Shown here: positions 1 to 64,000 of the stretch, one piece after another
Layout: each line of letters starts with the position of its first letter
How positions within the stretch are numbered: the first letter of the stretch is position 1
NCBI GenBank assembly: GCA_964023275.1
Contig: OZ029927.1
Span: forward strand, 2,217,715 to 2,281,714
Origin: Norana najaformis
Lineage: Eukaryota; Annelida; Clitellata; Crassiclitellata; Hormogastridae
Length of the DNA stretch: 64,000 nt
Direction: 5' to 3'
The notes under the pieces: generated by a model
What the model was told of the DNA's origin: nothing
Database searches by the model: none
Seen by the model: only the letters and a program-made list of their open reading frames with translations
Made by a program: the position numbers and the translations under genes

Positions 1-272
1 GATCTTCTGCAAATATGAGCCATTCCAGAACTTCATTGACCCTTGCCTGGCACAGTTTTCCACACCCTTTGCATCTTATCCTTTGGGTTAAAATAAATAA
101 ATACTACTACTAATAATATTAATTATGTTAATGTAGTGCTGAAATGTTACTGAAGTGGCTCAAGGAAAATGGTTACAAGTGTTTTATGTGTGGGATGTAC
201 AGCAGTAGCAGTAACTGAGAGGCATAATTTGATGAATGGAAGATGGATTCAAGTGGCTGTTGTATCTTTCAG

Positions 273-3200
273 GCATCAGCTGCTGACATTTCTGCTATGT
301 CAGAGTCAATCAACACACAGATCCAGAACCTACAGCAGCAGCAGGAGATCGAAGGCCTCAAGTCTGAGGTCAAGGACCTTCAAGAGAAACTGGAGACTCT
401 GAAGGTTAAACGAGCACAGGACAAAGCCAAGTTGATGGAATTTGAAAAAGCAAAAATACAGCTGCAGCAGGTGATATTTGTTTGTCTTCTTCCATAGGCC
501 TATAAACTTTCTCCTTATAATGTGGAACCTGATATATGTGCCTCCCAAAGGTAGTGTTATAGGGAGGTTCGAGTGTAGTTAACTCTGTAATGTAATGTAA
601 TGTAGCTGTTCGGACCGATGGGGCAAGCAAGTCACCCCGTACCGCCGAACGAAGTAGTCTACGGCCCGGAATGGAGGAGGCCAAAACACAGAGCTCCCTA
701 AGATAAAATGGGGCGCAACCCAAGAGGCAATATCGTACAAGAACCAGGATTTTAAATTTTATACGCTCTTGGATAGGCAGCCAGTGAAGCTCCTCTGAAA
801 TGTAAGCAGAGATGTGGCCAAACTTAGGGATACCTCCGATCAGACGAGCAGCCGCGTGCAAGACAGATTGTAGTTGTGAGATGCAAGAATGGCTTTGATT
901 AAGGAGCTGCATAAATATTTGGAGTCTTTGGATCATTATCTGTCTTCGCTTATAATGTGGAACTTGATATTGGTGGCTTCCAAAGTAGTGTAGGGAGGTT
1001 CGAGTGTAGTTAACTCTCTACTGTACGACTGGCTTGTATTAAGGAGCTACATAAATGTTTGGAGCATTTGTATTGTTATCTGTCTTTTAGTTAGTTATAT
1101 AGCACCATTTAAGTACATCACAAAAGCATTGTCTGTGCGCAGATGGTGTTTAAGTTTGTGAAAAACAAAAAGTTCATCAGTAAGCAAACAGTTCTCAGAT
1201 AACTAGAAGAGTCACCGCTGGTGAACTTCCTCACACATGCAGAGTCTCAGCCGACAAATTTTCATCCAGAGTGTTGGTGTTCTCATATGGTCTGGAAGTT
1301 GGCTTATGACATTAGATTTCTTTCTTGAGTAGTTGAATAACACTGTTCTTAGAATATGCTGTGTTGCTGAGTAATGATACCAAAACACATCAGCTTGTCT
1401 GCTTTTAGCTTCAAGAATACAAGAGCAAAATGCAGGAGACACAAATGGATCTGCAGAGACAACTCCAAGCAGCAAAAAAGGTGAGCAATACACATTGACG
1501 AATGCTAATTAATAAGAATTTTTGTGTTGTAGGGGTTTAAAAATTCAGGAATGGATATCACTATAATTGACACAAAACATAAGTAACTGGAATTGTAGCT
1601 GAACTAGAACAAGGAACATGTAAATGTAGTTACAGATGCAACTGATTAAAATTATGTGTAGCTGACTGCAATTTAATTTATAGTGGGTTTCCTAGCAGGT
1701 TTGATGTTGTTACAGTTGCAATGTGGTAAAAGCTATGGTGTTGGTCACAAAGTGGAAGATGGTTAACATGGTGCGATAGATGGTAAGGATGGTCAGGTCA
1801 TAAATTCCTGCCGTCTTCAAGAGGCAACACTTTGTGGGTCATCAGCTGGAATCTGGAGTCAGGGTTTGAAGACGGGATTGATGTAGTGCCTTTAAGAGAA
1901 CCTCACAAAGGCAGCAAGAGAGTTTTGACAGAATCAGAGATCATGTGGATGGCCCTCGTATGGGATGGTATGCAAGTCTGAGTTTAATGGCTTCGTAGTA
2001 TAATTGCATTCAGTAGTATAATTGCATTCAGTAGATGGTGCAGTAGTTTGTGTGTAAATCTTTGCAGAGAAACTGATCAGAGGCACGTTGTACTATGTAT
2101 GATTGGTGTTTTGTATTGGGTTTGGTAGGAGGCCGCTGACATACAGGAGGCTTATGAGAGGTACAAGGAAGAGATGTCTGATGTACAAGAAACCATTGAA
2201 CTGGCCACACTTGACAAGGAAATGGCTGAAGAGAAGGTCAGTTTGCCTGTAGGCCTGTCTGTGAGTCTGCCTGGCGTCTGGCCTTATTTGTTTGCCAATC
2301 TGACAGTGTTTCCATCTGCTCTTGTATAAGTCAGTCATAGGTCCATCTGTCTATCCGTTGTCAGTCTGCCAAAATAATCATCTGAATGCCTGCATAAAAA
2401 CCTGTTTTAAACAGTCTTGATGGTTGTAACGACAATGTTGAATGCATTATCCACGACCAAATTAATGAAAACCTTAGTCTTGGTTTGATGGCCACAACAT
2501 CAACTGTGGTGTCTAGAGTTCATTGTCTCTGGTGACAATGAAATATCAGTGGCTTCTTGGTTTAGTTGATGCAGTGCTGGCTGGTGCAGTGACGTTAAGA
2601 CAAGTCAAGCTGTTTATGGGATACTGTACCACCTTGCACCCGCTCATACCTTTATGCTTTCATTCATTCTACTGGATGTAGGTAAATGAGTACCAGCTTA
2701 AGTTGGGAGGTGGATAAAGGTGTCCTATCTTTGGATTGCTGTGTCATGTTTGTGCTTCAGCCAACAGCTTCTTTGACTTCAAGGTCACAATTCTGGTGAC
2801 TTTCTACAGATGTGTGTAGACAAGCGTGTAGCTTTTCCTTTTTATCTGTACTGTGGGTCTTCTACAATGCTGGTGTTTGTCATAATGCCGTCTCTTTTAT
2901 ATGGTTGTTAGTGTGAGAGTCTGCAGCAGGAGATTGAACAGTTGCGAGAGAAAGTGGAGGAGTTGACGGTCGACCTGCAGATCATGAAAGAAGATTTGGC
3001 TACTTCATCGGGTAATGATTGACGAACTGTTGATCACAAAAATCTACAAAATGCATTCCTTGTTTAGAGTTATATTTATGAAATTCTGGCATTTAGGTAA
3101 ATTAGCTAGATAAATAATGCTTTACTGTTCTTTTCACTGTACATCCATTGCACTGGTTAAGTGTGTATGTATGTATGTATCACTAAACTTGTATGATGCC

Positions 3201-6200
3201 TTTTAAGTAATATAATGTAATGATGACAATTTATATAGCATTGTAAGTAGCAGACTACTCTAGGGTGCTTTACAATGTCAAAAGTCAGCCCAAGTACTAA
3301 GAGTTATGCAGTAAATAGAATTTCAGCTGTTTCTTAAAAGAGGTTGACACTGAATGGGTGCTGGAAGGCTGTTCCAGACACGCGACACGCGGGCCAGTGA
3401 CCCGAAATGATCGAGCACCCTGTCTAGTCTTAGTTGCTGGTACAAATACATTGGCGGACTTTGAGGATCGCAGTTGCATTAACTCACAGAGGCGCTGCAG
3501 CATGGGTACCTAATGGTATCATCGACATCGGAAATGCAACGGTTACTTGGAAATGCAACGCTCACTTCCCCAGCAGTGCAGTAATGACTATGGGTAGAAA
3601 AGAGAAACAGATGACAAGGAATGAGGGGAGGCAGAAGAAGAAGAAGAAAGATTGGTGAGAAGCGTAGGGGAATATGTGTGTATTTCTGTAGATATGTATG
3701 CATGTATCGGACTATTAATATAGCACCTTTAAAGAATCACGCAAGGTTGCTACAGAGCAAGTCAACAGCTGGACGGTGGTCCAGCTGCTGCGTTGCTGTT
3801 GAATTACTTTTACCAGTTAATCCACTTTTTGTCCTGGAGTGAATCAAAGATAAATTTGTCTGTTTGTGGTGATACCTTTTTGTTGTTGATACTAAGGAAC
3901 AGAAGGAGGTGTGAGCAACTATCAGGTGAAACAATTGGAGCAGCAGAACGAGAGAATGAAAGAGGCAATTGTTAAGTGAGTCCATCTTTTTGGTTCTTTT
4001 TACCAGTGGTGTATTGTGTAAAAAAATGTAAAGGAGTTTGTGTACTTAGGAAGTCTCATGACATGGAATAATGATTGCGCAAAAGACATAAAGGCAAGAA
4101 TAGTAAAGGCAAAAGGAGTTATGGCAGGGCTAAACAACATCTGGAAAAGCAGGAAAATCAGCCACAAGACCAAACTAAACGTCTTGAAAACATGTGTGTT
4201 TAGCACAGCTCTGTACGCATGTGAGGCATGGACAATCAAGAAGACGGATAAAGATAAGATATTAGCATTTGAAATGTACTGCTATAGACGAATATTACAT
4301 CTGAATTGGACAATGAAGGTAACAAATACGGAGGTCCGAAGAAGACTGAGCATAAAAGAAGATCTAATACAAGTAATAATGAGAAGGAAATTACGCTTGT
4401 TTGGACATATATGCAGGATGGATGACAGTAGAAAAATAAAAAGCGTGATGATGGGAATTATGGACGGAAATGGGAGACGAGGAAGACCTAACAGGGAGTG
4501 GACAGATGATATAAGGGATTGGTGTAAACAAGACTTGCACGCCTTGATAAGAACCGCACAAGATCGGGATCTGTGGAGACAAGTGACAATGCATGCAGTG
4601 GACACCTACGGGCTCTCGGCCCATGGATCATGATGATGATGATGTATTGTGAAGATCAGAAATTCATAGGTAGCAAATTCTTCAAAGGTGATTTATGTGG
4701 TCAGCTCTAAGTGCCTGTACCTAATACTGAAAATTATTGAAATTTTGAAATTTAGCAGTTAATGTTGACCTGTAGATTACGACTAACAACTCATCTCTTC
4801 CTGAGCACATTTGCTTTTTAGGCTTTCTTGTTTTCAATAATTGCTTTTCTGGTTTTTGACTTGATTCACCCCAGATTTCAGCAGGCAGATCAATTTTACT
4901 TGTGCGAGTGATGACAGATTAAATTAGATTAATTGTGATTGAGGATTTGTTGATCTGATGTTGAAATGATGTTTCGTTTCAGAATGCGAGAACTTTCAAA
5001 CTTTGAGAAGCAGGAGCACCAGAAGGTTATGAAAGAGTTGGACTCTCTCAAGACGACGGTGACATCACTGACAAAAGACAAAGAGAAGCTGGAGAAGGAA
5101 GTTTCAAAGCTGCAGGAGGAAATTATAGAACTGAAGGAACAGGTACAGAGTGTCAGCTGTCTATAGTGGATGGAAAATTTATTCTGGTAGTTTTAACTGT
5201 AGCTTTCCACTGAGCTCTATTAGTCTGTTGAGACATAACACTCTGAAAGGTTGGTCTTGCATAAGCATATTCTGTCTTGTGCCAACAGGAGCTTCAATAC
5301 TTCAGCAGGCAATCTAATGTAATGTAATGACTACTGTACATTACAGGTATCAGAATGCACAAAGGATGAAGCAATGGTTGCCTAAATTGAAACTGTAGTT
5401 AAAATTATAATCTGTTGGAAATGCCTGGCCAAAATTCAGTGGGCCAGAAAAGGCAATGTCATGTGTCTAGTAATGTGCTACCCAAACTGTCACAAACCTG
5501 CCAAAATCTGACATATGTAGTATAGTATTTTTCAGTTCAATTCAAAGCCATTTATTGAGTCACTAACAACAATGAAACTCATTAGTAAACCTGAATTTAA
5601 CCGTTGATTTTTGTGCTTTAAAGGGACTCTTTCGATTTTAGGTTGATCTTCTGTACATCAGATAGTCTGTGCAACCTCAGAAGGTTCCAGAAAGATGCTA
5701 CATAAAAGTTAACATATGTACTGGCCTTTGGAAAACTGGGAAACAGGAAGTCTTTAAAAATGTTTTGTTTTCGCAACAGGTGGATGCTGCGCAAGGAGCA
5801 GAAGAAATGGTGGATCAGTTGACAGACAAAACTCTGCAGCAGGAGGAACGTATCCACCAATTGGAGGAGGAAAAAGCAGACCTGGTGAGAAACAAGAACA
5901 TCTAAGCAACATGCAAAATGCCAAAGGTTTTAAGTTACTAGAATTGTCTTTGTCTTTAGCCGTATGCTTCCATAGGATTTTATGTTTTGGGGAAGAATGG
6001 CATTGATGTTGGTCTGTTTATTTGGGTGTGTTGTTTATCTGCTAGGAAAGTCTTTGTGAGATGAATGATGAACTCCAGGAAACAGCGAGGGAGACGGAGT
6101 TGGAGTTGCGTGAAAAGTTAGACCTTGCGAATGCACGCACTTTAGAAGCCAAGCGCAAGTTAGATGCTTCGGGTGAGGCAATCCTTGACTATGAGACAAC

Positions 6201-6237
6201 CATCGGAAAATTTCGTGAACTAGTGCAGCAGTTGCAG
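273..6237 (+). CDS. DCTN1: DCTN1 exons 1-8 of this window: first coiled coil (CC1)
   Basis: Eight exons encode an almost continuous heptad-rich helix with many E, K, Q and L and no predicted membrane or catalytic elements. In the p150Glued family this is CC1, which contacts dynein intermediate chain and folds back on itself. The exon at 3897-3975 carries the '[15 protein letters not shown]' stretch, matching a conserved linker between the two CC1 helices. The exon at 6046-6237 is the best conserved ('[17 protein letters not shown]'). Phases are 0/0/0/1/2/0/0/0 at the donors. The first exon opens after the acceptor tttcag at 267-272; the upstream 272 bases are intron. Confidence 0.93.
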
Positions 6238-9200
6238 GTAAGCCATCAAAAAATCTCTGCTGTTTTTTTGGAGTTTATGTTTAAATTTACCAATGAAATA
6301 TGGCTTTTGTTCATCTTTTCAGTCTGCTGTTTCTAAACTTGGTTATGATGGTAGTAGAATCCTAAGTGTAGCATGATGGCTGAGGGTTGAGCGATGATAG
6401 GTTGAGCGGAGGTTAATACGTTGAGTGTTCTTGTAATTTGTGCAGGTTTGCCATGTAAGGATCTTGAACAACTGTTACATATTATTGTTAGGTGTGATCC
6501 AGTGATGCCTGGTGATAGGTAGTGCTGTTATAGACACAGATATGTGCCTCAGAGTCACATTTCTGTGTGACTTTGTGTGCATTACAAAGTTTCATAATAA
6601 TAATAATGAAAACATGTAAGTTGTATTTGGTAATTATCTTTCAATCACGAATGCAAATACACTGTATTTCCTTGCATTATTGATTCATCAGCTTAAATAT
6701 AATGGCCAGGGAAACATTGAAGAAGGCTGTATTGTTTAAAAGTGATGTTACCTTACCTGTATATCTGTGGATCTTTCTGAAGTCTTTGCAGATGTCGAAT
6801 GTTCTAAGTAAGATGTGGATATCTGCCAACTGTAGTGATTTGTTAAGATTGTAAACAGATTTGTATGAAAGGACAAAAGTTTAGAGTTTGGTTTGTTTCG
6901 TTTTTCAGACGAAAGTACGAGACCTGCAGGACAAAGGACAAGAGACCAAAGTCGATGCAACACCAACCATCGAATTTGATTTCAAGGCTAAGTTTGCTGA
7001 GGCCAAAGCCACAGCCAAAGTGAGCACAGATTCATCTGCCTGATTCGTAATTTAATCCAGTCTGGACCTCTAATCTCTTCAGTTGCCTGTGCTTTTGCTC
7101 TGAGCAGATAATGGCAATTCAGAGATGACAACACTAAGGAAATGGCTGTTGATAGCAATAACAACTTTGCAACTTTTGGCTTCATCCCCTTTTTGCACAC
7201 ACCACGAAGCTGCTTTGTTTTAAAATGGGAAATTTTTTAAATTAATAAAGTTACTATTTATGATAGAATAAAGATTTTCACTTGTGTTTGTATTGTAATT
7301 TGTGCCTTTTATTGTTTTCTGATGACAGATTGCTCACACTGTTTGTTAATTTTTCAGGCAATTGATTTGGAACTGAGAAAACTGGATGTACAACAGGCAA
7401 ACAAGCATGTCTCATATCTGTGTTCATTCATGCCGGAGAACTTCCTTCGACGAGGAGGTCAGTTATGTTACGTCAGAGTCCCTGGTTTGAGACTTTGTTC
7501 TTAAAATTATGTAACACTAAAAGAATAAGCTGTGAATAGAAAGAAGTCTATATGGTAATTAGATCTGTATTATTAAGGCTTAGAACCATTTGTTGGACGT
7601 TAGCGGTGTCACATGTGATGAAATCATACTACTTAGTTGATTGACCAGTATATGTGAGCTTTTATTTCAAGATGTGCTAGGATGTCAAGAAATGTCTTTT
7701 TTAAAGATTGAATCAAGAATGAAGGTGTGTGTGATTGTTGCTTATGACGTCCAGCACAAAATTTCTGTTATGTTGCAGGCGACCACGATGCCATCTTGGT
7801 TCTTCTGTTTGTTCCACGCATGATTGCAAAGTGTGACGTTCTGATGACTCAAGTGCGAGAGAAGGTTAGAGCCTCAAGTTCAGCTTCCTCTCAGTTTTAT
7901 TTAGTTCAGCTGTTGGTCATGTTGCTCTGGTTCACACAGTCATTGTAAGTAAGGAAGTAAGTATAAAATCTAATAATAGCAATAATACCGATGGCTGAAA
8001 CCCAATGGCCTCACACTGATCCCTTGGCACGCTGGAAGTAGCCTGATATGGGATGCCATGGTTATTGACACCCTAGCCGCCTCCTAGCTATCAGCGACTG
8101 CAGTAACAGCTGGCGCAGCGGCGGAGAAAGAACTTGAAATATAGTTCACTCCTCGATTCACTTGATTTTACCCCTTTGGCCTTTGAAACCCTTAGCCCCA
8201 TAAACAACGCCAGCTTATCCTTCATCTCTGATTTGGGCCGTTGTCTATCTCGCATTTCTGGAGACGCAAGAGAATCTAGCTATCTTTTTCAACTGCTCTC
8301 AGTCATAATTCAATGTTTCAACGCCATCGCCTTTCGCAGTACCTTCTCTCTGCCAGAGCCGGATGAGACGTAGCCATTCCAGATGCTCAATACTGTCTCC
8401 GGACTAATTTTTTTACCACCTGAGGGATTATACCTACCTCGGGTATAAAAAAATAATAATAATAACGTGAACAATGCAAGTGATGTTATCAATATTTATA
8501 CAACTTTACTTCAGGCTGCAACATCGCACACTCATTGCAGTAGGATCCATGTTGCTGCTAATTAGAGCCCTTATGTAAATTGTAATTGTAATCAGAAATT
8601 TGTAAAGCGCCGCTTCAAGATAGCCTCATCAGAGATGCTCCCGCCCCATCGTCCCAGAACTAGGGAATAATGCGACCTTCAAGCACTTGAGGGAAAGGGA
8701 GAGAAGGTCGGCAGGTAAGTCCTTCCAGGAAGCAGGGCCTGCAACAGCAAAGCTGTGGTGCTGAGCAGTGGTAGTTCGAGCTAGAGGGATGACGAGATCA
8801 CCCTTACCTGACAAACGCAGTGGTCTGCAGCCAGGAATAGAATATGATGCTTGCTATATATGGTTATAGGCATTGACATGCATGATTGTAATTGTAATTG
8901 CAAATTTATGTAGCACCATTTCAAAGGTGCTCCTCAGCTGACAACACAAAACCATGATCAAACAGCATGGCTTTCAAGTGTGTATGGAAGATATATATTT
9001 TGTTAAAGTCTGATCAGTCAATTAATTGATTGATTGACTGATTGATTGAAGCTGTTAATACATATTTGCATAACAATCATATTAGAAGTCTTTTATTAAA
9101 ATCCTAATAGGTGTCAAAAGATGAAACTGAAACAAGAAATTAGACAAGTTGGTCACATAATTTCTTACAACAGGCTTAAGTGATTGGAGATTGGAGAGAT

Positions 9201-11821
9201 CTGTGCATTAGTCCTTCTTCTATCTGCTTATTGTTGATTTCCTTTTTCAGTTTGATGTTCCTGAAGTGATCCAGAGGGAGGAGGTTATCAAGACACATAG
9301 AACTGAAGGTTATGGCTTTGCCAATAGTTTCATTTACTCCCTCAGCATTCTGCAAGGTCTACTGAATCAATATGAAAAGTACGTATTTAGTATTATTTTG
9401 AAAGTGACATGTTTAACACAATATCTTCTTATATTACAATGTGAAATGTTGATGTAGAACGTTCTAAAGATGAGCATTCAAATTAGTCATTTTACTGTTG
9501 AATCTGCTGCTACTTTTATGTTGCTGTAAAGTTGCATGACTTTTAAAAGACGCTGGTGAATTTTTGATAAAATGGTACCCCCCTCTCATTTCCACATTTG
9601 GTTGACCCTTCTCTTCCCGATCTTTGTGGATGACCCCAAAGAGGGTAAAAAGTTCCATTTGCTGTTCTTTGTTAAACAAGATAATCATTGTATTCTTTCA
9701 TTTCATTCATTCTCTCAGAGAATTTATATAGCGCCCTTCAAGATTCTGCTCCAAGGCACTTCCAGCCCATCTCTGGCAGAAGAGAACATTTAACAAAATC
9801 TCATAGTGTCAGGTGTGTACGTATGTAAGTTCATGTGAAACAGTGTGAATTGAGTTTTAAATTTAGAGTGCTTATGGAACCACACATCATGTGCCATATC
9901 ATAATGAGGTTGTGTTGTAATTAGCTTATGTTCTGAAGATGGGCCCATATCTCTGACCACATAATGTAAGAATTTGCATTGCACTGATGTATTTTGTAGA
10001 GAGATTCTGATGTTTTTGTGCACCTGATTTGAGAGAAGTCTGTGAATTCACTTGGTTTTTGTCTTTCGTGCAGTGCCCTCAACATCTGCAATGTCGATTT
10101 GTTGCTGAAGATTGGAACTCTGTTGCCAGAGATTGTTGTCTATGAGAAGTACATTGACACGTTCATTGAGCTGATTCGCAAGGACCAGGTTGGCCGTTGA
10201 CATGGTTTCTCATCTAACTGTGGTATTTACTTGTGTGGAAACTAATTCTTGCTATGTTCACAGCAGATGAGTGTTTGAAATGGCCTCAGCATTGATCGTC
10301 AGCATTTTGTGTGTTTGTAGGTGTTTTTTATGCATCAACAGATATGTTTCCACATTTATGTAAATGCCTTTAGGAACCTCTGACTAATGAGGAATTCCTA
10401 TAGAGGCATGCAGACAAGGATGGTATCTTCTTTTTTGCATGCTGTATAAAGTATCCAATTACTACGTCTGTTTTGTTAGAATCAAATAATACTTCAGAGT
10501 TTGGTGATGAACACTCCTTCTTAGCATCAAGCAGTAGAAGTGGTACTGGCTGAGGCTCAGTGGTCCTTTGTGTTGTTCCAGGAATGTTGGAAAACAATGG
10601 TTGTAGCAATTGTTGTCAGTTGTGGTTAACTGCCTCAGTAGCGTTGTCACTTCAGTTATCTGTATAACTGCCACTGATTTAAAGCAGTGCTGGTCATTAA
10701 AAGATGTAAGCATTGCTACAGAAGGAGAGGGATGACGTTGATTTTGATCAGGCATTTATTTAAAGTGTGGTTAACAATTCTTTTGCAGCTGGATGAGACA
10801 ACTTCTGTGGAGAGCCTGGATAAGGCGATTGCTTACTTCCGTCACCTGTACAATGTCCATCTTGCTGCGTATAAACCGGACTGTACGAGTCTGATGGCTA
10901 GCCACACGCGAACTCTCTTTGCCATCTGCAACTGTCTCGCTGTTGATGTCAGCGCTCTGAGGCTTGCTGTTCAGGTCTGAAAGAAATAAATAATGGTTTT
11001 ATGTCAAATGAGAAAGAAATACAATGTCATCTTCTGCAAATTAAGTCACTTTGTATATTATTTTCTTCCTGTTGATACTAGTCAGGCCAGGCTCCAAAAT
11101 ATTTTTGTGGTCTTATTCAGCCCCCACCCTGCAGTACCTCATCCCGTCCTCTGTGTTCTCTAGGTCATCTGGATCTATTTTTTCCTTGTGTTAAGTCCTC
11201 CTTTGTACAGCTGAGGGCTTTTGCTCTTATTACTTCCACCTTCGTTTCGTGCAAGGGTCTCTGCTGGAGACAGAGCTGAGTCAGCTCATTGTTTAAAGAT
11301 GTTCTTGTTTCCCCGGGGTTCTGATGCTAGTAGCGCCTCTGAGTAGTTTGTTCTGTAAAAAGCGCTGTGTAAGTTACCAAATGCAATACAGTACAATTAA
11401 TGCATTGTATGTTATGTTAATGGATCTACAGAAGTCTTCAGTTTAGGTTGTATTGGATTAGATAAATGACATTACAATTTTAGGCTGTTTTCATCTGGTC
11501 TCATCTAATGCTTTCTGTAGCCCAACTATCATAATGGACAAAGCATCAATCAATCAGTGATTGCTTCAAGTAAAACTGCAGTAAAAAACGTAATCCACTT
11601 GATAAGCATGGTCGAAATTCGAGGACCGTATGTTTCATCTGTTAAAGGTTAATTGTCAAGCTTTGTGTTCCAGCCGGGTCACGAGACAACGAACATTGCC
11701 ATCCTGTTGCGTGATTTGGATGAGATCAACAACGACATCAAAGTTGCCACAAGAAAGGTCAGTCAGTGCAAATGAACATTATGTATGTGTATATGTGTAT
11801 ATGTATGTGTATATGTATGTG

Positions 11822-11853
<32 letters not shown>

Positions 11854-14800
11854 TGTATGTATGTATCATTTTATTTAAACAATTCTGTGGCACCTTTTAG
11901 AATCTCTCAAAGGTGCTTCTGGTCTGTCTTGCTAGGAGATTAGTGCAGGTTAGGTTGGGCCAACTGATGGTAATAAAAATAATTAGGAACTTCTTTAGTG
12001 CCAGTATCTAATGCACAAGGCGTAAATTGATGGTGCACCAAGATGAAGTTGTAACCAGGTCTTTACCCAGAAAGTCAGTCATCTAAGACAGAGGGGTAGC
12101 CGATAGTGAGAACTCCGAACTCCATAACATTTATTTGAGGCAATGTCAACTGATAGAGGATTGATGATAACCGCTGTGTAAATTTTTTCATTGCCAGGCC
12201 AAAGGCCCTTGGATTGCCACAGCAGAAGCGACTCTGTGATCGCCAGTTCATAGTCGCTTGTAATCCAGATTCTTTACTGTGTAAAGGGCATGGCTGTGGG
12301 TGATGCAAGTGAAATGCATTGCATAATATATTTTAGATGTTGTGTCTGCATTTTTTCATTATGTAATAATAATAATTAGTAAAAATTAGTAATGTCTAAT
12401 GTGCCGGTGTCTAATGCACAAGGGTTCATCCAATGGTGCACCAATGCCAAGCCACAACTAGGTCAGAATGTGAATGCTTGTGCTTAGTGGCAATGTGATA
12501 TGACAGTTACACATTGACCTCTTTATGTTTTTGCCATTGAAAACATATTTCATATTCTTAAATAATATCAAGCAGGGTTTGCTTCATAGAAATTTTTTTG
12601 CTTGTAATCATTCGGTTGATAATGAATCTGCCTTTGCCACCTACAGTTAAACTAAATTAAACAATAAACAGAAAATTGGACAGCTTTAGATTCTTGTGTT
12701 TCTGTTGGTTTTAGATAAAGAGACGAATTCCTGCGGAAGGCACAGCAAATGTTACCCCACTGACTTTTAGTGATAAGGTGACCAAGTACCTTTCCTGTTA
12801 AACTGGTCTGCTAGCTAATTTTTGACTGGTTGAATGCTTCTACAACAGAGCTTTTGCCAACTAGCATTTGCATTTGCCTTTGATGATTATTCTGTGAAAT
12901 TTGCTGGAGAAGCTCACTTATACACTTTCAATAAAATTTGAAATTTTCTAGAAATTTTTGGCACATTTTCATTATTTTTAAAAGTGAACTGATATCTGTT
13001 GGAACTTTAAATAAACTCAGATTATTGATAATAATTATTATACTATAATGATTATGATAATATCTGTAAAGAGCTATATGTGACCTAGGCCAAAGTAAAA
13101 ATCACTGTATGTGAGTTGGAACTTTACAAAATGATATGAAAACTTTAAAAATTTTTAAAATGGCAGGTGATGATGAATTCTTTACACTGTGTGGAGACTG
13201 CCTCATGCAATGGTTTCAGCTACCAGATTCAAAATGTTCTTTGAATTAGAAAATTTTTCAAAAAATGACACAGTTGATTCTTCCCACTACATTGGTTTAC
13301 ATACTGCTAGTTTGCAGTTTAAAGTCAGAAATATTATCGTAATTCAAGGCCTCTAGTGCTATTTGTGTGTCAAGAAATCACACTTTGCACTGATAGCTTG
13401 ATTACAGAACCATGTCATTCACATTACTGGATATCACTGGACCAAATGTATTGACACTACTTTCCTTTTGCAGGTTCAGGTACAGCTGGACGACAGCATT
13501 GAAACATTTGGTAAAGTGGTTAAAGTGTTGAGATTGATGTCGGCTGCAGCGATGCAACTTTTGACTGTACTTGTTGGTAAGTACACTGCTGAATATTTCT
13601 CACTTCTTTTTTTAACTATTTATTTCCAGGTGTTGAATTTTACAAGTTAATGGCATGTCAGAACTGCAGTTTGCTTTTTGTTGCAAATGTGAGGCATACA
13701 CCAGACCAGTTTTTATGCCTAGCTGCTTGGCTGGCTTCTACTTCCTTGTATGATTTCCCTCATATTATCACCATTTTAGTCAATATCATTTTTATTATCA
13801 TTGTTTACTCAGTTTTGGCATTGTTTTGTAACTTGTTTTGCTCCCTTTTGCATCATCCAACCTTGACTTAAAGCCTGTGACTTCAGAAATATTGGAATTC
13901 CGAAGAAGGGAAATGTGTTTGTGCTTCAGGAACTGTACAGTGTGGACCCATTAATGCAAAGTTGTTTGGGGGACTAGCCATCGAAACGGCATGTAAACAA
14001 GGCTGCATGTAAAATGGAATAATGCTGAAATAGCCTAAAATATTCTGTAATGCCCTAAAATATTATGTGATTATTCTCATACACTTTACAGTAGGACTGT
14101 CTACCAACACATAGTTTTATGTAACAAAATTTAAAATACTTTACATGTAGTTTGTGATCTGTTTTTAAAAGAACACAAAATATGTAGATTACTGAAACAT
14201 GATGACTTTATGACGTAAAATTTAGAAATAAATTTGAATTTAATCGGTATAATAACATACACAGCGTAATGTTTGAAAATTGATTGGTACAGACTGCAGA
14301 TCATCTAGAACATGACTCAATGCGGTGTCCACAGAGTTAAAATTCTAAGTCACCCCTTAATTAAAGTTACATTCATCTAGATCAGATGGAGATTTTAAAA
14401 AGTGTTTTTATTTCTTCTGTTTCTGGCTCTTAGGTGTTCTTTTCTTTATAAAATCGATCATTCAGCATAAGTTTTAAATTTTGACATATTCAATAAGCCT
14501 AATATATCATGAGTTATTGTGCTAGCCTTCAGCAGACAACAGCAGCAACTGGCTGTCTTGTGCAATGCTTTCTCCACTAAATGGCACTCTTGTTTTCTCT
14601 CCAATCAGTCTTCACAAATTTTCACTCTGCTTTCTTTTATTTTATACCCAACCTCATAGAATTGACTCTGCCATACCAAAATCTGTAGGAATTTTGCCTT
14701 CCATTTCATCACTCTAGAAATGATCTAGTGCAACTGGTTTTTCCTCAACTGCATGTGGACACTGACACTTGACTCTGCCGCCATTATGCAGTAAGGGACT

Positions 14801-17800
14801 CAATATCTAACAATGCATTGCTTGAATAAGCGCAATATGTCTTACTTAAACAGCAATGAAAAGGAAAGGAAATAAGCCTTACAGAACATGTTCATGTGAT
14901 TTAATTGAACCTATTTCCTATATTTAGATATTTAGTGCTACATGTACACTGCAGTTCTTTGTACCATGTGTTAACTAATGCAGCTTATGTTATTTAATGT
15001 TATCTAGTGTTAAGTTACTAGCTTAGGGGATGTGACACCACTTAGATGGTGCAAATGTAGGATCATGGGCAAAGCAGTAGTGCATAAATGCGTCCACAGT
15101 GTACTCGTTTCCTCTTCAGTGGTGGTAAAATATAAGACCTTGATAGTTATATACAACTGTTTTGTAAGCTGAGCTCCTTCATGTATGATCAATAGCCATG
15201 TATTTCTCTTCTCTACCGTATCAGGCCACCTGTTTGTTTCTGTGTACTGAACTTCCACAATGCTCCATAGGACCTTTGCTGTTCAGTTGTTCAATCTGGC
15301 AAACTAAGCCACGGTGAGGGGCTGACAACGGCAAAGCTTCTGTGCTTGTCTTAGCTTTATCCCTCAGTCATTGCAAACCATTCCACTCTGTGGTGGTTTT
15401 GTGCTGTCTAGTAGGAAATGCTCAGGGTGAGTCAGTATAATTTGGTAGTGGCATAAGCTGGGAAGCAAACAGCAAGTCCTGTGATGCTCAGGACCTTGGG
15501 ATTCATCCATTGCCTGATCAAGGATGAAGAGCAGGTAATGAGCACCTCTCCTACATTCCAGTATGGGATGTAGGAGATGTACTTACTTACTTTAGGGCTA
15601 AATTACAATCTGAACATATCTGTACTGTTACTTTTATGATCTGTTCTTAATATACATCTGTGTGTGATGTTGACTGTTTCACACAAATTGATGAAGTTTA
15701 GTTTTACTTTGTGTTGTCATTTCTTTCGCAAGTTTTGCATTGCACCATATTACCCATTGTTGCAGCCTAGGTGCTGCCGGTTCTTGTTTTACTGAGTGAT
15801 TTTATTCACTGAACATTTATTGAAAGTTGTTGCCCTCTACACTTTCATTCAGCTCTTGTTTCTGCAGTGCATAACATTTTAATGAATTTACTGGTGTTGA
15901 CCTTATGTCTAGTTGCAGTGACACTTATTAAACTCACACTAGCCAACTGGACAAGAAGTTCAAGTGTTGTTCTCATGCGCTTCAGCTGACCAACATTACT
16001 GCGCATGAATTTATCTCCATTTGCTTTTGCTTTGATTGCATTACCATTGTTTAATTGTGTTTTAATGACCTGTTCACGTGTTCTGTGGAACTTTTGATTA
16101 ATCATAACTGACTTGGTGACTCGTGACAGGTGCTGAACAGCAAGACGTTGAACCAGGTGAAGATATATGCATGATTCTGTTTCGTCTGAGCACAGTGCAT
16201 GATGTTCTGTTGACGGAGCTTACTAGATCCGTTCAGCTTAGGTTAAGCGTGGTGTTCTCGGTTTTCTGTCCAATATGAATGCATGTCAGTGACCATCTGA
16301 GAGGTTCATGGTGACCATCTAGTTTCAGTTATAGGAAGTTATTGGTTTCAAATTCAATTTTTAAAATTTTTCAAAATTGGAATATTCTCAAAAGTACATT
16401 GTGTGCGTGTGTATTATTAGTTGAACTATACAAAAGTTTCTAAAGAATTTTTTAGTTTGCCTGAAGATCGACTGACATTGGTTCAAGTTTTTAATGATTC
16501 TTTTACTTTTTGTAATTTAAGTTGTATTTTCTAATGATTTTTACAACGAATTACTAAATTAGTTTCTTCTAAATTATTCCCATCAAAATTAAGTAGACCC
16601 ATATGTTAAAAATGGTAGATGGTCATCTAGTGTGGTCATCTTATGAAATGGTTTTCTACTTGCTCTGTCACTGTTAAGGTCTTTAAATGGTTTTAGCAGG
16701 TAACTAATGTGATTACTAACACTTTTTGATGAATTTAATGTTAAATTAACAGTAGCATTTTATGAGATACAGTAGAAGCTAAGCATGTTAATGTCTTTAT
16801 GGTACTTGTAGGTGCTTAGTAGACTGAAATGCATGTCGCTATTTACATTCTGGGGAAATATGGTGTTGTGTTATGTGGTTTCATGCTGGTCTACGTGTTT
16901 AAATGTGTTTCTCTGACTTGGTCGCTAGAAATTGTTCTTTCTTGGAATTACTGTTTCTCTTATTTTGTTTCATGAAATCATTGTTTCTCGGAATTACTGA
17001 TGCACAGTTTTGTAATGTAATGTAGTGTTAAACTCTCTAGCACCATAACCAGAGCCAGGCATACTGGAGTACTCAGTACAAGGTCTTTTCAGTGCTTTCA
17101 AGAGGTTCCTGAAGAGATAATATGCAGAATTTGCAGATTCATGTTTTTTTTGAAAGTGACATTTAAGAATGTATGCATGTATATGTGTATTTGAACAATA
17201 TTTGTATAGCACATTTTAAGAACCAAACAAAGGCGCTGAAAGATAGATGAGATGCTGGTAGGCTGCAATTCTTACAACTGCTTTACAGCAGAATAATGCC
17301 TGATTAATTCTGAATGTGTAACTGAATACCTCAGAGTAGATATCTTGGAGGAATGCTTTACAAATATAAATGAATGAATAAAAAGCCAGGAATGTTGGTG
17401 GATGCAGTACGAAGGTAATAATGACTAATCTGGCTGATTGGTCATTCAGTACATTTATTTTGCATTTTAGTTACTAGAAAAGATGATTGCTGATGCAAGA
17501 CTGAATCTGTTAGAGCCTGAGGCCATGAACCCCTACCACTTTGCTTTGTAGTTGCAAATAACTGTTGTCAGAATGCTAAGGTGACCCACTTATTTACTTG
17601 TCTGTATGGGAAATTCTTCAGAAATGTTAAGAGTTTTCTAGAGACTGAAGGATCTTTTAGCTCGTGCCCTAACATGACCACAGCTTTTCAACAACAGGAC
17701 GCCTTTCTTAACAGCCAAATGTGTGTTGCTACTCATTTACCCGCCCCAAAGGTTTGGCTCTGATGGCTTGGTATTCCATCATCAAAACACTCACTGTTGT

Positions 17801-20800
17801 GTAAGATCACTGCTTGCATAGCATCATCTTCACTTGGTGACTTGGAATTTTTGAAGCCATGGACAGTGAAGTTAACCAGTGTGAATGTGCCATGCCTTAG
17901 ATTCACATTTCTGTGTGATGTTGCATGTGTTATAGATTTTCAATGTGTTACAGTACGGTGGCTTAACAAATGGAAGTGTTATGACAAATGGTTGTAATTG
18001 ACTTAAGAATTACGCAACTCAGCATCTGTGTATATCACCATTTGAATGAAGTATCGAACGAAGAGATAGAAGCCTCTGTCTGGTGCTTTTCCCTCAATCT
18101 TAAGTGATCTTTATTGAGGTCTTAAGAGTCTATCCTCTTTGGAATCTTGCTTTTGTTAAAAGGCAAATATCACTTTTGCAGTTCTTTTTAGAAATGTGAG
18201 CTTAATTGTGTTTGGCTTTGCATGTTTGTTTTTGCTTTCGACAGTATTTCTGTAGTGCAGTAGATGATGGTTCATTGTCAATACCATTGCACTGAACCTT
18301 AAATGTTACTTTCATTTGCCAAATAAGGTTTTTGAACTCTTCGTAGTTTCTGTTGATGGCAGTTTCTGATGTTTCACTGGCTGGCTTTGTTTTTCCTCGC
18401 AGACAAGCAAGGCATCACAACACAACAGCTGGAAGAACTGGCACTGAAGGCTTATGAAAAGGTGTTCAGCAAGACAGGCTCCACTGGCATTCAGCAACTT
18501 CTGTGAGAAAGCCATTTTATCTTTGGACAAGCCAAGAGACAAACTGACAGATAAACAGACAGACAAACTGAGAGACAGACATATACTGATGGACATGTCC
18601 ACCAGTTTTCCTTGTAGCCATCCACCTGTCTTCCTTTTAGCCATTCATCTGTCTTCCTTTTAGCCATTCATCTGTCTTCCTTGTAGCCATCCACCTGTCT
18701 TCCTTTTAGCCATCCACCTGTTTTCCTTTTAGCCATCCATCTGAAGTGGTGGTCCCTCTAGCATGCTTTGAGTGAACATGGCTATCTGATTTTTATTTTG
18801 CAGGCAAGATTCTTATGAGGTGCTATGCAAATATGATGTTGTAGTTACAGATCATGTCTAGTGTACAAATCTTGACCAGCTGTCTCGGATTTTACCTCAG
18901 AGATCTCACTCTATGAATACTTGTGAATAAGCTCATTCATTTAGCTTAACTTTTATGAAGAAATGCAGTTTGAGTAGTTTGATGTAATAACCTAATCTGC
19001 CTGTATCTCTAGACAGTGCTGTGCTGATGCTGGAAAGACAGTGAAGCAGATTGCAGGATCAATGGAAAATGGAGAATACGACTTTGATGGAACCCCTGAA
19101 AAACAGGTACGTTAACAAAAGCCTTGTGCTTTGTTCTGTAGAAGTCATTAGATTAGATTTGATTGAAATGACAAACGTTATAAATCACTGTTACCTGGGA
19201 GTTACTGTCTGAAATGTTTGTTTTAATTCAGCCTAAAAATAAGGTAAATGAATACTATTAACTTTCATTTCTTAGGCTTTGAACGCCAAATGAACTGAAA
19301 CCCATATACCTGTATCACAAAGGCCTTATCACAAAGGCCGTCATCATAATCATCCTCATGTATGTATCTGTGTTTATGTGTGTATATGTTTTATGTATGT
19401 TATGTATGTTAGAGTATTGAACTGTAACTCTGTTCTTTGTGTTCAGCCTCTGGCACCAGTGTATATGAGGGCCAATGCCATTAAGGCAGAATTTGCGGAC
19501 ATTGAGAACTTACGAAGCGTCCTGGAAGCGAAAGAAGAAGCAATCAAGGAAATAAAGCGACTGCATAAAATCAAGGTACTTTGCTGCGTAATAAATCTGT
19601 GCTAAAGAATTGTTTAAATGGTTACATGGTCGCAGTTGTGGATTTTGTTATGCAAACTGTTACTGCAAATGCATTCGTGTGTGTCTAAGCAATACAAGTT
19701 CATGCTCAAAGTTTCCAGGTTATTAAAGTTACTATTAAAGGGTAAAGGGTAATTTTTGCATGTTGGCTATTAAGATAGAAACTAATAAATTTTACATAGG
19801 CACTAAAATCATAGTTTGTTTGCTGTTGACCTTGAAATGAATACATACAGATACAACACTACATTTTTAATATGCCATTTCTCCTATAATGACCAGCACC
19901 ACATTGCAAAAGAACTACCTTTCTTCTTAATCTGAATAGCCTGCACCTCAAATTCACATTGTTATGTGACTATGAACATTAGAAGTTTTAGCATAATAAA
20001 AATAATACTGATGCTTCCAGTTTGCAGTATGGATTACTTTAGCAAACAATTAGTTTAAACTTGGAAATGTTGGTTGTTGTAGATGGAGGAGTTGGGCGAG
20101 CAACAGGTGCGAATGGCTGTACTGGAAAAGAAGCTGGAGACAATAAACAAGGAAGCCGACGACCGTCTCGATAAACTGCAGCAGAAGCTGGATGATGCTA
20201 ACATGCTGCTCAAGAAGAAGGACAAGTATGTGGAGATATCTCACAGAACTTTCTGTTTTATTCTGCACGCACTTAAAATAATTCAGTTGTGCTGTGTATG
20301 TGTCTGTTGTAGTGCCTTATTAATCTGAGACCATCTGTAATGCCACTGATGTAACTGTAATGTTCCCCTTTCCTCTAGCTCTCCCCTCCTTTTCTAGTTC
20401 ACTCTGGGCTATGAAAACAATTGCCAAAATGTTCTCATGTTATTTGCCACACAGTGCCATGGTGAAGCTCCATATCCATAGTAGAACGTAGGGAGATGCT
20501 GATCTCTGTCTTCAACACTTGAGCTGGCACCAGCTCAGGGTCCTCGACATGGGACCAGTTCATTGTAGGACTTGCTGTTTACTTCCCAGGTTACACTGGT
20601 ACAAAACTTTACTGCCTGGTGACAGAGACACGTGTGAGCAAGCATTTTGCTAAGGGTCATTACACGGACACCACTAAGCAGGTGTTACAGACCTAGCATG
20701 TTACACACAATGCCACAGCTGAATCATGTATGCGTATGCCTATGTGTCTAAATGTGCTATAGAGATTTCCTACCTAAAGAAAACTTGAAGGAGACAACTC

Positions 20801-23800
20801 TGCTGTATATTTTCCTTTGAGCCGTTTAAAAAGGACAGCACGTTGTGTATGATTCCAGGGAACACGAAGATGCAATGGATGCACTTCAACAGGACATTGA
20901 ATCACTGGAGTCGGAGAAGACAGAACTCAAAGAGAAGATTAAAGCATTCTCAATGAAGTCAATGTTTGCTGGGATAACAAGAAGTGCTTCAGGTAGAAAG
21001 ATTGCACCATTGTATCTCTCTCTCTCTCTCTCTCTGTTTCTTTCTTTGTCTTATTGCTCTGATTCTTCATTGGCTTTGATGTCAGATTACTTTTCCAAAG
21101 TACTGGGTATCTTCCTGGTAGTCTTCTCAGCAGTTTTCAGTATTAATCAGTAGCGTATTTGAATGAAATGCAACTTCTCGAAAAATACTGAACAGTGGAT
21201 GCATGGGCTGTTTCTAATTGAATCTTCTGACTTCAGTAGCACCATTATAATAATGCACAAGGCATCAGCAAAGGCTTCAAGTGAAACTGTAGTCAAAAAT
21301 TAAAATTTGTTGGAGAAGCCCAATCAAAATCCGATAGGCCAGGGAAACCAGAAGTCAGTCTACAGTAGGTAAGCAAGTTGAAATAGGTGAGTTTCAACAG
21401 ATATGTTTAGCTGTGAATGACATTAAAGAACTGACAAACTCATCAAACTGGGCAGTAAGTTCTAAAGCTGTGAAACGTCCACTGAGAACATGCAAGAGCC
21501 TGGACACTGTGCTAATATGAGGCACAAAAAGGGTCAGTGTGTCTGCTGATCGAGTGCAGTTTATTTTGGTATGAGGGGTGAGCAAAGAGCAGAGGTAGGT
21601 TGGCATATTCAAATGTAATGCCTTGTGAACTGTAAGACAGATTTAAAACTGGATTAAACAGAGAGCAGGACCATAAAGTGTTCTTGATCGAGTGCATATA
21701 TTTATTGGTTCTAGGAGCGAGTGAAGAGCAGAATCAGGTCAGCTGATCTGATTGTAACAGCTTGTGAATTGTATGACAGATTTTGGTGTTTTGTCTGGAA
21801 TCAGTTGTTTGTTTCTGTGAGATTTGTTTGGTTTTCTGTTTCAGCTTCAAATGAAGTGGCAACTGGAGTGCCATCCACTGGTGGATCTTCCAAGGACTCA
21901 CCTATGCTGATGGAACAGGTTGGAACAATATCTTCTATGCTTTCTTCAGTATTTTTACTGTACAACTGCCCATGTAGTGCATCTGTGCAATAACAGGTTA
22001 AGTTGGCAATAAAATGACTTGGTGTTGTTTGTTGCCCAGCCTGAATCTTGAAGCAGAAGCTGTCACTTCATATCATTAACGTTAATTAACGTAATTTCAC
22101 GTCTCTGTGGAATAACGTGGAAATTGCTTAGACAGTCAGCTTGATTTTGACGTCGCACTGGTTGATGTCTCATGTTTTGGACACTGGTGCCATAGAATTT
22201 GCTCTTGGTTTACCATTATTATTTTAATACAGCTTGCATGTGAGGACCTTAGGCTGTATGAATGATGGCTTCCAGCTTGTTTTTGTAGAAATTGGTCTCT
22301 GCATTTGTTTATGACAATCCCTTATAGATATACTGTGAATGTTTTTTTCAAACTGCCTTGAAAGTTCCTAATTGGACTTTGATTACTTTTTATCTCTTGT
22401 AGATCGAATCTTTACGTGAAGCTCTGAAGTTTTCTTTGAGCGAAAACAGAAGGCTTAAAGGAGAAAAGATGAAGGTAAAATACACATTCATAGGCAACAG
22501 TATTTTAATAAAATATCAGCCAAAAAGAAGTGATGTAGTTTGCTTCGAGAGCGCATTCAGCTGTAAAGGTAAATAGATGATTTCGAAATCAGATGCCAAC
22601 TAAAGAAACAACTGAATCAAATTTGGTGATTCATGAAACTGACTCCAAATTGGCATTAATTAAACATCTGTTTTGTAAACTTTCTTGATCTCTGAAGCAC
22701 TGTATTATTGATGATTAACTGATTGGCTGATGAATTGATCTGCACTGGTTCACTGTGGAACTCTGTAGACTGTTCTGTGTTCCTCCTGTAGTGTAATTAT
22801 ATGATAATGAACTTTGGCACATGTCTCACAAATACTTCAAAGTGGGGGGGTCACTGGGGCACAGTAGCTGATTGGGTAGAGCCCTTGTCTTGTAACATGA
22901 AGAGTACAGGTTCGAGTCTTCCTTTGGAGGCTTAGAGTTACCGTATAGGGACCTTGAGCAGTCACTCACAATTGCTTTGTGCCTCAGATTCAGATTTACT
23001 GACCTTGTGCATGTAATAAATGCAAAAATAACGATAACAACAACAATAGTAATAAACGTATGGCTTTGCTGCTGTGGTCAGTTTTACTTAGCAGCAATCA
23101 TTGTTTGATTCCTGGTCATTATTTCATTGGCATTATAGAAGTTTTGTGATTGGATGTATTGTGATTCAACCTTTAAATTCGAGGTTGTTACTTTAAGTTA
23201 TTTATTTATTTGAAGACAGCCTTTGACTTTTACAGAAAACATTGGATGAACTGCCACCACTGACAATAACGAAGAAGAATCAAGAAATGGATGAGTCAAG
23301 TAAAGAGTTACTGAGGAAATTGCGTAAAGACTCTGAGGTCTTACTAAAGGTCTGTTGACTGGTTAATGAATTTCACTTACTGTTGACGTTTTTAGAATTT
23401 TTGGCCAGGTCTTACAGGAGTTTTTTTAATGAGAAGTGTCACATAATCGGTTTTACAGTGCTCTTGTTTCAGGCATTTTATTGTAAGTGTACATATTCAA
23501 AGTTATAATACATTTTGCTCTAGGATTATTTAGTTTCTCAGTTTCTGATTGGAAAGTTTGGGATCCGTATCTCAGCTGTATTATATTGGAATTATCTGAG
23601 AAGCAGGAGAGTAGATGATTTTGTTATTTGATACAACATTGCTAAAAAATGTGATAATGATTATTAATTGATAATTATTTGTATATGTCTATAAATTTTA
23701 CATATGTAGAGTCTTTTTGTCATATTCTTTGCTGCTACACTGGAAACTCATTATAATGGTATCTTCGCTCAGCTACCCGTGGTCTCTTGGTAGTCCCTCG

Positions 23801-26352
23801 CGTCCGCACTACAACTGCCCAGTCCAGGAGCTTTGCCTTTGTTGGCCCTTCCAGCTGGAACTGCCTTCTTCTTGAACTGCGGCTTCAGTTACTTATTCTC
23901 TCTCCTACCCAGTCTCGCAAACGCCTGAAATCCTTTTTGTTTGTTCAAGTCGGGAGCGCCACTGTTTCCTAAGTGGCGCTTTATAAATGTTCGTTTACAA
24001 TTTACAATTTGGCAGCCATATCAAGAACCGCTGTTTAACAGGGATTTGTTATAACAAGTTTATTTTCTGTGGATAAATTAATTTTGAGATACATGTCTTA
24101 ACTGTATTATAATCAGAATTAGTTTTATAACAAAGCATATTATGACAGGTCTCTGATGTACTTAACCTGGATTAGGCTGTTCAGTGCTCGTATTTGGAAA
24201 ACTGTTACAAAACTGAAGTAAGTTTATGCTGAAACTGAGGCTGTTTCGTTTGCTTTAGGAATTGCGAACTTTATGCACTTGTCCAAAACTCATAGATATC
24301 AGTAATCGGAAGCCAGGTAGGTTGTTTTGTTATCCTGGTTTCTATGCTGTATCTAGAATGATTGATACGTTTATTCTTTGAGTCGGTGAATTACGGTTCT
24401 CCGCTATGCAGAATTGTAGATGTTAGCTTCTGTGAGTCTGTAGCAATCACCATGGACTGACTGGTTCTGTCTGATTAGTGCCTTTAATATTTGTCAGCAT
24501 AATAATAATAATAATAATAATAATTTTATAATTTTTCTTCTGGATAAATTTTTTACTTCCTGAGGGATCATAAATACCTTGGGGCAAAAAAATAATAATC
24601 TAAGAGCTGATATAACACCACTGTAATAATGCTCAAGGCATCAGTCAATATCTCACCTAAGTTAAATCAGTGTTCAAGCCAAATTCCAGGTAAGTCTGGT
24701 CAAAAGCCCAGAGAAAAATTCAAGAAAACATGGAAACGGCCTATAGAGGAAACGAGTCCAAGATGACATGAGTGTTTAGTCAAGGTCTGAAGGCCAACAC
24801 AGACTGCAGAGTGATAATTTACCATAAGAGAGTTCCAGAGTTTAGGGCCAGAGGGAAGGCCTGCATCCTCGCTTACAAAAACACTTCTTCTGAGAAAATA
24901 TCAAAACTGGTATTAGGTTTTTCTTCGTTTAATATTTGTACACTCCCTCATGACTGGCTTTTGGCTATTTCTTGTGATTGGCTTGCAGCTTAAATGCTTT
25001 TTACTAAGAGGGATAATTTTTGTTCTGGTCTTTTGTATAATTTTTATATGCAATTTTGAGGGTATGCTTCATGTCTGTTTGTTTATATTGCTAGGAATCG
25101 TTCCACAAGGCAAAGCGAGTCCGTTCATACAGCTTGCTGACCAGAGTTCGCAGCTTGTGTCTGTCAAGCGCAGAGTCGATGAGGCAGGTTTTCCTCTTTG
25201 TTACAGTTCTGCTTCTGCTCTTCCTTAGAACTTGTGCTTAGAATGATGGAGCAGTGTCACTCTAACTGTGGGGGCTTGGAGTCGGCCTTAGGCAAATAGT
25301 TTAATTAGTGACCTTTGACCTATTTGGATGCTGCTTAGCTTCTTGTGGGATTGAGAATCTCTTCAAAGCAGGGCTTAAAGGGTAAAATAGTGTTACATTA
25401 CATTACAGAAGGAGTGAATGTCTAATAACAAAACATTTTATAGCACCTTTTAAGCACCTCTTAAGACCAATTCTTACATAGCTTTTGACTGATCTAAACA
25501 AATGCAACAGAGAATGTTTGTTGAGCCCATTTTGATATGTGGAAGAGAGGAACATGTATATCCCCCATGGGGCAGCAGAATGTAGTGATCAGTGCCCGGA
25601 CTGACTTGAAACTGAAGCACCCAGCTCTCTGATGTATGCCAGTGCCATGCTGACCAGTGCGGCATTTGAATCTTTTCCTCCTTGTTCTTGTTGGCTTGAA
25701 TATAATCATCACAACAGTTCATCTTACGGTTTGACTTAAGTTGGTCAGGTGGCAGTGTGATATTTCACTTGTCATATTTTATGGGCATGTCGTGGCATTT
25801 TAGTGCAACTTTACTGTCTGATTGGAAATTTTAGAAAGTGAAACTGTTCTTATGTTTATAGCTGCAAGTTCAGATTACTAATCTTCTGGCTGCAAACAGA
25901 CCTGGTGGGCAAGTTAGAACTGACTTCGGGTCTTTTCCGACTCCAGCCTTTGCCAAGGTAAGCAACTACTAAACAAATAGGTATATATAGATGAAATGTA
26001 TTAACCTAATTGTGGCTTGCCTTAAGTGTGCCATCGTTTGATGCCTTGTGTATTAGACGCTGGCACAGCAGAAGTTACTAATTATTAATAATAATAACAA
26101 CCACTCTCTTACTGTACTTTTGAGAGCTCTGAGCGGTTTTCCTTTATGACAACAGTATTTAATTTCTCTTGAGCACCAACACCATATACTACGGCAATTC
26201 TCGTTTTATAGCTTCTTCATGAAAAGTCCAAAGGTGAAAGCCAGTGCGTGGGCAGAATATCAATTCCGTGTCAGCCCGGAGAAGGTTGTGTGATCCCGCT
26301 GGAGGTGAACCTGCAGCAACTCAACGAAATACATCGTCATTTCCTTAAATGA
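273..26352 (+). CDS. DCTN1: Dynactin subunit 1 (p150Glued), 3' 29 exons
   Basis: Encodes the large dynactin arm subunit, which links cytoplasmic dynein to cargo and microtubules. Exons read from GT-AG sites and frame: 273-470, 1409-1480, 2129-2236, 2912-3011, 3897-3975, 4983-5142, 5780-5884, 6046-6237, 6909-7019, 7358-7457, 7779-7864, 9251-9378, 10074-10188, 10789-10974, 11674-11757, 12715-12777, 13474-13576, 18403-18502, 19013-19106, 19447-19575, 20083-20225, 20859-20992, 21845-21918, 22403-22474, 23236-23349, 24259-24316, 25095-25187, 25869-25957, 26212-26352. They total 3,231 nt (1,076 aa plus stop) with compatible phases throughout. Order and spacing follow human p150Glued from the first coiled coil to the C-terminus; recognisable pieces include '[10 protein letters not shown]', '[16 protein letters not shown]' and 'QLDET'. 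The CAP-Gly and basic N-terminus lie upstream of position 1. The acceptor at 25869 was chosen over the tatag at 25860-25861 because only it keeps the frame. Confidence 0.96.
555..945 (-). mobile_element. L2-type LINE fragment (RT C-terminal region)
   Basis: On the - strand, codons read '[18 protein letters not shown]', then '[18 protein letters not shown]' and 'GRRLLRSAV'. The same phrases occur in the longer L2 copy at 39190-39420. The reading frame decays past about 600. It lies in a DCTN1 intron, antisense to the gene. A second, internally deleted piece of the same tract lies at about 950-1085. Confidence 0.8.
4019..4642 (+). mobile_element. 5'-truncated RTE-like LINE with target-site duplication
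   Basis: An open frame of about 200 codons starts at the truncation point (about 4030) and runs to TGA at 4631-4633. It holds the RT C-terminal signatures '[17 protein letters not shown]', 'YACEAWTI', '[10 protein letters not shown]' and '[14 protein letters not shown]'. These are typical of RTE-like non-LTR reverse transcriptases. The element ends in a short (ATG/GAT)n repeat, as RTE elements often do. The 9-bp phrase TGTATTGTG flanks it at 4010-4018 and 4643-4651, a likely target-site duplication. It sits in the DCTN1 intron between 3975 and 4983 in sense orientation. The frame has no stops, so the insertion is probably recent. Confidence 0.85.
6430..6605 (+). mobile_element. SINE-like 3' piece ending in (TAA)n
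   Basis: It contains 'gcctcagagtcacatttctg' and ends near 6605 with ataataataat. Similar phrases occur near 17890 and 34985-35060, and in the full SINE at 22848-23056. No clear A or B box remains here. Confidence 0.45.
6909..13576 (+). CDS. DCTN1: DCTN1 exons 9-17: intercoiled domain
   Basis: Nine exons encode the globular region between the two coiled coils. Landmarks are '[13 protein letters not shown]' (6909-7019), '[12 protein letters not shown]' (7358-7457), '[15 protein letters not shown]' (7779-7864), '[16 protein letters not shown]' (9251-9378) and '[13 protein letters not shown]' (11674-11757), each aligning in order with vertebrate p150Glued. This region anchors the shoulder/arm of dynactin in the known structure. 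It is more divergent than CC1 but without insertions. The exon at 12715-12777 is short (21 codons) and corresponds to the variable 'RRMPG' stretch in human. Confidence 0.93.
8130..8465 (+). mobile_element. Non-LTR retrotransposon 3' scrap with its tail
   Basis: The frame reads '[16 protein letters not shown]' and '[17 protein letters not shown]' before TAG at 8371-8373. I recognise this as the C-terminal end common to many invertebrate reverse-transcriptase ORFs. The following 60 bases ('ctgagggattatacctacct' and an A/T-rich end with ataataat) recur at 24537-24600. It is 5'-truncated and lies in a DCTN1 intron. Confidence 0.6.
8575..8830 (-). mobile_element. L2-type LINE 3' fragment
   Basis: The - strand reads '[20 protein letters not shown]' and '[10 protein letters not shown]', the same ending as the copy at 39420-39610. 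It is followed by the 3' tail 'gcggcgctttacaaatt'. The copy is 5'-truncated. A further tail-only piece lies at about 8885-8945. Confidence 0.8.
11781..11868 (+). repeat. (TGTA/TATG)n microsatellite
   Basis: Runs of gtatatgtatgt change into pure tatg tetranucleotides just inside the DCTN1 intron, about 25 bases after the donor at 11757. Any apparent coding here is repeat translation. Confidence 0.9.
15455..15595 (+). repeat. Dispersed repeat family A
   Basis: The phrase 'gggattcatccattgcctga' and the following 'gagcacctctcctacattcc' recur with changes at 53195-53330 (+). A reverse-orientation relative lies at about 20465-20605. No coding is seen. It is probably a SINE or the 3' end of a LINE. 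Confidence 0.5.
16130..16156 (+). other. Candidate 27-nt cassette microexon of DCTN1
   Basis: It is flanked by gtgacag on the left and gtgaag on the right. Its length is divisible by three, and in the phase-1 frame of the surrounding intron it would add the nine residues GAEQQDVEP without a stop. The protein without it aligns to human p150Glued without a gap, so it would be an optional insertion. The upstream pyrimidine tract is weak, so chance is quite possible. Confidence 0.3.
18403..26352 (+). CDS. DCTN1: DCTN1 exons 18-29: second coiled coil and C-terminus
   Basis: Twelve exons encode the end of the intercoiled domain ('[13 protein letters not shown]'), the second coiled coil (19447-20992, with '[15 protein letters not shown]' and '[15 protein letters not shown]'), a low-complexity S/G/P linker (21845-21918) and the C-terminal tail. 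The tail ends '[13 protein letters not shown]' before TGA at 26350-26352, matching the vertebrate ending 'LTQEQLHQLHSRLIS' in position and character. The linker is the family's least conserved part and is much shorter here than in human. Confidence 0.93.
18604..18748 (+). repeat. Short minisatellite, about 23-bp unit, six copies
   Basis: The unit resembles 'ttttagccatccacctgtct' plus a few bases. It lies 100 bases downstream of the DCTN1 donor at 18502. Variants alternate cattcat and catccac. Confidence 0.8.
20465..20610 (-). repeat. Dispersed repeat family A, reverse copy
   Basis: Read on the - strand it carries 'aagtcctacaatgaactggt' and a later 'tctccctacgttctactatg', a diverged version of the 15455 copy. 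It lies in the DCTN1 intron between 20225 and 20859. Confidence 0.4.
21548..21800 (+). repeat. Two diverged tandem copies, about 140-bp unit
   Basis: Both copies start with 'gatcgagtgca' (21548 and 21688), share 'gagcagaa/gagcagag' and end in 'gtatgacagatttt/gtaagacagattta'. This intronic repeat lies just upstream of the exon at 21845. Confidence 0.7.
22848..23056 (+). mobile_element. tRNA-derived SINE, family 1
   Basis: A pol III A-box-like stretch (tagctgattgggtagag, 22865-22881) and B box (ggttcgagtct, 22909-22919) are spaced as in a tRNA. A body with 'agggaccttgagcagt' and a tail of short A/T-rich repeats follow. Relatives are at 53668-53866 (+) and 40105-40312 (-). It lies in a DCTN1 intron. 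Confidence 0.85.
23765..24010 (+). mobile_element. L2-type LINE 3' fragment with tail
   Basis: The frame reads '[20 protein letters not shown]' and ends in TAA at 23970-23972. The tail 'aagtggcgctttataaatg' follows, then repeats of ttacaatt. It matches the end of the 38118 copy. It is 5'-truncated and intronic. Confidence 0.85.
24530..24850 (+). repeat. Retrotransposon-tail pieces, two families
   Basis: Positions 24537-24600 repeat the 3' tail seen at 8400-8465 ('ctgagggatcataaatacct'). Positions 24605-24850 start with 'ataatgctcaaggcatcagt', shared with 21235-21370, 11510-11590 and 5330-5460. No coding frame of use remains. Confidence 0.55.
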
Positions 26353-27085
26353 AATCTCTATTAACGTTTGCTGCTTGTCTTTGAATGGATATTCAGAGTT
26401 CTCACTTACTTAAGCTCTCTGGCTGGTTTCCTGCCAGGCAGCGTAACGAATGTAATTCATGTAATGTAGTGTCATGTAATTAGGTGTTATGTTGCACCGC
26501 TTCTAGGATTTAAGAAGCAGTACAGCCTTGTTACTGGTGATTGGGTTCTTTTAATGTTGAGCTTCCGTGAGTAAGCTGATTTTCTTGTCTTGGCTTTTAC
26601 TGCTGTGGAAGATAGCCATAGAATGTTGTGGGTAACATTGGTATCCAGTTTTTTCGTGATTTTTTATATTTAAGAGGGTACTAAAAGTGGTTGGTTTGTT
26701 TTACAATGTTTGTGGAACAAGGGTCTGCAGAACAAAGCCATTTTAAAAGATCGAAACTTCTTTTTTTTTTGTGGGCAAGGATATTTGACGTAGTGAATCC
26801 TGAATTGAGATAATTCACCAAATTTTAGGCCTTTTATTTAGCCTATTTTCAACGATGATTGCAAACACTGAACCGATTCTAGTCTTGTTGGCTGCATTGT
26901 TAGTTCCAATGTCTGCAGTGATATGTCATCAGTGACAGGGATAAATGCTATGATCAACAGAACTGTTGATTGCAGTCTGCTTAAAATTGGCCACCTGTTG
27001 CAGTTGTTAAAAATCTTGGATTCAAGATCCATATCACTGGAGGAGTTTCTTACAGATTAAAATAAATCTACCCAGTGATATACAT
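26353..27085 (+). terminator. DCTN1: DCTN1 3' UTR and poly(A) signal
   Basis: After the stop codon, ATTAAA (27056-27061) overlaps AATAAA (27061-27066). These are the first canonical hexamers found downstream, giving a 3' UTR of about 0.7 kb. A run of ten T lies at 26760-26770. The cleavage site is inferred, not seen. Confidence 0.5.
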
Positions 27086-27439
27086 GCCTGTAAGAAAGAC
27101 TGGTGTCAAACAGAGATTTTCAGTCAGAATCTCTTGCCAGTTTAAATATGTCTGTTGCTGGTTTTGTGCTGCTTATGATGTCAAAACCACAATCGTAATT
27201 GATGTGGTATCCATTAAAAAACAGCTGAAGATTACTTGGTGGGTTGAGTGCCACATGCAACATTGTAAAACGCACCTGTAGATAGGAGTGTTGGAAGGAG
27301 TGTCAGAGGTATGGTGAGTGCTTGGAAACTACATATACTGCTCATGCGTTTGTTGTGTAATTGGAAGTGACCGAGAAATTCCTGAGTTGAACACTGAACG
27401 TGATAAGAAGAAACCTTTTTCTTTAATAACTTCTGGTGG

Positions 27440-27745
27440 GCTATAAGTTCAGATTCACAGGTTGGATTGAAAAATCCTTTTTATTTAGTAACCCTAGGGT
27501 TAGGGTTATGGATAGGAGGAAGCAGAGGAAGAGGGTTAGGGTTACGTTAAAGCCATATGATATTCCATGATTTGGTTAGAAAATGTAAGGGCAAGTACAA
27601 GTGGTGGGGACTAGATTCAGATTCAACGTTTGGATCGAAACATTTCATTGTCATTTTAGTGATCCTAGGGTTAAGGTTACGAATCAGAAGAACGACCGTT
27701 ACTCTAATGACGAAAACACCAAGAACTGTTACCTGTATTATTGCT
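27440..27745 (+). repeat. Two tandem copies with telomere-like TTAGGG runs
   Basis: Copies begin near 27447 and 27616 ('agattcagattcaacgtttg' in the second). Each contains a ccctagggttagggtt-like run (27490-27510, 27664-27680), and a further gggttagggtta lies at 27532-27543. The runs are only two or three telomere units long. Confidence 0.6.
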
Positions 27746-28394
27746 GAATAACGTCAACGGTGATTCACCTTTTTAAACATGATATTGCCTTCATTCAGTA
27801 ATAAAGAAAAACGCTAAAGCCATTCCAAAATGAACATAACATTTTTTCCCTGTAATCCGTTATCTAATGACTCATAGCTGATCAACGAATTAATTAGAAA
27901 CAGATTAATTTTAGCGGAAGAGAAATTTTCTCGAAACACAACAAATACTGCAAATTATTTATAATAATCTGTTATTCTGTGGCTGCATAGAATGTTGGCT
28001 ACAAACGCTTGGAACTAAGCAAAGTTGGGCTAACGTTATACCAATGACAAAAATGTGGAGGCATCGAAACTTCTGGTTACCCGACAGTACTAGGCAGTGA
28101 TATGGGAACTGAAATATGTGTTGTTCTGTACATCAGTGTATGCCCAAACAACGTTTGATACCGGTTTATCTACAAGAATAATGTCAAAAGTAAAAACTCC
28201 TCCCAACTGCACGTTATCATGCTGAAAGACACGTCTTTTTCGGCATACCCTATGAACTTTAAGTCTGCTTGTAACTTACTGAATTCACGTGCAATATAAT
28301 TCCGCATTTTATTTTACTGAATATTGACTAATCTGATAATAAAATATCAAATGCATTAATATCACTAATCTCACGCTATCAGCAGTGAAATACA

Positions 28395-28492
28395 GTGGAG
28401 ACATGCACCTTCGACAGTTGTGAAATTTTCACCAAAATCGCCTCAGCCATAGCTGCCCGACCCCTCTGGAATAAACTCCCACCAGAATTACG
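28395..28492 (+). mobile_element. L2/CR1-like C-terminal scrap
   Basis: The frame reads 'FTKIASAIAARPLWNKLPPE', the usual motif near the end of L2/CR1 RT proteins. It stops abruptly at the left end of the transposon at about 28493, suggesting the transposon landed in it. The matching downstream flank was not found. Confidence 0.5.
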
Positions 28493-28571
28493 ACAATTAC
28501 ACTGGACAACAAATTTTTACAAAAGTCATGTTACTGAAATGAAATTAGTCAGTTCTTATCAATTTGTATGT

Positions 28572-28650
28572 GCTGAACACGAATATGACAGTGAAAATGC
28601 CGAATTGGCTCTAGTTTTTTTGTAATCTGAAATGAAGTAATTTTATATCG
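28572..28650 (+). repeat. Left inverted-repeat arm of the DNA transposon
   Basis: It begins gctgaacacgaatatgac and continues with 'aattggctctagttttttt'. It is the imperfect inverse of 30700-30788. It sits only about 60 bases beyond the stop codon of the enclosed gene. Confidence 0.75.
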
Positions 28651-28710
28651 CACAATGCATGCCAATAGTGATACACTTACAGTTAATATTTGTAAAAACC
28701 AGGTCATAGA

Positions 28711-30402
28711 CTAGTTCTTAGATTTTTTTGCCTGTCTCTTGTACAGCTGTTCGGGAGCATCTCTGCGGAGTGTCCAGCAGTAGTCAGCCAACATTGTAGT
28801 GGACCATTTTCCCTGGTACCTTTGCTCCATTGTTGCGATATCTTGATGAAAACGTTCGCCATGTTCGTCACTAACCATACCACAGTTGTCAGGGAAGAAA
28901 TCCAGATGGGAATGAAGGAAATGCATCTTCAGAGACATATTGCAGCGAAATTTCTGGTACTGCTTGAGCATGTCTTCTACTAGTTCCTTGTAGTTTTCTG
29001 CCCTAACATTCCCCAGAAAGTCTGTAGACACTAGACGAAAAGCATTCCATGCTTGTTTCGCATCACCCTCCAGCAAGTTGTTGAAGCGGTCATCTTTGAA
29101 GAGTTCTCTAATCTGAGGACCCACAAAAACTCCCTCTTTAATCTTTGCTTCGCTGAGTCGAGGGAATTTTTCATGCAGGTATCGGAAAGCTGGCGAAGTG
29201 CGGTCCATGGCTTTCACGAAGTTCTTCACCAAACCTAGTTTGATGTGAAGGGGTGGTAGTAGGATTTTGTGAGCCTCGACCAGAGCTGGGTGCTGGATAT
29301 TCTTCTGTCCAACTGCCATGTTTTGTCTGGGAGTCCATTCCTTCCGCACGTAGTGCAACTCTCTTGCTCGGCTATCCCACTCACACAAGAAACACATATA
29401 TTTTGTATATCCTTGCTGCAGTCCCATTAAAATGGCAACTACCTTCAAATCACCACACAGGTGCCATTTGTACCTGTTATAGTCAATGGAATGCAGTAGC
29501 TGTTTTAGGTTATCGTATGTCTCTTTCATGTGGACAGCATGCGCTAATGGAATAGATGGAAGACGGTTTCCATTGTGCAAAAGCACAGCCTTAAGACTCA
29601 GTGTTGAAGAGTCTACAAAGAGTCTCCATTCTTGTGGGTCATGAGTGATCTGTAAGGCATTCATGAGGTCGTCAATATTGGAACAGAATACCAGATTACC
29701 TTCCTTCATAAAGAAAGGTTCCAACTGCTGATGGCGCTTTCTATATGAAGTAATTGTGACATCTTCTTCTAGAAGATTCCATTGTTGGAGTCTTGATCCT
29801 AGCAATTCTGCCTTGTTTTTGGATAAGTCCAAATCACGAACAAGGTCATTTAGTTCTTCCTGTGTTATTCTGTGTGGGGTTGATGATGCACCACAGTGAA
29901 AATCGGGATCACTGCACGCTGACGGACCAGGAGAAGAACATGTCGGCTCACCCTTGTCCTCATCAGATGAATCAAGGAAAATATATTCTGCTGGAGGTTC
30001 TGGAATAGGAAGTCCATCACCATGTGGAACTGGTCTCAATGCTGACGGAATGTTTGGGTAGACTATTGTCGACTTCTTTTGCTTCGTTATTCCACCGAAA
30101 AGAGGAGGAACCAAGCAGAAGTAACAGTCATCTACGTGGTTGCTTTGCTCTCTCCACACCATGGGAACTGCAAACGGCATTGATGGTCTTTTGCCATTCA
30201 ACCACTGTGAAAGCTGTGTTGTACATGTAGCACAGCATATATGCGGGGCCCATGGCTTGTCTTGGTCACCAACCTTGCATTCGAAGTAAGCATGATATGC
30301 CTTCTTGACTTGATAAGTGATACTTTTCTTCTGGTTGGCAAATGTCACTTCCCCACAAATGTAACAAAAGTTGTCCACAGTATTTACGCACTTCCGAGGC
30401 AT
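28711..30402 (-). CDS. Transposase-like zinc-binding protein, 563 aa, family not named
   Basis: The gene has one uninterrupted frame from ATG at 30402 to TAG at 28711-28713. The N-terminus has a ZAD/BED-like Cys pattern (C13-x2-C16 with C57-x2-C60) and a third pair (C93, C96), suggesting zinc and DNA binding. An acidic S/D/E linker follows at about 143-170. The centre shows 'LFVDSSTLSLKAVLL' (D264) and 'HLCGDLKVVAILMGLQQG' (D318), then C337-x2-C340 and 'LPPLHIKLGLVKNFVKAMD'. The end has 'MHFLHSHLDFFPDNCG' and 'SDEHGERFHQDI' (E513 or E516). D264, D318 and one of these Glu residues could form an RNase H-like DDE triad; this is my inference. I recall similar uncharacterised proteins from several invertebrates but cannot name the family. 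Inverted repeats and lack of introns support a transposon origin. An intact frame means a recent arrival or host use. Confidence 0.75.
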   Translation of the reverse strand: MPRKCVNTVDNFCYICGEVTFANQKKSITYQVKKAYHAYFECKVGDQDKPWAPHICCATCTTQLSQWLNGKRPSMPFAVPMVWREQSNHVDDCYFCLVPPLFGGITKQKKSTIVYPNIPSALRPVPHGDGLPIPEPPAEYIFLDSSDEDKGEPTCSSPGPSACSDPDFHCGASSTPHRITQEELNDLVRDLDLSKNKAELLGSRLQQWNLLEEDVTITSYRKRHQQLEPFFMKEGNLVFCSNIDDLMNALQITHDPQEWRLFVDSSTLSLKAVLLHNGNRLPSIPLAHAVHMKETYDNLKQLLHSIDYNRYKWHLCGDLKVVAILMGLQQGYTKYMCFLCEWDSRARELHYVRKEWTPRQNMAVGQKNIQHPALVEAHKILLPPLHIKLGLVKNFVKAMDRTSPAFRYLHEKFPRLSEAKIKEGVFVGPQIRELFKDDRFNNLLEGDAKQAWNAFRLVSTDFLGNVRAENYKELVEDMLKQYQKFRCNMSLKMHFLHSHLDFFPDNCGMVSDEHGERFHQDIATMEQRYQGKWSTTMLADYCWTLRRDAPEQLYKRQAKKSKN

Positions 30403-30516
30403 TACTGTTCTGTATTGTATCTAAATGGATAAAGTAATAATAGTTTAGAAAACAGTAACTTAAACTGTCTCGCACAAAGTCTGTAATATTGTAAATGCTC
30501 AACCGTTCCGACTCGC

Positions 30517-30555
30517 TTTATATAGTACACTGCTGACGTCATCTTACGTCAGCAG
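30517..30555 (-). promoter_or_regulatory. Promoter of the transposase-like gene: TATA box and palindromic CRE
   Basis: On the - strand, ctatataaag (about 30517-30526) is a TATA box roughly 120 bases before the ATG. A perfect CRE, TGACGTCA (30534-30541), lies about 10 bases upstream of it. The CRE is part of a 9-bp inverted repeat, ctgctgacg (30530-30538) and cgtcagcag (30547-30555), whose other arm gives a second half-site. CREB/ATF-type factors bind this octamer; activity here is inferred. Confidence 0.55.
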
Positions 30556-30699
30556 CCGACTGGCTGTAGTTTTACATTACATCAGAAAATGACGTAATCA
30601 ACTGTGCATGATGTGTCCATGATGGGATTATGCAATGAGGTGGAATATTACATCATTCTAGACTTATTTAGGATATTGTCGCAGTCCTACTGCATAAAT

Positions 30700-30788
30700 T
30701 TACATGGTGAAACATAAAAATGAACTATATGAAATATTTTCAAAACGAGAGCCAATAAAAAATTTTTATGGTTATATTCGTGTTCAGC
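30700..30788 (-). repeat. Right inverted-repeat arm of the DNA transposon
   Basis: On the - strand it begins gctgaacacgaatataacc and continues with 'attggctctcgtttt'. The first 15 bases equal those of the left arm. Confidence 0.75.
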
Positions 30789-31189
30789 CCACCAAGATGC
30801 TACACATTAGGGCCTTTTCCAGTCAGTAACGATTTCTATGTTGACCATTATCTGATCCATCATACGAACTCGCCAACACTTCACCTCTTGCAGTTTCTGC
30901 GCTGGTCTTAAACTCAAAACTTAAAACATGTCCAAAAATCCATTCCTGATTCTTGCTATTCCCCTTATCACTCTTCTCGCTTCAACATCAAGCACCATCC
31001 ACCGTAGCCGTCCGGCTGCCTGCCTGAGTCCTGGATCTTGACCTGAAACTGAACCCTTTTGCCTATCGATTTTATCTTGACTGAGCGTCTGTGAATAAGC
31101 TAGTTCCAGCGACTTGGCTTTCGTAATCTCGATATTACGATTACGACTTATAATATAATAAATTAATAATCTGTGGCCAAACTGGCCAG

Positions 31190-31770
31190 AATTTATTATT
31201 TTGTCTGATATGACCTAGTGACATAAAGCATATTTCGAGCAACAACTACTTCTGTGAGACAATGCGTGATTGGTTTCATATCGACGGTCCTGCACGAAAT
31301 GGGTCCTGTTACGCAAGTTAATTTGTATCGTAAGATGTCAGTGGAAAACATATTTTGAAACCCAAAAGTTTGTTAATGTTTTAGTTCAGTTTATTGTGTG
31401 TTGATGTCAATAGATGATACTGTTGAAATCCAGCGTTTAGTTTGTTTTATGAACTTACATCACTAGTTCAATTCTATTCGCCAGGTGGCAGTAGCTGTTA
31501 GTGAAATCCAGCTTCCTGTTAGTTTCTATGAATTTTCATCACTAATTCAATTGTATTCGCTAGATGGCAGGAGATGTTTTTAATCCAGCTTTCTGTTTTT
31601 TATAATGCACTTTGTCATCGCTCGCCATTTTGTGAAAAATTATGGAGGAATCCTATAGGAAATTCGATTTCTATTGTCAAATTGGTAAGACATTTATATT
31701 TTGCCTAAGGCCCTAGTCACAAACTTTTTCAATGCAAAAACTACTTTAGTGAGACAGACGGTGGGTGATT
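31190..31770 (+). repeat. Dispersed repeat family B, two partial copies
   Basis: Phrases 'tcatcgctcgccattttgtg', 'aattatggagga' and 'gagacagacggtgggtgatt' recur at 40490-40670, 41128-41420 and 41490-41590. No coding is seen. It is probably a non-autonomous element, since one copy forms an inverted repeat at 41128-41290. Confidence 0.6.
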
Positions 31771-31899
31771 GTTGTGAGCGTAATCTTTGAGCCGTACGTA
31801 ACCAACTATTATCGTGTGCAAGTGGAGCAGAAATCATAAACAAGATTTCTGCCAAGGCGTGAATTTGAACCCCACTGACAGTCTAAGATGGAGGCGGAC

Positions 31900-32180
31900 T
31901 TTAAGGATTTACCAAGGCCGATTGGTTTGACCGCTCCTTCTCCTCACTCCGCACCTGTTAAACTCGGTCTTGGATCACTGACCACACAAAAATTCAATAC
32001 CCGTGTAAGATATATATAATCGCTTGAAAGCAGGCAACTGTGTCTTGTAGCTCGGTGGTCGATTAACCGCTCCTTGATCGCAGTTCACTGACCACAAACA
32101 ATCAATACACCCGTCTACAATATGCAAATCGTTTGAACACAGACTTGTGGCACGGTTGCCTATTCGTTTGACGGCCAAAG
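31900..32180 (+). repeat. Dispersed repeat family C, two ~130-bp units
   Basis: Each unit carries 'cactgaccacac/aaac' and then a stretch ending in tatgcaaatcgtttgaa. The same unit is at 33480-33790 and 51675-51800. The unit includes the octamer ATGCAAAT. Nothing else is seen in 30829-31190 or 32180-32937 except scattered repeat pieces. Confidence 0.65.
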
Positions 32181-32937
32181 TGTCGGCATATGGGCTAATG
32201 ATCTGTATTATAAATCGTATTCTTAAACCTGAAACTTCCAAAGCGTGCGAACAGTGATGTGTAAAAATATTTGGAAAAGTACTTGGATGTATTTGTGGCT
32301 GGATTAGGGTCAATCCCTTAATTAAGTTATGCAAGCGACGCACTTCTAAGTACGATTGTTGGCGCACGTATGCATTTGTTCGCTGATCTGTAGTTTGGGC
32401 GCTAGGGTGCAGCTGACTGGAGAAACTTTGCAGATATTTAGTTGATAGTGAGAGACGCGGTTTATTGGAATAAATAAATTGATAATATTTATTGGCGAGT
32501 GGCGAGATAATATTTAGAAGAAGGAGGAATTGGGATGGGATTTGTGGAAGAGGAGTGTTTTCACTTTTGAGCGAAAGACCTGTCCAGAAATTGTAACAGG
32601 TGAAGGGTCATCAAGTATAATTGATGCAAATAGCTCATCGAGACCATGTTTCTCTCTAACATTGAGCAAGTCCTTCGGTCACAATAGATCAGTGCCACGA
32701 TTGTTGCTTTATCATTAGATTGCGTGTGCTCAATAAATTCAGAAACAAAAACTCAACTGAATCCTTACCATTATACCGACTGCAGGCCATCCAAGTGCTA
32801 ACCATGCTTGACATTGCTTAACTTCACTGTGCTCGCCAGGTTTGTATCCTCAGAACCAAGGAGCTACTCTTAATATTATGCCAGGGCTGCTTAATTTACT
32901 TGAGATTGTGATTTCTTGAGATGTTTGGTATATGCAG

Positions 32938-33046
32938 GATGAGCATCACACACATCTTCAGCATGAAATGCACGAGCAGAAACTGTGGCATGATGAAACG
33001 CGAAATGAGGAGCGGACACGAAGAGGGGCAGAGCTGGAAGATGCTA
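32938..33046 (+). CDS. Isolated exon, unidentified protein
   Basis: The acceptor tatatgcag and donor gtgagt enclose 109 nt open in the frame 'DEHHTHLQHEMHEQKLW...RRGAELEDA'. The composition is charged and helical. No family is recognised. It may belong with the exon at 40858-40969 on the same strand, though nothing links them except strand and position. It could also be a remnant. Confidence 0.4.
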
Positions 33047-33229
33047 GTGAGTCTAATACAGTCTGCCATCTAATCTTATGACTTCTCTCGTGCTAAGTTC
33101 TATTGCTTAACCTTTCATTCAGCGAAAACAACCACAAATGAGTGACAAATAAAGGCCTACAATTCTTGCGGGCAGGACACCAGAATCAAACTGACGACGA
33201 TGAGATGATGATGAAGTGAATCATGATCA

Positions 33230-33430
33230 TGTAGTATTAGTACTAGTAGTGGTAGTAGTGGTAGAAATGGTAATGGTATCAGTAGTGGTAGCAGTAATAG
33301 TGGTAGTAGTGGTAGTAGCAGTAGCAGCAGCAGTACTAATAATTGAATGATATTTGAAAAATAATTGAAGAGTAATTTTAATAATTTTAATCATATTATT
33401 CTGGATAAGGAGGAAGAGGAGGAGGAGGAG
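33230..33430 (+). repeat. Imperfect (TAG/TGG)n and (GGA)n simple repeats
   Basis: There is a run of gtagtagtggtag-type triplets (33235-33340) and a GGA run (33410-33435). Apparent proteins here are repeat translation. Confidence 0.85.
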
Positions 33431-33469
33431 GAGAGCATTTTGTGACGAAAGTTTTGTGCAGAGCAAGTC

Positions 33470-33810
33470 TGCATAGTGTCTTGTGGACGGTGGCCGATTC
33501 GTTTTAGCGCTTCTGCCCACTCAAGGCCTCTTAAACGGGGTCATAGTTCACTGACTACACACAAGTTCATGACCTGTCTACTGTATGCAAATCATTTGAA
33601 AACGGACAATGGTGTCCTGTATCAAGGCGGCCGATTCGTTTGTTCACTCCTTCTCACTCCACACCTGACGAACGCGGTTACGGTTCGCTGACCACAAACA
33701 AGTTCAAGACCCATCTACTATATGCAAATTGTGTGAAAAACTAGAATCATCCTTAAGGTCACACAAGACCTCTCAGAGCTCAATGAAAGGGCGCTATAAA
33801 AATGCTCAGC
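33470..33810 (+). repeat. Dispersed repeat family C, longer copy with tail
   Basis: Two units contain 'acacacaagttcatgacctg' and tatgcaaatcatttgaa. It ends in 'gggcgctataaaaatgctca', which resembles the LINE tail. Simple AAT/GAT repeats follow (33850-33960). Confidence 0.65.
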
Positions 33811-34265
33811 TACATACGTAATTCATTATTGAATTACTTTTCTGGCTATGATCATGATGATGATCAAGATGATAATGATCATAATAATACTAGTCAATAA
33901 TAATCATAATAATAATCATAACAACAATGGTAATAATCATAATCATAATAATATTAAGAAAAACTTATGGCCTCCAGAAAAAACGTTATGCCTGTAACGA
34001 AACTCACAAAGGCAAACAAAACTGTTAGGGAGAGGTTGATTGATCGCTGTTTTTGTGGATGTTCTTTCAATCTCTGAATCGCACTGCTGTATATTGTCGT
34101 AAACGAGTAATGTAACAAGCAAGCAATTACCCTGCCGTTACGTTACTTCTGAACCATAGGTACGAATCACTCGATGTTGTGCCTCGTATCAGAACAGCGT
34201 CCATAGATCGAATGCAGTATTTGTTAGTTATGAGAGTTGAACATAGTACAGAGATAGGTCAGCTG

Positions 34266-34382
34266 GTTTAAAGTCGTTCAGTTGCACGAGACGATGATGA
34301 CGAGGCACACGACGATGATTGTTGGACCAACGGGTGGAGGAGAATCCGTGGTTAGAAACACTCTGGCCCAGGCACAGACCAA
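34266..34382 (+). pseudogene. Orphan axonemal dynein heavy chain P-loop exon (DNAH10-like)
   Basis: The frame reads 'FKVVQLHETMMTRHTTMIVG' then 'PTGGGESVVRNTLAQAQTK'. This is the Walker A region of a dynein heavy chain AAA module, probably AAA2, and closest in memory to DNAH10. The Walker lysine is glutamate here (GAA at 34342-34344), which in the known family would abolish ATP binding at that site. A possible donor (aa|gtac) follows, so this looks like a genomic exon copy rather than processed cDNA. No neighbouring dynein exon was found within several kb on either side. Confidence 0.7.
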
Positions 34383-35324
34383 GTACAACTTTTGGATATT
34401 ACTTTCGCTTTGTTTGCTTTTGATTGATGCCTTTGATCTTGCGAACAAACTTAGCTAACTGTTTTAAATAACTAATAGTTGGAGAATAAATTTTGTACAA
34501 TACTTTGTAAAATATTTACTTTGTAGTAATTTGATTCTGTCAGAATTTAATTTTAGTTTAAGATCTGCCATATTTTAGTATCTTTGAGAGGTTCGTATAA
34601 GAAGAAGAGCGAACCCTTGAGCCCCAAGAGGCAGCCATGGGTATCAGGTGTTATCAACTTCCTTTCTTAGCCTTGGCATGTGATCGTGGGCTCTCCCTCG
34701 CACTCTGATCTTCCCATCGACAGTGTAGTAGTAGTTCCAGTGTTTAACGACATCTTATGGCATCAAAGGCCGTTGACTTCGCTCTCCTCTTTTATCCTGG
34801 CTTGGAACTGGCACTACCCGATTAAAGGCAGTGTACAGTCATTGTGTTCTTTTTATGGCTTAGTTTGCTAAGTGGGGCAGAATCTTGAACTCTGGTTAAG
34901 TGTAAGATGCAAACTCGCTGTCATCTTTTAAATCACCTGTTAAGACTCACTACTTCATCCCAGCTTTTGCAAGACTCCATCTTGCCCCTAGCGAATATAC
35001 ATCTGCGCCTCAGATTCAGGTTTACTGACATTGCGCGCGTTACAAGTGCTTTAAATAAATAAATAAATAAATAAGTGTACGTTAGGCCTAGTCATATCTA
35101 AAAATTGTTTTTGAAGCACAAGTTGATGACTGGGCATTGACGAGGGTTAAACCAATATCCATAGCCTTAACTTTATGATCAAGACTGCATGGGAGAATTG
35201 ACTTTTTTGCCTGATGGAATTGAACAGTGGATGGTGTTTGGAATTGAACCGGAAAGTGAGAGAATGGGAAGAGGAGGGATCAGGATAGGGTTTGTAGAAG
35301 AGAAGTGTTTTCAGTTTTGAGTGA

Positions 35325-35400
35325 GTGACACCCATTCAAACGGGCGTCGGTAATGAGGGATTATCAGGGACCTCACCCGATAAACTCATTGAAAAATTAG
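35325..35400 (+). mobile_element. SINE family 2, 3' piece
   Basis: 'cacccattcaaacgggcg' and 'cacccgataaactcattg' match the body of the complete copy on the - strand at 57470-57675. The tRNA-like head is missing. Confidence 0.55.
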
Positions 35401-36240
35401 CAGGGTCGACGCCATATGGTCGCTATAGAAACACGTGTATATTATATTTATTTGAAAAACTTACACCCCAACATATTGGACCGACGAATGTCATTGAAGA
35501 TACGGACTGTTGTACGCTGTCTCGATTGATTGCTCTTTTGTACACAGCATCGTCATTTAGAAATAAGTTGTATGGTTGGATTATGCAAACACTGATGTGC
35601 GTTTAACTAATAGCCTTGTGTAGGTGACCTAAATGCCGAAGCTTAGGCTGCATACGATAGTCGGTCTACGGCCGTGGGATATCGAGGGAGTGCCGGGGTC
35701 ACAGGGTCATGAGACAGAAGACCCCCGTGAAGGGAAGGTGTTTAAAGAATTCAGTCAGAGAAGTTTAAGGACCTTTCAGAGTCGAAGAACGATGCAACCA
35801 GTAAATGGAGCGACGAGGCAGGTCAGCCCCAGCGAAAAAGCGCAACCGAGTCTTAGACTTAATGGGTCAGTTACAAGTTTATTCATTTATATATTAATTA
35901 TTAGTTAGATGCATTACGCGTGAGAGGTCAGTAAAGTGGAGTTGACCTAGAAGAGGCACTATAAAAATTCGCGATTATAGGCCTAATTATAATTTCAATT
36001 GTAACTGACACAAAGTAATTGTAATTGTAATTAGCATAAAGGTAACCGTAACTGAACGAGAATGCAGGTTTAAATGTAATTGTAATTTAATCGACTAAGT
36101 ATGAAATTAATTGCTTTGATTTTTATTAAATTAACTTTTATTTTTATTGAAATTAAGTCTTATTCTTATTGATATCTAGTTTAATTTTTTAAATTTTAGT
36201 TGATAATTACTTTAATTTTTATCGATCTAATTTACTAGAT
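35401..36240. other. Spacer without recognised genes, AT-rich at its end
   Basis: No frame with family resemblance was found. From 35985 to 36240 the DNA is dominated by gtaattgtaatt and tttttattaaatta-type words, probably decayed LINE/SINE tails. Weak open frames at 35633-35908 and 36261-36509 have no recognisable content. Confidence 0.5.
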
Positions 36241-36539
36241 CTGGAAGCGCCAGTGAGCAGATGTGTCCGGTCAACCGCCAGTCGAAGAACGCTGCCAGTC
36301 ACCGGACGCGTCTACGTCAACAGCCGCCTGATGTTGACCATCTGAAGGCGACCTTGGGCGCCAAAGGGGCGCAGGGTCGCTCGAAAGACATCAGTCGGAC
36401 ACCAGCAGAGACTGTAGTCAACTCGTCTACCTTCGCGGGGTGCAACGAGGTACCAACCATTTGGAGACGGAAGACGATGGGAACAGACGCAACGCCAACT
36501 GAACTGTGAGTTTTCACTGAGTTTTGTCTTTGCTAGAGA

Positions 36540-36660
36540 TGAGCGATATTCTATTAGTCAGCGTTTTGGAAGGTCAACCACGACGTTGGGGGTTCAAATT
36601 CCAGCCAGCGTAGAAATTATTTAAAGATTTCACTTCTACTAGGACCCTATAGGGAACACT
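36540..36660 (+). mobile_element. tRNA-like SINE head
   Basis: 'ttagtcagcgttttggaa' resembles an A-box region, and 'gggttcaaattcc' (about 36590-36602) is a good B box. The body differs from SINE family 1. No clear 3' end. Confidence 0.4.
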
Positions 36661-36804
36661 TAGAGTAGGCCTACATCGATCGTACTTAGCGCCTTAGTAC
36701 TTGATGGGTGAGTTTTCAGTTGCTGGACTTGTAGAATTCTCTTCTGGCTTCTGTTCGTTTTAGTCCGTCTCGTGATGTAATTTCGGCCACAACCTAAGAC
36801 TTGC

Positions 36805-37750
36805 ACCTCTTTCTTATCCACCACAGGCTACCTCGCTGTCTCTGTAGACTTCTCTTTCTTATCCACCACAGGCTACCTCGCTGTCTCTGTAGACTTCTCT
36901 TTCTTATCCACCACAGGCTACCTCGCTGTCTCTATAGACTTCTCTTTCTTATCCACTACAGGCTGCCTCGCTGTCTCTATAGACTTCTCTTTCTTATCCA
37001 CCACAGGCTGCCTCGCTGTCTCTATAGACTTCTCTTTCTTATCCACCACAGGCTACCTCGCTGTCTCTATAGACTTCTCTTTCTTATCCACCACAGGCTA
37101 CCTCGCTGTCTCTGTAGACTTCTCTTTCTTATCCACCACAGGCTACCTCGCTGTCTCTGTAGACTTCTCTTTCTTATCCACCACAGGCTACCTCGCTGTC
37201 TCTGTAGACTTCTCTTTCTTATCCACCACAGGCTACCTCGCTGTCTCTATAGACTTCTCTTTCTTATCCACCACAGGCTGCCTCGCTGTCTCTATAGACT
37301 TCTCTTTCTTATCCACCACAGGCTGCCTCGCTGTCTCTATAGACTTCTCTTTCTTATCCACCACAGGCTGCCTCGCTGTCTCTATAGACTTCTCTTTCTT
37401 ATCCACCACAGGCTACCTCGCTGTCTCTGTAGACTTCTCTTTCTTATCCACCACAGGCTACCTCGCTGTCTCTGTAGACTTCTCTTTCTTATCCACCACA
37501 GGCTACCTCGCTGTCTCTGTAGACTTATCTTTCTTATCCACCACAGGCTACCTCGCTGTCTCTATAGACTTCTCTTTCTTATCCACCACAGGCTACCTCG
37601 CTGTCTCTATAGACTTCTCTTTCTTACCCACCACAGGCTACCTCGCTGTCTCTATAGACTTCTCTTTCTTATCCACCACAGGCTACCTCGCTGTCTCTAT
37701 AGACTTCTCTTTCTTATCCACCACAGGCTACCTCGCTGTCTCTATAGACT
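36805..37750 (+). repeat. 45-bp minisatellite, 21 units
   Basis: Each unit is a pyrimidine-rich stretch ttctctttcttatccaccac, then ag, then gctacctcgctgtctct and a/gtaga. Units differ at two main sites: gctAcc/gctGcc and tctGtag/tctAtag. Coding the units by these sites gives a super-repeat of seven units (about 315 bp). The repeat is 15 codons long, so it stays open (a 351-codon frame), but that follows from the unit length alone. Confidence 0.95.
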
Positions 37751-37899
37751 GACTGACTGTCCTACTGACCATGCTTTCTTTGGTTTTGGTGCACCTCCGG
37801 TTGATGTTTTGAGCATTAGACTCCGGCGCTATAGAAGTAGCTTGTTATCATTGTGAGGTTCTTTATACCCTTTGTCAACTGCTTCTTAGAAGGCACTAT

Positions 37900-38117
37900 A
37901 TACAGTGAATAACCAGATGTATGCATATATGCATGCATATGTGCATATCTACAATGCATGCATGCTTGCTTACTTGCTTACACACAAGCTTACACATACA
38001 CACATATGCTAGTATGCTTGTATGTTTACATGCATACACGCATAAATGCATACATGCATACATATATACATATATGTATGCATACATGGATAGATATATA
38101 CATATACATACAAACAA
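37900..38117. repeat. TACA/TGCA microsatellite, left of an L2 insertion
   Basis: It consists of irregular tgcatacatgcata words. The same kind of sequence resumes at about 39690, so the L2 copy appears to sit inside one microsatellite. Confidence 0.85.
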
Positions 38118-39690
38118 AGAACTCATAGATGTCTTATTACCTTTTCTCCATTTGTTATTTAATCGGGCTCTGGGTGAGGGCTCCCTCCCCCTTCCCAGAA
38201 AAGGGCTATTGCCTTCCCCTCCCTCAAACGTCCTGTGCTGGATACCATCCAACTACTAATATCTAACCTATCCTTCCTATCTAAACTAGTTGAAAAACAT
38301 GTGTCCGTACAGCTAATGCAATATCTCGAGGCCAACTCATTACTACCACGCCAACAGTCTGGCTTCAGAAGATTCATTCTACTGAAACAGTCATCACCCG
38401 CATTTTATCCGACGCATACGGGGCTTTTGATCGGGGACAAGTGACACTCCTTGCCCTCTTTGACATTAGCGCCGCCTCGACACAGTCGACCATGGTATCC
38501 TACTGGAGCGCCTGGAGAGGTCATTCGGCATTTCTGGCCCGTTTCTTGCCTGGCTCTCCTCCTTTCTCTCTGATCGCTCCCAATCTATTGTCTCTGGAGA
38601 AACACGCACCGTCCGGTCACCTGTAACCATCGGTCTTCCACAGGGTTCGGTCCTCGCTCCGCTCCTTTTTATTCTTTACACTGCTGACCTGGGCTTCATT
38701 CTGTCTTCATTAGGGGTAATATCCCATCAATATGCCGATGACACTCAGGCTTATACTCATGACACGGCGGCGGAGGCTGTTTCTATGACTCTCAGGTTGC
38801 TCCATGCTTCGTCGGCACTCGAGGCCTGGCTAAAATCCAACCACCTTCGCTTGAACCCCAGCAAAACCCAGTTCATCTGGCTCGGTGGCTCCATCCAACT
38901 CTCAAAGATTGACATGGCAAATTTATCACTGCTCTTTCCTCATGTCTCTTTTCATTCTTCGGTGCGTAACCTGGGAGTGACCCTGGATCGGGAGCTCACG
39001 TTGCGGGAGCACATAAATAATGTCTGCCGTATCTGTTTTTACCACCTTCGCCAAACACGCACTATCCGACACTCCCTTTCTACCCAGGCCTCCATCACTC
39101 TAGTCCACGCATTTATCTGCTCCAGAATTGACTTTGGAAACATGGATTTGCCGGTCTTGGATCCTCTTCCCTCTCCCAACTTCAGTCTGTCCTAAATGCT
39201 GCAGCTGGCTTGATTGGCGGCATTCCAAAGTTTGGCCATATCTCCTTATTCATGCTGAAAAAAATCCACTGGCTTCCAATCCGAGAACGCATCCAGTTTA
39301 AAATTCTGGCCCTTGTGCGCAGCCAGCTTGTTGGCAGTGCACCTATTTATCTAAGGGAACTCTGTGTCCCTGTTTCTTCTGTCCCTGGCCGCCGACTGCT
39401 GCGATCGGCAGTCCAGGAAGACCTGATAGTTCCTATGGCTCGCACTACTACTGTACAGCGTCGCAGCTTCACCGTTGTTGGCCCTGTCTCATGGAACAAC
39501 CTGCCTGGTGACCTTAGGCGTGAATTCCTCTCTCTTCCTCCCTCCCTTTTCCGCAAGCGTTTGAAGACCGTGTCATTCCCCATTAGTCATGGGAAATTGG
39601 GCCGGGAGGGCCTCTGATGAGTTTTATCTTGAAGTGGCGCTTTATAAGTTTTTTATTACGATTACGAAACAATACTTACATATTTACATA
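38118..39690 (+). mobile_element. 5'-truncated L2-type LINE, RT to 3' tail
   Basis: It starts inside the RT domain ('ELIDVLLPFLHLLFNRALGE', parallel to the 63735 region of the other copy). It passes the active-site region 'YADDT' (38731-38750, cagtatgccgatgacactc-like) and 'LRLNPSKTQF', then 'VRNLGVTLD' and the C-terminal '[11 protein letters not shown]', 'HWLPIRERIQFKIL' and 'GRRLLRSAV'. Several frameshifts break it between 38250 and 38800; from 38785 to 39617 it is nearly open. The 3' end is 'aagtggcgctttataagt'. It is dead because of truncation and frameshifts. Confidence 0.88.
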
Positions 39691-39925
39691 CGTACATACT
39701 TCTGTATATGTATACATACATGCATGCATTTGTACATGGATATATACACATGCATACATGCATGCGTATATGCATACACACATACATACATGCATACACA
39801 CATACATACATACATGAATATATACAAACATGCCTGCATGCATACATACATACATGGTTATATACAGACATGCATACATGCATTCATAAATGCACGCATA
39901 TATACATCCACACATACATCCACAC
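39691..39925. repeat. TACA/TGCA microsatellite, right of the L2 insertion
   Basis: Words such as catacatgcatac continue for about 230 bases. The phrase 'tacatggata' followed by tatatac occurs on both sides of the L2. Confidence 0.85.
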
Positions 39926-40104
39926 TATTTTAACTTCTTAAATGTTAATCATCTTTTCATTTGTTCATTTGTTCCTCGTTTTTGACTTTTCTAGACCTAG
40001 ATGAGTTTTGGGGCAACCAACTCACTGGTCTGTTACCTTGACCTTTCTGCTTCGGAAGAGTTTCTGTTCAGATGTACAGAAACTTCTGAGGACCTTTTTT
40101 ATGA

Positions 40105-40312
40105 AACTTCGGGATTATTATTTCTGCATTTATTAGGCGCCATTTTCTAATGACTAAGCATCAATTGATTGCGCTGAGCAATTGTGAATGAAGGACTTGC
40201 TCAGGGTCCCTATACAATAACCGTCTCAGAGAAGGAGGTTCGAACAAGTACTCTCCGAATTTCTAGCCGAGCAGTCTAGCCAGTCGACTGCTGTGGCCCA
40301 CACCAATCGACT
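40105..40312 (-). mobile_element. tRNA-derived SINE, family 1, reverse copy
   Basis: On the - strand it has 'gactggctagactgctcggc', then a decayed B box (cttgttcgaacct), 'tatagggaccctgagcaagt' and the tail 'taataaatgcagaaataata'. The body matches the copy at 53668. Confidence 0.8.
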
Positions 40313-40857
40313 CTACTAATTTTCTGGCCCATCGGATGACTCCATGAGTTTCCCACCACAACAGTGCACATGTGTATGATGTTGGCAGACATCAGAAGTG
40401 TGATACGAACGTGTCTTTTAGTGATTTTGCCAAAAAGACGCTTTTTTAGTAGATGACAAGAGCACCTTGTTTGGGTTTGTCAGCTATGTTTGTCTTCATA
40501 TCATCGCTCGCCATTTTGTACAAAGAAATGAAAATTTTCGGAAATTCCGTTTACTCGGCCAGACTAAAAAGAGTATATTATTTTCTGGGCCCAGTGACCA
40601 AAAATTTAAGTCAAAAATTATTTTAAAATGTCGGTGGGCGATTGGTTTCGCCTTACTGAATAACCGAATGAGGACTCTGAATGATAAGAATTGATTATTT
40701 TATCTCTTAGGCTCTATCTCTTTATCTGTGTGTCTTCCTTTCTCTATCTCTATGAGCTGTATGCTGAGGCATTACTCATAATTATGCCTGTGCTATTTGT
40801 CATTGAAGAGGGCTATATGAATGTGTAATAATTTGCATTATGTTGATGTCTATCTAG

Positions 40858-40969
40858 ATTGGTTTGCATCTGGAGAAGTCGGGTGATGATCTTCAGCTGG
40901 GGTTTCCATTTGTTGTGGCCACCCTTCCTCATCCTCTTCCCACAGGACAGTCGCCCAAACTCAGCTACG
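40858..40969 (+). CDS. Isolated exon, unidentified protein
   Basis: The acceptor gtctatctag and donor gtaagc enclose 112 nt reading 'IGLHLEKSGDDLQLGF' and 'VATLPHPLPTGQSPKLSY'. The alternating hydrophobic pattern with prolines suggests a beta-rich domain. I do not recognise the family. It may be part of a + strand gene including 32938-33046, whose other exons I cannot identify. Confidence 0.4.
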
Positions 40970-41127
40970 GTAAGCATAGATAGTTATTCCTCTCCAACTC
41001 TTCATCATCATCATCTTTTTGTTGTTCTTCTAATTCTCGTTCTTCTTAATTCTTCTTCAATCCTTGTTCTTCAGCTTCTTCTTCATGGGCATCAATGCAA
41101 CTCTTTGTCTCCGTCTCTGTCTCGTCA

Positions 41128-41290
41128 GAAAATTCGCACAAAATGGCGAGCGATGAAAGAATCATGATTCGTGGTATCTGGCGAATAGATTAATGATTGT
41201 AGTTAAATTGCATTCGCCAGATAGCAGATGGTTTAGGAATCCAGCTTCTAATTTTTTATGAATTCTTTCATCGCTCGCCATTTTTGCGGA
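41128..41290. repeat. Inverted repeat of dispersed family B (MITE-like)
   Basis: 'aaaatggcgagcgatgaaag' near 41141-41160 is inverted as 'ctttcatcgctcgccatttt' at about 41266-41285. 'tatctggcgaat' near 41175 is inverted as 'attcgccagata' near 41211. The arms enclose a short core, so single-stranded DNA could fold into a hairpin. Confidence 0.75.
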
Positions 41291-41735
41291 GGATATAGAT
41301 TTTCAGGAAATTCCATTTGCGCCGCCACACTAGAAACAGTTTTCTGGCCCCTGTGACAAAATATAGAAAAAATTACTTCAAGATGACGTTGGGTGATTAG
41401 TTTTTGCCTTACTTAATTCAGTGGATCCTTTTACGCATGTTAAATTGTATTCGCTGAATGCCTGAAGATTTTTTAGACATTCAGCGTGTTTGTAAATTAT
41501 GGAGGACTCCGAATATCAGGAATTTCGATTTCCACGGAATTGATTTGATTTTTTTACTTTAATGAGACAGTGGCTGATTGGTTTGAAAGTCTCTCTCTCT
41601 CTATCTCTGTCTATCTCTGTCTATCTCTGTGTATCGCTTTGTCTCTTTCTTCCTTTCTCTGTCTTAGTATGAGCTATATGCTGTGTGCTGTTTGTCATAC
41701 TTGTAATCATTTGCGTTATGTTGATGTCTATCTAG

Positions 41736-41803
41736 ATTGGTTTGCACATGGAGAAAGAAGTCAGGTGATGATCTTCAGCTGGGGTTTCACATCCTCTTAT
41801 AAG
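41736..41803 (+). pseudogene. Degenerate duplicate of the exon at 40858
   Basis: It keeps the acceptor tctatctag and the opening attggtttgca. Extra bases after 'gagaa' shift the frame and bring a TGA about 30 nt in. The second half is replaced by 'cacatcctcttataag' before gtaggc. Confidence 0.65.
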
Positions 41804-41989
41804 GTAGGCATCGTGTAGATCTTCATTTCTTCCCAAGCTTGCTTGCTTGAAGTGCTACTGCTTGCTTTAACTGCACGTGCTTGCTTCAACTGCATGCTTC
41901 ATCTGCTACTGATTGCTAACGTGCTTGCTTGTTTCTTCTGCTACTGATTTCTTGCTCTTCATCTACGCTATGTGATTTCATTGGTAGCC

Positions 41990-44860
41990 CCTGCTTGCTT
42001 GCTTTTCTTCTGCGCATAGACTCTGATTTCCTCACTAGCCTGCAGCTTGCTTGCTTTTCTTCTGCGCATAGACTCTGATTTCCTTGCTAACCTGCTGCTT
42101 ACTTGCCTTTCTTCTGCGCATAGACTCTGATTTCCTCGCTAGCCTGCTGCTTACTTGCTTTTCTTCTGCACATAGACTCTGATTTCCTTGCTAGCCTGCC
42201 ACTTGCTTGCTTGCTTTTCTTCTGCTGCGCATAGACTGATTTCCTCGCTAGCCTGCTGCTTACTTGCCTTTCTTCTGCGAATAGACTGATTTCCTTGCTA
42301 GCCTGCTGCTTACTTGCTTTTCTTCTGCACATAGACTCTGATTTCCTTGCTAGCCTGCTGCTTACTTGCCTTTCTTCTGCGAATAGACTCTGATTTCCTC
42401 GCTAGCCTGCTGCTTACTTGCCTTTCTTCTGCGAATAGACTCTGATTTCCTTGCTAGCCTGCTGCTTACTTGCTTTTCTTCTGCACATAGACTGATTTTC
42501 TTGCTAGCCTGCTGCTTGCTTGCTTGCTTTTCTTCTGCGCATAGACTCTGATTTCCTCGCTAGCCTGCTGCTTACTTGCTTTTCTTCTGCGTATAGACTC
42601 TGATTTCCTTGCTAGCTTGCTGCTTGCTTGCTTTTCTTCTGCGCATAGACTCTGATTTCCTTGCTAGCCTGCTGCTTACTTGCTTTTCTTCTGCGTATAG
42701 ACTCTGATTTCCTTGCTAGCCTGCTGCTTACTTGCTTTTCTTCTGCACATAGACTGATTTCCTTGCTAGCCTGCTGCTTACTTGCTTTTCTTCTGCGTAT
42801 AGACTCTGATTTCCTTGCTAGCCTGCTGCTTACTTGCTTTTCTTCTGCGTATAGACTCTGATTTCCTTGCTAGCTTGCTGCTTGCTTGCTTTTCTTCTGC
42901 GCATAGACTCTGATTTCCTTGCTAGCCTGCTGCTTACTTGCTTTTCTTCTGCGTATAGACTCTGATTTCCTTGCTAGCCTGCTGCTTACTTGCTTTTCTT
43001 CTGCACATAGACTGATTTCCTTGCTAGCCTGCTGCTTACTTGCTTTTCTTCTGCGCATAGACTCTGATTTCCTTGCTAGCCTGCTGCTTACTTGCTTTTC
43101 TTCTGCGTATAGACTCTGATTTTCTTGCTAGCTTGCTGCTTGCTTGCTTTTCTTCTGCGCATAGACTCTGATTTCCTTGCTAGCCTGCTGCTTACTTGCT
43201 TTTCTTCTGCGTATAGACTCTGATTTCCTTGCTAGCTTGCTGCTTGCTTGCTTTTCTTCTGCACATAGACTCTGATTTCCTTGCTAGCCTGCTGCTTGCT
43301 TGCCTTTCTTCTGTGCATAGACTCTGATTTCCTTGCTAGCCTGCTGCTTGCTTGCTTTTCTTCTGCGCATAGACTCTGATTTCCTCGCTAGCCTGCTGCT
43401 TACTTGCTTTTCTTCTGCGTATAGACTCTGATTTCCTTGCTAGCTTGCTGCTTGCTTGCTTTTCTTCTGCGCATAGACTCTGATTTCCTCGCTAGCCTGC
43501 TGCTTACTTGCTTTTCTTCTGCGTATAGACTCTGATTTCCTTGCTAGCCTGCTGCTTACTTGCTTTTCTTCTGCACATAGACTGATTTCCTTGCTAGCCT
43601 GCTGCTTACTTGCTTTTCTTCTGCGCATAGACTCTGATTTCCTCGCTAGCCTGCTGCTTACTTGCTTTTCTTCTGCGTATAGACTCTGATTTCCTTGCTA
43701 GCTTGCTGCTTGCTTGCTTTTCTTCTGCGCATAGACTCTGATTTCCTTGCTAGCCTGCTGCTTACTTGCTTTTCTTCTGCGTATAGACTCTGATTTCCTT
43801 GCTAGCTTGCTGCTTGCTTGCTTTTCTTCTGCACATAGACTCTGATTTCCTTGCTAGCCTGCTGCTTACTTGCCTTTCTTCTGTGCATAGACTCTGATTT
43901 CCTTGCTAGCCTGCTGCTTGCTTGCTTTTCTTCTGCGCATAGACTCTGATTTCCTCGCTAGCCTGCTGCTTACTTGCTTTTCTTCTGCGTATAGACTCTG
44001 ATTTCCTTGCTAGCTTGCTGCTTGCTTGCTTTTCTTCTGCGCATAGACTCTGATTTCCTCGCTAGCCTGCTGCTTCCTTGCTTTTCTTCTGCGTATAGAC
44101 TCTGATTTCCTTGCTAGCCTGCTGCTTGCTTGCTTTTCTTCTGCGCATAGACTCTGATTTCCTTGCTAGCCTGCTGCTTACTTGCTTTTCTTCTGCGCAT
44201 AGACTCTGATTTCCTCGCTAGCCTGCTGCTTACTTGCTTTTCTTCTGCGCATAGACTCTGATTTCCTTGCTAGTCTGCTGCTTACTTGCTTTTATTCTGC
44301 ACATAGACTCTGATTTCCTTGCTAGCCTGCTGCTTACTTGCTTTTCTTCTGCGCATAGACTCTGATTTCCTCGCTAGCCTGCTGCTTACTTGCTTTTCTT
44401 CTGCACATAGACTCTGATTTCCTCGCTAGCCTGCTGCTTGCTTACTTGCTTTTCTTCTTCGCATAGACTCTGATTTCCTCGCTAGCCTGCTGCTTACTTG
44501 CTTTTCTTCTGCACATAGACTCTGATTTCCTCGCTAGCCTGCTGCTTGCTTGCTTGCTTTTCTTCTTCGCATAGACTCTGATTTCCTCGCTAGCCTGCTG
44601 CTTGCTTGCTTGCTTTTCTTCTGCGCATAGACTCTGATTTCCTCGCTAGCCTGCTGCTTACTTGCTTTTCTTCTTCGCATAGACTCTGATTTCCTCGCTA
44701 GCCTGCTGCTTGCTTGCTTGCTTTTCTTCTGCGCATAGACTCTGATTTCCTCGCTAGCCTGCTGCTTGCTTGCTTTTCTTCTGCGCATAGACTCTGATTT
44801 CCTTGCTAGCCTGCTGCTTGCTTGCTTTTTCTTCTGCGCATCTGCTTCCTTGCTTTTTTC
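41990..44860 (+). repeat. ~52-bp minisatellite, over 50 units
   Basis: The unit runs ctctgatttccttgctagcc, then tgctgcttacttgcttttct, then tctgcgcataga. Length variants lack ctc (49 bp) or add ttgc steps. It degenerates leftward to about 41820. Super-repeats are visible: 42661-42861 recurs at 42919-43119 (258 bp apart), and 42870-43058 recurs at 43440-43628 (570 bp apart). GCTAGC occurs in most units. It contains no gene. Confidence 0.95.
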
Positions 44861-44946
44861 TTCTGCGCATACTCTGTTTGCCTGCTGCTTACTCTGTTTC
44901 TGTCTACTGCTTTTCGGTCTAATTCTTCGTCAACTTTCGACGGTGG

Positions 44947-45248
44947 CGATGACCTTGAAAGACTTAGTTTATTTCGGCTCGGGTCTCTCTCTCTCTCCCT
45001 CTCCTTTTCTCTTTCTCCCTCTCCTTTTCTCTTTCTCCCTCTCCTTTTCTCTTTCTCCCTCTCCTTTTCTCTTTCTCCCTCTCCTTTTCTCTTTCTCCCT
45101 CTCCTTTTCTCTTTCTCCCCCTCTTTCTGCGAGCTTCCAAGGCCGGAGAAGGAGAGGGAGAAAGAGAAAAGGAGAGGGAGAAAGAGAAAAGGAGAGAGAG
45201 AGAGAGAGAGACCCGAGCCGAAATAAACTAAGTCTTTCAAGGTCATCG
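44947..45248. repeat. Large foldback (inverted repeat) with purine/pyrimidine arms
   Basis: The left arm starts cgatgaccttgaaagactta, passes 'tcggctcgggtctctctctc' and enters six 20-bp units of ctccttttctctttctccct (45001-45120). The right arm (45150-45248) is nearly its exact inverse, ending ctaagtctttcaaggtcatcg. Arms pair for about 95 bases. The spacer contains 'cttccaaggccggagaagg', itself inverted at about 45298-45316. Confidence 0.92.
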
Positions 45249-45266
45249 ACTGCGTCGCAGTCGATG
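45244..45266. repeat. Perfect 23-bp palindrome at the foldback edge
   Basis: catcgactgcg, one T, then cgcagtcgatg. It directly joins the end of the foldback's right arm. Confidence 0.9.
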
Positions 45267-45439
45267 GCTTTGAAGACTTAGACAGAGAGAGAGAGAGCCT
45301 CTCCGGCCTTGGAACTTACTTAGTTTATGCTGCTTTATCCTGTTAGGCCCTTGATCCAGTTCTGCTGCTTGGCAGGGTCGTTACACGCAGTCAGCACGCC
45401 CGAACCAGAAACCATCAAAGAAGAAATTTATTAGAAGAA

Positions 45440-45920
45440 ATATTTCTTTTATTATTCCTCTTCAAGCTCTTCTACCAAAATCCTTTTAGAAAAAACTAGA
45501 CAAATTCGTTCGTGTCCAGTTCAAGGGGATTTTAAATCCTAATGACAGCGGTTTCGTCGAATACTGCAGCTCTTCCTAAAAAGGAAGAATACCAACAAAG
45601 GTGTAAATAAATATGTTACGATATTTCAGGCTGACGAATTACTATGAAAAAGCATTCTGCAACGACTATTTTTGGATGCAGTGCAACCAGCCAGCAGCAC
45701 TTTCAGTTACCGACTCCCAGACATTCAACTAGGTCATTATTCAAGGCATAGACAATTTGCAAGTAAAAATGGAAAGACATTGAAATTGAGCGAGTGAATG
45801 AATAAATATATATGCAGTTCAACCTGGCTACACTTGTATCAATTACAGCTTGAAACCGTGTGTACAACTAAGCTCTTCAATAAAGCACACGCAAGCGATA
45901 GCACCTATTGCCTTAGACTT
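45440..45920 (+). repeat. Satellite-flanking unit, copy 1
   Basis: Phrases 'tctgcaacgactatttttgg' with 'atgcagtgcaaccagcca', 'agacattgaaattgagcgag' and 'gcttgaaaccgtgtgtacaa' recur in the same general neighbourhood at 50220-50720 and 50900-51320. Order differs between copies. No coding is seen. Confidence 0.7.
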
Positions 45921-48900
45921 AAATTATGCACACTTATACTCCAGACTTTGTAGCACATATATACTCTGTAAATACTTATATAGCACCCCTTTGCCTTAGA
46001 CTCTTCAGCAAAGCACACAGAAACACACAAGCGCATATATACTCGAAATACATATACCCTTTACTCAAGCTTGAAATTAGCACTAGACTCTATATAATCA
46101 ATTTATATAGCACCCATTTGCCTTTATACGCTTCAGTTAAGCACACACAAACATACAAGTGCATATATACTTTACCTACACACATCCTTCAAGCTAGCTT
46201 GAAATTAACTCTAGGCCTCTATACATAATCAATTTATATAGCACCACTTTGCCTTTATACACTTCAGTTAATCACACAAGTCCATATATACTCTAAATAC
46301 ACATAAACAAGGCCTCTATTAATCAATTTATATAGCACTCCTTAGACTTAAATTATGCACACCAATATTCCAAACTTAGATGCTTCAGTTAATGACACAC
46401 AAGCACATATATACTCTGTAAATACACATAAACAAGCTTTAACAAGCTTAAGCATGCTTGAAATTATCACTAAGCTTATCAATTTATATAGCACACCACT
46501 GCCTTAGACTCTTCAACTAAGCACACAGAAACACATAAGCGCATATATACTCGAAATACACATACCCTATGCAAGTTTGAAATTAACATTAGGATTACAG
46601 TTTAATCAATTTATATATAGCACCCCTTTGCCTTTATACGCTTCGGTTAAGCACACACAAACATACAAGTGCATATATATATACTTTACCTACACACATC
46701 CTTCAAGCAAGCTTGAAATTAACACTAGGCCTCTATACATAATTTATATAGCACCCCTTTGCCTTTATACGCTTCGGTTAAGCACACAAAAACGAGCGCA
46801 TATATACTCTAACTACACTCAGTTTATGTAGCACCCTTTTTCCTAAGATGGTTCAATTAAGAACACACAAGCACATATAAACTCTAAATACACATAAATA
46901 AGGCCTCTATTAATCAATTTATACAGTACCCCTTTGCCTTAGACTTAAATTATGCACACCAATATTTCAAACTTAGATGCTTCAGTTAAGCACACACAAG
47001 CACATAATTATACGTATACTCTATAAATACACATATAAAAGCTTTAGCAACCTTAAACATGCTTGAAATTAACACTAGGCTTATCAATTTATATAGCATC
47101 CCTTTGCCTTAAGCACTCTTCAACTAAGCACACAGAAATACACAAGCAGCGCATATGTACTCGAAGTACACATACCCTTTACACAAGCTTGAAATTAACA
47201 CTAGGCCTCTATACGTAATCAATTTATATAACACCCCTTTGCTTTTATGCACTTCAATTAAGCGCACACAAGCGCATATATACTAACTACACTCAGTTTA
47301 TATAGCACCCCTTTGCCTAAGATGCTTCAATTTAGCATACACAAGCGCATATAAACTCTATATACACATAAACAATGTCTCTTTTAATCAGTTTATATAG
47401 CACCCCTTTGCCTTAGATTTAAGTTATGCATACCAATATTCCAAACTTAGATGCTTCAGTTAAGCACACACAAGCACATATATACTCTGTAAATACACAT
47501 TTACAACCTTAAACATGCTTGAAATTAACACTGGGCTTATCAATTTATATAGCACACCATTGCCTTAGACTCTTCAACTAAGCACACAGAAACACCCAAG
47601 CGCATATATACTCGAAATACACATACCCTATACAAGTTTGAAATTAACATTAGGATTACAGTTTAACCAATTTATATAGCACCCCTTTGCCTTTATACGC
47701 TTCAGTTAAGCACACACAAACATACAAGTGCATATATATATACTTTATCTACACACATCCTTCAAGCAAGCTTGAAATTAACACTAGGCCTCTATACATA
47801 ATCAATTTATATAGCACCCCTTTGCCTTTATATGCTTCAGTTAAGCACACAAAACAAGTGCATATATACTAACTACACTCAGTTTATGTAGCACCCCTTT
47901 CCCTAAGATGCTTCAATTAAGAACACACAAGCACATATAAACTCTAAATACACATAAATAAGGCCTCTATTAATCAATTTATATAGCACCCCTTTGCCTT
48001 AGACTTAAATTATGCACACCTATATTCCAAACTTAGATGCTTCAGTTAAGCACACACAAGCACATATATAATCTATAAATACACATAAAAAAGCTTTAAC
48101 AAGCTTAAACATGCTTGAAATTAACACTGGGCTTATTAATTTATATAGCACACCATTGCCTTAGACTCTTCAACTAAGCACACGGAAACACCCAAGCGCA
48201 TATATACTCGAAATACACATACCCTATACAAGTTTGAAATTAACATTAGGATTACAGTTTAATCAATTTATATATAGCACCCCTTTGCCTTTATACGCTT
48301 CAGTTAAGCACACACAAACATACAAGTGCATATATATATACTTTATCTACACACATCCTTCAAGCAAGCTTGAAATTAACACTAGGCCTCTATACATAAT
48401 CAATTTATATAGCACCCCTTTGCCTTTATATGCTTCAGTTAAGCACACAAAAACAGAAGTGCATATAGGACCTATACTCTAACTACACTCAGTTTATGTA
48501 GCACCCTTTTTCCTAAGATGGTTCAATTAAGAACACACAAGCACATATAAACTCTAAATACACATAAATAAGGCCTCTATTAATCAATTTATATAGCACC
48601 CCTTTGCCTTAGACTTAAATTATGCACACCTATACTCCAAACTTAACAAGCTTTAACAAACTTAAACATGCTTGAAATTAACACTGGGCTTATCAATTTA
48701 TATAGCACACCATTGCCTTAGACTCTTCAACTAAGCACACGGAAACACCCAAGCGCATATATACTCAAAATACACATACCCTATACAAGTTTGAAATTAA
48801 CATTAGGATTACAGTTTAATCAATTTATATATAGCACCCCTTTGCCTTTATACGCTTCAGTTAAGCACACACAAACATACAAGTGCATATATATATACTT

Positions 48901-50110
48901 TATCTACACACATCCTTCAAGCAAGCTTGAAATTAACACTAGGCCTCTATACATAATCAATTTATATAGCACCCCTTTGCCTTTATATGCTTCAGTTAAG
49001 CACACAAAAACAGAAGTGCATATAGGACCTATACTCTAACTACACTCAGTTTATGTAGCACCCTTTTTCCTAAGATGGTTCAATTAAGAACACACAAGCA
49101 CATATAAACTCTAAATACACATAAATAAGGCCTCTATTAATCAATTTATATAGCACCCCTTTGCCTTAGACTTAAATTATGCACACCTATACTCCAAACT
49201 TAACAAGCTTTAACAAACTTAAACATGCTTGAAATTAACACTGAGCTTATTGGATCATCAATTTATACACTGGGCTTATTGGATCATCAATTTATATAGC
49301 ACCCTTTGCCTTAGACTTAAATTTTGCACACCAATATTCCAAACTTAGATGCTTCAGTTAAGCACACACAAGCACATATATACTCTAAAAATACACATAA
49401 AGAAGCTTTAGCAACCTTAAACGTGCTTGAAATTAACACTAGGCTTATCAATTTATATAGCATCCCTTTGCCTTATACTCTTCAACTAAGCACACAGAAA
49501 TACACAAGCAGCGCATATGTACTTGAAATACACATACCCTTTACACAAGCTTGAAATTAACACTAGGCCTCTATACATAATCAATTTATATAGCACCCCT
49601 TTGCCTTTGTGCACTTCAATTAAGCACACACAAGCGCATATATACTAACTACACTCAGTTTATATAGCATCCCTTTGCCTAAGATGCTTCAATTTAGCAT
49701 ACACAAGCGCATATAAACTCTATATACACATAAACAATGTCTCTTTTAATCAGTTTATATAGCACCCCTTTGCCTTAGATTTAAGTTTGCACACCAATAT
49801 TCCAAACTTAGATGCTTCAGTTAAGCACACACAAGCACACATATACTCTGTAAATACACATTTACAACCTTAAACATGCTTGAAATTAACACTGAGCTTA
49901 TCAATTTATATAGCACCCCATTGCCTTAGACTCTTCAACTAAGCACACGGAAACACACAAGAGCATATATACTCTAAATATATACATACCCTTTACACAA
50001 GCTTGAAATTGACACTAGGCCTCTAAACAGACCCAATTTTGTATAGCACCCCTTTGCCTTAGACGCTTCAGTTAATCACAAGTGCATATATAATCATTTA
50101 TATAGGGGGA
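45850..50110 (+). repeat. Satellite array built on 'atttatatagcacc'
   Basis: Roughly thirty subunits of about 110-190 bp each begin near tcaatttatatagcacccct and contain 'ttcagttaagcacacacaag' and a TA-rich stretch ending in 'catatatact'. Many add 'cttgaaattaacactaggcc'. A 557-bp super-repeat is almost exact at 48234-48790 and 48791-49347, and a further copy begins near 47640. Small open frames inside are repeat translation. Confidence 0.92.
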
Positions 50111-51430
50111 AATATTGCAAAATTAAGAGTTCACTTACTGCTGCTGTCTTTCTGGTGGGTCATGGGCCTCGTTCCAATGCGAGGAGGAGCTACTGCGACT
50201 CTTGCACGGTGTCCATCTTCTTTCAACTGTTCGAAGGAATCAAGAAAAATACTTTTAGAAAGTAGAATTAACCGAGAATGGAAAATAAAAAAGCTGTGAA
50301 GCAAGTAAAAATAGAAAGGCATTGAAAATTGTCTGAGCGAATGAATAAATGAAAAACCATTCTGCAAATCTATTTTTGGATGCAGTTCAACCAGCCATTA
50401 TTCTTCAGTTACTGTGTAGAACTGTGGAAACTGTTTGATGGAATTGATCAAGTTTTTATTTAACTGAATTACTGACCGAATCAACTAATTATGGCTACGC
50501 TGGTACTTTTATAATAGACTCTAAGTCTAGGTCTAGTAGATCTAGATGTGGCGCTTTCCTGATGTCCCGCTTCTGAGTAGATAGCCTGATGAAGCGCTAA
50601 ATATTTAACCGCTCAATGTCAACGGTATTTACATACCATTCAGCGCTTGAAACCGTGTGTAAAGCTAAGGCATAGATTCTTCAATTAAGCACACACAAGC
50701 GCATATATACTCAATTTTTGTGGCAACCCTTTGCCTTAGACTCTTCAATTAATATTTTTAATAGTTTTACCATGTATCTCAGGCGGATAAACAATTTCAC
50801 TGTATCTACATCACATATAAGTGCATGGCATACACTCTTCAATTAAGCATACACAAGCGCATATACACTCTAAATACTTGATAATGGTATTAATTAATGC
50901 GTGAATAAACAACTTGCTTTCTTGGCCTTGCAAAAACAGAGATTGGAAAATAAAATTTAAAAGCTGTGAAGCAAGTAAAAATTTAAAGACATTGAAACTG
51001 AGTGAATGAATAAATGAATGAAAAATATTTTGCAACGACTATTTTCAGATGCGTTTATAACAGGCGATAGGTAAATGGGTGGCTCTTGCAAGAGGTCCCC
51101 CTTTTGAGTAGATAATCTGAAGAGGCGCTAAATAACACACCTGCCTCCAGCATATCCGTCAAGCATTCAACTGGCTTGATACAGAAACCTGTTAATAGTA
51201 TATCTACGTAATTATCTCGTCAATGTCAACTGTATCTACATAACATCTACGTGTATTAATTATGACAAGAATGCAAGCGCTTGAAAGCGTGTGTACAACT
51301 AAGGCATGGACTCTTCAATTTCAGTTAAGCACACGCAAGCGCGTATATTCTAAATACATATACTGTTTAAACGGGCTTGAAATTAACACTATGCCTATAT
51401 ATATATATATAATCAATTTATATAGCACCC
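50111..51430 (+). repeat. Satellite-flanking units, copies 2 and 3
   Basis: Positions 50220-50720 and 50900-51430 repeat the pieces of 45440-45920, each ending in one or two degenerate satellite subunits ('aattaagcacacacaagcgc', 51410-51430 'caatttatatagcacccctt'). Between them the order of pieces is partly inverted, and both copies are diverged. Confidence 0.7.
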
Positions 51431-51674
51431 CTTCGATATGTGTATACATATATATCGACACTTACGAAGACCATGGAATGTTAAGCGCTGTTTCACTTCT
51501 CAGGCTTTCTTTCGCTTCAGTCTCGGCCTCGCTTCTCCAGTCGACCAAAACGACTCCTTCGAATTGCCCGAGTTCTTCTTCAGCTCGCTGCAGACCGTCC
51601 GAGCGAAGACTCAATTCGCCCAGTAAGAAGTAAGCAGACGTCTCCCTTCTCCTTCGTTCAAGCTTCGACTGACA

Positions 51675-51800
51675 TTACCCACACCAAGTTCAAGACCCAT
51701 CTACTGTATGCAAATCGCCTGAAAACAGATAGGTGTGTCTTATGGCTGGTTGGCCCATTCAAGGGTCACGGTTCACTGACCACACACAAGGGATGAAGAC
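51675..51800 (+). repeat. Dispersed repeat family C, single unit
   Basis: 'aagttcaagacccatctact' followed by gtatgcaaatcgcctgaaaa, then 'cacggttcactgaccacaca', as at 33690. Confidence 0.65.
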
Positions 51801-53080
51801 AGCAAACGTTCTGTCTCAACTATCACACAACGCCACTTGAGTTCGTGTTTTCCCACCTTAATGACCACACACCTGTCTCTCATCTATACCGGGTATATAT
51901 AGGTCACACGCAACGCATCATTTATTCAGCGCCGAAATGTAATGACAGCGCATCAACCGATGGCGCTGAGCAATTTCGTGTTCAAGCCAATCGAATACCA
52001 TGCCACACAATGTATTTGAGAGCAGTTCAAACAAACCTTAACAATTGTGACAAATGACTCCTCTCATTTTGACTATAACATTCTCATTCACTTTCCATCG
52101 ATACTGGTATTGATTTTGTTTTAGCTAAAAGATCTGTTTTATTCATTAAACCGTTGCTACTAGAAGCCACTACATAACCGTTCGATTAATTATATTACAT
52201 TATTTCAACTCACCCATTCAAACGATAAAACAATTTTAACAACTCTTAGGCAATTAAATTATATAAAATTGTGTCTTAGTCTTCAGCTATTTAAAAAGCC
52301 ATCCACTGACCGTCTTTAAATTTGAGACAAGATGGTTCTCATAAATGCATAACAGTTAGTGCTGTTGTTGGATATTGCAAACGATCTCTAATGTCAAGAC
52401 ATCGATCTGAAACCGACCCTTGCACCTTGTCTCTTACTGAGTCGAGCTGATTCATCCCGGCCAAGAAGCACGTTTCACTTATGCAGCTCATGTGTGGCTT
52501 TAAGAAGCTAAGAAGCCCTATATTATAGTAGACCTAATAATAACAATAACGATAATATTAGGCCTAATATTAATAGGCGTAATAATAATAAAAGGCTTCA
52601 TAACTGTAATAGGCCTAATAATGGTCATGGTCATAGTCGTCGTCGTAGTAGTTGTACTGGCATATAGCAGTAGTAGTAATTGCTGAATGTACGTAAGCAT
52701 TATAATATTTGAGTACACATGCATTTCCATTCAAGGACCTCTCGGAACTGTTATAATCTATATATCTAACGAACCTTAACTGATGCGAATTAATATGTAC
52801 ATGTATTTATCAAGAATCGGTTTCCTTCGAGGTTGATTCCTATTATCTCCATTGAAGCTGCATTTCCCAATGCATCGCCCTCCTATCCAAAGGTCTTTCT
52901 CCCCACTGGTCCAAACTAAATATTTCCCATTGAAAACACTTCTTCCCGCACATTTCACACCTCCGAATAGGTTTTTTAGCTGCGATGTTTAAGCTGGTCT
53001 TCCTGTCGCGGATTTTTTTGTGGCCTAGGCGGTTCGTCACCTCACCCTCTTGGTTTAAACGTAATATATTTTAAAATACT
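51801..53080. other. Spacer, no gene recognised
   Basis: A piece near 51920-51990 ('gaaatgtaatgacagcgcat') is a diverged dispersed-repeat scrap. Positions 52530-52690 are AT-rich with ataata and gtcgtcgtagtagt runs. On the - strand, 52843-53040 has Cys pairs but no recognised family. Confidence 0.5.
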
Positions 53081-53084
53081 TCCC

Positions 53085-53335
53085 AACGACTCTATTCGCA
53101 CCTGCATGCAGCACACGTGCCACCTGCCTAATGTGAACCAACTAGAAACAGACAAACAGTCACACAAACAGACTGTAAATGAGTGGTTAACACCTAGCCA
53201 CCTAGCTTGGAAGTAAGCGGCAAGTCCGGCGATGCACTTGCCCCGTGTCCAGGACATTGGGATTCGTCCATTGTCGGCTCAATGGTCTAAAGAAAATTAA
53301 ACGAGCGCCTCTCCTAAATCTCACTTGTGCCATAT
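53085..53335 (+). repeat. Dispersed repeat family A, long copy
   Basis: The head 'gactctattcgcacctgcat' with 'gcacacgtgccacctgcc' recurs at 54060-54120. The 3' part (53195-53330) matches 15455-15595. This links the two pieces as one element of about 250 bp. Confidence 0.6.
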
Positions 53336-53667
53336 GCGAAAATTTACTTTACTGCTGACACTATCCCACAAAGTACACATCTTCCTCATACATAGTTTCG
53401 CTTCTCCCCATTGGTCTTTAGCGCCATTTTTTAAGTTGGTCTCCCTGGGGCGCCTTTTGTGTGGCGCTAAGAAATTTCGGAGGTTTACATTGACGTATAT
53501 CCCAGTGGTGGATTTAGCTAGAGGCGCCCTCTTTTGGTTATATGCCTGCGCCTCTGAGACCAGACCCGTCCATGGAGGACTGCGAGAATGTGGCGCCCCT
53601 TGGAAATGCTCCTGCCCCCACACAAACAATCCTGGAGCCGCCACTGATATGTCCCTGAGAGTAATTG

Positions 53668-53866
53668 CGTTGTGGGGCACGGTATCATATTGGATAGAGC
53701 TCTCGGCTTGTAACGGGGAGAGTACGGGTTCGAGCCTCCTCCGAGATGATTACTGTGTAGGGACCTTGAGCAAGTCCTTAACTCACAATTGCTCGGCGCC
53801 ATCGATTGATGCTAAGTCATTAGATAGTGGTGCCTAATAAATGCAGAAATAATAATCCCTCTGGTT
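53668..53866 (+). mobile_element. tRNA-derived SINE, family 1
   Basis: A-box-like 'tatcatattggatagagc', B box ggttcgagcct (53727-53737), body 'tagggaccttgagcaagtcc' and tail 'ctaataaatgcagaaataat'. This is the cleanest copy in the window. Confidence 0.88.
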
Positions 53867-54054
53867 CTGGCACTATGCCATTAACAAGGTATCGGCGGGC
53901 ATCCAGATCTGCGACAGCGCGACAAAACTATTTGAAGTTAGCACGTCCATAACGCAACCGAAATCTGAGAGCAACAGCGCTGTGGGATGGGCAGCCTAGA
54001 ACAGATATAATTATATGCAAACAGAGAACTAAAACGTAATAAATTTCGAAATGG

Positions 54055-54230
54055 CGCCAACAAGCCTATTCGCATCTGCATTCAACACACGTGCCATCTG
54101 CCAAATCCGACTCAATTGCAGACAGACAGACAGACGAACAAGCACAGAGACAACAAGACACAAAGGCACACAGAATGCAAAGGAATGGTCAACACGTGTA
54201 TGGGATTCGTGTATAAAGCGCGCGATTTGA
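54055..54230 (+). repeat. Dispersed repeat family A, head piece
   Basis: 'aagcctattcgcatctgcat' and 'cacacgtgccatctgcca' match 53090-53130. A run of gacagacagacagac follows. Confidence 0.55.
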
Positions 54231-54309
54231 TCTAATGGTCTGTTTCAAAACTGCGCTGCCACCTGGCAAATGCAAATGAACATTTCCAATAGCGCACGCG
54301 TATAATTAC

Positions 54310-54365
54310 AGTGATGATGATGACAATGATGATGACGACGATGATGATGATGATGATGAGTTCTC
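54310..54365 (+). repeat. (GAT)n microsatellite
   Basis: gatgatgatgacgatgatgat-type run; the His/Asp-rich translations across it are artefacts. Confidence 0.85.
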
Positions 54366-54819
54366 TGCCCGAAGGCAGGTCCATTGGCTTTATGGCCTCC
54401 GGGATTAGATGAGTGAGGTGGTTTTTCGGAGCCCACGTAGATTAAGCATACTCATAATTAAATGTTGCCTACAACTATGAGGGAATAAATTAATGTATCC
54501 AAAATGGTCTCTGTAATGACGTTTCACGCCAGCAGTTAAACAATAATCGTTATGGAAAAAGCACGATCAGGGAGAACATTTTCTGCAAGTTCAAAGTTGA
54601 ATACACAATTTTGTGCTCAGATTGCGCTGCTTTATTACTGACATACAGTTCATAACTGTTGCGTACACTGATATTACACAGTAATTAATATTACTGACAT
54701 TTCTCATTTTCTGTCTATTGAGATGTTTGGCTTTATGGCTGCCCCATTAGGTCTACTTCCTTACCCCATACCAGAGGCCTTGCCTCTGGAACCCACTAGG
54801 GGCTTCGCACCCAGTCCCC

Positions 54820-55025
54820 CATTATAGGCCTGGGCTCTCCCAATGTTTACAACGGATCGACGCATGTGTTGTCCAGAAATATTGTCCAGAAATACCGTGT
54901 GTGAAGACTGTTACCCAGTTGCCAGGAGACTACAGACAGGTGGAGACAGAGCTGTTATGGGTCATCGACAAAGGTCATCCTACTCCGGAACCCCATTATA
55001 GGCCCGGGTCCCCCAATATTCTCCC
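54820..55025 (+). repeat. Direct repeat of a 30-bp phrase
   Basis: 'ccccattataggcctgggct' followed by ctcccaatgtt near 54828-54860 recurs as 'ccccattataggcccgggtc' with cccccaatatt near 54991-55021. The intervening 130 bases are unique. Confidence 0.6.
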
Positions 55026-55419
55026 TCTTCTTGTTCGCATTTGATATTACTCTCTCTACCTCTGCGGACGTCCGCACTGCAACGGGTTACTAAGGCCTAC
55101 ATTAGGCTACCCTGTCGAGCGGTGGGGTACTTTGATACTATCACGTCCAGCAAAGGGACTAATTACATTGGATCCAGTGCAGTACAGCCTGTCTGTTATC
55201 TGTCTGAAGTCAGCGTGTAAGGCATGGGCTGCAAGCCGCCAAAAGTGGGGTGAAGACGCGGCGAAATTATGGCAACTACTTTTTAGTACTTCTGGTGGGT
55301 AGACACCTCAGTCTGAAGCTTAGCTTTGCGACTGACAACTGATGTTACAGAATGTCACTGCTAACTCGACAGGGATAAGAAGACAAGCAATTAGTCTTTC
55401 GATGGAATGTGCCATAAAT

Positions 55420-55545
55420 AGGTAAAAGAACACAATAGGCCTACATGCAGTCTACCCTGTTACACAACAGCAACGGTTGTAGTTACTGTTTAACGACAGT
55501 GTGTCTCATACGCAGATGATTAGTGTGACCCTCCAGCAAGGGTCG
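55420..55545 (+). repeat. Dispersed repeat D, inverted partner of 61770-61955
   Basis: 'aggtaaaagaacacaatagg', 'gcagtctaccctgttacaca' and 'tacgcagatgattagtgtga' all occur in inverse orientation at 61780-61955. The pair flanks the laminin-like exons. Confidence 0.85.
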
Positions 55546-55849
55546 ACAACGATTATGATGACAACGACGATCGATCGGGGTTATCATACTGATAATGTCA
55601 ACATATTATGATGACGACGACAATGATAACAATGACGTCGACAATGCACTGTAATATACGATGATCAAAAAGTCTAAGCCTAATAAATAATAACGACAAA
55701 TGTCGTCATTTAACAGCCAACGATGGCAGGAAAATCGTCTGATAATCCATGCGAACAATATAGTTTCAGCGACGACCATCTACAAAAAACAATTGTCTGT
55801 ACATTTGCCCTGTATAAGTCAAGGATGCAGAAACCCTACTGTTTGAAAA

Positions 55850-56116
55850 TTTAAAAATTAGGTTTTTAGTTTTTCGTGGTCTTTATATATCTAGGTTTTA
55901 TTGCGTAAAGTTAAAATGGCTCTCAAACCGTTGCAGTTCTCCGATTTTTTCACTCTTGCGGTGGTGCACGATTTTACAGTGTGTTCTGGTTAAACATCGT
56001 AACTGCCGCGATGTTAATTAATTACAATATGTTATTCAATCTAAACCATGAAAACAAAATTTCGATTTTCTCTTGTCATTTCTACCAAAAAAATCGAAAA
56101 ACTACAAACCTAATTT
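55850..56116. repeat. Short inverted repeat in the laminin-like 3' flank
   Basis: 'aaattaggtttttagttttt' followed by cg near 55856-55877 is inverted as cgaaaaactacaaacctaat near 56095-56114. A poly(A) hexamer for the - strand (TTTATT on +, 55897-55902) lies inside it. Confidence 0.6.
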
Positions 56117-56283
56117 GTGACTTTCGTAGGTTTGTAGGTTTTTAAAAGTTTAAAAAACGTTAGAACTACAAAACCTACTTCTTGCACCTCTTGTATGAAT
56201 AGGCCTATATCTGCAGTTAGTATACACTCGCGCATCATACAAGTCATTCATGAATGGACTAACAAAAGGATCCGCTTGGTTCG

Positions 56284-59200
56284 TCAGGGCCTGAGTTGTG
56301 CCAGGAGACTCTGAAGTCTGGCAATCTGTTGCTGCAGATCGTCTCTCCTCTTCTTCATATCGTTGATCCAGACTCGTTGGTCGGTTACCGTTCTGTTGAG
56401 TGCGGCCACCGTCCCCTGCAAACTGAGACTGTTGTAGTAGATGTGCGCCTGCTGGACTTCGTTCTGGAGCTGAGAGATGGCGTTGCTGTCTGGTCCCTGG
56501 ATGTTCTGCAGCCTCCTACTGAGGTCGGCGATTGTGTTCTGTGTCGTCTGGACCTGAAGGGTGACGTTGTCGGCCGTCATTCTGGCCAGCTGCGCCTTGT
56601 CCTCGAGTGCCTTGGCCGCTGTCAGGTAGTCGTTGAGGTTGTTGGCAAGAGTCGCAACGATGCTGTTGTTCTTCTGGAGGACGTCGGCCAGTTTGGCCTG
56701 GACGTCGTTGAGGACGGACGATGATTGCGTCATGAGCAGGTTGGCTTTGTCCGACATTGGAGAAAGCGCCTACAACAATTAAGCGTTTCATTTTATTTTT
56801 ACTGCACTTTAAACGCGCTAAAGATAAGGAAATTCAAATCTGAGATACGTGACAACTGTGCGCGAACAACTGTCCAGGGTCTTTAACCTGGGTCATTCAA
56901 GCATTCGTAGGCAATAACATGGACCCGGTTGGTGATGATGGTGGTGGTGGTGGTGGTGGTGGTGGCGGCGGCGGTGATGATGATCATGATGATGATCATG
57001 ATGATGATCACGAGGATGATCATGATGATGATCATGATGATGATCATGATGATGATCATGATGATTATGATCATGATGATTATGATCATGATGATGATCA
57101 TGATGATGATCATGATGATGATTAAGCAACAATGGTGAAGAACCTCCCAGAAGGACGGTCTAGTGCACGAGAAAGCACGCTATGCACGTATCTAATAAAA
57201 ACATTATAAATGCATGACCGTCTAAAATTTAATGTAAACGCCTGTTGCAGAGCAACGCACACATTGTCTTCAAAACGAATGCAAAGCCATTGAAATTAAC
57301 TAGAAGAGACATCTGAAAACGCGAGATTTATCGAAATTAACAAAAGACAAGATAAAAAAATGAAATGCGTGAATTGGAATTGCCGAAGTCAAGCAGAATG
57401 AAGTATTTCCATCTTATATTATTAAATGTACACGGCTTTATATGTCGACGGTATGGCTTCGACTCTGCAATGAATTGATCGGGTGAAATCCTTCACCACC
57501 GCTGCCCGTTTGAATGGGCGCCACGCCATTTAAGGTCCCCGTGTACAGACCGTGCTAGCCCGCCATTCAAATCTCTTAAATATAGCGATTATCGGTATGC
57601 GAACCGGCATCCTCACGCACAGAGGCGCCTTGACGTTAGCTTTAACCAATGAGCTAACCAGGCCAGTTGTTCCTAATTCATGATTCGGTGAGCGTTTGCT
57701 TTTGTCAGGTACGTAAAAGGCGCCATATTAAGTGGCTAAATGACTAACTAACTAACTAACTCATTCACTCACTCATTCACTCACTCACCCATTCATTCAC
57801 TCACTCACTCACTTCTATAACGCCGTGAGCATTAGGATAACAGCGCTATAGAAGTCTTTAGATAAGATAACTACTAACCCGGTTGAATTGACTAACTCTA
57901 TCCACGGTCTGAGCTGCTATCTGCTGGGCCTGAGTTGAGCTGGCAATCGATGTCTGCAGAGACCGTAGAACCTGGTCAGAGAAGTTGTTCGCCTGTTGGC
58001 CGAGGTCACGAATCCTCTGCACCGTCTGCAGCGATTCGTTCGCCTTACTCTGAGCGGCTTTAGCACAGAAACAATAATCGTAATCGTAATCGTACTCTCG
58101 ACATTTCAACAGCGCCCGAAGGAAGTTAAGTTTCCGGAACCAGCTTAATCATAGGCTCTCGGTAAAAAAATTGATAAGCAGTTACTGTAGCATACAAACG
58201 AAACATATGTGGCGCATGGTATCACCTTTGCTGCGAAGGCATCGCTAAACTAAACTCAATACATACATACATACATACATACTTGTATACATACATGCAT
58301 ACATACATGCATACAAACATACATACACAAATACATACAACATACATATACATACACATACAGACATGTATGCATACATAAATACATAACACATACAAAC
58401 ACACACATACATACATACATACATTCATACATGCATACATACATATGTACATACATACATACATATATATACATACATAAATACATACATTCATACATAC
58501 ATACATACATGCATACATACATACATACATGCATACATACATACATACATACACATAAAACATACATAAACATACATACACATTCAGACATGTATGCATA
58601 CATAAATACATAACACATACACACACATACATACATACAGGCATACATACATACATTCATACACAAATACATACAACATACATATACATACATACACACA
58701 TACAGACATAAATGCATGCATACATACACACATGCATACATACACACATGCATACATACACACATACATACATAAACACACATATTTACATACATGTTTG
58801 CATACATACACACAAACATACGCATAGATAGCCTACCCTGAGCTGAAGCATCGAAGCTCGTCATAATGTTAAGCATTCTCTGCGCCTGATCGGTTGTATT
58901 CTGGGCCAGAACGACCGCATTTGTTGCCGTCTGATTGGCTGCTGAGAATCGGTTATTTAGAGCATCGATGGCGCTCTTGTTGCCGTTCACCTGACTGATC
59001 AGCTGAATTGTCTGAGTGTTGTTTGTCTGCACCTGATCGAAAGTTGGCTTACTGGATGCTTGAGCTGCGGCAGTCTACGGACACGTACAAAGGGTGTGGT
59101 GCAAAATACAGACCTCTTAAGTGATTAAAATGCTTAATTTGCTAAAAAAGATGTTGTGCCTCAATGATCAAATGTGGGTAGATTATGTATCTGGAAGTCA

Positions 59201-61090
59201 AAACCACAGAAAGTATAAGTTATAGAGTTGCAGCATTAGACGCAATAGACGTAAAAAGGCGACAGATAACGCCGGTCCGATCTCGCGAATAATATGAGCA
59301 CATAAAAGTTTGTCGCTTGCGGAGAGCAAAATGGGAATTCCCAGGAAGAGACGTTCGCGAAACTAGCAAGCATTTGCTCTGCGCGGGATAAGCAAAGTCA
59401 GACAGACAAGCTAATGTTCCAAATAGGCATAAGCTTTGTACAGACGATAAACAGTTGATGTTCACTGTCAAATGAAGACATGGACAAACTAATTAGACCT
59501 ATATATTCGTTATCCGGATGTCTCGTCGTCTTCCATCTACGAGGGACCGCTGGACTGTGAGACAACCTGAAGCCATCGGAGGTGGATCACATCGCCTATC
59601 GTCGTTCCACATCCTCAGTGCTACGTGCTTCAAGAACTCTGAACTATGTTGTTATCGTTCAACTCTATTCGGGAATCTGTTGATAAGGTTCTGCGTGTGT
59701 ACGCCCGCTTGCCACTGGTGACTCTTCTGGTAGCCTATATGAGCAATGTTTACTAACGGATGAATGTTCCTTATTGATGGTTAACATGGTTAAGGCTAGC
59801 ACAGAGAGCGCCTCTCACTAGTTTCTTTTGAACTGGTGCTATACAAATTTCTTACTACAATTACAAAACTAACACTACAAGCTAAAGGCTGTAAAGCTGA
59901 AATGACGTTGATAAAGGAGCAAAAACTAAGCGCAAATACTTCTTAGACCGCATCATTGGTCATCTGACAGCAGTAGGCCCTAAGGTTTGGAAAGGGTATG
60001 CAGGGACCGAACATATACATGTGTGAACAATTTATATTCTCCGATTCACCAAAGGTCTACAGAATATTGACTCGTCTGTTTCAACTTGCTTACCCAGTGT
60101 AGCATGCTTCTAGTTAACTTAGCCCATCGGATTTTGACTGGGCTTCAACTTGCTTACCCACGTAGCCTGGCTCCTAGTTAACTTAACCCATCGGATTTTA
60201 ACTGGGCGTCAACTTGCTTACCCACCGTAGCCTGGCTTCTAGTTATCTTAACCCATCGGATTTTAACTGGGCGTCAACTTGCTTACCCACCGTAGCCTGG
60301 CTCCTAGTTGACTTAACCCATCGGATTTTGAATGAGCCTCTCCAACGAATGTCGATTTTGACTACGGTTTAACTTGGAGCGAATATCGATTGCGCATTAT
60401 GAAAACAGTTTTATATAGGATAAGATGAGATTAGATTAAACGCGATTATGTTAAATGAGGAGAGCAAGACTGCGATGGTTGGGACACCTGCACCGCATGG
60501 ATGAGGACAGAATCCCGAAGCAGGCAATGGACTGGGCCCCAGGCGGGTGGAGAAGGAAGAGAGGAAGACCAAAAAAGAGCTGGAAGAACACGATCACAAA
60601 AGACCTCACAGATGGAGGACTGACGTAGGAGGAGGCTGCCAGAGCTGCTCAGGACAGAGAAGGATGGAGAACCTGTATCGCCCAATGTGCGCCAGCACGT
60701 GGAGGGACTAAGGTCTAAGGTCTAAGGATGTTAAATAACATTACATTACATTTGGACCCAAAACGATGAGTAGGCCACGTATCTAAACTGCATTCATATA
60801 GCGCCACTCGTCAGCATACATACGTTATTAGCGAGCTGGCTGGCAGCTGCTAGCTGTTGTTGAATACGGGCAGCAGCTGCAGCAATATCGTTCGGTGTCA
60901 CAGTAAACATCATGAGTGAGTCTCTGAGGGCTGTGGCTTGTTGGAACAGAGTCGTGGTGATGTTCACCATATTCAAGGCATTCGTATTGAGCTGCTGGCC
61001 GGTGACGTTCGCCGATCTAATCGACTGGTTCAGAGCAGGTAGCAGTTGATTCGTCAGTTGGTCCATAAGCATCCTAGACGCCTGGATAAG
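56284..61090 (-). CDS. Laminin gamma-like C-terminal coiled coil, last four recognised exons
   Basis: Exons on the - strand: 61090-60824, about 59075 (or 59065) to 58837, 58057-57879 and 56769-56284 (stop TGA). Acceptors include cttctcag and gttgtag; donors include gtatgt and gttagt. Phases at the last three junctions fit. The product is heptad-rich and Q/N/A-rich, has about ten N-x-S/T sites, no Cys and no membrane segment, so it is probably extracellular. The end ('LNRTVTDQRVWINDMKKRRD' to 'LQSLLAQLRP') parallels the spacing of the laminin gamma1 tail in my memory. Family identity is an inference. Unlike gamma1 it lacks a C-terminal Cys and the Glu third from the end. At the 59075 acceptor, an extra A near 59041 would break the frame; the acceptor ccgcag before 59065 keeps it. 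Confidence 0.6.
56925..57125. repeat. (GATGATGATCAT)n repeat in a laminin-like intron
   Basis: A GGT/GGC run (56938-56975) passes into 12-bp units of gatgatgatcat. The unit contains the palindrome atgatcat, so strands can self-pair. Confidence 0.9.
57470..57675 (-). mobile_element. tRNA-derived SINE, family 2
   Basis: On the - strand: 'ggttagctcattggttaaag' (A-box region), 'ggttcgcatacc' (B box) and a body with 'cgcccattcaaacgggcagc'. A second piece lies at 35325. It sits within a laminin-like intron, in the same orientation as that gene. Confidence 0.75.
57725..57815 (+). repeat. (ACTA)n and (CTCACTCATT)n simple repeats
   Basis: aactaactaactaact followed by cattcactcactcattcact-type words. 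Confidence 0.9.
58255..58825. repeat. Long TACA/TGCA microsatellite with a 225-bp internal duplication
   Basis: Nearly 570 bases of catacatacatgcata words lie immediately downstream of the laminin-like donor at 58837. 'cagacatgtatgcatacata' occurs near 58361 and 58586. Long Met/Cys/Val-rich frames across it are repeat translation. Confidence 0.95.
60084..60345 (+). repeat. Four tandem ~64-bp units
   Basis: Each begins caacttgcttacccac and ends 'cccatcggattttaactggg'. Units 2 to 4 are close; unit 1 is diverged. They lie in the laminin-like intron between 60824 and 59075. Confidence 0.92.
60443..60730 (+). mobile_element. Non-LTR RT C-terminal fragment with heptamer tail
   Basis: The frame reads 'RRARLRWLGHLHRMDEDRIP', 'RKRGRPKKSWKNTITKDL' and 'AARAAQDREGWRT', broken by one TAG near 60627. 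The tail is three units of taaggtc (about 60706-60728). Family is RTE-like but distinct from the 4019 copy. Its orientation is opposite to the laminin-like gene. Confidence 0.8.
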
Positions 61091-61280
61091 CTGAGAAGGA
61101 AGAAACACGCACAACACATCTGGATATTTAGTAATCAATTAATTAATTAATCGTTAATCAGGTCATCGATCTTGACAGTAACAGAATAGGAATTTAACAC
61201 ACACGGTAATCTGATTAAACTAAGATGAATATATCAATACAAAATACAAGCAAGAAAGTAGATAGCTTTTACAACCACAT

Positions 61281-61365
61281 AAAAGTGCTAAAACAATACT
61301 ACCTAGCAGATCTAAATAGGTGCGTGCTAAAACAATACTACGTAGCAGATCTAAATAGGTGCGAA
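61281..61365 (+). repeat. Two tandem 43-bp units
   Basis: 'tgctaaaacaatactac' followed by 'gtagcagatctaaataggtg' is repeated with one or two differences. Confidence 0.9.
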
Positions 61366-61489
61366 AATGCGAAAGAAAGTGAAAATGAAAGTGCAAAGAA
61401 TAGGTTGAAAATGTCGCTTGAGACGTGTGTGGCGGAAGAGTAGGCCCACTGGTCGATAAGTGTTTCAGAATGAGGGTCACAATCAAATA

Positions 61490-61545
61490 CACGATGTGCC
61501 CCGTAGTCGCGCTTAATAAATGCAGAAATAATAATAAGCTCTTTG
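61490..61545 (+). mobile_element. SINE family 1, tail only
   Basis: 'cttaataaatgcagaaataa' matches the 3' end at 53845-53860. Confidence 0.5.
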
Positions 61546-61769
61546 GTGTATTCCAGGGCCGCGACCACTATAGCTATCGATGCTCGTCCCAGGAGCATTT
61601 AATCCCACAGTTTCATGATCGCCCCTTCGTCCGTCCGTCGGTCCGATGAATTTTGCACGAGTGATTTACTTAGGGATTTTCTTCATCAAGGTTTAACTCT
61701 GGAGGTACAACGAAACCGACCAACCAATATGGATCTTGCGGACTTGATTTAATTGATATAGGCCTATTG

Positions 61770-61955
61770 TGTTCTTTTACCTATTACCTAGGGTAGACTG
61801 CATGTAGGCCTATTGTGTTCTTTTACCTATTTGTGTTGAGGGTCACACTAATCATCTGCGTATGACACACTGTCGTTAAACAGTAACTACAACCGGTGCT
61901 GTTGTGTAACAGGGTAGACTGCATGTAGGCCTATTGTGTTCTTTTACCTATTTGT
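61770..61955 (-). repeat. Dispersed repeat D, longer copy
   Basis: It is the inverse of 55420-55545. The phrase 'gcatgtaggcctattgtgtt' occurs twice within it (61800 and 61922), so this copy is itself partly duplicated. Confidence 0.85.
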
Positions 61956-62099
61956 GTTGATCTCTTCGATGCGGCTTTTGTGTGCAGCTGAGAAATTTCG
62001 GAGATTTAGGCCCACATTACTTTACATCACATTTTACCATCTATTGTTATTTCGTACTTTTCTATTAAAATGTGCTACATAACTAGAATTCTGTGTTTG

Positions 62100-64000
62100 C
62101 TTAGATTCAACGAATCGGACAGAAAGGCCTGTATGCAAACGGCTGCTTAGCCACTGTCCACCTGAAAATTCACCAAACAGGCACCATTCGACGTTCCTTA
62201 CGTAAGACTATATTCAACCTTCATCTATGGCGACCGGCATCTTCACGGCCTGGATTATCGTCTCCCTCCTGCCAATCTCAGCCTACACCTCTGGACTCTG
62301 CTCCATCGCCTACCTCTAAGCTGCCCTCAGACCTGGGTGGCAGTGATGGGCTTAGACTTGGGACACTGAACGCTGGGTCACTGGGAAATAAGTTTATGGA
62401 GATCGCTAAAACTACCTCTCAGCATAATCTGGATATACTAGTCGTCACGAAGTCTTGGCACTCCTCTTCCTCTGATGCTCCGGTTCGACGCGCTGCTCCT
62501 CCGGGCTACCTAATCCTCGACGCTCCTCACCCGATTGACCCCTCACGTGATTCGGATCCTCTTGCGCAAAATCGTGGTGGCATTGTTGTCTACCATCAAG
62601 AACATTTTCGGGTCAAAGAGATCCCTCTTCCTCTCCCTGTCTCCACGTTCGAAGCCTTATGCCTCTCCTGCGCTACGACTCGTGGTCCAGTCACCGTTCT
62701 TGCCCTCTACCGGCCGGGCTCCTCTCCTGTTACGTCGACCTTCTACACCGAGTTCTCCTCGCTTCTGGAAGTCTTCGCCACCTTCAACTGTCAGCTAATC
62801 ATAACCGGGGACCTGAAAATTCACCTTGAGAACCCAGATCTTCCGGAGTCTGTCCGCTTCAACGATCTGCTTTTCCAATTTGGCTTCATTCAGGATGTCG
62901 CTGAATCTACTCATGTGCTGGGCGGCTGGCTTGATGTCATTATCACCCGCGATGATAGTAACATCTCAGATGTTATAGTCGAACCTCCAGCTCTCTCAGA
63001 TCATGGAATTCTTCTAAACAAGGTTCCTTTTCTATATACCCAGCCAACATACGCGCTTCGGCTTGTACGTGGTTGGAACAACTTGGACCGTGAGGCGTTC
63101 CGTGCTGTCTGAACAATAATCCTCTCTGCGGGGACCTCTCCTCCCTCGCTGGTTCGCTCGTCTGAAGAGCTCTTTGCTCTCTTTGACTCTTCAGTTCGCC
63201 TCCTCATCGATGACCTCCTTCCGCTTCGTCCGCAGCGGGCCCGTCGGAGACCGTTAGCACCTTGGTTTGACCGATCCTGCCGTACTTTACGTCGTGATGT
63301 CAGGCGGCACGAGCGAAGGTATCGACGAACACGTGATCCTGCCGATCGTCTCGACTGGATCCACCATCTTCGCTTAATGCACCGGGAGTTTCGAGCCAAA
63401 GAAATGGCATACTGGGAGTCATTGATTGAGCGGGAGAGGAGCAATCCGCGTCGGCTCTGGTCTTCGCTCTCCGGTGTCCTCGGCCGTTCTACCGCTTCTA
63501 ACTCTCCGGCCCAGCCTCCGTTCACAGCGAACGACTACCTCGACTACATGCGCGGGAAGATCGACTCGATCCGCCAATCCACTGATGGTTCTCCTCCTCC
63601 TTCCTTTCCTCCTACGTCATCTAGGGTTTCATGCTGGATGCCTCTGCCTTTGGACGTCCTTCGTCGGCTCCTGCTGGAGTCACCTGCTAAGTCCTGTGAA
63701 CTGGACTTATTACCACCATTTTTAATCAAGGATTTTATAGATGACTTAATTCCGTTCTTACACTTGCTATGTAATACCTCCCTGGGTCAGGGTTCGCTCC
63801 CGGCTTCTCACAAACGTGCTGTAGTCTTTCCCTCTCTCAAGCGCCAGGGACTTGACCCCAATGATATCTCTAACTACCGACCTATCTCTAACCTTTCCTT
63901 CCTCTCTAAGCTTCTTGAAAGATGTGTGTCTGTCCAACTGGTTGACTACCTTGACTCTAACTCCCTCATGCCTCCTCTTCAATCAGGATTTAGGAGGTTC
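62100..64000 (+). mobile_element. L2-type LINE, endonuclease and start of RT, continues past the window
   Basis: From about 62340 the frame reads 'LRLGTLNAGSLGNKF', then an AP-endonuclease-like domain: 'LDILVVTKSW', 'RGGIVVYHQEHF', 'LIITGDLKIHLENP' and 'PPALSDHGILL'. A TGA at 63110-63112 interrupts it; the same frame then stays open to the window's end through 'SNYRPISNLSFLSKLLER' and 'LQSGFRRF', the start of the RT domain. Family motifs TETW and GDFN read TKSW (K19) and GDLK here, so two catalytic positions are changed. It is therefore probably inactive, yet otherwise little decayed. The start at 62100 is approximate. The RT part overlaps in content with the copy at 38118. Confidence 0.88.

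Follow-up and report, generated by a model that had tools for sequence, protein, structure and literature searches.

The genome of the annelid Norana najaformis harbours a Chapaev3-type transposon whose copies are best explained together, with a probability that we estimate at roughly two in three, by a recent amplification, by single-ended insertion finished by the host, and by hairpinning of the flanks. What can be read directly from the copies is a set of CAC/GTG ends, a TWA target, palindromic extra nucleotides, a target duplication that, where present, rises with the number of terminal bases lost, and microhomology at the broken junctions.

In the window (the whole stretch of 64,000 nucleotides that was analysed), the sequence-only reading had placed an element with inverted ends at 28493..30828. 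The inverted ends stood, and comparison of copies moved the borders to 28500-30847 (minus strand, 2348 bp). The alignment of genomic copies that had been proposed at the time was run on 20 fetched copies, and it yielded both the ends and the TTA duplication. Complete copies measure about 2353 bp and have the termini CACTGGTCAACA...TGTTGTCCAGTG, the copy in the window having lost the outermost CAC of its 5' end. The outer inverted repeats of the element are 12 bp long, CACTGGACAACA and (CAC)TGGTCAACA. In the window, the 3' terminal repeat CACTGGACAACA lies at 28500-28511 (plus strand), as seen from copy comparison and end matches, and the 5' one, reduced to TGGTCAACA and reading CACTGGTCAACA elsewhere, at 30839-30847 (minus strand). 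The matching inverted arms noticed earlier are real (50 nt, 78% complementary) and are subterminal in placement, at 28569-28618 on the 3' side (plus strand) and 30742-30791 on the 5' side (minus strand). The target-site duplication TTA occupies 28497-28499 on the 3' side of the transposon and 30848-30850 on its 5' side (unstranded), according to copy comparison and to the read-through of a related repeat, L163, whose right flank crosses the window target uninterrupted and equals the joined window flanks in 38 of 41 bases. The insertion of the window sits in repeated sequence (28470-28499 and 30848-30880), and L163 represents another insertion of this element, truncated at its 3' end and located at the corresponding TTA of a different copy of that repeat.

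The 563-codon intronless frame reported by the sequence-only reading is an unbroken ORF at 28711-30402 (minus strand), seen as one open frame and in the genome copies, and the ends, the copies and the TWA duplication bear out its transposase-like nature. The three Cys pairs (C13/C16, C57/C60 and C93/C96), D264, D318 and the C-terminal SDEHGERFHQDI, which starts at S511, are all present in the protein, together with a fourth pair, C337/C340. The N-terminus is rich in Cys and His and has no Pfam match there; its part from C13 to C96 (30115-30366) is a candidate Chapa zinc domain, named after the excerpted text of PMC4411706. D264 (29611-29613) and D318 (29449-29451) would be the first and second catalytic Asp, and E513 or E516 in SDEHGERFHQDI (28855-28866) is the candidate catalytic Glu. 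By the published motif definitions, the protein also has a C(2)C motif at C337-C340 (29383-29394), 19 residues past D318, an LH motif at L385-H386 (29245-29250) and an H(4)H motif at H494-H499 (28906-28923), all these features being on the minus strand. Judged by eye, the order D264, D318, C337-C340, L385-H386, H494-H499, E513 or E516 is the published one. The distance from D318 to C337 is presumably equal to the D708-C727 spacing of RAG1.

Elsewhere in the window, a 45-bp tandem repeat (21 copies, 98% match) runs from 36807 to 37750 within a 351-codon open frame, a 52-bp tandem repeat of about 55 copies from 41973 to 44841, and between 45976 and 49719 a related unit, up to about 135 bp long, forms several arrays. 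An ORF at 4040-4633 looks like the terminal part of a gene for a LINE reverse transcriptase, with a weak Pfam DUF6451 row (E 0.00054) under the cut-off, and a 157-aa minus-strand ORF at 56284-56757 has, by eye, a laminin-type coiled-coil likeness and no Pfam match.

The inverted ends are beyond chance: each end pattern has 956 genomic matches at up to 3 mismatches, versus 0 and 1 in backwards-read controls. Both patterns are commoner in the forward than in the reverse orientation (527+429 and 550+406); ends at low coordinates thus seem to be counted too often, perhaps through a feature of the search. A search for protein copies through the whole 608-Mb genome in 17 contigs scored 77 of 6574 candidates, all of them 99-100% identical over the ORF (one row ends at residue 562), and 74 of the 77 are free of internal stops. 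On contig C1, 89 exact 5' ends and 80 exact 3' ends were listed, which form 68 pairs and leave 33 ends without a partner. Most pairs (63) span 2300-2370 bp, two are clearly shorter (1029 and 1706 bp) and three are longer (4212, 6164 and 8524 bp).

The intactness of the frame had been attributed to recent movement or selection. The first 41 copies, 40 of which were picked by protein score, differ on average by 2.4 of 1692 nt from their own consensus, and this consensus served as the yardstick of constraint for 21 copies taken by an unpaired end, regardless of the ORF (3 of them hold only part of it). These 21 copies are 0.40% off that consensus and carry 104 amino-acid changes, 6 stops and 23 silent changes, besides 15 deleted bases and 1 inserted base. 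The resulting N/S per site is 1.5, and the lower value in the first 41 copies goes with their selection by protein score. Selection keeping the ORF is thus rejected: copies decay after insertion without visible constraint, and therefore the intact ORF is a sign of youth. Recent movement is upheld by the near-identity of the copies, by the number of end matches and by the TWA duplications. The element is best explained as an autonomous cut-and-paste transposon, recently amplified to roughly a thousand copies.

The junctions of copies with two ends were studied in a set of 79, formed by 29 of the first 41 copies, with both ends exact, and 50 more from C1; twelve copies were excluded from this count (the window copy, L010, L014, L015, L030, L031, L037, L039, L041, L043, L044 and L047). 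An exact 3-bp duplication, mostly as A-TWA-T, flanks 44 of the 79, versus 16.9 expected from cross pairs. It is absent in the other 35, and in many of these 1-4 nucleotides have been added that form a palindrome with the target. The extra nucleotides were located by seeking the last three bases of the left flank at right offsets 1-5, a rule that is blind to palindromes, with success in 24 of the 35 inexact copies and not in 11. An addition was taken as palindromic when its last two bases were reverse-complementary to the target bases beside them. At offsets 2-4 this occurs in 13 of 18 copies, versus 5 of 82 in the flanks of exact copies, and a control in which left flanks were matched to right flanks taken from other, exact copies would give about 2.1 of 7.9. 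The idea arose from the first 29 copies (6/6), and the later set of 50 gives 7/12 (7/8 at TWA sites), the remaining 5 of its 12 additions at these offsets being non-palindromic. The added pair differs with the target, being AA (7) or TA (1) before TTA and TA (6) before TAA (Fisher p=0.005). At offset 1, 3 of 5 additions are palindromic, no better than the background of 15/33, and the palindrome does not fit in L053 and L107, in which the base before TWA is not A. The mirrored view from the left side gives only 4/14 palindromic additions, and therefore the effect lies mainly at the 3' junction. Among the 35 inexact copies, TWA is intact on the left and changed on the right in 20 and the reverse in 8, one copy has two different TWA, and 6 fit neither description.

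Empty sites were sought with one query of 17 joined flanks, and eleven were fetched, including 6 of the 21 listed for L059. Ten of them, corresponding to L061 (1), L059 (6), L057 (2) and L009 (1), are without the added nucleotides, and therefore the additions in these four copies are not target sequence; the empty site found for L022 is too diverged to judge its addition. The addition reads AA in L061 and L009, and would shrink to A on the assumption of a 4-bp duplication. A duplication of 4 or 5 bp as a general rule was rejected from the counts over the 79 copies. A 4-bp duplication together with an extra A may explain some TTA cases, among them L009 and L061; it does not explain L057, L059, L075 and L022, in which TWA is preceded by a base other than A.

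Instead of coming from the opening of hairpins, the 1-4 extra nucleotides might be the product of snap-back synthesis of the polymerase theta type during end joining, which we think somewhat unlikely. Inverted copies are also produced by snap-back synthesis, and the microhomology of the truncated ends, described below, points to end joining of this kind. However, the palindromic additions are centred on the border of the target duplication and usually measure 1-2 nt, as is seen with hairpin opening.

Besides the two-ended copies, many copies have lost part of one end. Among the 62 copies read for this purpose (the first 41 and 21 of the 33 unpaired C1 ends, the latter picked for being unpaired), more than 5 bases are missing at one end in 25 (9/41 and 16/21), which are the counts of a selected sample and not a frequency. 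The end lost is the 5' one in 14 copies and the 3' one in 11. In 19 of the 25, the flanks of the broken and intact ends have in common a direct duplication of 6-76 bp, running from junction to junction, with 2 mismatches in L151 and L152 and one extra junction base in L030 and L163. No duplication was found in four truncated copies (L039, L159, L161 and L164), and two more, L044 and L167, are in simple repeats and were left out of the correlation by judgement. The intact end of the 19 copies adjoins TWA in 13, TAT or TAG in 5 and another triplet in 1; in L014 the last G of this end is also missing. L153 and L154 have the same 3' breakpoint (50 bases lost) in different places, with different flanks and duplications (15 and 10 bp).

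The length of the duplication rises with the number of bases lost (Spearman 0.894, p=2.5e-7, n=19). The individual values, as bases lost/bp duplicated, are 14/6, 24/12, 25/7, 50/15, 50/10, 62/18, 66/19, 70/21, 87/22, 90/30, 130/39, 169/11, 181/32, 210/51, 236/51, 253/67, 287/64, 305/76 and 387/40, with L037 and L155 well off the line. The Theil-Sen slope is 0.22 (0.17-0.25) with an intercept of 2.2, near the normal 3 bp; the intercept is soft because ordinary regression gives 8.0 (slope 0.16), and the Theil-Sen intercept, taken by side, is 9.5 where the 5' end was lost and -6.9 where the 3' end was lost. The coefficient becomes 0.66 (p=0.001, n=21) when L044 and L167 are added, and 0.40 (p=0.047, n=25) when the four duplication-free copies are also entered as zero. 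The relation was spotted on the first 15 copies (rho 0.90), and the four usable later ones, too few by themselves, give a rho of 1.0. At the broken junction, the microhomology between the element and the target past the duplicated stretch has a mean of 2.05 nt, versus 0.34 in the control, and amounts to at least 2 nt in 11 of 19 copies versus 6% of the control. Incomplete copying from the intact end is disfavoured, since it predicts the opposite sign, with longer synthesis leaving less missing.

The truncated copies could also have begun complete and have been cut later at one end, followed by synthesis-dependent repair in which the freed flank copies a few dozen bases from the empty homologue and joins the resected end by microhomology. 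Such a route would produce an identical structure, with loss and copying coupled in time as well, and the palindromic additions fit into it as resealed single-end cuts. Nevertheless, we consider it unlikely: it predicts many internal deletions, whereas only the two short pairs out of the 68 on C1 fall far below full length, and the copied stretches are short (6-76 bp).

Insertions are generally precise in the rice survey of PMC4423477, as far as its excerpt goes, and for this reason the one-ended copies found here are unusual. The literature matches listed, mostly judged at the level of the listing, include no description of the one-ended and junction pattern, which is weak evidence that a target duplication growing with terminal loss and the palindromic additions are new here.

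Concerning the family, which had been left unnamed, the ends, the target duplication, the length, the single exon and the motifs match Chapaev3 in the excerpts of PMC4079192 and PMC12730594, so that, on its ends, target duplication and motifs as described in the literature, the element is assigned to Chapaev3 (CMC group, RAG1-related). The excerpt of PMC4079192 characterises Chapaev3 elements by CAC/GTG termini and by the duplication of a 3-bp TWA target that lies between A and T. In the same text, their transposases measure about 560 aa, contain the motifs C(2)C, LH and H(4)H and are in most cases encoded by a single exon. The family described here has 5'-CAC...GTG-3' termini (the window copy being without CAC at one end), the TWA duplication between A and T in the proportion given above, a transposase of 563 aa in one open frame by genomic reading, and the three motifs as spotted by eye. 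Merrow, Garfield and Conan, as described in that source, resemble it in ends, target and motifs, as well as in size (2,289 bp for Garfield_BM and 2,451 bp for Merrow_PM, with transposases of about 560 aa) and in the single exon of most Chapaev3, the likeness being one of described features. In contrast, TWA duplications are reported there for all Chapaev3 elements examined, while here only the 44 of 79 two-ended copies have them exact, and end-truncated copies with long duplications also depart from this rule. Chapaev3 carries the Chapa zinc domain in the excerpt of PMC4411706, and in that of PMC12730594 the C(2)C and H(3-4)H motifs between the second D and the last E are common to EnSpm, Mirage, Chapaev, Transib and RAG1. 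Transib and RAG1 belong to the same wider group, CMCT, and are alike in C(2)C, H(3-4)H and CA..TG ends (partial texts of PMC4411706 and PMC12730594), although the protein studied here has no significant match to any PDB chain.

The Pfam search that the sequence-only reading had suggested was run and no family reached the cut-off; the placement came from the ends, the target and the motifs. Searches of Pfam, NCBIfam, PHROGs and PDB sequences with the protein gave nothing meaningful, the best rows being Retrotrans_gag in Pfam (E 0.11 with the whole protein as query, 0.051 with a piece of it, under the cut-off), a PHROG with E 0.3 and a PDB row with E 1.1 for a piece of the protein, and scans of viral and prokaryote contigs gave no relative. 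The 5-bp duplication of Transib differs from the 3-bp TWA, and a 5-bp duplication occurs in 1 of the 79 copies versus 1.5 expected. It is very improbable that the element comes from a different superfamily whose 3-bp duplications are similar, PIF/Harbinger in the first place or else EnSpm/CACTA; the Pfam searches gave no match to a Harbinger-type transposase domain. PIF/Harbinger likewise duplicates TAA/TTA (PMC4423477, in part), and EnSpm/CACTA has related C(2)C and H(3-4)H motifs and, in the families of PMC12730594 as excerpted, 3-bp duplications like those seen here. However, in the available text of PMC4079192 it is Chapaev3 that combines CAC/GTG ends, a TWA target lying between A and T, and the LH and H(4)H motifs; the TWA target preference and the LH motif described there would set it apart from EnSpm/CACTA.

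In the mechanism that we propose for this Chapaev3 family, the transposase cuts at CAC/GTG and inserts into A-TWA-T with duplication of TWA, as the sequences show. Often only one end would complete strand transfer, the other being left to the host. The free end might then undergo resection at the same time as the target 3' end grows by copying the flank to which it belongs; microhomology would join the two and so bring both processes to an end. The product would be a copy truncated at one end, with a duplication growing with the bases lost, as is the pattern observed. Palindromic nucleotides also arise in RAG joining, and the 1-4 nt palindromic additions at intact ends are most readily explained if the transposase hairpins the flanking ends, which are then opened away from the centre and sealed again, much as in V(D)J joining by RAG. 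That the additions are commoner at the 3' junction is not in itself predicted by the hairpin idea. We infer that the truncated copies and the palindromic additions are single-ended events completed by host end joining. The more detailed proposal, of insertion one end at a time with resection and copying in step (about 1 base per 4-6 lost) and of RAG1-like hairpinning that leaves V(D)J-like nucleotides in the germ line, is tentative, and we give it slightly less than an even chance. Mobilisation of the truncated copies as retro-DNA by LINE machinery, whose insertions are truncated and flanked by duplications of several to about 20 bp, would account for duplications longer than 3 bp with one-sided truncation, but it is extremely improbable and was rejected, as losses affect both sides, inspection of the printed junctions by eye shows no poly-A tail, and the intact end retains CAC or GTG (with the exception of the last G of L014) next to the target triplets counted above.

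Chapaev3 lies within the RAG1-related group of transposons, so that, if the palindromic junction nucleotides are what they seem, flank hairpinning may extend beyond the Transib/RAG lineage. The scaling of the duplication with the loss, if true, would be a quantitative and genome-readable record of half-finished integration, in which each truncated copy would record the duration of the half-integrated state, and it can be sought in any young DNA transposon family.
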